Assembly (NCBI GenBank): GCA_000990565.1
Contig: LBQC01000012.1
Span: 1-39,327 of the forward strand
Direction of reading: 5' to 3'
DNA: 39,327 nt
DNA from: Candidatus Roizmanbacteria bacterium GW2011_GWA2_35_19
Lineage (GTDB): Bacteria; Patescibacteriota; Microgenomatia; UBA1406; GWC2-37-13
This document shows positions 1 through 39,327 of the stretch, piece after piece. The notes beneath the pieces are model-generated. The model saw nothing but the letters and a program-made list of their open reading frames with translations, ran no database searches and was not told where the DNA came from. Within the stretch, counting starts at the first letter, position 1. The number at the start of each line of letters is the position of its first letter. A program made the position numbers and the translations under genes.

Positions 1-12
1 CGCTCCAAATTA

Positions 13-1023
13 TCACAACTCCCAGCCTTCAGGATGATTTTTATACCAAATTAGAAGTGATTTGACTGAGTCTTCTACTGTTTTTTCTGGTGACCAATTT
101 AATATCTTTTTTGCCTTATCAATGGTTGCTATTAATTTCGGCGCCTCACCTGATCGAGGATTTTTATCCTGCTCAATATTAAATTTTTTTCCGGTAAGTT
201 CCTGCACTTTATTTACTATTTCAAGGACTGAATTACCTGTTCCTGTTCCCAGATTGATTATTTCACTATTTCCTCCATTTATTAGATAATCAACTGCCTT
301 CATGTGGGCGGCATTTAGATCAAGGACATTTACATAATCACGAATTGGAGATCCGTCAGGTGTCTCCATTTTTTGGTAGGTCAAATAAAAGGGAACGATC
401 CCAAGAGCAGCCCGGACTGCATTTTCAGTCAAATGAGTCGATGGATTTTTTGAATATCCGAGAGCTCCATCAGTTGACGCTCCAGAAACATTAAAATATC
501 TGAAGATTAAATATTTCATTCCCTTAATATCGCCATACCAACGGATTATTTTTTCCGCTTGTAGCTTTGATTCGCCATACACATTGTTTGGATCAGTAGG
601 ATGATTTTCGTCGATTGGGACTTGCCTTGCTTCACCATACACCGCACAAGTTGATGAAAACACGATTTTATTGATATTAAATTTAAGAAGTGATTCGACT
701 AAATTCAGCGTCGAGTTTGGATTATTATTAAAATATTTATATGGATCCTTCATTGACTCATCAACAACGCACGATGCGGCATAATGAACTACCGCATTTA
801 TATCTTTTTCCTTTGAAAGAATAGGGGAGAGGTCGCTCTTTAAATCAGCTTCATAAAAGCGAAATTTTTTATCGTCATATCTTTTTTTAAGCAATTCAAC
901 AGGCCCACGATACCCCGTCTGATAATTATCGATTCCGACTACTTCGTAACCCGCACTTAGAAAAAGATCAGCAGCAATTGAGCCGATATACCCAGCGACT
1001 CCCGTTATTAAAATCTTGTTCAT
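13..1023 (-). CDS. galE: UDP-glucose 4-epimerase
   Basis: Interconverts UDP-glucose and UDP-galactose in the cytoplasm and so supplies sugar nucleotides for envelope glycans. The 336-residue protein has the usual length for an extended SDR epimerase. The NAD-binding glycine motif GVAGYIG lies at residues 8-14 and the catalytic Ser/Thr region (SSTCAVYG) near 123-130. The YxxxK pair is Y149/K153 in YGESK, and a GSPIRDYVNVLDL segment typical of GalE follows. The gene ends with TGA, showing that UGA is a stop in this genome. It is the last of a run of minus-strand genes, and its start is next to a repeat hairpin. A related epimerase acting on UDP-GlcNAc cannot be excluded. Confidence 0.93.
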   Translation of the reverse strand: MNKILITGVAGYIGSIAADLFLSAGYEVVGIDNYQTGYRGPVELLKKRYDDKKFRFYEADLKSDLSPILSKEKDINAVVHYAASCVVDESMKDPYKYFNNNPNSTLNLVESLLKFNINKIVFSSTCAVYGEARQVPIDENHPTDPNNVYGESKLQAEKIIRWYGDIKGMKYLIFRYFNVSGASTDGALGYSKNPSTHLTENAVRAALGIVPFYLTYQKMETPDGSPIRDYVNVLDLNAAHMKAVDYLINGGNSEIINLGTGTGNSVLEIVNKVQELTGKKFNIEQDKNPRSGEAPKLIATIDKAKKILNWSPEKTVEDSVKSLLIWYKNHPEGWEL

Positions 1024-1033
1024 ATACTATTCT

Positions 1034-1150
1034 ATCAATCTCAAATGTTAAATGTCAAAACTCAAATATACATCGATAAATAAAAAAATCTTTAAACTTT
1101 GATATTTAAGTTGTAGTTTTGAGATTTGAGCTTTGAGATTTGAGTTTGTG
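1034..1150. repeat. ATTTGAG-word inverted repeat
   Basis: The left arm carries repeated words of the type CTCAAAT/GTCAAA. After about 35 bases of AT-rich loop, the right arm carries the complementary words (GATTTGAG, TTTGAGATTTGAG). The right arm runs into the EamA gene and encodes its last dozen residues. The same architecture recurs at 2031-2135, 3050-3140, 35324-35433 and 36436-36571 with different words. Confidence 0.7.
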
Positions 1151-2032
1151 AAATGGGTGCCAGTGAAGCCTTCCTTCAGCAAAAAATATTCCTCCAAAAA
1201 CTAATACTGATCCTGCTATAAAAAATATATTTGGATATTCGTGAAGTAGGGGGATCGCTATTATAATTGCAACAACTGGATCAATGTAAGTAAACATTCC
1301 CACTTCTGATGCTTTTATTTTGGAGATTCCATAATAAAATAATAAATACGCAAGAGCTGAGGATAGGAAAACTCCAAAAACAATTCCTAAAATTCCATTA
1401 TTATTTAACTGGGAGAATTCCCATATTCTTAATTCTTTTATCATAAGTGGAAAAAAAGTTAATGCTCCGAATATAAATGAAATAAATGTCGCCTGATAAG
1501 GGTTGACTTTTTTCAACGTGTCTTTACTAATAATTGTTTGCATCACAGTGCCAAATGTTGCAATTAGAAAAAATATATTTCCCTCTATTTCTCCAAAGTC
1601 GACCCTTTTTCCCTCCAAAAATATCGGTGAAAGAATAATAATAAGAACTCCAATTAAGGCGGTGAGCATACCGAATAGTATTTTTGCTTTTGGTCTTTCT
1701 CTCAAAAATAAAATGGATAACAAGTAAATAAATATCGGTCCGGATGAGGCAATTATTGGAGCATTAATGCTCGTTGTCTTCGGTAATCCTAAAAAAAAGA
1801 AAGAGATATTTATGGTTATTCCAAAAACACCTACTAATAAAACTTCAAGTAGTTCTTGAAAATTGATTTTTTTCCAAAATAATTTTATAAATGGTAAAAA
1901 TAAAACTGCTGCAAAAGAAAATCTTATAAAAGCCAATGTAAAGGGGGGGATGTTGGTCAGCGCCAGCTTAAAGATCGGCGAGGCAGCGCCCCAAACAAGG
2001 TTAGCAATAATTAAAGCAAGTATTGGATTCAT
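1106..2032 (-). CDS. EamA-family (DMT) transporter
   Basis: An inner-membrane permease of the drug/metabolite transporter superfamily; the substrate cannot be told from sequence. The 308 residues contain about ten hydrophobic helices arranged as two EamA-type halves. The start MNPILALIIANLVWGAASP has the typical first-helix pattern, and the second half begins near residue 155 (EGNIFFLIATFGTVMQ). The last residues (LKSQSSNLKTTT) do not belong to the family; they are translated from the repeat at 1034-1150, so the cytoplasmic tail has been replaced or extended by repeat DNA. It lies between galE and the glycosyltransferase on the same strand, separated by repeats on both sides. Confidence 0.85.
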   Translation of the reverse strand: MNPILALIIANLVWGAASPIFKLALTNIPPFTLAFIRFSFAAVLFLPFIKLFWKKINFQELLEVLLVGVFGITINISFFFLGLPKTTSINAPIIASSGPIFIYLLSILFLRERPKAKILFGMLTALIGVLIIILSPIFLEGKRVDFGEIEGNIFFLIATFGTVMQTIISKDTLKKVNPYQATFISFIFGALTFFPLMIKELRIWEFSQLNNNGILGIVFGVFLSSALAYLLFYYGISKIKASEVGMFTYIDPVVAIIIAIPLLHEYPNIFFIAGSVLVFGGIFFAEGRLHWHPFHKLKSQSSNLKTTT

Positions 2033-2135
2033 AGTTAAGTCTAAAGTCCTTAAAGTTTATAAAGTCTTTAAAGTCAAACCCCTGTACGTATTTCTTTATG
2101 GACTTTACAGACTTTCGACTTTATGGACTACTTTT
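2031..2135. repeat. AAAGTC-word inverted repeat
   Basis: The left arm (about 2031-2075) is built from words such as TAAAGTC and TTAAAGT. The right arm (about 2095-2132) has the complementary words GGACTTTA and GACTTTCGACTTTA. This gives a long imperfect stem around a loop of about 20-25 bases. It begins at the EamA start codon and overlaps the 3' end of the glycosyltransferase gene. A sister copy lies at 35324-35433 and a one-armed copy is translated inside xerC at 5481-5522. Confidence 0.7.
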
Positions 2136-3041
2136 ATCAGATTTATGATCGAGGTAAACTATTAATTCTCCAATAATCCCCGTCATTCCGATTTGAATTC
2201 CAATAATTATAAGCAATATTCCAAGCCATAGAAGTGGTCGAGTTACAAGCAAAACACCAAAAAATAATCTCTCAATGGTTAAATATAATGAGATTAGAAA
2301 GCCGACTAAAAATACACCACTACCAATCGTTCCAAAGAAGTGGAGTGGTCTTTCGGCAAATTTGTATAGAAAAAAAGCCGTTAAAGTATCAAGTAATCCG
2401 GTAAAGAGCTTGCTCGGACCGAACTTTGTCTTTCCGTAAATTCTAGGATTGTTTTTCACATTTATTTCTGTCACCTTATATCCATTATAAAACACGGCGA
2501 GGGGAAAAAAACGGAAGTTATTCCCATAGAAAGTAAAACCCCCAAGAACTTTTTTTCTAAAAACTTTGTAACCACAATTAATATCAGTATATGGAGAATG
2601 AAGAAACTCTCGCAAAAACCAAGCAACAATTTTTGAATAGAATTTTACCAGTAGGTTATCATTTCTTTTCCCTCTTATTCCGTTCACAAAATCATGTCCG
2701 TCTTTAATTTTCTCAAGGAATCGTGGTAAATCTGAGGGGTCATCTTGTAAATCTGCGTCCATAAAAACGATAGTTTCCCCCTTGGCGTTTTCTACTCCGG
2801 TTTTTAACCCCTGCCCCTTCCCTAACTTTTTTTTATGAGTAAAGTAGTATAGATTTTGAGATTTGAGTTGTAGATTTGACATTTGACATTTGAGATTTGA
2901 GATTGTATTGTCAGTGGATCCATCATCAACCAAAATTATTTCGTAGTCTTTTTCCATCAAATGCAGTTGACTAGTTAATTGCATTATTAATATTGGTAGA
3001 TTTTCCTTTTCATTATGAAAGGGAATTATAATTGATAGCAT
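2121..3041 (-). CDS. Family 2 glycosyltransferase, polyprenyl-phosphate sugar type
   Basis: Probably transfers a sugar from a nucleotide donor to a polyprenyl phosphate at the inner face of the membrane, as DPM1/ArnC-like GT2 enzymes do. The GT-A fold opens with SIIIPFHNEKENLP (residues 3-16). The donor site is VDDGSTDNT (38-46), and the metal-binding region is MDADLQDDP. A RGKRND segment follows, and two hydrophobic helices lie near the C-terminus. Residues 48-64, between the DDGSTD motif and GKGQGLKTG, are rich in Asn, Gln, Lys and Leu and are encoded by a short run of ATTTGAG-type repeat words. They look like an in-frame repeat insertion in a surface loop. The acceptor sugar pathway is unknown. 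Confidence 0.88.
   Translation of the reverse strand: MLSIIIPFHNEKENLPILIMQLTSQLHLMEKDYEIILVDDGSTDNTISNLKCQMSNLQLKSQNLYYFTHKKKLGKGQGLKTGVENAKGETIVFMDADLQDDPSDLPRFLEKIKDGHDFVNGIRGKRNDNLLVKFYSKIVAWFLREFLHSPYTDINCGYKVFRKKVLGGFTFYGNNFRFFPLAVFYNGYKVTEINVKNNPRIYGKTKFGPSKLFTGLLDTLTAFFLYKFAERPLHFFGTIGSGVFLVGFLISLYLTIERLFFGVLLVTRPLLWLGILLIIIGIQIGMTGIIGELIVYLDHKSDKSSP
2850..2900. repeat. ATTTGAG words inside the glycosyltransferase
   Basis: A run of GATTTTGAGATTTGAG and GACATTTGACATTTG words lies in the middle of the GT2 gene and is translated as residues 48-64. The same words form the hairpin at 1034-1150, so this is a dispersed repeat that has entered a coding sequence without breaking the frame. 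Confidence 0.7.
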
Positions 3042-3049
3042 ATTAAGAA

Positions 3050-3140
3050 AATTTCTAATTAACTTAATTAATCTAAATAAATCCTAAGTCCCAATTGGTC
3101 TTTGGGTATTGTTTAGGTCAATTAGAATAATTAAATCAAT
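3050..3140. repeat. AT-rich word inverted repeat upstream of GT2
   Basis: The left arm has CTAATTAACTTAATTAATC and AATCCTAAG. The right arm has the complementary GTTTAGGTCAATTAG and AATTAAATCAATTAAAG, around a GC-richer centre (CCCAATTGGTC). The right arm ends at the stop codon of the DUF2079 gene. It has the same layout as the other word-repeat hairpins in this window. Confidence 0.55.
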
Positions 3141-4627
3141 TAAAGTACTTTTTTGTACACTTCTATACTTTCTCCATCTCTATTGTCAGAGTATATCATC
3201 TGAAAGTTGCGGTCTGCCAATAATTTTAAATAAAACTTGGCAGAGAGGCCCATTTTCCCAATATCTCCAATTTCAGATCTATTGATAATTACATAATCAG
3301 CTAAAACATATTTATCGATATCATCCTTTAAAATGTCGCTTTCTAATTGCCCCATTGTAGCAAAGGCACTATCATATAAAAAATTATAGTAATATTTTCT
3401 ATTTGTAAAAAACGGGGCTAATTTTGGAGTCGTTGCAACTTTTATATTTTCACTTTCCAGTTTTTTTACCCAGAATTCAATTGACTTTTTCTTAATGGTA
3501 TTAATATCTTTATATTTAGCAGGCTGTCGAACTTGCTCGGGGAGGGGATTATAACGATAAATTGAAACTACATTCAGAATAATAAATATTAGAAATACTA
3601 TTGTTCTTGCACCCTTATCTTTAATTAAATTGAGGAAATTTTTATATCCAATTATTGATGAATAAAACAAGAGACTAACTATGATTGAATTGTAATGAAA
3701 GTAAAATGATCTCTGATTTGAGTTAATGCTTAAAATATTGATCGCCCATTCGGGAAGGCTAATTAATAAAGTTATAGGAGAAAAAAACGCAAATATTTGA
3801 GGAGATAAGATCATTCTGGCATAAGGCAAGCCATCATTAATTATTTTTAATATTCTTGATTTAATGTCGGTAAAATACCCTGAGGCAAAGTGCGCTTCAC
3901 CTCTAAAATATGGGATTATAAAATAAACAGTTGATATAAAAAAAATTAGACCAAGTAGTGATGTTATGACCCCTGTCTTCTTTTCTTTTTTTACAAAAAA
4001 TAAATAAGCGCCCAAAAATAGAATAACTAAACCAACATGTTCTTTTGTGAGCAGGCTTAAAATAATAAATAAGTAATACCAAAAATTTTTCTTTACTAAA
4101 TTATAGTAGAGAGCAAAAAGTAAAAAGGTAGTCGCAAGCGTCACACTATGAAAATCAAAAAGGGCCGCTCGTTGGACTGCAAAATATGTAAGATATGACA
4201 ACGCAAACATTAAGCTTATTAGATTTCTTTTCAGTTCTTTTTGAGCAATTAAAAAAACAGCCAATGCTCCTAACCCCATTATTATTGCCTGGCCAATAAG
4301 TAGAACCTCTGGTCCTTCATAAAACTGATAAAAGGGGGCAAAAATAGCAAGAATTGGATCGAAATGGATTGCTAAGCGGGAGACATTTTTTTTAAGATCT
4401 TGATTGGTCATTTCAAGAAATCGCCCGCGAGACGTATTGTATACCACCTGATTCATGATCCCCAGGTCGTAGTAGTACGAATTTAAGGTCTTATATCGCT
4501 TGATACTTAGATAAGAAAATATACCAATAAATAATAGTATCGCCAACCAAAGTAAGATTTTTATTTTGATATTTGAAATTTGCTTGCCCTCCATAGCTTT
4601 AGCGAAGGAGGGAAATTTGATATTCAT
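3140..4627 (-). CDS. DUF2079 family polytopic membrane protein
   Basis: A large integral membrane protein of 495 residues with about ten hydrophobic helices and a soluble C-terminal part (roughly 385-495). The segment YDLGIMNQVVYNTSRG near residue 52, followed by a conserved HFDP (IHFDPILAIFAPFY), is characteristic of DUF2079, a family distantly related to GT-C-type membrane glycosyltransferases. Its activity is not established. The first 17 residues (with AKAMEGKQ) come from a dispersed repeat at 4582-4611, so translation may instead begin at Met12 (4594). The XerC/D-type recombinase gene lies 31 bases upstream on the same strand. The position near galE and GT2 suggests an envelope glycan role, which is inference. 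Confidence 0.8.
   Translation of the reverse strand: MNIKFPSFAKAMEGKQISNIKIKILLWLAILLFIGIFSYLSIKRYKTLNSYYYDLGIMNQVVYNTSRGRFLEMTNQDLKKNVSRLAIHFDPILAIFAPFYQFYEGPEVLLIGQAIIMGLGALAVFLIAQKELKRNLISLMFALSYLTYFAVQRAALFDFHSVTLATTFLLFALYYNLVKKNFWYYLFIILSLLTKEHVGLVILFLGAYLFFVKKEKKTGVITSLLGLIFFISTVYFIIPYFRGEAHFASGYFTDIKSRILKIINDGLPYARMILSPQIFAFFSPITLLISLPEWAINILSINSNQRSFYFHYNSIIVSLLFYSSIIGYKNFLNLIKDKGARTIVFLIFIILNVVSIYRYNPLPEQVRQPAKYKDINTIKKKSIEFWVKKLESENIKVATTPKLAPFFTNRKYYYNFLYDSAFATMGQLESDILKDDIDKYVLADYVIINRSEIGDIGKMGLSAKFYLKLLADRNFQMIYSDNRDGESIEVYKKVL
4582..4611. repeat. AKAMEGKQ repeat core, copy 1
   Basis: This 30-base core differs by a single base from the copy at 25701-25730. It is itself an imperfect hairpin (CCCTCC ... 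GGAGGG) and is flanked on both sides by ATTTGA words. It is translated as AKAMEGKQ at the N-terminus of the DUF2079 protein. Confidence 0.85.
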
Positions 4628-4658
4628 TTATTATTTGTTATTTGTTATTTGTGATTTA

Positions 4659-5642
4659 TTATTTATTACCCGAGTGATACTTTTCGTGTACTTCTCTCAG
4701 CCTAAAATTTGTAACATGGGTATATATCTGAGTTGTTGCGATGTTTTTGTGCCCTAGCATCTCCTGTACCGATCTCAGGTCGGCTCCGTGATTTAGTAGG
4801 TCAGTCGCAAAAGAGTGGCGGAGTACATGTGGGCCAATTCTAAATAGCAATCCTGAAATCTTTCTGTATTTGTCAATCATCCGCTCAACCGACCTGGGTG
4901 AAAGCCTTAAATTTTCGTTTGTTAATCCGCCTTTTGGTTTTGGCCCTGCATACCTGATAAATAGCGGCTGATATGGGTCATCGCGAAATTTTAAGTATTT
5001 AGAGAGCCATTCTTTGGCGCTTTTTGACAAAAAAACCACTCTCGCTTTACCGCCTTTTCCGATAACTCCAAACTCACCATTCTCAATATTAATACTTTCT
5101 CTATTGAGCCCTGTAAGCTCCGAAACCCGAAGGCCTGTCGAGAAGAGAACCTCTAAAATTGCTCGATCACGAAGACCGGATTTGTCCTTTAAGGGAACGG
5201 CACTGAAAAGCTTTTTAAGCTCATCCTCCGCGATGAACTTGATGTTTCGATCACGATTTTTACCCAGTTCTATCATCTCAGGGGATAGTACCGCCATCTT
5301 CTGTCTTATCAGGTAGCGGAGGAAGCTTCTGAGTGCTACCAGGAAGTAGTTTTGGGTTTGGCGCTTCAGGACACCCTTATATGGGTTCTTATAATCGTGC
5401 GAAATGAAAAGTCTGAAATTCCTCACCGTCTCATCAGTAATCTCCTCCACTTTTATTCCTGCCTCAGTGTAGGTATTACTTCCTTCAGACTTTGGACTTT
5501 CGACTTTAGGCTTTCGACTCTTGACGAGCCATTCTTTAAAAAAGTTCAAATAATAGCCGTACATTTTTACTGTTTTAAGCGACAGATTTCGATCGAGTTC
5601 GCAATATTCCAAAAAACGGAGAATGGCTTCGTTTATATCCAT
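4659..5642 (-). CDS. xerC: XerC/XerD-type tyrosine recombinase
   Basis: A site-specific recombinase, probably the one that resolves chromosome dimers at dif, although an element-borne integrase is possible. The N-terminal SAM-like core-binding domain covers roughly residues 1-115 and the catalytic domain follows. Visible catalytic residues are Arg in STGLRVSELTGL, Lys in GKGGKARVV, the HVLRHSFATDLL box, His in LGHKN and the nucleophilic Tyr in TQIYTHV. The 327 residues are slightly longer than the usual ~300. The excess is explained by residues 41-54 (KSRKPKVESPKSEG), which are encoded by AAAGTC-type repeat words at 5481-5522 and fall in the N-terminal domain. The gene sits 31 bases upstream of the DUF2079 gene. 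Confidence 0.9.
   Translation of the reverse strand: MDINEAILRFLEYCELDRNLSLKTVKMYGYYLNFFKEWLVKSRKPKVESPKSEGSNTYTEAGIKVEEITDETVRNFRLFISHDYKNPYKGVLKRQTQNYFLVALRSFLRYLIRQKMAVLSPEMIELGKNRDRNIKFIAEDELKKLFSAVPLKDKSGLRDRAILEVLFSTGLRVSELTGLNRESINIENGEFGVIGKGGKARVVFLSKSAKEWLSKYLKFRDDPYQPLFIRYAGPKPKGGLTNENLRLSPRSVERMIDKYRKISGLLFRIGPHVLRHSFATDLLNHGADLRSVQEMLGHKNIATTQIYTHVTNFRLREVHEKYHSGNK
5481..5522. repeat. GACTTT-word repeat translated inside xerC
   Basis: Tandem words (CAGACTTTGGACTTTCGAC, TTAGGCTTTCGACTC) identical in style to the arms at 2031-2135 and 35324-35433 are read as residues 41-54 of the recombinase. Only one arm is present here. Confidence 0.75.
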
Positions 5643-5695
5643 TACTTTATATTAAACGACGAAGTATTATTTGTAAACCCCTTGAAACAAAATTT

Positions 5696-6784
5696 TTATT
5701 CAACACAATACGTAACGGAAATATAATCACCATAGATAGACCAGAAATCACTATATGGAAGCGTCTTTGAAAATACTTCTAAACTTCCATTATGAGTATC
5801 ATAAACTTTAATTACCAAATTGGAGGCCTCATGATAAGCTTTTATAGTAGCGCTTCGCACGACTAAGCCATATTTGTAAAATTCATCGAGACTAACATAT
5901 GTCCGACAAGTACTCATATCGGGATTAAGATCGATCCTAAATACGTATGTGTTAATACCATAAACCGGTCCATTGTCCTCAATAATTGTAAAATTGTATA
6001 TGCTTCCCCCCAAAAACTCCATATTCACTTTGGCTGGCGGAAGTGATTGAACTGTCACCGCTGTTGGAGTGACTGGTTTTGGAGATTGAGAAACCTTAAA
6101 AGTTGGTTTTGGCGTTGGGGTTTTGGTTGGATTTAATATTGTTGTAGTTGGGGTTATCACAATGTATGGTCCAGAAGAAATTTTTTTGCAGGTGGGATAT
6201 ATTTCTCCATTATATTCACTGCACCCGCCTTCACATTTCCAGTATCTCTGGGCTGAACAGTGAAATTGATTATAAACTGGAGTTTTTATAAAGCCAGATT
6301 CTGATTCTGTTTTAATACACTTAAATCTGCCCGTATCAATATCAGATTGACTACAGCACAGTTTCTGCCACCTGTCTGGAGTTGCATATTTACCGTATAA
6401 ATCACATAGGCTAGGTTTTGACACTGGAGTAGGCGTGGGAGTTTTTAGAATTTGATTTGTTGGAGTAATGTTTTCAGAACATTTACCTGAAATATTATCA
6501 CATTTGCACTTGATTACATTTCTTGTCTTGCAGTCTATTGAATAATTATTTATATAACATCTGTAACCATTTAGCTTGTCGGGTTCATTACAACAATCTG
6601 ATGTTGTTTTCATTGTCTGAAGATCTATCCCGCATATACTATTATTTAGCTGGACTTCCGCCTTAGCTTTAAAAGAAATTTGTTTTTTGAAAAGACTAAC
6701 TATTACAAGAAGTGAAATTCCTATAATTATGAGGATTGCTTTTTTGTTTATGCAAAATTTATCTTTAATTATGAAAATGCCCAT
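5696..6784 (-). CDS. Membrane-anchored Cys-rich surface protein with Thr/Pro linkers
   Basis: Unrecognised protein of 362 residues. A single hydrophobic helix at about 16-34 follows a positively charged N-terminus, so it is probably anchored with the rest outside. Two Cys-rich modules follow (about 50-105 and 125-200), each with a CC pair and several single Cys. They are separated by a TPTPTP linker. A second long linker (TPTTTILNPTKTPTPKP and beyond) precedes a Cys-poor C-terminal domain of about 110 residues. Such PTPTP linkers are frequent in Microgenomates surface proteins. The paired Cys pattern suggests disulfide-stabilised modules, and a DsbA-like protein is encoded at 22632. Function unknown. 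Confidence 0.75.
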   Translation of the reverse strand: MGIFIIKDKFCINKKAILIIIGISLLVIVSLFKKQISFKAKAEVQLNNSICGIDLQTMKTTSDCCNEPDKLNGYRCYINNYSIDCKTRNVIKCKCDNISGKCSENITPTNQILKTPTPTPVSKPSLCDLYGKYATPDRWQKLCCSQSDIDTGRFKCIKTESESGFIKTPVYNQFHCSAQRYWKCEGGCSEYNGEIYPTCKKISSGPYIVITPTTTILNPTKTPTPKPTFKVSQSPKPVTPTAVTVQSLPPAKVNMEFLGGSIYNFTIIEDNGPVYGINTYVFRIDLNPDMSTCRTYVSLDEFYKYGLVVRSATIKAYHEASNLVIKVYDTHNGSLEVFSKTLPYSDFWSIYGDYISVTYCVE

Positions 6785-6805
6785 GATTCTATATTACTTT
6801 GCAGT

Positions 6806-7471
6806 TTATCTCCAATCAATAAGATTAATTCTATGAGATATTAAGTACTCATTACATTTTGAAAAATGGTGATGGCCAAAAAACAGGTTGGCAGAGTAGG
6901 GCGAGGGGTGACCTGAGATCAAGACTAAGTTTTTATTATTGTCAATTACTTCACCTTTAACTTGCGCATATTTTCCCCAAAGCATGTAAACAATATTTTC
7001 CCTTTTTTCGTTTAATTGCTTTATTATAGCGTCTGTAAATATTTCCCAACCCTTGGCTTTATGGGATGTCGGTTGGTTAGCTGCGACTGTAAGGACGCTG
7101 TTTAACATGAGCACTCCCTGAGTTGCCCACCTTGATAAATCTCCATTTTCAAAAGGTGTAATTCCTAAGTCTGAATTTATTTCTTTAAAAATGTTTTTAA
7201 GTGAAGGAGGCAGGGCTATATCTTTTCCGACTGCAAATGAGAGTCCATTTGCCTGACCATCTCCATGGTATGGGTCCTGACCAACGATGACGACTTTAAC
7301 CTTGTCAAATGGACATAGATCAAAAGCGCGGAAAATATTTTTTGGAGGAGGAAAAATTTTCTTCGTTAGATATTCATCTCTCACAAATTCCTTTAGATTG
7401 ATCCAATATTCTTTATCAAATTCTCTTAATAAATGCATTTTCCACGAATCTTCTATTTTTATTTGTTTCAT
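6806..7471 (-). CDS. ung: Uracil-DNA glycosylase, family 1
   Basis: Removes uracil from DNA as the first step of base-excision repair. The 221 residues match the family-1 length. The catalytic water-activating motif GQDPYHGDGQANGLSF is complete, and the DNA-intercalation/His motif is present near the C-terminus as SGHPSPYSA (usually HPSPLSA; here Tyr replaces Leu). A VLMLNSVLTV uracil-pocket segment also matches. The gene is divergent from coaBC with only about 60 AT-rich bases between the two starts, so both promoters must lie there. Confidence 0.95.
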   Translation of the reverse strand: MKQIKIEDSWKMHLLREFDKEYWINLKEFVRDEYLTKKIFPPPKNIFRAFDLCPFDKVKVVIVGQDPYHGDGQANGLSFAVGKDIALPPSLKNIFKEINSDLGITPFENGDLSRWATQGVLMLNSVLTVAANQPTSHKAKGWEIFTDAIIKQLNEKRENIVYMLWGKYAQVKGEVIDNNKNLVLISGHPSPYSANLFFGHHHFSKCNEYLISHRINLIDWR

Positions 7472-7519
7472 TTATTTAATTATTTAATTAATTAAAGCAA
7501 TTGTTTAATATGTTTATTA

Positions 7520-7525
7520 TATAAT
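7520..7525 (+). promoter_or_regulatory. Leaderless -10 box of coaBC
   Basis: TATAAT ends 7 bases before the ATG of coaBC and there is no Shine-Dalgarno sequence between them. No good -35 is visible. The spacing predicts a transcript that starts at or next to the start codon. Confidence 0.45.
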
Positions 7526-7532
7526 CATTACC

Positions 7533-8738
7533 ATGAAAAAAACTATTGTACTCGGAATTTCTAGCAGTATTTCTGCTTATAAAGTTGTTGAGCTTGCAAA
7601 ATTGTTGATAAAAGATGGGCAAAATGTCGAAGTGATTATGACAAGTTCGGCGACTCGAATTATCTCACCTAATAAAATAGAGAGAGTAACTGGTAACAAA
7701 GCATATATTAATATATTTTCTAAAAATTTTAGAACCGAAGATATATTGAAAAATCAAAAAGTTGATCATATTGATTTGGCCGACCGGGGAGATTTATTTG
7801 TTATAGTCCCGGGAACTGCTAATATAATCGGAAAACTTGCAAATGGTGTCGCTGATGATTACCTGACAACGGCGGCACTTGCAATCTCCGCACCGATTAT
7901 TTTATGCCCGAGCATGAATGTAAACATGTGGAATCATCCGATTGTGCAGGATAATATTCATAAATTAAAAAAAATTGGCTATCAGATAATTGAGCCAGTT
8001 GAAGGAAAGCTTGCTTGCGGGTATGAAGGGAATGGGAGACTCGCCGAAATTCAATTCATTAAAAATCAAATTGATGTGGTTCTTAGTCGAATAAATAAAT
8101 TAAAAAATAAAAAAATATTAATTACGGCAGGGGGAACAGTAGAAAGAATTGATGACGTGAGATTTATTGGAAATCGAAGTTCTGGAAAAATGGGAGTGGC
8201 CCTTGCCGAAGAATGTTATCTGCTCGGCGCAGATGTTTTACTTCTTCGGGCCAAAAATTCCGTATCGCCAAGATATCTTATTACGGAAAAACAATTTTCA
8301 ACCGTTGATGAATTAAGTAATTTGATTAAATTAAATATTAAAAAATTTGATTACATTTTTCATACCGCCGCAGTATCTGATTTTAAAGTCGAAAATAAAT
8401 ACTCAGGTAAAATATTAAGTAGTAATTCACGCTCTTTAAATCTTATTCCCCAAATAAAAATAATTGATCAAATAAAAAAAATAAATCCAAAAATAAAACT
8501 TATCGCTTTTAAGGCCGAATCGGGAATTAATAAAGATACGATTATAAAAACAAAGAAAAAAATGAAAAAAACCAATGCTGACTTCATTGTCTTGAATGAT
8601 ATAAGTAAGACCGATCGGGGATTTGAATCCGATTATAACGAAGTCATAATTTATAATAAAAACGGAGTGGCCAAAAAAATTCCCTTAGTATCAAAATCCG
8701 AAATCGCAAAAAAAATTATTTCTTATACTATCTCTTAA
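7533..8738 (+). CDS. coaBC: Phosphopantothenoylcysteine decarboxylase / phosphopantothenate-cysteine ligase
   Basis: Bifunctional coenzyme A biosynthesis enzyme: it joins cysteine to phosphopantothenate and decarboxylates the product. The N-terminal flavin decarboxylase domain (about 1-180) has GISSSISAYK, the PSMNVNMW motif and the ACGYEGNGRLAE lid. The C-terminal ligase domain (about 185-401) has ITAGGTVERIDDVR and GNRSSGKMG. Together these give the normal length of about 400. Its stop codon overlaps the stop of the convergent P-loop gene by three bases. Its presence is notable because many CPR genomes keep few CoA genes; no other CoA gene is in this window. Confidence 0.94.
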   Translation: MKKTIVLGISSSISAYKVVELAKLLIKDGQNVEVIMTSSATRIISPNKIERVTGNKAYINIFSKNFRTEDILKNQKVDHIDLADRGDLFVIVPGTANIIGKLANGVADDYLTTAALAISAPIILCPSMNVNMWNHPIVQDNIHKLKKIGYQIIEPVEGKLACGYEGNGRLAEIQFIKNQIDVVLSRINKLKNKKILITAGGTVERIDDVRFIGNRSSGKMGVALAEECYLLGADVLLLRAKNSVSPRYLITEKQFSTVDELSNLIKLNIKKFDYIFHTAAVSDFKVENKYSGKILSSNSRSLNLIPQIKIIDQIKKINPKIKLIAFKAESGINKDTIIKTKKKMKKTNADFIVLNDISKTDRGFESDYNEVIIYNKNGVAKKIPLVSKSEIAKKIISYTIS

Positions 8739-9247
8739 CTTACCAGTGTAACATTACACTGGTAAATCTGCTTCTTTATTTCGTTTTCTCCATCTTTGTT
8801 GTTATATATTATTAAGTGATCGATCTTTGGTTTGTCAAAATTTTTTATCATTTGATCAGCGTAGTTACGACTCAAGGGGACTGTCTCTCTTTTAGCTAAT
8901 CTTTTTTGTCGGATTTCATCGTCTGTTTTGATGTAAATAAACCTTGCATCTGGATTTGCTTTTAATATCTGTTCTCGATATTTTTCTTTGATAAAGGTCT
9001 GGGTGATAACAAGTTTCTTATATATATTTCTTAATACCTTTATTTTTCTTTCAATGTTGTCAAATAATTTATCTCGGTCGCGATCGGAAATATGATAATT
9101 TTTTGTAACCTTTATTTTCATTGATTTTGGCATGTCTACGTCTCCTTCATAAAGATAGAAGCTAAAATATTTTTCAAATATTTTTCCTACATAAGTTTTC
9201 CCTGTTCCTGGATATCCAAATAACACGATTATCATTTTTTGAATCAA
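8735..9247 (-). CDS. P-loop kinase-like (gluconokinase/AAA-type) protein
   Basis: A small nucleotide-binding protein of 170 residues. The Walker A motif GYPGTGKT lies at about residues 12-19. A later segment, ARFIYIKTDDEIRQKRLAKR, resembles the lid and base-binding region of small-molecule kinases such as gluconokinase or shikimate kinase, so it is probably a kinase of a small metabolite; the substrate is unknown. The start may be residue 5 (9235) rather than 1. Its last seven residues (CNVTLVS) are encoded by the palindromic repeat at 8740-8765, which also lies just past the stop of convergent coaBC. Confidence 0.75.
   Translation of the reverse strand: MIQKMIIVLFGYPGTGKTYVGKIFEKYFSFYLYEGDVDMPKSMKIKVTKNYHISDRDRDKLFDNIERKIKVLRNIYKKLVITQTFIKEKYREQILKANPDARFIYIKTDDEIRQKRLAKRETVPLSRNYADQMIKNFDKPKIDHLIIYNNKDGENEIKKQIYQCNVTLVS
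8740..8765. repeat. CAGTGTAACATTACACTG palindrome, copy 1
   Basis: A 26-base near-perfect hairpin with two 12-base arms around CA, between convergent genes. It encodes the C-terminus of the minus-strand P-loop protein. It may end transcription from both sides, but there is no T-tract, so it is not a standard terminator. Further copies are at 16777-16802 and 20213-20238, with half copies at 9351 and 12351. Confidence 0.8.
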
Positions 9248-9406
9248 CTACCACCACCAAAGGTGGCGGTATGAAATTTCAAGCCTAAAAGGCTTTAATT
9301 ATTTAAAAACAAAAACACCATCGTCATTTCGAGCGTTAGCTTTATTTTACTACACTGGTAAACCTTATTTGCAAGCGCTCACCGCCCACAGGCGGTGGAT
9401 ATGATT
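9242..9406. repeat. Duplicated intergenic element, short copy
   Basis: Matches 12130-12406 along its length (AATCAACTACCACCA at the start, TTATTTGCAAGCGCTCACC near the end). It contains small hairpins (AAGCCT/AGGCTT) and the start of a GTCATTTCGAG repeat, plus a half copy of the CAGTGTAACATTACACTG palindrome. It lacks 113 bases found inside the second copy. The whole gap 9248-9483 holds this element and the promoter of the SPFH gene. Confidence 0.85.
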
Positions 9407-9427
9407 GATTCTATTATTTTTTTCTTA

Positions 9428-9456
9428 TTGTAATTTGAAAGTTATTGCATTATATT
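9428..9456 (+). promoter_or_regulatory. Promoter of the SPFH-HPS operon
   Basis: TTGTAA, a 17-base spacer and TATATT, about 28 bases before the ATG at 9484. Confidence 0.45.
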
Positions 9457-9483
9457 TTTATTAATTACCATTTAAAAGATAAT

Positions 9484-10236
9484 ATGGAATTTTTAATTGT
9501 TCCTTCTGTATTTGCTTTTGTTGCCTTAATTGTTTTTTTAATCAAATTTTTTCGCGTGATACCTGAAGGATATAAAGGATTAGTCATGTTTTTGGGGAAA
9601 TTTAACCGCGTGATTGAGCCAGGTCTTAATATTGTCCTTGTCCCGCTTGAGACGGTCCAGGAGGTCGATATCCGTGAGCAAGTCATGGATATCCCAACCC
9701 AAGAGGCAATTACAAAAGATAATGTTTCCTGCATGATCGACGGGATTGTCCGCTTTAAAGTAGTTAATCCGGCAACCGCAATCTACAAAGTCCAAAGATT
9801 TGAAAACCAAATTTCGGCTAAAGCTCAGACGTCGCTTCGAGACGTAATCGGAAGTGTTACCCTTGATGAGGTCCTTTCAAAAAGGGCTCAAATCGCTGAA
9901 CATATAAAAGGTATTGTTGATAGTGCCGCTGAAGAATGGGGAGTCGATATATTAACTGTCGAAATTCAAAACATCGAAATTCCAGCCGATATGAAAAGAG
10001 CTATGGCTCAACAGGCAGAAGCCGAGCGCGATAAGAAAGCTAGAATTATTAAAGCCGAGGGTGAAAAAGAAGCTGCGGTCAAATTAGCTGACGCGGCGAG
10101 AATTCTATCAAGCGCTAAAGGCGCCCTTGAGCTTAGGACTTTGCAGACATTAAAAGAAATTTCAGCAGACCCGTCAGAAAAGATAATTATGACATTACCG
10201 AATACTTTTTTCGAAGCCTTCACCGCTCGAAAATAA
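9484..10236 (+). CDS. SPFH/Band 7 (stomatin-prohibitin) membrane protein
   Basis: A membrane-anchored scaffold protein of the stomatin/prohibitin family, generally linked to membrane microdomains and protease control. One N-terminal helix (about residues 3-20, rich in Val, Phe and Ile) is followed by the Band 7 domain: RVIPEGYKGLVMFLGKF, IREQVMDIPTQEAITKDN and VEIQNIEIPADMKRAM. A charged coiled coil rich in Ala, Glu and Lys closes the protein. The ATG at 9484 is preferred to an upstream in-frame TTG at 9445, because MEFLIVPS begins exactly at the anchor helix. The next gene starts four bases after its stop. Confidence 0.9.
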   Translation: MEFLIVPSVFAFVALIVFLIKFFRVIPEGYKGLVMFLGKFNRVIEPGLNIVLVPLETVQEVDIREQVMDIPTQEAITKDNVSCMIDGIVRFKVVNPATAIYKVQRFENQISAKAQTSLRDVIGSVTLDEVLSKRAQIAEHIKGIVDSAAEEWGVDILTVEIQNIEIPADMKRAMAQQAEAERDKKARIIKAEGEKEAAVKLADAARILSSAKGALELRTLQTLKEISADPSEKIIMTLPNTFFEAFTARK

Positions 10237-10239
10237 AAT

Positions 10240-10896
10240 ATGAGAAAGTGTTCTATTCAACTAGCCTTCAATGACTCGGTGTCAGAGATAGCCCGGGTTG
10301 TGCCTTATCTATCCTCCTATAAACACATTATAATCGAAGCTGGCACTCCGCTTTTAAAAAAAGAGGGGATGGGTGCTATCCGGGAAATACGTCGATACTG
10401 GCGAGGTCAGATATGCGCTGATCTTAAAATTAATGACGGCGCAGAGGGCGAGGTTTTGATGGCAAAAGAGGCAGGAGCGACCTCGGTGACTGCAATGGGG
10501 AATTCTTCTAAAGAGACTCTCCAGATTTTCGTTGATAGCTGCAAAAAGCTCGGCATAATTTCAGTGATTGATATGATGAATAATCCAAATCCACTTAAGA
10601 CTCTTTGGAAAAGTAATGTCACTCCCGATGTTGTCTTTATCCACAGGGGACGCGATGAAGAAAATGCTTTTGGTAAAATCCTCCAATACAAAGATGTCGC
10701 TAAAATTAAAGGTAAGTGGGATATAGAGGTTGGCGCTGCCGGAGGAATAGATGAAAAGGAGCTTCAGTCGGCAATTTTCAATAGCGCTGATATTGTCGTT
10801 GTCAATATTGTCCAACCAGGAAGTCCTTGGAAGGGGATTGTCTTTGACGAAAATTTCAACACCTCACTTCAACGATTTCTTAGATTTGTTGAGTAG
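10240..10896 (+). CDS. 3-hexulose-6-phosphate synthase / OMP decarboxylase-family TIM barrel
   Basis: A 218-residue TIM-barrel enzyme of the orotidine-monophosphate decarboxylase superfamily. The motif ADLKINDG carries the superfamily Asp-x-Lys-x-x-Asp site. The segments IIEAGTPLLKKEGM, VIDMMNNPNP and DVVFIHRGRDEE resemble archaeal hexulose-phosphate synthases of the ribose-phosphate/formaldehyde pathway more than PyrF. It may make or cleave hexulose-6-phosphate to supply ribulose-5-phosphate, which is inference. A 3-keto-gulonate-phosphate decarboxylase is the main alternative. It is probably cotranscribed with the SPFH gene three bases upstream, and a hairpin terminator follows at 11042. 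Confidence 0.72.
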   Translation: MRKCSIQLAFNDSVSEIARVVPYLSSYKHIIIEAGTPLLKKEGMGAIREIRRYWRGQICADLKINDGAEGEVLMAKEAGATSVTAMGNSSKETLQIFVDSCKKLGIISVIDMMNNPNPLKTLWKSNVTPDVVFIHRGRDEENAFGKILQYKDVAKIKGKWDIEVGAAGGIDEKELQSAIFNSADIVVVNIVQPGSPWKGIVFDENFNTSLQRFLRFVE

Positions 10897-11041
10897 CAAA
10901 TCTCTTCAGCATTCTTTCAGAATTAAGGATTAAAAATAATATAAGTGTAATTACAGGGAGTTACACAAACTAAAAAAAGTAATTTAACAAACAAAACACC
11001 TTTTACGGATAAAATTTGTTTAAAAAATTTGACTTTTTTTG

Positions 11042-11075
11042 CACTCAGAGCGATTCTTCATCTGGGTGTTTTTTT
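11042..11075 (+). terminator. Intrinsic terminator after the SPFH-HPS operon
   Basis: An 8-base stem (CACTCAGA with TCTGGGTG, one G-T pair) around an 11-base loop is followed directly by seven T. It lies about 145 bases past the HPS stop and next to the end of the convergent membrane-protein gene. Confidence 0.75.
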
Positions 11076-11937
11076 ATGATTTTTTTGTTTTGAGCGCAAA
11101 TAAAACTACACCCATAAAGATAAAATAGGATATCCAATAAATAGACCCATATACAATTCCTGCAAGTTTAAATAGCTCGGATAATATAATCGGCATGCTT
11201 ATTCCATGCATGCTTAACCTGTATAAAGTAGAATAGTTAAATTTTTTCTTAATCAATAAATTAAAAATCCAGACGATAAAGTTTAGGAATAACAGGCCAA
11301 ATATAATCCCAAAAAGTGTAAATGTAGATAAGAAAATTGGCCCTATAACTATTGCCAGAGCTATAAATATATCTGAATAAAATGTTGCTTTTAATGAATA
11401 TGGTTTAGCCATATTTATTATTCTGTCAAAACTATTTCTATTGAAAGTCAGACTATTTTTTATATCTTTGAAATAAAATATCGAGGTTTCCGTTCTGTTG
11501 CTCTGGCTTTTTGAAGGATAAATCATTGCTTTTCGAGTTGCCAAAACATAAGTATTATATGAGGGGTAGTTATCAATCAACCCTTTAGTATCAATAATAA
11601 TTAAGTGCTTGTCTGATGGTATTTTTCTTTCCAGATCAAAAATATATGGCTCCTTAACATTAGTTGAAAGTTCACCCTGTCTGATTCGAAGCTCCAGCTC
11701 CGATGGATAAAATTTACTTACATCGGTTACGAATTTATCAACACCTGGTTTAATATATGGACGATTTTTTATATATGAAGCACCGTAGCCAAAGCTTTTA
11801 ACAACAAGTGTTAAAAATACTAAAAACCAAAGATACTTAAGCGAAAAACTGAATTTGGCTTTTACAATATCGTTGTAATAGGTTGGCTCAAACAAAGATC
11901 TTCTGAGCGAATAGAAAAAAGTTTTTAATGTGTTCAT
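11074..11937 (-). CDS. DUF1189-like membrane protein
   Basis: An integral membrane protein of 287 residues. One helix lies near residues 34-50, a soluble domain spans about 60-185, and three to four C-terminal helices follow. The opening SLRRSLFEPTYYNDI and the general layout match the DUF1189 family, whose role is unknown. The ATG is preceded by only one base after a duplicated 19-base piece of the tRNA-Leu 3' end, with no Shine-Dalgarno site. Its message may therefore continue from the tRNA transcript or start in the short gap. Confidence 0.7.
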   Translation of the reverse strand: MNTLKTFFYSLRRSLFEPTYYNDIVKAKFSFSLKYLWFLVFLTLVVKSFGYGASYIKNRPYIKPGVDKFVTDVSKFYPSELELRIRQGELSTNVKEPYIFDLERKIPSDKHLIIIDTKGLIDNYPSYNTYVLATRKAMIYPSKSQSNRTETSIFYFKDIKNSLTFNRNSFDRIINMAKPYSLKATFYSDIFIALAIVIGPIFLSTFTLFGIIFGLLFLNFIVWIFNLLIKKKFNYSTLYRLSMHGISMPIILSELFKLAGIVYGSIYWISYFIFMGVVLFALKTKKS

Positions 11938-11938
11938 A

Positions 11939-11957
11939 GTGCCGGGGAAAGGAGTTG
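11939..11957. repeat. Duplicated tRNA-Leu 3' end (att-like)
   Basis: The 19 bases GTGCCGGGGAAAGGAGTTG are identical to 12035-12053, the 3' end of the tRNA-Leu gene plus one base. The two copies are exactly 96 bases apart and flank two hairpins. The arrangement resembles a pair of attachment sites left after excision, or the stump of a tandem tRNA copy. Confidence 0.8.
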
Positions 11958-11960
11958 CTC

Positions 11961-12024
11961 AACTCGCAGTTAACGAATTTTTAATGAGTTTTACTGCGAG
12001 TTAGTCCCGTCTCCTCAGGCGGGA
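11961..12024. repeat. Two hairpins between the tRNA 3'-end copies
   Basis: First stem: AACTCGCAGT with ACTGCGAGTT (10 bp, 22-base loop, 11961-12002). Second stem: TCCCGTC with GGCGGGA (7 bp, 6-base loop, 12005-12024). Neither is followed by a T-tract on either strand. Confidence 0.6.
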
Positions 12025-12035
12025 AACCTTCTTTG

Positions 12036-12119
12036 TGCCGGGGAAAGGAGTTGAACCTTCAATCCCTTACAGGAACAGGTTCCTAAAACCTGCGCGTCTG
12101 CCAGTTTCGCCACCCCGGC
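12036..12119 (-). tRNA. tRNA-Leu (anticodon UAG)
   Basis: Read on the minus strand, the acceptor arm GCCGGGG pairs with CCCCGGC and the discriminator base is A. The D stem is GCG/CGC with a GG in the loop. The anticodon stem CAGGT/ACCTG encloses TTTAGGA, giving anticodon UAG for CUA codons. A long variable arm (TCCT...AGGGA) identifies a class II leucine tRNA. The T arm contains GGTTCAACTCC. CCA is not encoded; the sequence after the discriminator is CAAAG. Confidence 0.95.
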
Positions 12120-12129
12120 TGTAAATATA

Positions 12130-12406
12130 AATCAACTACCACCAATAGAGGTGATGGTATAAAATTTCAATCCAAAAAGCTTAAATTAATTAAAAACAAA
12201 AAAACCATCGTCATTTCGAGCGTTAGTGAGAAATCCAGGCCAAAGGCCGTTACGCCTCGTCAAGTACCGTCCAGTACTTGACTTCGCTAGATCCCGCCCA
12301 AGGCGGGATGACATAAAAACAAAATCATTACTAAAACATCTTTATTTTACTACACCGGTAAACCTTATTTGCAAGCGCTCACCGCCCACAAGCGGTGGTT
12401 ATGATA
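12130..12406. repeat. Duplicated intergenic element, long copy
   Basis: The second copy of the element at 9242-9406. It carries 113 extra bases (12227-12339) that complete a GTCATTTCGAG repeat ending in GGCGGGATGAC. The extra part contains two clean hairpins: GTCAAGTAC/GTACTTGAC with a 6-base loop, and ATCCCGCC/GGCGGGAT with a 3-base loop. The stretch between the tRNA and the flavodoxin gene holds nothing else that can be recognised. Confidence 0.85.
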
Positions 12407-12423
12407 AATTATATCAAATGAAG

Positions 12424-12873
12424 TTAAACTTTAAGCTTGCTAGCCCAATCTGAAAGAAGTTTATTATTCGCTTCAGTATTGAAAAGGTACCCGTCTATTT
12501 TTAGTGGGTTGATTATTATTTTTCCTCCATTTTTTTTAATATAGTCAGTCACTATATCGACAGCACCACAAAAATGAGCATAAGTTGAGTCGCCTAAGCC
12601 AAAAACTGCACAAGGCTTTCCGCTGAAATTTTTACCAGCCGATTTTTGTATGAAAGAAATGAAGTCTATATGAGGTTGACCTTCCTCTGACTCATTATCC
12701 CAACTTGGAGAAGTAAAGACTCTTAAATCATATGTCAGAGTTTCATCAAACGAGATCTCTGAGATTTGCTTTAACGTAACTTCATGTCCTAAGGACTTTA
12801 ACTTTTCGGCTAAAAACTCACTAGCCATCTGAGTCCCACCCGAATAAGTGGCATAAAATATTCCAATCTTCAT
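12424..12873 (-). CDS. Flavodoxin
   Basis: A small FMN-binding electron carrier. The 149-residue product has the usual short-chain flavodoxin length. The phosphate-binding loop is YATYSGGTQMA near the N-terminus, the flavin-flanking loop is TSPSWDNESEEGQPH, and GLGDSTYAHFCGAVD is the second isoalloxazine loop. The start chosen is the ATG giving MKIGIFYATY; an ATG two codons upstream (12879) is equally possible. The open frame continues upstream to 12960 only through repeat hairpins and is not believed to be coding there. Its redox partners are not in the window. Confidence 0.9.
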   Translation of the reverse strand: MKIGIFYATYSGGTQMASEFLAEKLKSLGHEVTLKQISEISFDETLTYDLRVFTSPSWDNESEEGQPHIDFISFIQKSAGKNFSGKPCAVFGLGDSTYAHFCGAVDIVTDYIKKNGGKIIINPLKIDGYLFNTEANNKLLSDWASKLKV

Positions 12874-12918
12874 GATCATATGATATATGAATTTTTCATA
12901 AAGATTCAAGGCTGTTTT

Positions 12919-12978
12919 CTTATCATATCTTCGTGATAAGAAATTGCAAAGCAATTTCAACGTTGCTGGGACGTTGAA
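12919..12978. repeat. Three consecutive small hairpins
   Basis: CTTATCA/TGATAAG (12919-12940), GAAATTGC/GCAATTTC (12940-12958) and TTCAACGT/ACGTTGAA (12956-12978) follow each other without gaps between divergent flavodoxin and GIY-YIG genes. Loops are 8, 3 and 7 bases. Confidence 0.65.
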
Positions 12979-13013
12979 ATTTTGTTAAAAATTTCTTACG
13001 TCTCGCCGTTTAT

Positions 13014-13268
13014 ATGTTCTACTACGTTTATATTCTCCAAAGCCAAAAAAATAATAGTTTATATATCGGCTATACTTCAGATCTAAAAAAAAGATTTCGA
13101 GAACATAATTTAGGAGAAAGCAAGGCAACAAAACCTTTCATTCCATATAAATTAATATTTTATGAAGCTTTCCTAAATAAAGTTGATGCAAAAAACAGAG
13201 AAATTTATTTTAAAAGTGGTTATGGAAGGAAAACTATTAAAACAATGTTAAATAGATATTTCAAATAG
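13014..13268 (+). CDS. GIY-YIG nuclease single-domain protein, copy 1
   Basis: An 84-residue stand-alone GIY-YIG endonuclease domain of the UvrC/YhbQ-like type. YVYILQSQKNNSLYIGYT carries the two tyrosine motifs, followed by SDLKKRFREHN (catalytic Arg) and AKNREIYFKSG (metal-binding Glu). Such proteins are common in CPR genomes and often lie among dispersed repeats; their substrates are unknown. It is the first gene of the accessory block. The next gene starts 15 bases after its stop, with a -10 box in the gap. It is divergent from flavodoxin, with three hairpins between. Confidence 0.85.
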   Translation: MFYYVYILQSQKNNSLYIGYTSDLKKRFREHNLGESKATKPFIPYKLIFYEAFLNKVDAKNREIYFKSGYGRKTIKTMLNRYFK

Positions 13269-13274
13269 TATAAT
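13269..13274 (+). promoter_or_regulatory. Leaderless -10 box of the HEPN-like gene
   Basis: TATAAT begins directly after the GIY-YIG stop codon and ends 9 bases before the next ATG, so the HEPN-like gene can be transcribed on its own. Confidence 0.4.
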
Positions 13275-13283
13275 TACAATGAC

Positions 13284-13727
13284 ATGGCTAAATGGAATAT
13301 TGGAAAACATTTGAGCGTTTTGACTAAAGAAAAAATAATAATTGGAAGGAAAAATTTATTTGCTTGGGTAAAAGATAAGAAATTCGCTGAGTTACTTATT
13401 AGAGATTACGCTATCGGTAATATTTGTTTAAAAAATCAATTAAACAAGCCTTCAATTATTCTTTATTCAGGAGTTCTTGAAGCTGTTTTAGCTTATGCAA
13501 CTAAAAAAAAGGGTGATGACTTCATTATTTTAATTGATGAATCTTATAATAAGAAATTTATTACAGAATCTAATAAATATAAATTGCAGGTTCTTAGAGA
13601 TTTTAGAAATTATGTTCATTTAAGTCGAGAAGCTGTTGGAGATTTCGAGTTGACAAATGGAATAGCACAATTGGCACAAGAAACTTGTGAATCTGTACTT
13701 AAAGGATTAGCTCATTATAAGGATTAA
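13284..13727 (+). CDS. HEPN-like helical protein
   Basis: A 147-residue, mainly helical protein that I do not recognise with certainty. The segment LRDFRNYVHLSREA (about 108-121) matches the Arg-Asn-x-x-His signature of HEPN and DUF4145-like domains. The preceding helix KPSIILYSGVLEAVLAYA is typical of the same fold. In HEPN toxins this motif forms an RNase site, but many HEPN-like proteins are not nucleases. No MNT-type antitoxin gene lies next to it. It follows the GIY-YIG gene and precedes the Fic cluster. The role is open. Confidence 0.55.
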   Translation: MAKWNIGKHLSVLTKEKIIIGRKNLFAWVKDKKFAELLIRDYAIGNICLKNQLNKPSIILYSGVLEAVLAYATKKKGDDFIILIDESYNKKFITESNKYKLQVLRDFRNYVHLSREAVGDFELTNGIAQLAQETCESVLKGLAHYKD

Positions 13728-13767
13728 TTTGTTCCAGACCCAAGTGCTTCGCCTTCGCCTCGCCGAA

Positions 13768-13784
13768 ACCCGACTTCGTCGGGT
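13768..13784. repeat. Short hairpin after the HEPN-like gene
   Basis: ACCCGAC/GTCGGGT with a 3-base loop (TTC), about 40 bases past the stop. A looser T-rich stretch follows some 15 bases later, so it is at best a weak terminator. The rest of 13728-13950 holds no gene that I can support. Confidence 0.45.
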
Positions 13785-13950
13785 GAAGACGGGATTTATT
13801 TTTGTTTGGCTCAGTTTTGGCGAGACAATATCCGCATCCTAGAAAATTAGATTATATTTTTAATATAAGTCAACACTTTTTGGAATAATATGTTAATATT
13901 TTAATATTGTGAACAGACAAATAAAAATTAACTATAAAATATTTTTTCGG

Positions 13951-14076
13951 ATGAAAAAAAAACAATCTGCTTTGAAAAGGTTTTTTAGTGTCTTTTTACC
14001 CGAGGCGGTTTATCGTAATACTAAAATTGAGCATCCGGAAATATCTAGAAAAGATGTTTTTTCATTTCTTAAATAA
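13951..14076 (+). CDS. Small basic ORF upstream of Fic
   Basis: A 41-residue open frame beginning MKKKQSALKRFF and ending DVFSFLK, 14 bases before the Fic gene. A GTG 14 codons upstream in the same frame (13909) would give 55 residues. No Shine-Dalgarno site is visible. Small antitoxins of the VbhA type precede some fic genes, but the inhibitory (S/T)xxxE(G/N) helix is not present, so an antitoxin role is speculation. Confidence 0.35.
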   Translation: MKKKQSALKRFFSVFLPEAVYRNTKIEHPEISRKDVFSFLK

Positions 14077-14090
14077 ATTATATTTCATTC

Positions 14091-14711
14091 ATGGTTATCA
14101 AGACAGGAGCTACTTCATATAAACAGACAAAATATGGAATTTTGCCGAGACAAAAAGTATTAGAGCTTGAGGTTTTGGGCACCAAAAAGGGTCTACTTTT
14201 CCTTAACCAGAAGGCTAAAACAAATAAAATAACACCAGGTTTTATTAAACAAATCCATAAGGCAAGTTTTTCTGAAATTCTGGTAGACGACGCGGGCAAA
14301 TTCAGGATCATCCAAGTGACCTATTCTGGGAAAGAAGCTCCTCATTTTTCTAAAATTGCTGAAATGATAAAGGTATTGTGCGATGATATTGAATTTACCA
14401 TATCCAAATTACCTAAATCCACAGATGATCAATTTATAGAACGAGTAATTGAACTTTTAGCTCGTTTTCAACATCGCTTTGTTTTTATTCATCCATTTGT
14501 CGACTATAACGGTCGAACATCACGAATGTTTACGAGCTATATTCTAATGCGTTTAAATTTACCAATTATTGAAATTAAAACTGAAAAAAACAAGGAACGA
14601 AAAGAGTATATTCAATCGCTTCAAAAAGCTGATACTGGAGAATACCAAAAATTAGAGACAATCATCAGTACGGCATTAAATGAGAGTATGGTTAAGGCAA
14701 TCAAAAAATAA
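14091..14711 (+). CDS. Fic-domain protein (probable AMP/nucleotide transferase)
   Basis: Fic proteins transfer AMP or related groups from nucleotides to protein side chains. The 206 residues contain the signature HPFVDYNGRTSR (about 139-150), matching HxFx(D/E)xNGRxxR, with Tyr where Gly is usual. The catalytic His, the Asp, the Asn-Gly-Arg and the final Arg are all present. The upstream helix QFIERVIELLARFQHRFVFI and the N-terminal GKFRIIQVTYSG flap fit the fold. No inhibitory helix is evident in the protein. The WYL gene follows 24 bases later. It is likely active as an enzyme; its target is unknown. Confidence 0.85.
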   Translation: MVIKTGATSYKQTKYGILPRQKVLELEVLGTKKGLLFLNQKAKTNKITPGFIKQIHKASFSEILVDDAGKFRIIQVTYSGKEAPHFSKIAEMIKVLCDDIEFTISKLPKSTDDQFIERVIELLARFQHRFVFIHPFVDYNGRTSRMFTSYILMRLNLPIIEIKTEKNKERKEYIQSLQKADTGEYQKLETIISTALNESMVKAIKK

Positions 14712-14735
14712 ATTTATCTCCTACAAATATATTTT

Positions 14736-15263
14736 ATGATATTTTCACAAAAAATGTATAAATATTTAGCTTTACTTACTTTATCAGAGACATTCAGTCG
14801 ATTTTACAATTGGTCTGAGAAAGAACAAAAAATCATTGACTCGCTAATTCATGATTCCAAAAATACTTTACAAGATAATGAAAAAAAATTAGTTTTATAT
14901 CGATTACGAAAAATGAAAAATAATTACAATGAAGACGCTTTGTATTCTTTAGGAAAAACGTATTGGCATGAACTTAATAATAAAGATGAGTATCTTCGTC
15001 CTTCCGTTGAATATGAAGAAGAAACTTATGAGATCTGGATTAGAGCGGTTAGACTTAAAAAATCAATTGAAATTATTTATGATTCAACAACTTCCGGCAT
15101 GGCTAAAAGAGTTGTTGACCCATATAAAACCAGTACACCCTATGGAGAAGGATTTTGCCACTTAAAAAAAAGTATTAGAAAATTCCGTTTTGACAGAATT
15201 ATTGAAATAAAATTGACTGACATGTTATTTATAAAACCAAAACATTGGCAAAACAAGCAGTAA
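14736..15263 (+). CDS. WYL-domain protein
   Basis: A 175-residue protein with a WYL domain in the second half. The segment KSIEIIYDSTTSGMAKRVVDPY, followed by YGEGFCHLKKSIRKFRFDRI, fits the family pattern (aromatic core, VDPY, R-F-x-x-DRI). WYL domains bind nucleic acid or nucleotide ligands and often control defence or toxin genes. The N-terminal 90 residues are charged and helical and may be a DNA-binding part, but no clear HTH is seen. A second ATG lies at 14754. It lies between fic and an unknown gene that starts four bases after its stop, so the three probably form an operon. Confidence 0.75.
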   Translation: MIFSQKMYKYLALLTLSETFSRFYNWSEKEQKIIDSLIHDSKNTLQDNEKKLVLYRLRKMKNNYNEDALYSLGKTYWHELNNKDEYLRPSVEYEEETYEIWIRAVRLKKSIEIIYDSTTSGMAKRVVDPYKTSTPYGEGFCHLKKSIRKFRFDRIIEIKLTDMLFIKPKHWQNKQ

Positions 15264-15267
15264 TCGT

Positions 15268-16011
15268 ATGGATGATGCTAAATTATTAGACATAGAAATA
15301 TTTAAAAATGATTTTTTTCATGATTTTATAGTATTTTTGAAATATGTAGAAAATAATAATATCCAAAGGACCACTACGGGAAATATTTCGTTAAGAGACA
15401 TCGCGGCTTTGCAAAAAGAATTCCGCCAACAAAAAATATTTAATCAATTTAAAGAATATGGATGGAAAATAAACAGTGAGAGAGTGGTTGAGTTTTTGAC
15501 ACAAATAAAAATAATCTCTGAGTCAATGCATATTACATATAAAAGAAAAAATAAAATATTAATTTCTAAAAATGGGAAAAGTTTTTTGCATAATATTGAC
15601 TCAATAACTCAATATTGGAATATGGTGCTTCATTATTGGAGGCGGATAAGTTGGGAATATTTTTGCCCAAGCCCAGATATAGGTCATATAACAGTCATGG
15701 ATACAATACAAAAAAATCAAAATGTTATTTGGAATGCATTTTTAAAAAAAGAGTACCTATGGATTGATTTTGAAATATTTTGTAAAACAATTAAAATTCA
15801 TTTTCAATTAGAAAGTTTCTATAAAGGAATCGATGATTTTTCTTATTATTTGGATATAGAATACGGCTTGTTTAAAAAAAATCTTGTTAGATTTGGCTGT
15901 GTGGAGATTGAAGAAAAAAAGAATAAGTATAATTCCAATAGAATAGTTCGCTTTAGAACAACTAAATTGGGTATTATATGTTTCAAAATGAAATTAAGTC
16001 TGGAAATATAA
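15268..16011 (+). CDS. Unknown protein of the Fic-WYL cluster (wHTH-like)
   Basis: I do not recognise this 247-residue protein. Residues 20-110 look like a pair of small helical or winged-helix units: FLKYVENNNIQ, then TTTGNISLRDIAALQKEF, then ITYKRKNKILISKNGKSFL. The second strand-turn-strand with LISKNGKSFL resembles a wing. An aromatic segment, YWNMVLHYWRRISWEYF, follows. The C-terminal part ends in a basic KNKYNSNRIVRFRTTKLG stretch. It starts four bases after the WYL stop, so the two proteins may act together. A DNA-binding role is inference from the wing-like pattern only. Confidence 0.6.
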   Translation: MDDAKLLDIEIFKNDFFHDFIVFLKYVENNNIQRTTTGNISLRDIAALQKEFRQQKIFNQFKEYGWKINSERVVEFLTQIKIISESMHITYKRKNKILISKNGKSFLHNIDSITQYWNMVLHYWRRISWEYFCPSPDIGHITVMDTIQKNQNVIWNAFLKKEYLWIDFEIFCKTIKIHFQLESFYKGIDDFSYYLDIEYGLFKKNLVRFGCVEIEEKKNKYNSNRIVRFRTTKLGIICFKMKLSLEI

Positions 16012-16046
16012 AGACAAAATAATTCCATACCCGTATTTCCCGCACT

Positions 16047-16733
16047 ATGAAAAATTTAAACGATACTTTAAATAAAGTTATTAAAATTTTAACTTCAAAT
16101 AATAATTTGGATTTTGATAATTGCCTAGTCAAGATGACTAGTTCACATATAGTCACTCCGATAGGTGATATCGCTTCAGTTCTAGAAGACCAAAAAAGCA
16201 AGCTGAAAGATGAACTGGTAGACTTTAAGTTATTTAAAGACCTTGTGATGATTTTAAACACTAATAATTCAATTGTGAGACTTAATCATATTGGTTTTGG
16301 CTACCGGGTAAAATCACAGCAGTTTGAAAAACAAAGGTTAATAAATCTTGCTATAAAAACTAATCAATTTCTTTATGAAGAAGAGTCAAATGATTTTGCT
16401 TTATGGCTATTTTTAGGCGATACTACAAATTGGGAGAAGCCACTTATTGAATTCGTCCCCGTTGAACAAGATCATCTGGAAATTGATTATTTTTTACCTC
16501 ATATCCAAATTGATATTGATACAACGCTAAATGCAAATGAAATAGAAAGTATCACTGAAGAAGTATTTAATACAAGCATTAAGCCTTATCGAGTCGCAGT
16601 AATTAATGGAATCACATACATCGTTCGAAATCGCTTGGGAGTCATTGATGGAGTTAACATCTTTATAGATCTTGCAACAAATTCAAGAAACGTCAAATTT
16701 CATCGGCAAAATTATTTGAAGAAAATTACTTAA
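16047..16733 (+). CDS. Unknown protein ending the Fic-WYL cluster
   Basis: A 228-residue soluble, acidic protein without a motif I can assign. A central segment, VRLNHIGFGYRV, resembles the first strand of VOC-fold (glyoxalase-like) domains, and KPLIEFVPVEQDHLEIDYF could be part of the same fold, but the match is weak. There is no signal peptide or membrane helix. It follows the previous gene by 35 bases on the same strand and ends at the palindrome at 16777, which separates the cluster from the convergent membrane-protein gene. Confidence 0.55.
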   Translation: MKNLNDTLNKVIKILTSNNNLDFDNCLVKMTSSHIVTPIGDIASVLEDQKSKLKDELVDFKLFKDLVMILNTNNSIVRLNHIGFGYRVKSQQFEKQRLINLAIKTNQFLYEEESNDFALWLFLGDTTNWEKPLIEFVPVEQDHLEIDYFLPHIQIDIDTTLNANEIESITEEVFNTSIKPYRVAVINGITYIVRNRLGVIDGVNIFIDLATNSRNVKFHRQNYLKKIT

Positions 16734-16776
16734 CTAGTTTCTGAAATATATCCGCGATTATTTTCTACAATAATAT

Positions 16777-16802
16777 TTATCAGTGTAACATTACGCTGAT
16801 AA
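16777..16802. repeat. CAGTGTAACATTACACTG palindrome, copy 2
   Basis: Arms TTATCAGTGTAA and TTACGCTGATAA around CA. It lies directly after the stop of the minus-strand DUF4153/4173 gene and 43 bases after the plus-strand cluster. It could close both transcripts, but there is no T-tract. Confidence 0.75.
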
Positions 16803-16803
16803 A

Positions 16804-18786
16804 CTAATCTAGGAGAGGGGAGTCGAGGGAGATATCCATATCAAAATCTCTTTCATTTGGAGGTTGACTAAATATTCTCATATATAAATTAAAATATTTT
16901 CCTTGTAATTGAAGCAATTCCTCATACCGCTCATCTTTCATAATATTTTTATAAGCATTAAATTTGGATGAATTCCATACATATAATCGATCTAAGTAAC
17001 TCTCTTTGTTATAGATAATTTTTTTATCTTTGTCATTGTTTTTTACTTTTTTATATGAATAGGTAACTGTGCTGTAAGTTGGGACTTCATAAAAACTTTG
17101 ATTTGTATAAGTGCTACCCATTCCAAATTTAAATTTTTCTTCCGAAGTGGATACATATAGAGAATCAAGTGTTTTTTTATAATCAACCTTACCTTCGTTT
17201 ATTTTGCCTAACATTTCATTTATGTTATTAGTTTGACTGGTTGAATACATCATGCTGTTTGGTTCTACATGTCTCTCGTAATTTGCTTCTTTTTGAAAAT
17301 TATAAATTGCAGTTAAATATTGTTTTAATTCAATTGTCGTCCCATATTGCTTAAGTAAGTCTTTATAATTTTTTGACAACTCCCTAATAATTATCCCAGC
17401 ATAAGCTATCTCTTTTCTTTCATCTCGGTTTATTTGCGTGCTTTTATTTTCATATTTATTGATCACTTCTTTTGCGTGGACGTAAGCTTTTTTCCAACCA
17501 TTATAACCGTCAGCAGACATGCGGGATAAGTAGACATAATCAACTTTTTTATTCACCGTGGGTGGGTGATTTTCAACGATGAATGATTCAATATTAAATA
17601 AGCCTATGTAAAAAATAATCGCAACAGTAAAAATCATCTCTCCAATTACCCATCTTTTTTGCCAAAAGTGACGTAGTCCAAGAAAAATAGTAATTCCAAA
17701 AATCCAAAGAAGTACAAAGCTCCCATAAATGCGGACGATGCTCCATCCGTGATATTCTTGATAAAGCCAAACTCTTCTAAATATTGAAAATATAAAAATA
17801 AAGAACTCGGCAAGAACTACAATTTGTACATATTTAAGAAGACTTTTTCCTTTTGATATATTCTCACGAAGAATTATTAGCCCTGCCCAAATCAATCCAT
17901 ATACAAATATAGAAATTTTTAGAAGTTCAAGAAATCCTTTTCTTACATATTCTGAATAAGTTGCAACTCCGAATTTCGAGAGGTCAGTCTCAAATGGTAC
18001 TTTTGCAAATACATAAGGCCATTGTATAAAAAGAAAGAGTCCAATAACAATAGCAACGAGTGTCATCACAACAGTCATTTCATGTCTAAAACTTATCCGC
18101 TTGAGCAGCTGCAGGGGAGAATTAAAAATGCTTTTTCTCTTTAATATAAGAAGAGGTAAAAGAATAAAGCCAGTTAATATGCTCAAAACTACTCTCATAA
18201 AAAGACTTTGCAAAAATTCTTCTGATACTATTTTTTTAATAAATGATGCAAAAATCGGATCGGCATTTGTAAACATTGAAATAAGTATTCCTATAATAAA
18301 AAGACCAATGATGAATCCGATTATCAACGATTGCACGGTCTGACTTCTACCAGTACGTAGTTTTTGAAGACCAATTTCTTTTAAATCACCAGAAAACATA
18401 ATCTTTATAGTTTTAAAAAAGGTCTTAATATACGAGCCAACAAAATAAACAGGAGCAAGGATCAATTCAAATAATGATCTAACCATTGGTATCTCGCTAC
18501 ATAAAATGTAAGCATACACATGAAGTGCAGCAATTGAAGCGAAGTTTAATAGAGATTGTATAAATACATTTGCCCTTAAGAGAAGTCCGAGACTAAAGAA
18601 TACTAATGCGAAGAAAATAGCTGAAATAGCGAGGAGATCTTTTTTAAAACTTTTGAATGATTTAAAAATTAGTGTCAAGAATAAAAACCTACCTAAAGTC
18701 AGAAGACCAAAGGAGACGGGTCCACTATCATGGAAAAAAAATAAGTTGGCAAAAATTATATAGCCTAATATCGTAATAATTTTCAT
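16804..18786 (-). CDS. DUF4153/DUF4173 polytopic membrane protein
   Basis: A 660-residue membrane protein with about twelve helices in the first 420 residues and a soluble C-terminal region of about 240 residues. The segments YSEYVRKGFLELLKIS and YQEYHGWSIVRIYGS are typical of the DUF4153/4173 group, whose function is not known. The C-terminal part (from VDYVYLSRMSADGYNG on) faces one side of the membrane and is rich in Tyr, Lys and Asn. An extended -10 box (TGATATAAT on the minus strand) ends seven bases before its ATG, so the message is probably leaderless. It is divergent from the helicase gene. Confidence 0.78.
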   Translation of the reverse strand: MKIITILGYIIFANLFFFHDSGPVSFGLLTLGRFLFLTLIFKSFKSFKKDLLAISAIFFALVFFSLGLLLRANVFIQSLLNFASIAALHVYAYILCSEIPMVRSLFELILAPVYFVGSYIKTFFKTIKIMFSGDLKEIGLQKLRTGRSQTVQSLIIGFIIGLFIIGILISMFTNADPIFASFIKKIVSEEFLQSLFMRVVLSILTGFILLPLLILKRKSIFNSPLQLLKRISFRHEMTVVMTLVAIVIGLFLFIQWPYVFAKVPFETDLSKFGVATYSEYVRKGFLELLKISIFVYGLIWAGLIILRENISKGKSLLKYVQIVVLAEFFIFIFSIFRRVWLYQEYHGWSIVRIYGSFVLLWIFGITIFLGLRHFWQKRWVIGEMIFTVAIIFYIGLFNIESFIVENHPPTVNKKVDYVYLSRMSADGYNGWKKAYVHAKEVINKYENKSTQINRDERKEIAYAGIIIRELSKNYKDLLKQYGTTIELKQYLTAIYNFQKEANYERHVEPNSMMYSTSQTNNINEMLGKINEGKVDYKKTLDSLYVSTSEEKFKFGMGSTYTNQSFYEVPTYSTVTYSYKKVKNNDKDKKIIYNKESYLDRLYVWNSSKFNAYKNIMKDERYEELLQLQGKYFNLYMRIFSQPPNERDFDMDISLDSPLLD

Positions 18787-18793
18787 CTAGTTA

Positions 18794-18799
18794 ATTATA
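18794..18799 (-). promoter_or_regulatory. Leaderless extended -10 of the DUF4153/4173 gene
   Basis: The minus strand reads TGATATAAT, ending 7 bases before the ATG at 18786. No Shine-Dalgarno site and no convincing -35 are seen. Confidence 0.5.
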
Positions 18800-18815
18800 T
18801 CACGTAAAGAACAGT

Positions 18816-18843
18816 TTGCTATTTTGAGTAATTCTGTTATACT
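18816..18843 (+). promoter_or_regulatory. Promoter of the DEAD-box helicase gene
   Basis: TTGCTA, a 16-base spacer and TATACT. It predicts a leader of about 100 bases, which contains a small hairpin (AAGAGC/GCTCTT at about 18900-18917). A long leader is unusual here, where most starts are leaderless, and fits cold- or structure-regulated helicase genes. Confidence 0.4.
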
Positions 18844-18949
18844 TTGAACAGGTTGTGAGGATAGTATTAAATTTAAAGTTCTTCTTCATTATTTTTAGAA
18901 GAGCTTATACGCTCTTACATCTTATTTATTAATTTTCGATATATATTTT

Positions 18950-20185
18950 ATGTACAATAAACGTTTTGGAACACCTAATAGATTTAATCGTTTCAGCAGA
19001 TCGCCTGGATATGCCCGCTTTGGTGGTGGTCGCGGTCGTAATATGAAGGGTGGAAATATTCATGAGTTTATCCGTAAGGCCAGCGTGACTAACAATAGTA
19101 TTCAGCCAGCCATACAAGCTGATGAAGTATTATTCTCAAAACTTAATCTGCCAGAACAGCTTAAGGCAACAATTGCTCGACATGGTTATACCGCCCTTAC
19201 CCCAATTCAGGTAAAAGGAATTCCAGCAATTCGTGAGGGAAAAGATGTAATTGGAATTGCAAATACAGGGACTGGGAAAACAGCTGCTTTCTTAATTCCT
19301 CTTGTTGAAAAAATTCTTAAAGATTATAGCTATAAAGCTTTAATTATTAGCCCCACCCGTGAGCTTGCCATGCAAACGCGCGATGAGCTCAGGAAGTTTA
19401 CCGGTAATTTACCGGTCCTTTCAGCTTTTTGTATAGGACAATCCTCAATGAGGGATCAAATTTATGAAATAAAGCGTAATCCTCATGTAGTCGTTGGTAC
19501 TCCTGGCCGACTCAAAGACTTGATCAAAAGAGGAGTTTTGAAGCTCGGAATGTTTAAAATGATTATCTTAGATGAGACCGATCAGATGCTTGATATGGGA
19601 TTTATCCATGATATAAAAGAAATCATTTCTCATTTACCAAAAGAGCGTCAATCACTATTTTTCTCAGCAACAGTTTCGCCGACTATTAATAGACTAATTG
19701 AATCCTTTGTTAAAAATCCGGTCACAATATCTGTAAAGACAGGGGAGACCTTAAGCCATATTAAGCAGGATCTAGTAAAACACGACAGTAAAATCGGCGC
19801 GAAAATGGAAAAGCTTACATATTTATTAAAGACCGATGAATTCAAAAAAGTTTTAGTTTTTGGTCGGACTAAACATGGAGTCGAAAGGCTTTCAAGAGAC
19901 CTATTTCAAAAAGGATTTAAGGTAACATCGATCCATGGTGGTAAAGCTCAATTTCAGCGTCAACAGGCAATCAGAATGTTTAAAGAAGACGTTGTCTCCA
20001 TAATGATTGCGACGGATGTCGCTGCACGAGGACTTGACATTGCCAATGTAAGCCATGTCATCAACTATGATATCCCGATGACTTATGAAGACTACATCCA
20101 TCGGATAGGCCGAACCGGCAGAGCTAACGCCGCCGGCACTGCCCTTACTTTTGTTGAAGAAAATTTATCACCGAATAGGTATTAA
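18950..20185 (+). CDS. DEAD-box RNA helicase with DETD motif II
   Basis: An ATP-dependent RNA helicase of the RhlE/CsdA type, for RNA unwinding in ribosome assembly or mRNA turnover. The 411 residues hold both RecA domains: Q motif (TALTPIQVKGI), motif I (ANTGTGKT), Ia (PTRELA), Ib (TPGR), II (LDETD), III (SAT) and VI (HRIGRTGRA). Motif II is DETD rather than DEAD, an Ala-to-Thr change that should keep the catalytic Asp-Glu. A basic Gly/Arg-rich N-terminal tail (RFGGGRGRNMKGG) precedes the core and may bind RNA. There is no long C-terminal extension, so this is a minimal helicase. Confidence 0.92.
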   Translation: MYNKRFGTPNRFNRFSRSPGYARFGGGRGRNMKGGNIHEFIRKASVTNNSIQPAIQADEVLFSKLNLPEQLKATIARHGYTALTPIQVKGIPAIREGKDVIGIANTGTGKTAAFLIPLVEKILKDYSYKALIISPTRELAMQTRDELRKFTGNLPVLSAFCIGQSSMRDQIYEIKRNPHVVVGTPGRLKDLIKRGVLKLGMFKMIILDETDQMLDMGFIHDIKEIISHLPKERQSLFFSATVSPTINRLIESFVKNPVTISVKTGETLSHIKQDLVKHDSKIGAKMEKLTYLLKTDEFKKVLVFGRTKHGVERLSRDLFQKGFKVTSIHGGKAQFQRQQAIRMFKEDVVSIMIATDVAARGLDIANVSHVINYDIPMTYEDYIHRIGRTGRANAAGTALTFVEENLSPNRY

Positions 20186-20212
20186 TCGCCCGAGCTCACC
20201 TACCTTAAAATC

Positions 20213-20238
20213 TTATCAGTGTAACATTACACTGGAAA
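20213..20238. repeat. CAGTGTAACATTACACTG palindrome, copy 3
   Basis: The core 20217-20234 is identical to copy 1. It lies 27 bases past the helicase stop and before the promoter of the next gene, a place where a terminator is expected, but it lacks a T-tract. Confidence 0.75.
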
Positions 20239-20265
20239 ATATATAAAAAGGACGTCTATTTCTGA

Positions 20266-20271
20266 TAAAAT
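20266..20271 (+). promoter_or_regulatory. Leaderless extended -10 of the 20278 gene
   Basis: TGATAAAAT (extended -10, TAAAAT) ends 6 bases before the ATG at 20278; no Shine-Dalgarno site is present. Confidence 0.4.
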
Positions 20272-20277
20272 GAGAAT

Positions 20278-20943
20278 ATGCTTAGGGATAAACTTTCAAA
20301 AATAATTACATCATATCCTGACATAATGCAGTTTGCGAAAGATAGAAAATATGAAGAATCATGGATTTTGCCAATTGAAAATTCGAAACCAGTTAATAGC
20401 GAAATCGATAACTATTTATCTAAAGAAAAATTTGAAACGTTAATTGTTGAATATATCTGGAATTCAAAGGATGATAGTAATCGTTTTGTTTTGACTTTAT
20501 TTTTAGATAAAAAATGCAATCTTCAAAATCCAAAAGAATTTATTAATATATGTCTAAATCTCTTTTACAATTACCAAAATTTCAATAATCTCATCGATAC
20601 AATCGATACACAAATTATTGGTAAAAATTATTTACTACTTAATCCTGTTGATTCAATTAATATTAGCGTATTCAATCATTGGCTTTCTGTTGGACCCGCT
20701 GAACTTTGGGGTAGGGGAGAAGAATATAACTTTGACAACGTTAAATCAAAAATTCATGCCCGACCAGAAATAGAAAAAACAGATCTTAATTATCAAGGAC
20801 TTCTTTTTAGATTTAATGTTAATGGAATTAACAATGGTCCGTACTACGGAATAAAAACCCCCTGTTGTAATAAGCAAGAAAGTCTCTGGGTTGTTGATTA
20901 TGAAAAAATTGACTATTGGATAAAGTTGATGACTGAAAGTTAA
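20278..20943 (+). CDS. Hypothetical protein
   Basis: Unrecognised soluble protein of 221 residues with no signal peptide or membrane helix. Helical, charged N-terminal residues (LSKIITSYPDIMQFAKDRKY) are followed by alternating hydrophobic stretches such as RFVLTLFLDKK. The region PAELWGRGEEYNFDNV and the late TPCCNKQESLWVVDY are distinctive; a double Cys could be structural. It has its own promoter, and the cupin gene follows 46 bases after its stop with a separate promoter, so the two need not be functionally linked. Confidence 0.6.
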   Translation: MLRDKLSKIITSYPDIMQFAKDRKYEESWILPIENSKPVNSEIDNYLSKEKFETLIVEYIWNSKDDSNRFVLTLFLDKKCNLQNPKEFINICLNLFYNYQNFNNLIDTIDTQIIGKNYLLLNPVDSINISVFNHWLSVGPAELWGRGEEYNFDNVKSKIHARPEIEKTDLNYQGLLFRFNVNGINNGPYYGIKTPCCNKQESLWVVDYEKIDYWIKLMTES

Positions 20944-20955
20944 AAGATATATAAT
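20926..20955 (+). promoter_or_regulatory. Promoter of the cupin gene
   Basis: TTGATG, an 18-base spacer and TATAAT. The -35 box overlaps the end of the preceding gene. The predicted leader is about 28 bases. Confidence 0.6.
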
Positions 20956-20989
20956 TGTTATCAGGTGTTAAAAATTAATTTTTTATCTT

Positions 20990-21388
20990 ATGAAAGGATA
21001 CACGTCAAATATCGAAGAGCTCACTTTGGCAAATAATAATTTCCGACAGGTTCTTTATACCGGGCATCTATGTCAGTTGGTTCTTATGAGTTTAAAACCA
21101 AAAGAGGAAATCGGAATTGAAGTGCATTCTGATAACGATCAGTTTTTTCGAATTGAAAAAGGGGAGGGAAAATGTATTATCGATGGAAATGAATACTCTC
21201 TTAAAGACGGAGTTGCAATCATTGTGCCTTCTGGAGCAAATCACAATATAATTAATACATCTGAAACTGAAGATCTTAAGCTTTATACAATCTATTCACC
21301 CGCTCATCATAAAGACGGAATTGTAAGGACGACCAAAGAAGAAGCAATTTCTAATGAAGAAGAATTCGATGGCAAAGCAACAGAATAA
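20990..21388 (+). CDS. Cupin-domain protein
   Basis: A small beta-barrel cupin of 132 residues. Motif 1 is EEIGIEVHSDNDQFFRIEKG, with His, Asp and Glu-like ligands spaced as in the family. Motif 2 is VPSGANHNIINT, which provides the last His. Between them lies a GEGKCIIDGNEYSL hairpin. Such single-domain cupins may bind a metal and act as isomerases, sugar-binding proteins or sensors; the substrate is not clear. A charged tail rich in Glu follows the barrel. It is followed by a HAD phosphatase 26 bases downstream, so the pair may form an operon. Confidence 0.9.
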   Translation: MKGYTSNIEELTLANNNFRQVLYTGHLCQLVLMSLKPKEEIGIEVHSDNDQFFRIEKGEGKCIIDGNEYSLKDGVAIIVPSGANHNIINTSETEDLKLYTIYSPAHHKDGIVRTTKEEAISNEEEFDGKATE

Positions 21389-21414
21389 AAGGTCGGAAGA
21401 TTAATAACTAATTT

Positions 21415-22275
21415 ATGATCAAAGGAATTTTTTTGGATGTCGATGGAGTTCTTGTCGGAAATAAAAAAGGATATAACTGGCCTGAACCAAATAAAAAAGT
21501 CATTGACTCATTAAAAATGCTTCGTGAAAGAGGAATTATTGTTAGTCTCTGTACTGGAAAAGGGACTTTTGCAATAAAAGACATTGCTCTTAAAGCCAAG
21601 CTTGATGATCTTCATATCGGAGACGGAGGCGCAATTATAAAAAATTTTATAACTGATGAAGTATTGAAAATTGACGCAATTAATAAAGACATCGTTCTAA
21701 AAATATACAACGAACTTAAAGCCGCAAACATATATATCGAACTATACTCTGAAGATAAGTATTCAATTGAATCTAAAAATGCCAATGACGTATTAAGGAT
21801 AAAACATGCTGACATTTTATATAGACAACCATCTGTAGTTGCGTCTTTGAAAGAAGTAATCAACGTTGACCCAATTGTAAAAATTATGCCAATTCCAAAA
21901 AATCCTGAAGAAAAAAAGCTCGTCATTGATATTTTTAATAAGTTTTCAAATATGCTTTCATTGCAGTGGGGAACACATTTAACAGCACTTCCAACAGAGT
22001 TCGGCGTGATCACAAATTTAGGAATATCTAAAAAAGAATCAATTAAGAAAATATCTAGTATTTATAATCTTTCATTAATCGAAGCATTAGGAGTTGGCGA
22101 TGGGGAAACCGATTGGGGATTTATGAGTTTATGCGGCTATAAAGGCATTATGGGCAATGCTAGCCCGCAATTAATTAATATGATCGATTCGACTGATAAA
22201 AATTCCTTTGTTGGTAAAAGCGTTAACGAAAATGGTTTATTGACAATTTTTGAATATTTTAAATTAATAGATTAA
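21415..22275 (+). CDS. HAD-superfamily (Cof-like) phosphatase
   Basis: A cytoplasmic phosphatase of 286 residues. Motif I is FLDVDGVL (nucleophile Asp8 and acid-base Asp10), motif II is SLCTGKG, motif III is a Lys in GISKKES, and motif IV is GVGDGETD. A cap domain of about 100 residues sits between motifs II and III, as in the HAD-IIB/Cof group, which includes sugar-phosphate phosphatases. The substrate is unknown. It follows the cupin gene by 26 bases on the same strand. Confidence 0.87.
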   Translation: MIKGIFLDVDGVLVGNKKGYNWPEPNKKVIDSLKMLRERGIIVSLCTGKGTFAIKDIALKAKLDDLHIGDGGAIIKNFITDEVLKIDAINKDIVLKIYNELKAANIYIELYSEDKYSIESKNANDVLRIKHADILYRQPSVVASLKEVINVDPIVKIMPIPKNPEEKKLVIDIFNKFSNMLSLQWGTHLTALPTEFGVITNLGISKKESIKKISSIYNLSLIEALGVGDGETDWGFMSLCGYKGIMGNASPQLINMIDSTDKNSFVGKSVNENGLLTIFEYFKLID

Positions 22276-22291
22276 ATTAAGGTTAATTTAA
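22272..22291. repeat. AT-rich palindrome after the HAD gene
   Basis: TTAAATTAA and TTAATTTAA around GG, overlapping the HAD stop codon. It has no T-tract, so it is only a possible terminator. Confidence 0.35.
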
Positions 22292-22331
22292 GAAATTTGT
22301 TTTAAAATATACAATATAGATTATCAATAGT

Positions 22332-22586
22332 ATGACCAAACTTTATTTATTTTCAAAAAAAGTTCACCGATTTCTTGTGGTCTTTATTGCAGTTATTGGT
22401 CTTTCGATGTCAGTAAGTGGCATGGTATTAAAATATCCATTTATTTCTGAAAAGCTAACTTTCATTGATCTTGGTATGGTACGTTATATCCATAATAACC
22501 TTAGTCCGTTTTTTGCAATCGTCTTTTTACTAATGATGTTCACAGGAATTGTGATGTATATTTTTCCCTTAACCCGAAATAAATAA
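22332..22586 (+). CDS. Two-helix membrane protein, PepSY-TM-like
   Basis: An 84-residue membrane protein with two hydrophobic helices (about 14-34 and 57-78). KKVHRFLVVFIAVIGLSMSVSG and MVRYIHNNLSPFFAIVFL each place a His at a helix start, as in PepSY-associated or b-type cytochrome-like helices where the His residues bind heme. Heme binding is inference. It lies between a HAD phosphatase and a DsbA-like protein on the same strand. With a thiol-oxidoreductase next door, a role in envelope redox chemistry is possible. Confidence 0.6.
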   Translation: MTKLYLFSKKVHRFLVVFIAVIGLSMSVSGMVLKYPFISEKLTFIDLGMVRYIHNNLSPFFAIVFLLMMFTGIVMYIFPLTRNK

Positions 22587-22596
22587 TTGTCTGTGG

Positions 22597-22602
22597 TAAA
22601 AT
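22597..22602 (+). promoter_or_regulatory. Extended -10 of the DsbA-like gene
   Basis: TGGTAAAAT (extended -10, TAAAAT) about 29 bases before the ATG at 22632. Confidence 0.4.
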
Positions 22603-22631
22603 GTATCTACTAATTTACACCAAAATTTCAT

Positions 22632-23261
22632 ATGAATAATAAAAATATTTTCATCGGTGTCGCATCGGTCATTGCGGTGTTTCTGGTTATTTTTTTCGCT
22701 TACAAGATTACCAATGTGCCAGCAAAAATAGAGTTTCCGGAAATTAATACAATAAGGGCAACTGATCATGTTAAATGGAAAAAAGACAGTAAAAATATTT
22801 TAATTGAATATAGTGATTATCAGTGTCCTTCATGTAAAAGCTTTCATGATTTTCTGAAAACAGTTGAAAAAACTGCCACTCCTGATGCTGCTTTTGTTTT
22901 TAAAGATTTTCCGCTTTATCAAATCCACCCTCTCGCTTTTTCTGCCGCCTATGCAGCCGAAGCCGCCCATAATCAAGGGAAATATTTTGAGATGGGCGAC
23001 TTGCTTTTTGAAAAGCAAGCAGAGTGGAGTAAGCTTCAAGATACGAAAAAATATTTTACTGACTTAGCACAAAGTTTAGAATTAGATATTGAAAAATTTA
23101 AAAGTGACTTAGAGTCAAAAACTACCAAAGATAATGTTCAGAATGATTTAACTGAGGGAGAAAAAATCGGGGTCAACTCAACGCCAACATTTTTCCTAAA
23201 TGGTCGAAAAGTTGAAGTTGCCACTTTTGATGAATTTAAAAAGTTACTTCTTTCGCTTTAA
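22632..23261 (+). CDS. Membrane-anchored DsbA-like thiol-disulfide oxidoreductase
   Basis: An extracytoplasmic disulfide oxidoreductase. After an N-terminal helix (about 6-24) comes a thioredoxin fold with a CPSC active site in YSDYQCPSCKSFHDF. A helical insertion follows, and the cis-Pro loop STPTFFLNG is near the end. The length of 209 residues fits the Thioredoxin_4/DsbA group common in bacteria that lack DsbB. It could oxidise Cys-rich surface proteins such as the one at 5696. Its stop codon overlaps the start of ddl by one base (TAATG), so the two are translationally coupled. Confidence 0.9.
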   Translation: MNNKNIFIGVASVIAVFLVIFFAYKITNVPAKIEFPEINTIRATDHVKWKKDSKNILIEYSDYQCPSCKSFHDFLKTVEKTATPDAAFVFKDFPLYQIHPLAFSAAYAAEAAHNQGKYFEMGDLLFEKQAEWSKLQDTKKYFTDLAQSLELDIEKFKSDLESKTTKDNVQNDLTEGEKIGVNSTPTFFLNGRKVEVATFDEFKKLLLSL

Positions 23262-24364
23262 TGAAAAAAATTAATGTTGGTTTGATTTATGGTGGACGAA
23301 GCGGCGAGCACGAGGTCTCTCTTCAATCAGCGAAATCGATATATGAAGCCCTCGATAAAAATAAATATAATGTGTATCTAATTGGAATTGATAAACAGGG
23401 CCATTGGCTACTTGGGGACCCAGCCAACTACTTGCTTAACGCTCAAAATCCAAAACTTATCGCATTAAACAAAAGAAATAGCTCGGTTATTACAACTGTT
23501 AATCGACCAGAAAAGGCGGAACTTTTATCTTTAAAAACCGGAAAAGAGATGGGGCAGATTGACATATTTTTCCCGATAATTCACGGCACATATGGAGAAG
23601 ATGGATCGCTTCAGGGAATGCTTGAAATGCTTAATGCCCCCTATGTTGGAGCTGGAGTTACCGGATCGGCAATCGGAATGGATAAGGATGTCCAAAAAAG
23701 ACTACTTAAATTTGCCGGAATTAATGTCGCAAATTTTTATGTGATAAAAAAAAGTCATTTTAGCAAAAAAACCATTAAAAAAATATTAGAGAATTTCAAA
23801 TTTCCATTCTTTGTGAAACCAGCCAATTCAGGATCATCGGTTGGAATTTCAAAAGCACACAATGAAAAAGAATTAGAAGAATCAATTAACGATGCATTTA
23901 AATACGATACAAAAATAATGATCGAGGAGTACATCAAGGGACGGGAAATTGAGTGCTCAGTCCTTGGAAATGATGATCCTATTGCATCAGTCCCTGGAGA
24001 AATAATTCCCCATCATGAATTTTATTCATATGAAGCAAAATATATTGATGAAAATGGGGCCGGTCTTAAAATCCCCGCCGAATTACCTAATGAGTTAACC
24101 AAGAAATTTCAAGAACAGGCAATTAAAGTATTCTTAACCCTTGAGTGCGCCGGTTTTGCCCGAGTTGATTTTTTCTTAACGGATAAAAATAAAATTTATG
24201 TTAATGAACTAAATTCAATCCCTGGATTTACAAAGATCAGCATGTTTCCCAAATTATTTGGTGCAAGCGGAATTGGTTATTCAGAATTATTGGATAGAAT
24301 CATTAGCTTAGCACTGGAAAAAAAGAAAGATAAAGATTCCCTCGCAAGAAGTTATACTCCATAA
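23261..24364 (+). CDS. ddl: D-alanine-D-alanine ligase
   Basis: Joins two D-Ala for peptidoglycan precursors. The 367-residue ATP-grasp protein opens with YGGRSGEHEVSLQSA. It has the D-Ala loop SAIGMDKD, the ATP-binding KPANSGSSVGISKA, a EYIKGREIECSVLGND strand, FARVDFF and the closing NELNSIPGFT. The start overlaps the dsbA-like stop by one base. The C-terminal tail (SLARSYTP) is followed at once by the repeat cluster at 24.4 kb. With the MurF-like ligase at 25006, it implies a peptidoglycan wall. Confidence 0.95.
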   Translation: MKKINVGLIYGGRSGEHEVSLQSAKSIYEALDKNKYNVYLIGIDKQGHWLLGDPANYLLNAQNPKLIALNKRNSSVITTVNRPEKAELLSLKTGKEMGQIDIFFPIIHGTYGEDGSLQGMLEMLNAPYVGAGVTGSAIGMDKDVQKRLLKFAGINVANFYVIKKSHFSKKTIKKILENFKFPFFVKPANSGSSVGISKAHNEKELEESINDAFKYDTKIMIEEYIKGREIECSVLGNDDPIASVPGEIIPHHEFYSYEAKYIDENGAGLKIPAELPNELTKKFQEQAIKVFLTLECAGFARVDFFLTDKNKIYVNELNSIPGFTKISMFPKLFGASGIGYSELLDRIISLALEKKKDKDSLARSYTP

Positions 24365-24703
24365 TATTTTTATCAAATCCAGCGATGCGAAAAACACGAC
24401 CTTCGGTCTAGATTTCTCAGTCTCCGCCAGCTGGCGGATTCTTCGAAATGACTAAAGACAGTTTGAGGTTATTTGGCGGCTTCATTCTTGTCATTTCGAG
24501 CCACCCCTTTTGTCATTTCGAACGAAGTGAGAAATCCAGTGAAGCCAGGTACTGTCCAATATCTGGTGAAACATAATTCACGTCCACAGACATAATGTCG
24601 GGACTAGATTTCTCAGTCGCTTTGCTCCTTCGAAAAGACAAGGGAGTGGTTGGAGTCATTTCGAGCCGTAGGCGAGAAATCTAGCGAAGCGTATAATAAT
24701 TTT
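24365..24703. repeat. Cluster of GTCATTTCGAG repeats upstream of GIY-YIG copy 2
   Basis: Five copies or part copies lie here in both orientations: 24407-24452 (minus, holding the TCCGCCAGCTGGCGGA palindrome at 24423-24438), 24490-24500, 24512-24540 (GTCATTTCGAACGAAGTGAG), 24604-24640 (minus) and 24655-24692. Adjacent opposite copies can pair into long hairpins. No gene is seen in the stretch. The general type (GTCATTTCGAGCGAAGCGAGAAATC) is widespread in bacterial intergenic DNA. Confidence 0.85.
24692..24697 (+). promoter_or_regulatory. -10 box at the end of the left repeat
   Basis: TATAAT starts at the last base of the left GTCATTTCGAG repeat and ends six bases before the GIY-YIG ATG at 24704. 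The repeat boundary thus supplies a leaderless promoter. Confidence 0.45.
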
Positions 24704-24994
24704 ATGAATAAGTCATGGTATGTCTATATCATTACTAACTACAAAAACACAGTCTTTTACACCGGGATTACTAACGATTTACAAAGAAGATTATATGAAC
24801 ATAAAACTGGTGTAACAAATAATTCATTTTCTAAAAAGTATCACCTTTATAAACTTATTTGGTTTGATGAGTTTAATTCTCCAGAAGATGCGATTGTTAT
24901 TGAAAAGAAAGTAAAGGATATGAGAAGAGAGAAGAAATTAATTTTTATAAAAGATAAAAATCCTTTGCTCGTTGATTTATCAACGCTACGCTAG
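24704..24994 (+). CDS. GIY-YIG nuclease single-domain protein, copy 2
   Basis: A 96-residue stand-alone GIY-YIG domain. WYVYIITNYKNTVFYTGIT has the paired tyrosines, NDLQRRLYEHKTG carries the catalytic Arg, and AIVIEKKVKDM provides the Glu. The ATG at 24704 is preferred to an upstream in-frame start at 24650, because the earlier codons are repeat DNA. The gene lies between inverted repeats: the left arm (24655-24692) ends with its -10 box and the right arm (24983-25024) encodes its last residues and stop codon. This suggests that gene and repeats move or spread together, which is inference. It is clearly diverged from the copy at 13014. Confidence 0.87.
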   Translation: MNKSWYVYIITNYKNTVFYTGITNDLQRRLYEHKTGVTNNSFSKKYHLYKLIWFDEFNSPEDAIVIEKKVKDMRREKKLIFIKDKNPLLVDLSTLR

Positions 24995-25024
24995 ATTTCT
25001 CCTCACTAAGTTCGTCGAAATGAC
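24983..25024. repeat. Right inverted GTCATTTCGA repeat with two stop codons
   Basis: Read on the minus strand it starts GTCATTTCGA and ends AGAAATCTAGCGTAGCGT, matching the arm at 24655-24692 in its first 10 and last 18 bases with one mismatch. It contains the TAG stop of the GIY-YIG gene (24992-24994) and, on the other strand, the TAG stop of the MurF-like gene (25006-25008). Confidence 0.85.
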
Positions 25025-26310
25025 GATCTCATTATGATTAGACATTTCCTAGAAAAAATTTGCAGAATTATGCCTCGATAGGGGAGATGTCGCTTCAAAA
25101 ATTCTCCGGCCAGAATCGAAGTTTTCAGCCATTTTACTTTTACCGTTTTTCTAAATCTTTTTTTCAAAACAGGTAGGATATATTTTTTGGTTAGTGGTCC
25201 TGTCAAAATTACGCGATTAGGTTTTTTCTCTATTATTCTTTCGACTATCTTCATATGCTCTTCACGGGCTTCATCCCCAAGCTCCCTCATGTCACCAAGT
25301 ACAAACACCAATGGTCGTTTTTCTTGTTTTGATAGATCTGATGTCAAGTCAATGAAGTTGATTACTGCCTCTCGTGATGCATTATATGATGAATCAATTA
25401 TTAGCGTTGACTTAAGCCCTTTAAATAATGATCCTCGGCTCGCCGGGAGTGAGAAATATTTTTGTAATCCAAAAATTATTTGTTCAATAGTAAGTCCGAG
25501 TTCTAAGCCAACTAATATACTCGCTGCAAATACTTCTCCATATCCTTCTGGCAAAATATAATTATTAATTTCTAAGTTAAATTGTCTATTTTCTTTTTTA
25601 AACAAAAATTCAAAGTTTGTTTTTTGTAAATCAACCTTATGATTTAACATCACCAAGTCTGAATTACTTTCTTTCCCAAAACTAATTAGATTTGAGTTTT
25701 GCTTGCCCTCCATAGCTTTAACGAAGGAGGCAGATTTGAGATTATAATTGTAAATCCCAATTTCCGGTTTTCCAACTGTTATTAACTTCATTTTTTCTTC
25801 AATAATTTTCTCCAAAATCATTTTCGATTTCTTAACTTTATTTTTTATAGTTTTAAATAGAACATCAAATTGAGCAGTATGAACTGGATACACATTTAAA
25901 ACAACGGCGATGTCCGGTTTTATAATCGTTAAAAGGTAATCCATATTTTTTGGAGGAAGAGGTGAGTCTATCCCCATTTCAACAATTAGGTATTCCGACC
26001 CTTTCAAATTATCAATCTTAAATGGACAGGTAAAAATAATTCTCAACCAGTCAAAAAAAGTATAGTTGCCGGGATTAATTCCTAAGATTCCAAGTGGTAC
26101 CCCTGTTTCGGAATTTCCCTGTTTTACAACCATTGTTTTAAAATGGTCGCGAAGGATTGCGTCAACTGCATTACGAGCCGAGGACTTACCGACCGACCCG
26201 GTAATTCCAATAATTTTCTTAGGGCGGTTTAAGAAAAGTGCCACCCAGGCAAAAAAGCGTAGATAATAAAGCAGTCCCCAGACAAAAAAGTTCCTAACTT
26301 TTCCAAACAT
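25006..26310 (-). CDS. murF: MurF-like Mur ligase
   Basis: An ATP-dependent amino-acid ligase of the Mur family, probably adding D-Ala-D-Ala to the peptidoglycan precursor; Ddl is encoded nearby. The P-loop is GITGSVGKSS, a common MurF variant of GTNGKT. Next come EMGIDSP, NVYPVHTAQF and the C-terminal-domain signature IDSSYNASREA, plus FVLGDMRELG. The ATG at 26310 is chosen over a GTG at 26319 because it is nine bases past a -10 box. Residues encoded at 25684-25743 contain AKAMEGKQ-type repeat sequence in the central domain. The C-terminus ends in repeat-encoded SSFRRT, and the usual late KGS segment is not visible, so the end may be damaged. Confidence 0.82.
   Translation of the reverse strand: MFGKVRNFFVWGLLYYLRFFAWVALFLNRPKKIIGITGSVGKSSARNAVDAILRDHFKTMVVKQGNSETGVPLGILGINPGNYTFFDWLRIIFTCPFKIDNLKGSEYLIVEMGIDSPLPPKNMDYLLTIIKPDIAVVLNVYPVHTAQFDVLFKTIKNKVKKSKMILEKIIEEKMKLITVGKPEIGIYNYNLKSASFVKAMEGKQNSNLISFGKESNSDLVMLNHKVDLQKTNFEFLFKKENRQFNLEINNYILPEGYGEVFAASILVGLELGLTIEQIIFGLQKYFSLPASRGSLFKGLKSTLIIDSSYNASREAVINFIDLTSDLSKQEKRPLVFVLGDMRELGDEAREEHMKIVERIIEKKPNRVILTGPLTKKYILPVLKKRFRKTVKVKWLKTSILAGEFLKRHLPYRGIILQIFSRKCLIIMRSSFRRT
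25701..25730. repeat. AKAMEGKQ repeat core, copy 2
   Basis: The 30-base core differs at one position from 4582-4611 and again lies between ATTTGAG words. It is translated in frame (VKAMEGKQ) inside the MurF-like ligase. Confidence 0.85.
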
Positions 26311-26319
26311 ATATATCAC

Positions 26320-26325
26320 ATTATA
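26320..26325 (-). promoter_or_regulatory. Leaderless extended -10 of the MurF-like gene
   Basis: The minus strand reads AATGATATAAT, ending 9 bases before the ATG at 26310. It forms an 11-base perfect inverted repeat with the promoter of the divergent aminotransferase (26363-26373). Confidence 0.55.
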
Positions 26326-26367
26326 TCATTTGGCGCACCAAAACTTTAAAAAGGCGCATTCTAATGA

Positions 26368-26373
26368 TATAAT
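26368..26373 (+). promoter_or_regulatory. Leaderless extended -10 of the aminotransferase gene
   Basis: AATGATATAAT ends 11 bases before the ATG at 26385. It is the mirror copy of the divergent promoter at 26320-26330, about 32 bases apart. Confidence 0.55.
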
Positions 26374-26384
26374 TTGGCAAACTT

Positions 26385-27866
26385 ATGCCAGCCGATGAAT
26401 ATGCTGCTAAAGTCGCACAATCTAAGATTTTTATAGATGAGGTTGTTGAGACTTGGAAAAGAAGGGCAACTACTCCGAGTTTTAATATTCTAAGAGGAAT
26501 GAGGAAGTGTCGTGCTGAATGTGTCGAAAAAATAAAAAGTGAAGGATTACCTTCCGAATTAGCTCCCGTCGACGGAACTATTGGTGACATTTACCCAGGC
26601 AGTATAAAAGGTGAGCTTGAAAAAGATTTTTTCCATTTATTGGGAGACCTATATCTTGATCCTCGCATCGAAGATAAATATTGGGAAAAAGAAAAAGAAA
26701 AGCATAGATTATTAGTAGATTACGCTAATAAAGGAATTTTTTTAACTTCTTATGACTCATATGCGAAAGGCACCAAAGAGGCGAGGGAGTTAATTGCTGA
26801 AGAGGTAAGAGAAATAGGCATTGATTCAGCAACATCAGAAAATACTTGGATGGCAGAAGGTGGCATGGGGGCTTTAACCCGTATTTTTCGAATGCTAAAT
26901 TGGAGATATAATAAAGATCATAATAATCCTCCAAGACTTCTTGCCTCCGTCCCAAGTTTTGTTGTGACTTTAAAAACTGCTCGAAGAGAAGGATTCACAG
27001 CTGATTCAATTGATTCTTCAGATTTGCCGAAGCAGGAGCTTACTGGTGAAAGATTAGCACAATATTTTGAACAAGGAGAAAGAAAAAATATTCCAAATGT
27101 ATTTTTAATAACCCCTGCTAATAATCCAACCGCTATGTCTTATGATCCTGAAACTCTCCGTGGTGTAATTCAAACTATGCAACAATATAACCCTGAAGTT
27201 CAATTCGTTTTTGATATGGCTTATATGTCGATGATTCCCAATCATAAAGCCAAGGCTATAATGGCTGTAATTCACGAGACGGGAGCCGATAAAAAAGCGC
27301 TGTTTGCTATTTCAGAATCAAAAGTACTAGCGAGACCAGGAACAAGAATTGGAGCGATAATGACCTTAGATACAGGATTTATAGAGGAGGTCGAGGCAGA
27401 ATTAGAAAAGCCTTTAAGTCAATCTGAAGACGATGATAATATGGACTCTATGCCTGGTTACTCTGGTGAATTAGATGTTGAATTCCAGGCTATTCGTAAT
27501 CTAGTTAACAAGAACCCTGAGATATTGGAAAAGTATTTTGCATTATTGAGGCAAAGACAATTTGCATTATTAGAAGCATTAAGAGAAGTTGGGGGAGATT
27601 TCTTTGTTGACATGGAAAAAATATCTATACCAGGATACGAATCAAATAATCCAGAAGCTGTCGATCAAGACGTGCCTTTATATTTATGGCTCAAAGTCAA
27701 GAAGGGTGTTGATCCGTTTGATATTATTAAAAGATTAAACATTGTTGGTGCTCCAAGTCAAGCATTTGGAATAAAAGATGGATTTATGAGATTTTCCGTA
27801 GGTTATAGTTCAACTAACGAATTGTTAAGTATTGCGCCTAAAACTTTACAACGTTGGAGCAATTAA
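26385..27866 (+). CDS. PLP-dependent class I/II aminotransferase
   Basis: A fold-type I pyridoxal-phosphate enzyme of 493 residues, longer than the usual ~400 because of an N-terminal region of about 90 residues (MPADEYAAKVAQSK...). Visible sites are TPANNPTAMSYD (the NPT loop), FVFDMAYMSM (Asp and Tyr that hold the cofactor), SESKVLARPGTRIG (Schiff-base Lys and phosphate-binding Arg) and FMRFSVG (Arg that binds the substrate carboxylate). It may be an amino-acid aminotransferase or a decarboxylating relative; the substrate is unknown. It is divergent from the MurF-like gene and shares a mirrored promoter with it. Confidence 0.87.
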   Translation: MPADEYAAKVAQSKIFIDEVVETWKRRATTPSFNILRGMRKCRAECVEKIKSEGLPSELAPVDGTIGDIYPGSIKGELEKDFFHLLGDLYLDPRIEDKYWEKEKEKHRLLVDYANKGIFLTSYDSYAKGTKEARELIAEEVREIGIDSATSENTWMAEGGMGALTRIFRMLNWRYNKDHNNPPRLLASVPSFVVTLKTARREGFTADSIDSSDLPKQELTGERLAQYFEQGERKNIPNVFLITPANNPTAMSYDPETLRGVIQTMQQYNPEVQFVFDMAYMSMIPNHKAKAIMAVIHETGADKKALFAISESKVLARPGTRIGAIMTLDTGFIEEVEAELEKPLSQSEDDDNMDSMPGYSGELDVEFQAIRNLVNKNPEILEKYFALLRQRQFALLEALREVGGDFFVDMEKISIPGYESNNPEAVDQDVPLYLWLKVKKGVDPFDIIKRLNIVGAPSQAFGIKDGFMRFSVGYSSTNELLSIAPKTLQRWSN

Positions 27867-27883
27867 TTTTTCATTTCAAGACT

Positions 27884-28384
27884 TTAAAGAAAAGCATTTG
27901 GTGGATTTAATTTTTTTACTTTTCTGCCTGCTTTGCGTATTATTTTTGTCTCAGCTTTAATCCTATCATAGTCAGCTAGACCTAGTTGTATTTGATCAAG
28001 TATTTCCTCTTTATATTCTGGGTCAGAATAAATTCTCAAGGGATCTACGTCAAGTTGAAGGATGGGTACTCCCCAAAACATTTGGATTGATGCAACCGAT
28101 AATTGGACAATGATAACTTGTCTTCTTAAGCTTTTTTTATTTCGAGTGAATTCGATCTCTTGTGTTCTTTTTTTATCTATAATTAGTCTATTTTTTACTC
28201 CCTTCCTAAGTTTACTTACATATACATTCAATCCCTCACTTGTCTTCTCAGTTTTTGGAGCGAATATTAATAGCAAGTCGGGTTTAGGAATTATCGGTTT
28301 AAAAAGTTCAACTAATCTCTGATAACTTTTAAATTCATCCTCTGAAAACTTATCCATATGTACATACCATAAAGACCACATCAA
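27884..28384 (-). pseudogene. Deoxynucleoside kinase, 3' part after a frameshift
   Basis: This 166-residue open frame lacks a start of its own kind and continues the kinase encoded at 28350-29015. WSLWYVHMDKFSEDEFKSYQRLVELF matches the helix after the substrate site in deoxynucleoside kinases. PKPDLLLIFAP is the strand that normally reads P-D-L-x-I-Y-L, and GVPILQLDVDP is the closing strand. Removing one base from the A7 run at 28383-28389 joins the two frames into one 376-residue protein. The apparent start (TTG-ATG at the frame overlap) is probably an artefact of the shift. Confidence 0.7.
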
Positions 28385-29015
28385 AAAAATCGGTGAGTGG
28401 GCTAGTGTCTGAGATCACTATTTCATTTTTATTTTTCCTTTTTTTAAGGCCATCTTCGAGCTGTGCTAAAACATTTCCAAGTAAAAAATGAGCCTGCGAC
28501 CGTAACATAAATTTATTATTTTTTTCCTTACCCTGTGAGCGCCTCCAAAAAGGATTTCCTAAATGTCGCTCTTCCTTAAACTCAACGAGCTCGCCATTAC
28601 GTCTTAGTCTTTCTTCAAGCGCTCTCGTAACGGTTGTCTTACCGGCTCCAAGCGCAGCGAGCGCGCCTATTGAGAATCCATTTTTTAATCTCAAGTTCTT
28701 ACGTTCGCTTCCATGCTTTAATTCAAAAAGCTTAATCATGTTCGTAAATATATTGTCCTCCGCAGTAGCAATTCCACCTTTTTCTTTTATGTCTCTCAGT
28801 CCAAGTCCGTCGTGAAGTTCTCTTGCGAATTGAGAAGTTAAATTTTGCTTTTTCGGACCAATAACTCTAATGTATTTGCTTTCAAAAGATTCCATTAAAT
28901 CGAGCGTTTTATCAAATTTTTCTTTAAATCTTAAGTGAGCTGGTAATCTTTCCACTTTACGAACAGGGGATTCGCTTCCAGTTGTAGAAAAAGATGCTAC
29001 TAACTTCTCATACAT
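28350..29015 (-). pseudogene. Deoxynucleoside kinase, 5' part before a frameshift
   Basis: A 221-residue frame with a P-loop AALGAGKTTVTRALEERL (about 120-137), where the first Gly of the loop is Ala. EERHLGNPFW gives the substrate Glu region. FMLRSQAHFLLGNVLAQ and VISDTSPLTDF (the usual D-R-S site, here D-T-S) follow. About 110 residues precede the P-loop, unlike the short family members, and have no known domain. The frame leaves the family pattern at FDVVFMVCTYG because of a base excess in a homopolymer. Whether the gene is dead, is read by slippage, or contains a sequencing error cannot be told here. Confidence 0.72.
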
Positions 29016-29056
29016 AGATTAACGGTGTGATCTTATCAAAGATTTATTCTCAAGTC

Positions 29057-29117
29057 AACTACACCCCTGGGGTGGAATTGGCGCTTTCTAGAAGTCTCTA
29101 ACTACACCCCCGGGGTG
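29057..29117. repeat. Two copies of a CACCCC(C/T)GGGGTG palindrome at the metK end
   Basis: AACTACACCCC-type 18-base repeats at 29057-29074 and 29100-29117 each contain a 13-base palindrome. The second encodes the last residues (TPGV) and stop of MetK; the first lies 25 bases downstream of the stop. Together they could pair with each other or act as a terminator, but there is no T-tract. Confidence 0.65.
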
Positions 29118-30217
29118 AGCTCCCATGGAAACTCGGGTCGGCCGAAGTGGCCATAAGTTGCAGTCTTAAAATAAATCGGTCTTCTTAAATTGAATTTTTT
29201 AATAATTCCAGCTAAAGATGTATCGATTAATTTATTCATAAAATCTTTAATAAATTTTTCTGATTTTTTTTCTGTGCCAAAAAATTCCACTTCTTGCATC
29301 AGAGGCTTTTTTGCCCCGATAAAATAGGCAAGTCGGACTTCACATTTTTTTGCATAACCTGATGCAACTATATTTTTTGCAATATATCGAGCGGCATAGG
29401 CAGCCGATCGATCTACTTTGGTCGGGTCTTTACCAGAGAAGCATCCGCCCCCAACCCTAGCATATCCGCCATAAGTATCTACAACTATTTTCCGCCCCGT
29501 AACCCCGGTGTCAGACGCGGGCCCACCGATATGCCAGACACCTGTACCATTTACAATCAATTGATTTCTTTTAATTTTTAATTTGTAATTATTTAATACA
29601 TTATTAATTAATAATTTATATAAATCTTCTTCAACCTGTGTTAATTCAATTTTTTCTTGATGGGGGACAGCTAAGACAATTTTTTCTATTCCGACTACCC
29701 GACCGTTTTCATATTTCACCGTTACCTGAGTTTTCCCATCCGGTCGTAAATAAGGAAGTTTTCCTGATGTCCTTAAATTATCAATCCCATGTGCTAATTT
29801 ATGAGCTATTTCAATTGCAGCTGGCATAAAATTTGAAGTTTCCTCAGTTGCATAACCAAACATCATTCCCTGATCTCCAGCTCCAAGATTATCGACGCCT
29901 ACTGCAATCTCAGGCGACTGAGTATGTATTTTTATTGTCATTGATGACTTATAAGTGAATCCTAGTTTTATGTCGTCATAACCAAGGCGCTTAATTACAC
30001 CCCGGGCAATTTCTTTATAATTAAGTTTTGCTTTAGTGGTTACTTCGCCAGCGAGGGCAACGAAATTTTTTGTTACCATGGTTTCAACGGCGACACGTGA
30101 ATTCTTATCCTCGTTGAGTGCAGCATCAAGTATCGCATCACTTATCTGATCACAGATTTTATCTGGGTGCCCAGAGCAGACTGATTCCGAAGTAAAAGTC
30201 GAATAGGTCATAAACAT
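29102..30217 (-). CDS. metK: S-adenosylmethionine synthetase
   Basis: Makes S-adenosylmethionine from methionine and ATP. The 371 residues include FTSESVCSGHPDKICDQISD, GAGDQGMMFGYA and the phosphate loop GGGCFSGKDPTKVDRSAAYA, where Cys replaces the usual Ala. The C-terminus is short, ending TPGV within a palindromic repeat. The ATG at 30217 abuts the permease stop codon without a gap; a second ATG two codons later (30211) is equally good. It is probably cotranscribed with the ABC exporter genes. Confidence 0.95.
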   Translation of the reverse strand: MFMTYSTFTSESVCSGHPDKICDQISDAILDAALNEDKNSRVAVETMVTKNFVALAGEVTTKAKLNYKEIARGVIKRLGYDDIKLGFTYKSSMTIKIHTQSPEIAVGVDNLGAGDQGMMFGYATEETSNFMPAAIEIAHKLAHGIDNLRTSGKLPYLRPDGKTQVTVKYENGRVVGIEKIVLAVPHQEKIELTQVEEDLYKLLINNVLNNYKLKIKRNQLIVNGTGVWHIGGPASDTGVTGRKIVVDTYGGYARVGGGCFSGKDPTKVDRSAAYAARYIAKNIVASGYAKKCEVRLAYFIGAKKPLMQEVEFFGTEKKSEKFIKDFMNKLIDTSLAGIIKKFNLRRPIYFKTATYGHFGRPEFPWELTPGV

Positions 30218-31006
30218 TTAAGTCTCAAGTCTTGCAAATTGGCCTGATTTTTTAGAACTTTCAAATAATAAATTGAAAACTGTTATCGCAACAATAAGAA
30301 ATATAATATCTAAAATTAAGGCCATACCAATGTAGTCCCATCTAATTATTTTATTATTTATACTCGCTCGTGCGGCTTCAAATATGTAGGTCGGTGGTAA
30401 CATATAGGCAATCGTCCGGAAAGGTACCGGCAGTATTGAGGCCGGGTAAATGACAGCCATGAGTGGCTGAAATATATTTAAAAGTCCCCATGAAAGAGCC
30501 TGTGCTCTTGTCCCAAGTCGAAATATTAAGCCAAGGACAATGATCGCAAAACTAAAAGCAAATACCGTGAGAATAATAAAATAAATTACGATATTTGCTA
30601 TTCCTAGATTTAGGATGTTGAATTTGAAAATATAATTTGACATAATACTGGCAAAAATCAGTACGAAGAGGGATTTAAATGCTCCGGATATTAAATATGA
30701 TATTAAGTATTCTACTGTAGTTATTGGGGTGATAAAAATATTGGTGAGATTCCGAGACCATACATCCCAAAGGCAGCCGACCGCAATTGAATACTGAGTG
30801 ATATTAATTACCTGCCAAAGAATCATACCAGTAAGGACGTGCTGGGCAATTACCTCTCCGGCAAATCCAGCCATATAAAGAGTCATGAATCCAAAAACAA
30901 TAATCGAAAAAAGTGGGAACAAAATAATATCATTAATTACTTCGACCGAATACTTGGTTACGTAAAGTTCATGTAATAAAATAGCTTTTATTTTATTTAG
31001 TGACAT
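30218..31006 (-). CDS. ABC-2 type transporter permease
   Basis: The membrane half of an ABC exporter, 262 residues with six hydrophobic helices and the ABC-2 layout. The conserved central part includes the SIAVGCLWDVWSRNLTNIFITP segment, and a late AYMLPPTYIFEAAR loop is typical of this group (polysaccharide, drug or daunorubicin-type exporters). It sits two bases after the ATPase gene and directly before metK, in one operon. The exported substrate is unknown. Confidence 0.87.
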   Translation of the reverse strand: MSLNKIKAILLHELYVTKYSVEVINDIILFPLFSIIVFGFMTLYMAGFAGEVIAQHVLTGMILWQVINITQYSIAVGCLWDVWSRNLTNIFITPITTVEYLISYLISGAFKSLFVLIFASIMSNYIFKFNILNLGIANIVIYFIILTVFAFSFAIIVLGLIFRLGTRAQALSWGLLNIFQPLMAVIYPASILPVPFRTIAYMLPPTYIFEAARASINNKIIRWDYIGMALILDIIFLIVAITVFNLLFESSKKSGQFARLET

Positions 31007-31008
31007 AT

Positions 31009-31920
31009 TTATTTATTTCTTGAAATTTTTATAAAGACATCCTCGAGGGTTGGCTTTTCGATTTCGATATTTGTAATCCAGACATTTTCACCGGATAATC
31101 CAAAAATTATATTCGCGATATGTTTTTCTTTTGTTTCGATAATTACGGTATCATCACCTTCAAATTTATACTTATGCTTATTTTTTTCTAGGTAGCTTTT
31201 TACTAGAATTTGTTTTGCATCATAAGTCAGGCGAAGACTAGCTTCGTCGATCCTTTTCGTAAGATTTAGGGGTGTGTCTTCAGCCTCAATCTTTCCATGA
31301 TTAAGGAAAATCACCCGGTCGCAGATCCGGTCGACTTCTTTCATATTATGACTGGTATACAAAATCGATACTTTGTGATCGGCTCTTAACTTTTCTATCA
31401 TCTGTAATGTTTTATCAGCGATATCCGGGTCAAGCGAGGCGGTCGGTTCATCAAGAAGTAAAATCTCAGGACTATTAAGTAGCGCCTTAATCAAATTTGT
31501 CCTTGTCTTTTCACCGCTTGAAAGATTGTTATATCGGGCGTTGACTAACTCCGACATTCCAAAATAATTCACAAGTTCTTTAATCTTTTTTTTGTAGTCG
31601 GTAACCTCGTACAATAGTGCGCTTATTGTCAAATTTTCGCTCACTGTCTCCCTGCCTTGGAGCGTATTGAAGGCTGAGGCATAGTTTATACGAGACAAGC
31701 AATCGCCTTTGTTACTAAAAAATTCTTTGCCAAAATACAGGATTTGTCCAGAGTCGGGTGTTGTAATCCCAAGTAGCATCTGGATTGTAGTTGTCTTACC
31801 AGCACCATTAGGGCCTAGCAGTCCTAAGATTTCACCTTTTTTTAAGGCAAATGAAATATTATTTACAGCAAGAGCACGACCGAATTTTTTAGTTAATTTT
31901 TTGATTTCAAAGACGTTCAT
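31009..31920 (-). CDS. ABC transporter ATP-binding protein
   Basis: The ATPase half of the exporter. The 303 residues have Walker A (GLLGPNGAGKTT), a Q-loop-type region after SRINYASAF, the signature NLSSGEKTR, Walker B (ILLLDEPTASLDPD) and the switch His in SHNM. A C-terminal domain of about 80 residues follows, as in DrrA-like ATPases. It is the first gene of the operon with the permease and metK. An extended -10 ends eight bases before the ATG. Confidence 0.93.
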   Translation of the reverse strand: MNVFEIKKLTKKFGRALAVNNISFALKKGEILGLLGPNGAGKTTTIQMLLGITTPDSGQILYFGKEFFSNKGDCLSRINYASAFNTLQGRETVSENLTISALLYEVTDYKKKIKELVNYFGMSELVNARYNNLSSGEKTRTNLIKALLNSPEILLLDEPTASLDPDIADKTLQMIEKLRADHKVSILYTSHNMKEVDRICDRVIFLNHGKIEAEDTPLNLTKRIDEASLRLTYDAKQILVKSYLEKNKHKYKFEGDDTVIIETKEKHIANIIFGLSGENVWITNIEIEKPTLEDVFIKISRNK

Positions 31921-31928
31921 TAAAAATC

Positions 31929-31934
31929 ATTATA
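31929..31934 (-). promoter_or_regulatory. Leaderless extended -10 of the ABC-metK operon
   Basis: The minus strand reads TGGTATAAT, ending 8 bases before the ATG at 31920, with no Shine-Dalgarno site. Confidence 0.5.
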
Positions 31935-32031
31935 CCAGTTCATTTGATCTGACTGATTTGCACTTAAGTTATGCTTCTGCTTATAGATCGGCAAAATTTA
32001 ATCAAGTCTGTTTCAAGCCAATTACTCATGT

Positions 32032-32037
32032 TATAAT
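32032..32037 (+). promoter_or_regulatory. Leaderless extended -10 of the inositol monophosphatase gene
   Basis: TGTTATAAT ends 7 bases before the ATG at 32045. This also supports the start at 32045 rather than the long upstream open frame. Confidence 0.5.
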
Positions 32038-32044
32038 ACTTACA

Positions 32045-32845
32045 ATGATTGATATTCTTAAAAAAGCAGCTTTGATGGCCGGATCCGTCTTACTTAAGTA
32101 TTATCAAAAGGATTTAGTGATAGCCTACAAAAATTCTTCCCATAAAATGCTAGTAACCAAGGCTGATACTGAAGCCCAAAAAATCGTATTTGACGTAATT
32201 GTCAAGGAGATGGCTTTAAGGGGTTTTGAAAAAGATGATGTTGGTTTTATCGGTGAGGAGAATTTAAGTAAGCCCGGCCTCCATACTTTTGTGATTGATC
32301 CGCTTGACGGTACGACCAATTTTGCCTCCGGCCTCCCATATTTTGCGACATCAATCGGATATTTTTATAAAGGCGTCCTTCAGTCAGGGGTCATTTATGT
32401 ACCTGTATTTAATGAAATGTTTTATGCAGAACTTGGAAAAGGATCACATTATCAAAATGGTAATCGTTTAAAGATTGCTTATCAGCCATTAAATAAAAGT
32501 TTAATAAATGGTTATTTAAATTCAGCTGCTAAAATTCACAATCGACAGTTAGAAATTTATCAAAATTTTCTGCCTCAAATACGATCTCTAAGAAATATTG
32601 GGTCAATTGCCGTTGAGTTATCTTATACGGCAAAAAATATCTTCAATTTAAGCATTAATGGCCATGCGTGTATCTGGGATATAGCCGCGGGCTGTATAAT
32701 CGTTTCTGAGGCCGGTGGACAGATGGTTGACTGGCAAGGCAAGCCAATTGTCCCGCGGCTTACACAAGTCGACTACCAGACCATAACAGGTCACCCAAAA
32801 GCAGTTAAAGACATTATTGGATACTTTCTCTCTCCTATCGTGTAG
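32045..32845 (+). CDS. Inositol monophosphatase-family enzyme
   Basis: A metal-dependent sugar or nucleotide phosphatase of 266 residues. The motifs are GEENLS (metal Glu pair), IDPLDGTTNFASGLP (metal and phosphate site) and WDIAAGCIIVSEAGGQM (second site). The family includes inositol-1-phosphatase, CysQ-like nucleotidases and SuhB; these are not distinguishable here. The start is set at the ATG at 32045, because the protein begins at the family N-terminus (ILKKAALMAGSVLLKYY) and a -10 box lies just before. The earlier open frame overlaps the ABC gene in antisense and is not used. A long gene-free stretch follows. Confidence 0.9.
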   Translation: MIDILKKAALMAGSVLLKYYQKDLVIAYKNSSHKMLVTKADTEAQKIVFDVIVKEMALRGFEKDDVGFIGEENLSKPGLHTFVIDPLDGTTNFASGLPYFATSIGYFYKGVLQSGVIYVPVFNEMFYAELGKGSHYQNGNRLKIAYQPLNKSLINGYLNSAAKIHNRQLEIYQNFLPQIRSLRNIGSIAVELSYTAKNIFNLSINGHACIWDIAAGCIIVSEAGGQMVDWQGKPIVPRLTQVDYQTITGHPKAVKDIIGYFLSPIV

Positions 32846-33316
32846 TAAAGCAGGGTAGTAGTAGCAATTAGCGCTTCATATCAATATTTCCCGCATTTTC
32901 CTTACGTTAATTATAATCTTATAGTATGGTTTTTGACTATGAAGTTTAGGGAGAATAAATGGGCATTAATTACGGGGAATAGAGTAATAATAAATAATTA
33001 ATTCAATGAAAATTGAAAATTGAAAAATGAAAATTAGTAACCACTTCTCTCCTTTCAGCCACGGAAGACATCGTAAAAGATACAATTTACGACGTTATAT
33101 GTGTTTATTCCCTAAGGTGTTTATCACTCTAAAAATCCTGCTTTTTGGTCTTTGGGTTATAATGACCAATATCTTTATTGGAGAATCAAGACTGTGAGCT
33201 TCTCTCCCTATAGAGCTCCCAAATCAAGCAACTACTTAAAGGCTTCCAGTTCTATAATTTCAATTAATTAGATCCCAAGTTGCGCTCTTCTCTCAACCCT
33301 TATTAGAGATGTTTAT

Positions 33317-33532
33317 TTTAGATTGTAAATATGCTCTAAATATTACTTTTTGAAGCTAAATTCTTATAAATTAGCGTATGGCTTACTCCTTAAGATAGAC
33401 GCTACTATTATTTAGATTGTTATATCGCTCTATATTTGTGTTTTTGAAGCTAAATATACGCGTTTCTGTTTATTTAATATCTATCTATTTAGATTGTTAT
33501 TACAATCTAAATATAACAAAACAGCTTCATTT
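33317..33532. repeat. Three related hairpin-bearing units of about 45 bases
   Basis: Each unit begins TTTAGATTGT (33317, 33411, 33488). This starts a stem with TCTAAA or TCTATA 18 bases later. In the first two units TTTTTGAAGCTAAAT follows at the same distance, giving 45-base units 33317-33361 and 33411-33455. The third has an extended 10-bp stem (TTTAGATTGT/ACAATCTAAA). Spacing is 94 and 77 bases, so this is not a regular CRISPR array. Confidence 0.6.
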
Positions 33533-33639
33533 TCCCGCACTTGTCCACAGTAGATATATATACTACTTGGAGTATAGTGGCAATCTAATTCTTTTGTTTA
33601 GCCTCAATTCTATCACTGACTGAAGTCGTTTGATATTTG

Positions 33640-33655
33640 TCCGCCAGCTGGCGGA
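33640..33655. repeat. TCCGCCAGCTGGCGGA palindrome
   Basis: A perfect 16-base palindrome followed by TTTGTTTTTT on the plus strand, so it could act as a terminator here. The same 16 bases occur at 24423-24438 and, inside a coding sequence, at 37424-37439. Confidence 0.75.
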
Positions 33656-33794
33656 TTTGTTTTTTAGCCTCAACTACTACCCTATAGTTATTAATTAATT
33701 ATTACTATAGGATGTTTATTCACGTCCGTTACTTATTTAATTTACCTCTAAACTATTGAGAGTCTCCTCTATCCTCTACTTGGGGGTATATGTA

Positions 33795-34610
33795 TTACCA
33801 GCTTATTGAAAATATTGTTATAGCCAAAACGAAGCTCAAGACAAGTACAAATTCTCTAATTGTTTCCTGAAATAATCTTTGATCCATGTAGCTATAGATA
33901 AGTCCGGCCAAGCTATAATATGAGGCTGTCATGAAAAGTGAATAAATCGGTGTCTTAAGAGGAATGAATGATACTAACATTGCCAATTCTGATAATATAA
34001 GGGCTATTAATAAGGCATAATGAAGGACTTCTTTCTCTAAAGTCTTCTTGAGCCTTATGGTCCATAATAAATTTAATGCCATCAAAAATCCAATTATCCC
34101 CGCTCCCACTCCATTTATTAAAAAATTTGTCTTTGTGGCAAAAAAAAGATTAAATACAATAAAAGATATAATTGTTTGGTAAAGGAAATTTATGGAAAAA
34201 GCCGCTCTATAAAGCCCTAAGCTCTTCTCTACTCCGACATTAAAAATATTTGAACAAAGTAGAACCGCATAAATTGAGATTTCATAAAAAATAATGAAAG
34301 GCAATCTTGTCAGCCACCTACCGGGAAATAAAAAATAAAATAAATAAAAAGAGATCGTAGTCATTTCTGGCATTAGAAATAAGCCAAATCTACCCATTTT
34401 GTCAACCCCTTCGGCAAGTGAAAAATATGTGAAAAAATATGTAGCTATAAATAACAGTGGTAAGAAGAAAAATGCCTTGTCAAAGAAGAAAAAGGTCGAT
34501 ATAAATATAATTGATCCAAGAGCAAGTACTGAGATGACCAATCGTAGTCTTTTGTCGATCTTTAAGGCTCGTTTTTGGAATGTTTTAGGAACACTTTTTA
34601 AAAATTTCAT
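33795..34610 (-). CDS. Uncharacterised polytopic membrane protein
   Basis: A 271-residue integral membrane protein with seven or eight hydrophobic helices. Its short N-terminal segment is basic (KSVPKTFQKRALKIDKRLR). Lys and Arg in the loops suggest the N-terminus is inside. No catalytic motif is seen and I do not recognise the family. Its ATG overlaps the yebC stop by one base (TAATG), so it is translated from the same message as yebC. A functional link between them is not obvious. Confidence 0.75.
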   Translation of the reverse strand: MKFLKSVPKTFQKRALKIDKRLRLVISVLALGSIIFISTFFFFDKAFFFLPLLFIATYFFTYFSLAEGVDKMGRFGLFLMPEMTTISFYLFYFLFPGRWLTRLPFIIFYEISIYAVLLCSNIFNVGVEKSLGLYRAAFSINFLYQTIISFIVFNLFFATKTNFLINGVGAGIIGFLMALNLLWTIRLKKTLEKEVLHYALLIALILSELAMLVSFIPLKTPIYSLFMTASYYSLAGLIYSYMDQRLFQETIREFVLVLSFVLAITIFSISW

Positions 34611-35323
34611 TATAGATTGGTAAATACTTTATGGACATCATCAAGTGCCTCAAGAGTATCAATTAAGGCTTCAATTTTTGATAATTTATTTAGATCTGCT
34701 ATCTCAATATGAGTTTGAGGCTTAAAATCGATCCCCGCCGAATCAAACTTTAGATCATCTAATAGATTTTTCAGGTGGCCTAAGTTTTCAAAAGGAAAAT
34801 ATATGTAATAGTGTGTTTCGTCTTCGTCAATGTCCAAAGCCTGGAGTTTATCCGCGGTTTTAAGGACTGCCTCTTCTGTAGCATTTGATTTGTTTATAAC
34901 CATTCTGGCGCACTTCGTATACTGATACATCACTGACCCGGCGGCCCCCATCTTTCCACCGTTTCTATCCATTATATTTCTTATTTCGGTCAAGGTACGG
35001 TTATGGTTATCGGTTGTAGTCTGAATAATAAATGTTATCCCGTCTGTAACAAACCCTTCATAAAAAATTTCCTGAAGCTGGCTCTTATCTGGCCCGACTC
35101 CTTTTTCAATCGCTCGCTTTATATTGTCATTAGGCATGTTTACTGCACGAGCTTTTTCAATCGCAAGCCTAAGCTTTACATTGTGGGCAGGGTCAGTAAG
35201 CCCGCCATGCTCAAGTACAGCCAAAGTAATAATCCGGCTCATTTTCCCAAATACGTTCCCCTTCACCTTATCATTAGCCTCTTTTTTTCTTTTTATGTTC
35301 GCCCACTTTGAATGTCCTGACAT
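34610..35323 (-). CDS. yebC: YebC/TACO1-family protein
   Basis: A conserved cytoplasmic protein of the YebC/TACO1 family; members have been described as transcription regulators and as factors that help ribosomes through proline-rich stretches. The start is MSGHSKWANIKRKKEAND, the universal family N-terminus, at 35323. The frame remains open for 16 more codons upstream, but those are repeat words (2031-type) and not used. LRLAIEKARAVNMPNDNIKRAIEKG and GPGGVMIIVET-like GITFIIQTTTDN follow. The proline-rich surface proteins here would fit a translation role. Its length of 237 is normal. Confidence 0.94.
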   Translation of the reverse strand: MSGHSKWANIKRKKEANDKVKGNVFGKMSRIITLAVLEHGGLTDPAHNVKLRLAIEKARAVNMPNDNIKRAIEKGVGPDKSQLQEIFYEGFVTDGITFIIQTTTDNHNRTLTEIRNIMDRNGGKMGAAGSVMYQYTKCARMVINKSNATEEAVLKTADKLQALDIDEDETHYYIYFPFENLGHLKNLLDDLKFDSAGIDFKPQTHIEIADLNKLSKIEALIDTLEALDDVHKVFTNL

Positions 35324-35433
35324 AATAAGTCTATAAAGTTTATAAAGTCCATAAGGTCTATAAAGTCGCACTCAAATTATGAATAAGAACTATATACTTT
35401 AAGGACTTTAAAGACTTTTGACTTTATGGACAT
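35324..35433. repeat. AAAGTC-word inverted repeat upstream of yebC
   Basis: The left arm (about 35328-35368) has AAGTCTATAAAGTTTATAAAG; the right arm (about 35395-35432) has complementary ACTTTAAGGACTTTAAAGAC and GACTTTATGGAC. The arms are separated by about 30 bases. It lies between the divergent yebC and TPR genes. A sister copy is at 2031-2135. Confidence 0.7.
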
Positions 35434-35451
35434 AAGTTGTTTCCATTATAC

Positions 35452-35479
35452 TTGACATTTCATTAATTTAAAATATACT
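35452..35479 (+). promoter_or_regulatory. Strong promoter of the TPR gene
   Basis: TTGACA, a 16-base spacer and TATACT. It is the best sigma-70-type match in the window. Confidence 0.7.
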
Positions 35480-35481
35480 TT

Positions 35482-35487
35482 AAAGGA
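35482..35487 (+). promoter_or_regulatory. Shine-Dalgarno site of the TPR gene
   Basis: AAAGGA, six bases before the ATG at 35494. It is one of very few clear ribosome-binding sites here and coincides with the strongest promoter. Confidence 0.5.
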
Positions 35488-35493
35488 AATCTT

Positions 35494-36282
35494 ATGGATA
35501 GAAATTTAAATAAAGAAACTTCCGCAATCGATGCCGCAATAAATGCAGATTGGAGTAAGGCTATATCTTTAAACAAAGAGATAATTAAAGAGGATAAAAA
35601 AAATGTCGACGCTCATTTAAGATTGGGTTTTGCGTATTTGCAGGACGGAAAAATACAATTAGCCAAAACGTACTACAAAAAGGCCCTAAAGCTTCAGCCG
35701 AGTAATTATATCGTTAGTGAAAATTTAGAAAGAATAAGAATTTTTGAATCAAAAAAAATTAAACAGGTGAAGTATATAAACCTTGATCCATATCTATTCC
35801 TCGACATCCCAGGTAAGACAAAGACTGTCACTCTGGTAAACTGTGGCCAAAAAGCAATTTTAGCAAAACTTGCAATTGGACAATCCCTTTTTTTGACTGT
35901 CAAAAAAAGAAGGGTCGAAGTCAGAACTCAAGACAAAGAATATATTGGTTGCCTGCCTGATGATATATCTAAGCGCTTAACCATTTTTGTAAAGGCCGGC
36001 AGTACTTTTTCTTGTTTTGTAAAAGAGGCTGCTTTAAAACAAACAATTATTTTTTTAAGAGAAGAAAAGAAAGGGAAAAAAGTTAGTAAATACGCTTCGT
36101 TTCCAATAAACATTAGTGCCAATCTGCATAATTTAGCAAGTGGTGATGAAGTCGAGGCTCGAGAAGAAGAATTTGAGGACTTAACTGACAATGATTTAGA
36201 AAAACTAGCAGAAACTTTAAACGAAGAAAAAGAATATCTCCCCTATCAGTCGGAAGATAAAGAAGATGAACCGGAAGAATAA
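35494..36282 (+). CDS. TPR protein with a possible HIRAN-like domain
   Basis: A soluble protein of 262 residues. The N-terminal part (about 10-85) contains two tetratricopeptide-type helix pairs (NVDAHLRLGFAYLQDGKIQLAKTYY and the repeat before it), likely a protein-protein interaction surface. A beta-rich part follows (about 110-215); VRTQDKEYIGCLPDDISKRL resembles the core of HIRAN domains, which bind DNA ends, but this is a weak resemblance. The tail is strongly acidic (EEEFEDLTDNDLEK and DKEDEPEE). It has the strongest promoter and a clear ribosome-binding site, so it may be abundant. Its end overlaps the convergent small gene by 37 bases. Confidence 0.72.
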   Translation: MDRNLNKETSAIDAAINADWSKAISLNKEIIKEDKKNVDAHLRLGFAYLQDGKIQLAKTYYKKALKLQPSNYIVSENLERIRIFESKKIKQVKYINLDPYLFLDIPGKTKTVTLVNCGQKAILAKLAIGQSLFLTVKKRRVEVRTQDKEYIGCLPDDISKRLTIFVKAGSTFSCFVKEAALKQTIIFLREEKKGKKVSKYASFPINISANLHNLASGDEVEAREEEFEDLTDNDLEKLAETLNEEKEYLPYQSEDKEDEPEE

Positions 36283-36434
36283 TGAATCATTTTCTTTTTT
36301 GAAAAAATTATTGTCCCTTTAGCTTTTTTTCTATCAAGCAGACGCTTAATTTCTTTTGGTACTCCAAAATCTTTCATTGACCGCAAGGCCAAAATAAAAG
36401 AAACCGCCAGAATTAATAAAAAAATATATAACAT
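36246..36434 (-). CDS. Small single-helix membrane protein
   Basis: A 62-residue protein. One hydrophobic helix (about 2-17) is followed by a basic cytoplasmic tail, RSMKDFGVPKEIKRLLDRKKAKGTIIFSKKK. The tail is ordered and charged, not random, and supports a real gene, although it overlaps the TPR gene by 37 bases. Its last residues (SSGSSSLSSD) lie in the overlap. The function is unknown. Confidence 0.55.
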   Translation of the reverse strand: MLYIFLLILAVSFILALRSMKDFGVPKEIKRLLDRKKAKGTIIFSKKKMIHYSSGSSSLSSD

Positions 36435-36435
36435 A

Positions 36436-36571
36436 TGTAACTAAATCCTAAATTCTAAATTCGAAATCCCAAATAAATCTTAAATTTTAAGCACTAAACG
36501 AAAAAACTGTTTCGTATTTAGATTTTAGGGTTTAGAATTTATTTGGATCTTAGAATTTAGTATTTAGAGTT
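36436..36571. repeat. TTTAGATTT-word inverted repeat
   Basis: The left arm (about 36438-36485) is AAATCCTAAATTCTAAATTCG and following words; the right arm (about 36520-36570) is GATTTTAGGGTTTAGAATTT and further words. They are complementary around a loop of roughly 35 bases. It fills the whole gap between two minus-strand genes and ends at a stop codon. Same layout as 1034, 2031, 3050 and 35324. Confidence 0.7.
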
Positions 36572-37471
36572 TCACTCAATGGCCCATTTCTCTTCCAGGT
36601 CTCCCAACTCTAAGATTATATCAGAAATCTCCGTCTCCCCGCTTATAATCTGACAATGAAAAAAATTGGCTAAAGTTTTGACTGTTTTTGTTAGTTTTTT
36701 TTCATTTTTAACAACAAGCCTGCAGTTTTTTAAAGCATTTTTACTTTCGCTAAGGTCAACTACCCTTATCCCCTCTCCTTCAATTATACGGCTCACAATC
36801 TTTGCGGTTTGATAGCTTTTTTGGTAGCGAACCTGCAGATTTTCCCCTTCCTCTCTTAAAATTTTACTGTAAAAACTACCTTGATAATTTTTACTAAAAT
36901 TTTCCTCAGAAAAATTATCACTTATGTTTATAATTTTATAAAAATTTTTATTTCTATTAGATAAATTTACAAATACAAAAAAGCGGTCGATTAAATTAGC
37001 ATTAGACTTACTTAAAAAAAATTCTTTTAAGGTTGGGAACAATTCATGGTTTCCTGAGTCTTCATAGAATATTATTTCCGAATTAAAGTAAAAATATAAA
37101 TCAACAAATGATGAGGTCGCACTAGACATAGCTCTTTTGATTAAATCCGGGTCGCGATCAAGAGATGAAAGTTTACCCATCGCTCCAAGGCGATATTTTC
37201 CGTAGCCACCGGGTATTAGTACTTTTGATGTTGGCGGGAAAGTCAAAATATAGTCTGTGTCATTCACATCGATTGAATAAAGTCGCGTGTTTTTACCATA
37301 AAAAACGACATTAATCTTATCGTTGCCTTTTAGGAATATCGAAGAGACTGCAGATTTAATTATGTAGTAAATCAAACAAACTAGAAGAAACCCAAAAACA
37401 ATCCCACTCCGATTTGAGATTTGTCCGCCAGCTGGCGGATTGACATTTGAGATTTTTTTATGATATTCCAT
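36572..37471 (-). CDS. Membrane-anchored protein, LytR C-terminal-like
   Basis: A 299-residue protein with one helix (about 23-43), so it is probably anchored with the rest outside. The C-terminal region (about 205-299) has the pattern V-(ten or so residues)-IIEGEGIRVVDLSES, then LVVKNEKKL, which resembles LytR_C domains of cell-envelope attenuators. A central part (60-190) resembles the domain that precedes it. Residues 6-22 (PPAGGQISNRSG and neighbours) are encoded by a 16-base palindrome within ATTTGAG words, another translated repeat. The start overlaps the antiporter stop by 14 bases, so the two are cotranscribed. A role in envelope assembly is inference. Confidence 0.65.
   Translation of the reverse strand: MEYHKKISNVNPPAGGQISNRSGIVFGFLLVCLIYYIIKSAVSSIFLKGNDKINVVFYGKNTRLYSIDVNDTDYILTFPPTSKVLIPGGYGKYRLGAMGKLSSLDRDPDLIKRAMSSATSSFVDLYFYFNSEIIFYEDSGNHELFPTLKEFFLSKSNANLIDRFFVFVNLSNRNKNFYKIINISDNFSEENFSKNYQGSFYSKILREEGENLQVRYQKSYQTAKIVSRIIEGEGIRVVDLSESKNALKNCRLVVKNEKKLTKTVKTLANFFHCQIISGETEISDIILELGDLEEKWAIE
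37406..37456. repeat. TCCGCCAGCTGGCGGA module inside a coding sequence
   Basis: The 16-base palindrome (37424-37439) is flanked by GATTTGAGATTTG on one side and TTGACATTTGAGATT on the other. The whole module is translated in frame as residues 6-22 of the LytR-C-like protein (NPPAGGQISN). The same nested layout holds the AKAMEGKQ cores at 4582 and 25701. Confidence 0.8.
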
Positions 37472-39185
37472 GTTCTATTTTTAGTCTTTTGATTTTATTT
37501 ACAATGTCGATCTTATCTATTTTATGCAAGCGATAAATTCTTTTAATAATTGAGAGCGAGGCTTCAAATTCCGGTTGCACTACCAAGTCTACTCCTAAAT
37601 CTTTCATTCGTATCTGGTCTTTTTCTTTGTGGATTCGGCTGATAATGTAAAGGTCTCGATTTAATTTTTTAGCATTAAGCACGATTGCTTCTTGGATATA
37701 ACGTTCCGGAACTGCCATAATTAAAATTATGGCGTCCTCTACCTGCGCATAATCTAAAATATCAATGTCAGAGGGATCTCCATATATTATATTAACTCCT
37801 TGCTTTTTTGCCTTCTCGACAATAAATAGATTATAATCAATGGCTACATATGGTATATCCGCCATTGTGAGGGACCTACCTATATAACTACCTATTCTAC
37901 CGTAACCACAAATAACTACATGATTTTTAATGACTAGTTCATCTATTGGCGATTGGTTGCTGTCGATTCTATAGGTGATGAAGTTTTCTAAAAATGGCAA
38001 GTATTTTTTTATGAAAGATCTTATAGCCCTGTATGATTTATCTTTATTTGCAATGAAAATTGGCGTCAAAATAAAAGTTATAAGTACAGAAGTTATAACA
38101 AATAAATATTTGTCTATTGATATTACCTTACTTAAATAAGCTGAGGACATGAGTATAAAGGCGTCTTCATCAATCTGGAAAAGATACATAGAAAGATTGA
38201 AGCTTGCTCGAGAATGGAATCTTAAAGATATAAATATTATTAATATTACTACCGCTTTAATAATAATAACCCCTACCGTAAATAATAAAATCTGTGGCAC
38301 ATGAGTTATTACGTTCGCGAGCTGAATGTGACTTCCAATATAAACAAAAAAAATTACACCAAGTAGATTTCTAAGCGGCCTCACTTCTGAAAATATATGA
38401 TAGTGCTCAATTGTCTGGGCCAAAAGGACTCCCGCAACCATCGCCCCTATTAAGGTAGGAATTTTTAAAATTATTGATAAACCAACGACAAAAAAAATAA
38501 AAACAACAATAAAAAGATCAAATAGCTCTCTAGAAATCCGCGCGACTTTATTAAAAATAATAGGTATGATCTTTCGGCCAAGATAGTAAAGCGATGTAAT
38601 TATTAATCCTGCCTCAATTAAACCAACCACTGTATCTTTAACAATCACCCATACCGGCATATCTTGTCCTGTGATCGATGAAAATATCAGTAGATATGGA
38701 ATAAAGGCAATATCTTGAAAGATAAGAATTCCCATTGCAATTTCGCCAATAAATGATGATTCCTCTCCCCTGTCTTGAATAATTTTCGCAACAATCGTAG
38801 TTGATGAAGAAGATAAAGCAATACCAATTAAAAAAGACTCTAATACCGAAAATTTAAATAACACGCTGAAAAAAAATACAAAGAGGGTTGAAAAAAATAA
38901 TTGCAATAAGCCCCCAATAACAATAAATTTTTTGAGTACCAAAATCCGACCAAAGTTAGTTTCAAGACCTAAAGTAAAAAGTAAAAATATAATTCCAAAA
39001 TAGGCAAAGCTACGAATTGAGTCGCTTGTTGAAAGCTCCGGGAAAAGATTTCCAATAACTAGTCCTCCAACAATGTAACCAATGAGAGGCGATATCTTGG
39101 TTTTTTTAGCAACAACTGCAAGTGCAAAAGGAATAGCTAAGTACAAAAAAAAATTAAGTGCCAAAGATAGCGAAATCTCGCCCAT
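37458..39185 (-). CDS. CPA2-family cation:proton antiporter with RCK_N domain
   Basis: A 575-residue Kef/GerN-type K+ or Na+/H+ antiporter. About twelve hydrophobic helices (residues 1-385) are followed by a Rossmann RCK_N (TrkA-N) domain that starts at VVICGYGRIGSYIG and can bind NAD or a nucleotide. The membrane domain has LSSSSTTIVAKII and TLIGAMVAGVLLAQTIEH, typical of this family. A C-terminal RCK_C domain is not seen. The promoter (39194-39222) is close to the ATG. It is the first gene of an operon with the LytR-C-like gene. Confidence 0.9.
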   Translation of the reverse strand: MGEISLSLALNFFLYLAIPFALAVVAKKTKISPLIGYIVGGLVIGNLFPELSTSDSIRSFAYFGIIFLLFTLGLETNFGRILVLKKFIVIGGLLQLFFSTLFVFFFSVLFKFSVLESFLIGIALSSSSTTIVAKIIQDRGEESSFIGEIAMGILIFQDIAFIPYLLIFSSITGQDMPVWVIVKDTVVGLIEAGLIITSLYYLGRKIIPIIFNKVARISRELFDLFIVVFIFFVVGLSIILKIPTLIGAMVAGVLLAQTIEHYHIFSEVRPLRNLLGVIFFVYIGSHIQLANVITHVPQILLFTVGVIIIKAVVILIIFISLRFHSRASFNLSMYLFQIDEDAFILMSSAYLSKVISIDKYLFVITSVLITFILTPIFIANKDKSYRAIRSFIKKYLPFLENFITYRIDSNQSPIDELVIKNHVVICGYGRIGSYIGRSLTMADIPYVAIDYNLFIVEKAKKQGVNIIYGDPSDIDILDYAQVEDAIILIMAVPERYIQEAIVLNAKKLNRDLYIISRIHKEKDQIRMKDLGVDLVVQPEFEASLSIIKRIYRLHKIDKIDIVNKIKRLKIEHGIS

Positions 39186-39193
39186 AATAATTC

Positions 39194-39222
39194 AGTATAG
39201 GAATTAATGAAGATTTTCTCAA
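39194..39222 (-). promoter_or_regulatory. Promoter of the antiporter operon
   Basis: On the minus strand: TTGAGA, a 17-base spacer and TATACT, ending 8 bases before the ATG at 39185. The message should have almost no leader. The remaining bases to the window end show no gene. Confidence 0.6.
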
Positions 39223-39327
39223 TAGAATAGTGAGCAGAGGTCAGCGGATGGTATACACTTTTTAGGATTTAACTATAGCGGATACCGTGACGAGTGTCTA
39301 AAATTATTCGATCTAGAATATTACAAG

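Follow-up and report, generated by a model that had tools for sequence, protein, structure and literature searches.

What does a stretch of 949 bp without a gene do between two convergent genes of Candidatus Roizmanbacteria bacterium GW2011_GWA2_35_19? In the window (the whole 39,327-nucleotide stretch of contig LBQC01000012.1 that was analysed), positions 32846-33794 lie between the stops of an inositol monophosphatase gene and a DUF5656 gene, and constitute the longest gap in the list of open reading frames (ORFs):

ends at 32845, plus strand: inositol-monophosphatase gene, left neighbour of the stretch
33795-34610, minus strand: DUF5656 multi-pass membrane protein, constant neighbour of the dif-type site described below (PF18900, E 5.8e-11)

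A first-pass annotation, made from the letters and the ORF list, had described a gene-free, non-coding stretch that stands out in the window and holds seven paired elements. It had proposed a noncoding RNA in its title, with a regulatory hub or a decayed element as further options, and had named as checks a homologous region in relatives, a covariance-model search and compensatory changes. Its description of the layout was borne out. The ORFs inside the stretch do not exceed 68 aa and the five largest gave nothing above cut-off in a Pfam search, on which ground a pseudogene or small gene was rejected; all seven paired elements (33071, 33145, 33196, 33317, 33488, 33640 and 33681) were found, those at 33145 and 33196 being weaker local inverted repeats.

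Is the stretch conserved? When the 949-bp query was compared with 20 genomes of the genus, one colinear homologue, besides dispersed repeats, was recovered in at least 18 of the 19 others, and all but one of these homologues lie, by ORF layout, directly downstream of the same DUF5656 gene. "Decayed element" was a wrong label. At one locus (G017, L036) the ORFs beside the element look short and broken in comparison with relatives, possibly through a frameshifted DUF5656 or an assembly error; a DUF5656 match is present in the named copy of that locus (L159). Two of the repeats in the stretch are not specific to the element, and such dispersed intergenic repeats are also frequent across the genus:

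33000-33035, plus strand: dispersed genomic repeat TTCAATGAAAATTGAAAATTG... (TTCAATGAAAATTG...), about 15 copies in the genome
33629-33657, no strand assigned: dispersed palindromic repeat with CCGCCAGCTGGCGG (the paired element at 33640), about 10 copies in the genome, terminator-like on the plus strand

A pattern scan of GTDB genomes with the most conserved palindrome, exact core required, returned 64 matches, of which about 58 are the same element, nearly all from Ca. Roizmanbacteria or other Microgenomates/Patescibacteria; matches in Pedobacter, Salinivirgaceae, two WWE3 and one viral contig were discarded as spurious. Because the scan demanded an exact core, the invariance of that core in the roughly 58 elements proves nothing, and the class-wide set was therefore picked by the protein neighbour instead: another 40 genomes, both inside and outside the family, were selected for their DUF5656 protein rather than for a motif, and the 1-2 kb downstream of its gene were extracted. 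DUF5656 occurs in 353 of the 374 genomes of the class and is the right-hand neighbour in nearly all Roizmanbacteria loci, whereas the left-hand neighbour varies. Its structure prediction yielded a confident 10-helix model, and comparison of that model with the PDB gave no meaningful match.

What, then, is conserved? The hairpin that had been annotated at 33071 consists of two 11-bp imperfect inverted arms round a 6-bp centre (11-6-11), the architecture of a dif-type Xer site:

33068-33095, minus strand: 28-bp dif-type Xer site, the sole 0-mismatch site in its own genome
33085-33095, minus strand: left arm ACGTCGTAAAT, 11 bp
33079-33084, minus strand: centre TGTATC, 6 bp
33068-33078, minus strand: right arm TTTTACGATGT, 11 bp

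Such an 11-6-11 site follows DUF5656 in 59 of the 67 class-wide sequences, always oriented in the DUF5656 sense, with a consensus of approximately ANGTCGYAMAW TNNNNC TTTTRCGACGT and a right arm that reads TTTTRCGACNT across the class; the remaining eight DUF5656-downstream regions, that of G146 among them, are without a recognisable site. One 0-mismatch site each was found in six genomes (G000, G010, G026, G084, G158, G204), where other matches stayed at the level of a reversed-pattern control. The exact pattern TCGYAMAWNNNNNNTTTTRCGA is present in 80 of 380 Patescibacteria genomes, nearly always once, against about 5 for the reversed-pattern control, so that the site type extends beyond the class; around ten phylum-level loci with the site outside the class, we found neither the array described below nor DUF5656. 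Since the position matrix of the 67-sequence set was seeded with sites first spotted in those very sequences, its scores are partly circular, and the independent support for the site is its uniqueness, its orientation and its neighbour genes.

Published dif sites offer a direct comparison. Shewanella dif, ACTGCGCACAATGTATATTATGTTAAAT, is composed of ACTGCGCACAA, TGTATA and TTATGTTAAAT (PMC2731167), and E. coli dif of GGTGCGCATAA, TGTATA and TTATGTTAAAT (PMC2731167, PMC3025954). The site of G084, ACGTCGCACAATGTATCTTTTGCGACTA, has CGCACAA and TGTAT in common with that of Shewanella. In general, the class sites are like the published ones in the left arm and the centre, but not in the right arm: the widely conserved XerD-arm TTATGTTAAAT is absent from TTTTRCGACNT.

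Between this site and DUF5656 lies an array of short motifs:

33317-33340, minus strand: 24-mer TTTRG-N14-CYAAA, unit 1; on the plus strand it is followed, after 8 nt, by TTTGAAGCTAAA at 33349-33360
33411-33434, minus strand: 24-mer unit 2, a degenerate repeat, with TTTGAAGCTAAA at 33443-33454
33488-33511, minus strand: 24-mer unit 3, a near-perfect inverted repeat
33541-33549, plus strand: DnaA-box sequence TTGTCCACA (minus strand, TGTGGACAA), kept in 19 of 19 aligned genus members
33681-33689, plus strand: CCTATAG motif copy 1 (CCTATAG/CTATAGG pair, the paired element at 33681), enriched class-wide
33703-33711, minus strand: CCTATAGTA motif copy 2, inverted; the motif is enriched class-wide
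33719-33729, minus strand: near-palindrome ACGNNCGTGA (ACGGACGTGAA), central NN free to vary, in 25 of 38 Roizmanbacteria-family sequences against 0.2 expected
33763-33781, minus strand: conserved purine tract AAGTAGAGGATAGAGGAGA beside the DUF5656 stop, pointing to dif

The DnaA box keeps one orientation in 57 of the 67 class sequences, against 3 antisense, and its word, TTATCCACA/TTGTCCACA, also occurs head-to-head in dnaA promoters of the genus. Judged from the box sequence alone, 33541-33549 is a candidate for DnaA binding, less certain than the identity of the site itself. In the promoters themselves (L046-L061), the head-to-head pair TTGTCCACA/TTATCCACA suggests DnaA autoregulation. At two loci outside the class, L363 and L364, the word TATCCACA stands 41-45 bp from where the dif match begins and after it, a hint that the association of dif with a DnaA-box sequence may predate Microgenomatia. 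Purine tracts are present in 56 of the 67 class sequences versus about 17 by shuffle; their use as KOPS that orient FtsK is not claimed, the leading-strand excess of purine octamers being mostly compositional (z <2.8).

Among 29 genomes of other families, the DnaA-box word was found in 23, in one orientation (1 antisense), TGATATAGTTTGATA in 22 (1 antisense), CCTATARTA in 18 and TTTTCACG in 16, whereas shuffling led us to expect 0-0.8. Where two copies of TTTTCACG share a strand, the distance between them is mostly 20-23 bp, roughly two turns of the helix. The array words (DnaA box, CCTATAGTA, TGATATAGTTTGATA and paired TTTTCACG) are class-wide, while their order and spacing differ between families. 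Words that recur, an order and spacing that shift, and the TTTTCACG spacing are together the signature of protein-binding DNA, and the array words read as sites of that kind.

Could the stretch nevertheless act as RNA? A structured noncoding RNA of about 900 nt on the minus strand, made as an extension of the DUF5656 transcript, would agree with the folding of 32846-33794, which surpasses dinucleotide shuffles (z -2.5 on the plus and -2.7 on the minus strand, 20 shuffles each), with the RNAalifold values (-66 minus, -56 plus), with one 24-mer position at which G-U changes on the minus strand outnumber A-C changes by 16 to 2, and with the conserved motif orientation. Because both strands fold better than their shuffles, the pairing excess is real but not strand-specific, and equal folding of both strands is expected of palindromic DNA. 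Rfam held no match at gathering, the best one in a search to E<=10 having E=3, far below cut-off. The longest predicted helix joins a purine tract with a pyrimidine tract, and in it a genome's own partner paired no better than that of another genome (p=0.59); the same was true of the repeated hairpins (p=0.30). The 24-mers, fixed at 24 nt in all 47 units of a 59-sequence set, keep their outer bases, while their inner arm positions vary independently, and the order of modules changes from family to family. All this makes such an RNA very unlikely. The covariance-model search and the comparison of own with cross pairing in two sets of helices, the latter bearing on compensatory changes, both lent no support to the title claim of the first-pass annotation; "regulatory hub" survives loosely. 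The conserved content has the look of sites in DNA: a recombination site of the dif type, short palindromes and DnaA boxes.

A dif site calls for recombinases, and the window encodes a candidate:

4659-5642, minus strand: XerC/XerD-type tyrosine recombinase, candidate cognate (PF00589 at 2.9e-41, together with PF02899)

Its TIGR02224 and TIGR02225 scores fall below the equivalog cut-off, the solved structures closest to it are those of E. coli XerD and of an XerD-FtsK fusion, and it lies about 28 kb from the dif site. A PF00589 tyrosine recombinase gene was present in 14 of 14 genomes tested and an FtsK gamma domain (PF09397) above cut-off likewise in 14 of 14. The recombinase gene lies 0.7-5.4 kb from the site in G026, G084, G248, G210 and G062, as it mostly does in the genomes of other families tested, whereas in most Roizmanbacteria checked it lies 16-55 kb away and is not adjacent. 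Several Roizmanbacteria carry a second tyrosine recombinase of about 290 aa, 2-4 kb from dnaA (L316 of G010, L320 of G139, L306 of G158, L317 of G204 and L322 of G149), which is possibly the XerC/XerD partner. In G146 (L305, L307), two tyrosine recombinase genes stand side by side downstream of DUF5656, where no dif is recognisable; perhaps this is a switched or invaded system.

The tyrosine recombinase gene found nearby in many genomes, and the left-hand neighbour that varies between Roizmanbacteria, would also suit an integration site, or the remnant of a mobile element dependent on Xer or a phage integrase. Synteny with DUF5656 is fixed across the class, however, and there is one site per genome, no cargo and no direct repetition of the site, so we find this explanation hardly credible.

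Where on the chromosome does the locus lie? Its own genome, in 52 contigs, gave no dnaA match, and the placement at the terminus rests on relatives. In six single-contig genomes of families other than Roizmanbacteria (G026, G062, G084, G146, G210 and G248) the site, which has the same orientation as the fork, and dnaA are separated by 0.356-0.381 of the genome; in Roizmanbacteria the separation between locus and dnaA is 0.26-0.30. GC skew, computed on sampled stretches of 12-20 kb, shows a sharp flip at the site in G026 (+0.032 to -0.063) and a sharp change in G062 (+0.112 to -0.001); in G210 it falls from +0.096 to about 0, and in G084, where the sign never changes, from +0.22 to +0.10; no sharp flip occurs at the site in G010, G158 and G248, which show a gradual fall only. 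Distance from dnaA and skew changes together pointed to the terminus.

The same data bear on two further alternatives. A chromosomal replication origin (oriC), or a second origin, was prompted by the perfect, conserved DnaA-box sequence, and AT-richness and iteron-like repeats are in keeping with it. It was rejected, as the skew minimum and dnaA are elsewhere, and we consider it extremely improbable: in G010, G026 and G210 the negative-to-positive turn of the skew is found at dnaA and not at the element (in G010 the element sits within a region of uniform skew), the element is 0.26-0.38 of the genome away from dnaA and has a single strong DnaA box, and the skew changes at it run in the terminus direction. 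A polar fork trap resembling Ter/Tus would make the array, rather than the 28-bp site, the functional core. It would account for the skew of G210 and G026, which shifts on reaching the element and is still weak beyond it, for an orientation that is constant relative to the fork, and for an array conserved class-wide. Yet no trap is needed to explain the core, given the 28-bp site and a recombinase close by, and in G010, G158 and G248 the skew continues past the element; we therefore hold a fork trap to be unlikely.

Our answer to the opening question, to which we assign a probability of about 85%, is that the stretch is the replication-terminus and chromosome-dimer-resolution locus of a Microgenomates bacterium, with the dif site at 33068-33095 as its core. 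The site is unique, oriented and conserved across the class, Xer and FtsK-gamma are present, and in several relatives it lies near a skew shift. From this we infer Xer binding and recombination at the 28 bp. One Xer tyrosine recombinase would bind each 11-bp arm. At the septum, DNA would be pumped by FtsK, which has a gamma domain and would also set off exchange within the 6-bp centre, and that exchange would turn chromosome dimers into monomers. With less certainty, the array motifs (DnaA box, CCTATAGTA, TGATATAGTTTGATA or its Roizmanbacteria counterparts, paired TTTTCACG and the 24-mers) may bind DnaA and other DNA-binding proteins, most likely to regulate recombination or to organise the terminus.

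How does this dif locus compare with known systems? Like the dif sites of XerCD (Proteobacteria) and CodV-RipX (Bacillus), it is a 28-bp, 11-6-11, intergenic site, one per chromosome and near the terminus, with an XerC-type arm (..CGCACAA / ..CGTATAA), a TGTAT centre and FtsK gamma. It differs from them in its second arm, TTTTRCGACNT instead of TTATGTTAAAT, which renders the site nearly a mirror image, in its large conserved flanking array, and in its position 0.26-0.38 of the genome from the origin rather than about 0.5. The TTATGTTAAAT-like XerD arm is typical of classical XerCD dif and is not seen here, and difSL, difH and archaeal dif differ too. With XerS/difSL of streptococci, the locus shares a recombinase gene close to the site in several other Microgenomatia families; unlike that system, it has a centre of 6 bp, not 11, FtsK gamma, and a second Xer-like gene elsewhere, often near dnaA. 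The arms are nearly symmetric, as in XerH/difH of Helicobacter and Campylobacter, but there are two Xer-like genes per genome and the Xer sequence of the window is closer to XerD than to XerH. In Thermococcales, archaeal dif/XerA is an 11-6-11 site with conserved flanks, 122-142 degrees from oriC (PMC2958812). The 11-6-11 form and the conserved flanks recur here, at 128-137 degrees in six genomes, together with a bacterial FtsK, an often adjacent recombinase and DnaA-box motifs in the flanks, in which the two systems part. Plasmid cer and psi are Xer sites flanked by binding sites for other DNA proteins. Their accessory sequences are the counterpart of the candidate protein sites here, which are chromosomal, extend over several hundred bp and use different motifs.

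A dif site is of a known kind; on the best reading, this locus combines one with an array specific to the class. The diverged second arm, the large array and the fixed DUF5656 neighbour appear to be undescribed, and we found no description of dif in candidate-phyla-radiation bacteria, whose chromosome maintenance is almost unstudied, in the open-access literature. A DnaA-box sequence and further motifs beside dif, next to DUF5656, raise the question of what assembles at the terminus of a minimal cell. Tentatively, dif may be the core of a class-wide terminus complex, with DnaA beside it, other sequence-specific proteins and perhaps DUF5656, a candidate by its adjacency; this larger proposal is doubtful, but if true it would link, in minimal cells, the start of replication with its termination and with attachment to the membrane.

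In practice, a terminus marker of exact sequence aids genome closing, the placement of replichores and the reading of GC skew, including in lineages with one-sided skew (PMC7143001), a pattern reported for other Microgenomates (PMC7143001). The chromosome of G084 (L323-L332) resembles them, its skew being positive all the way round and halved past dif.
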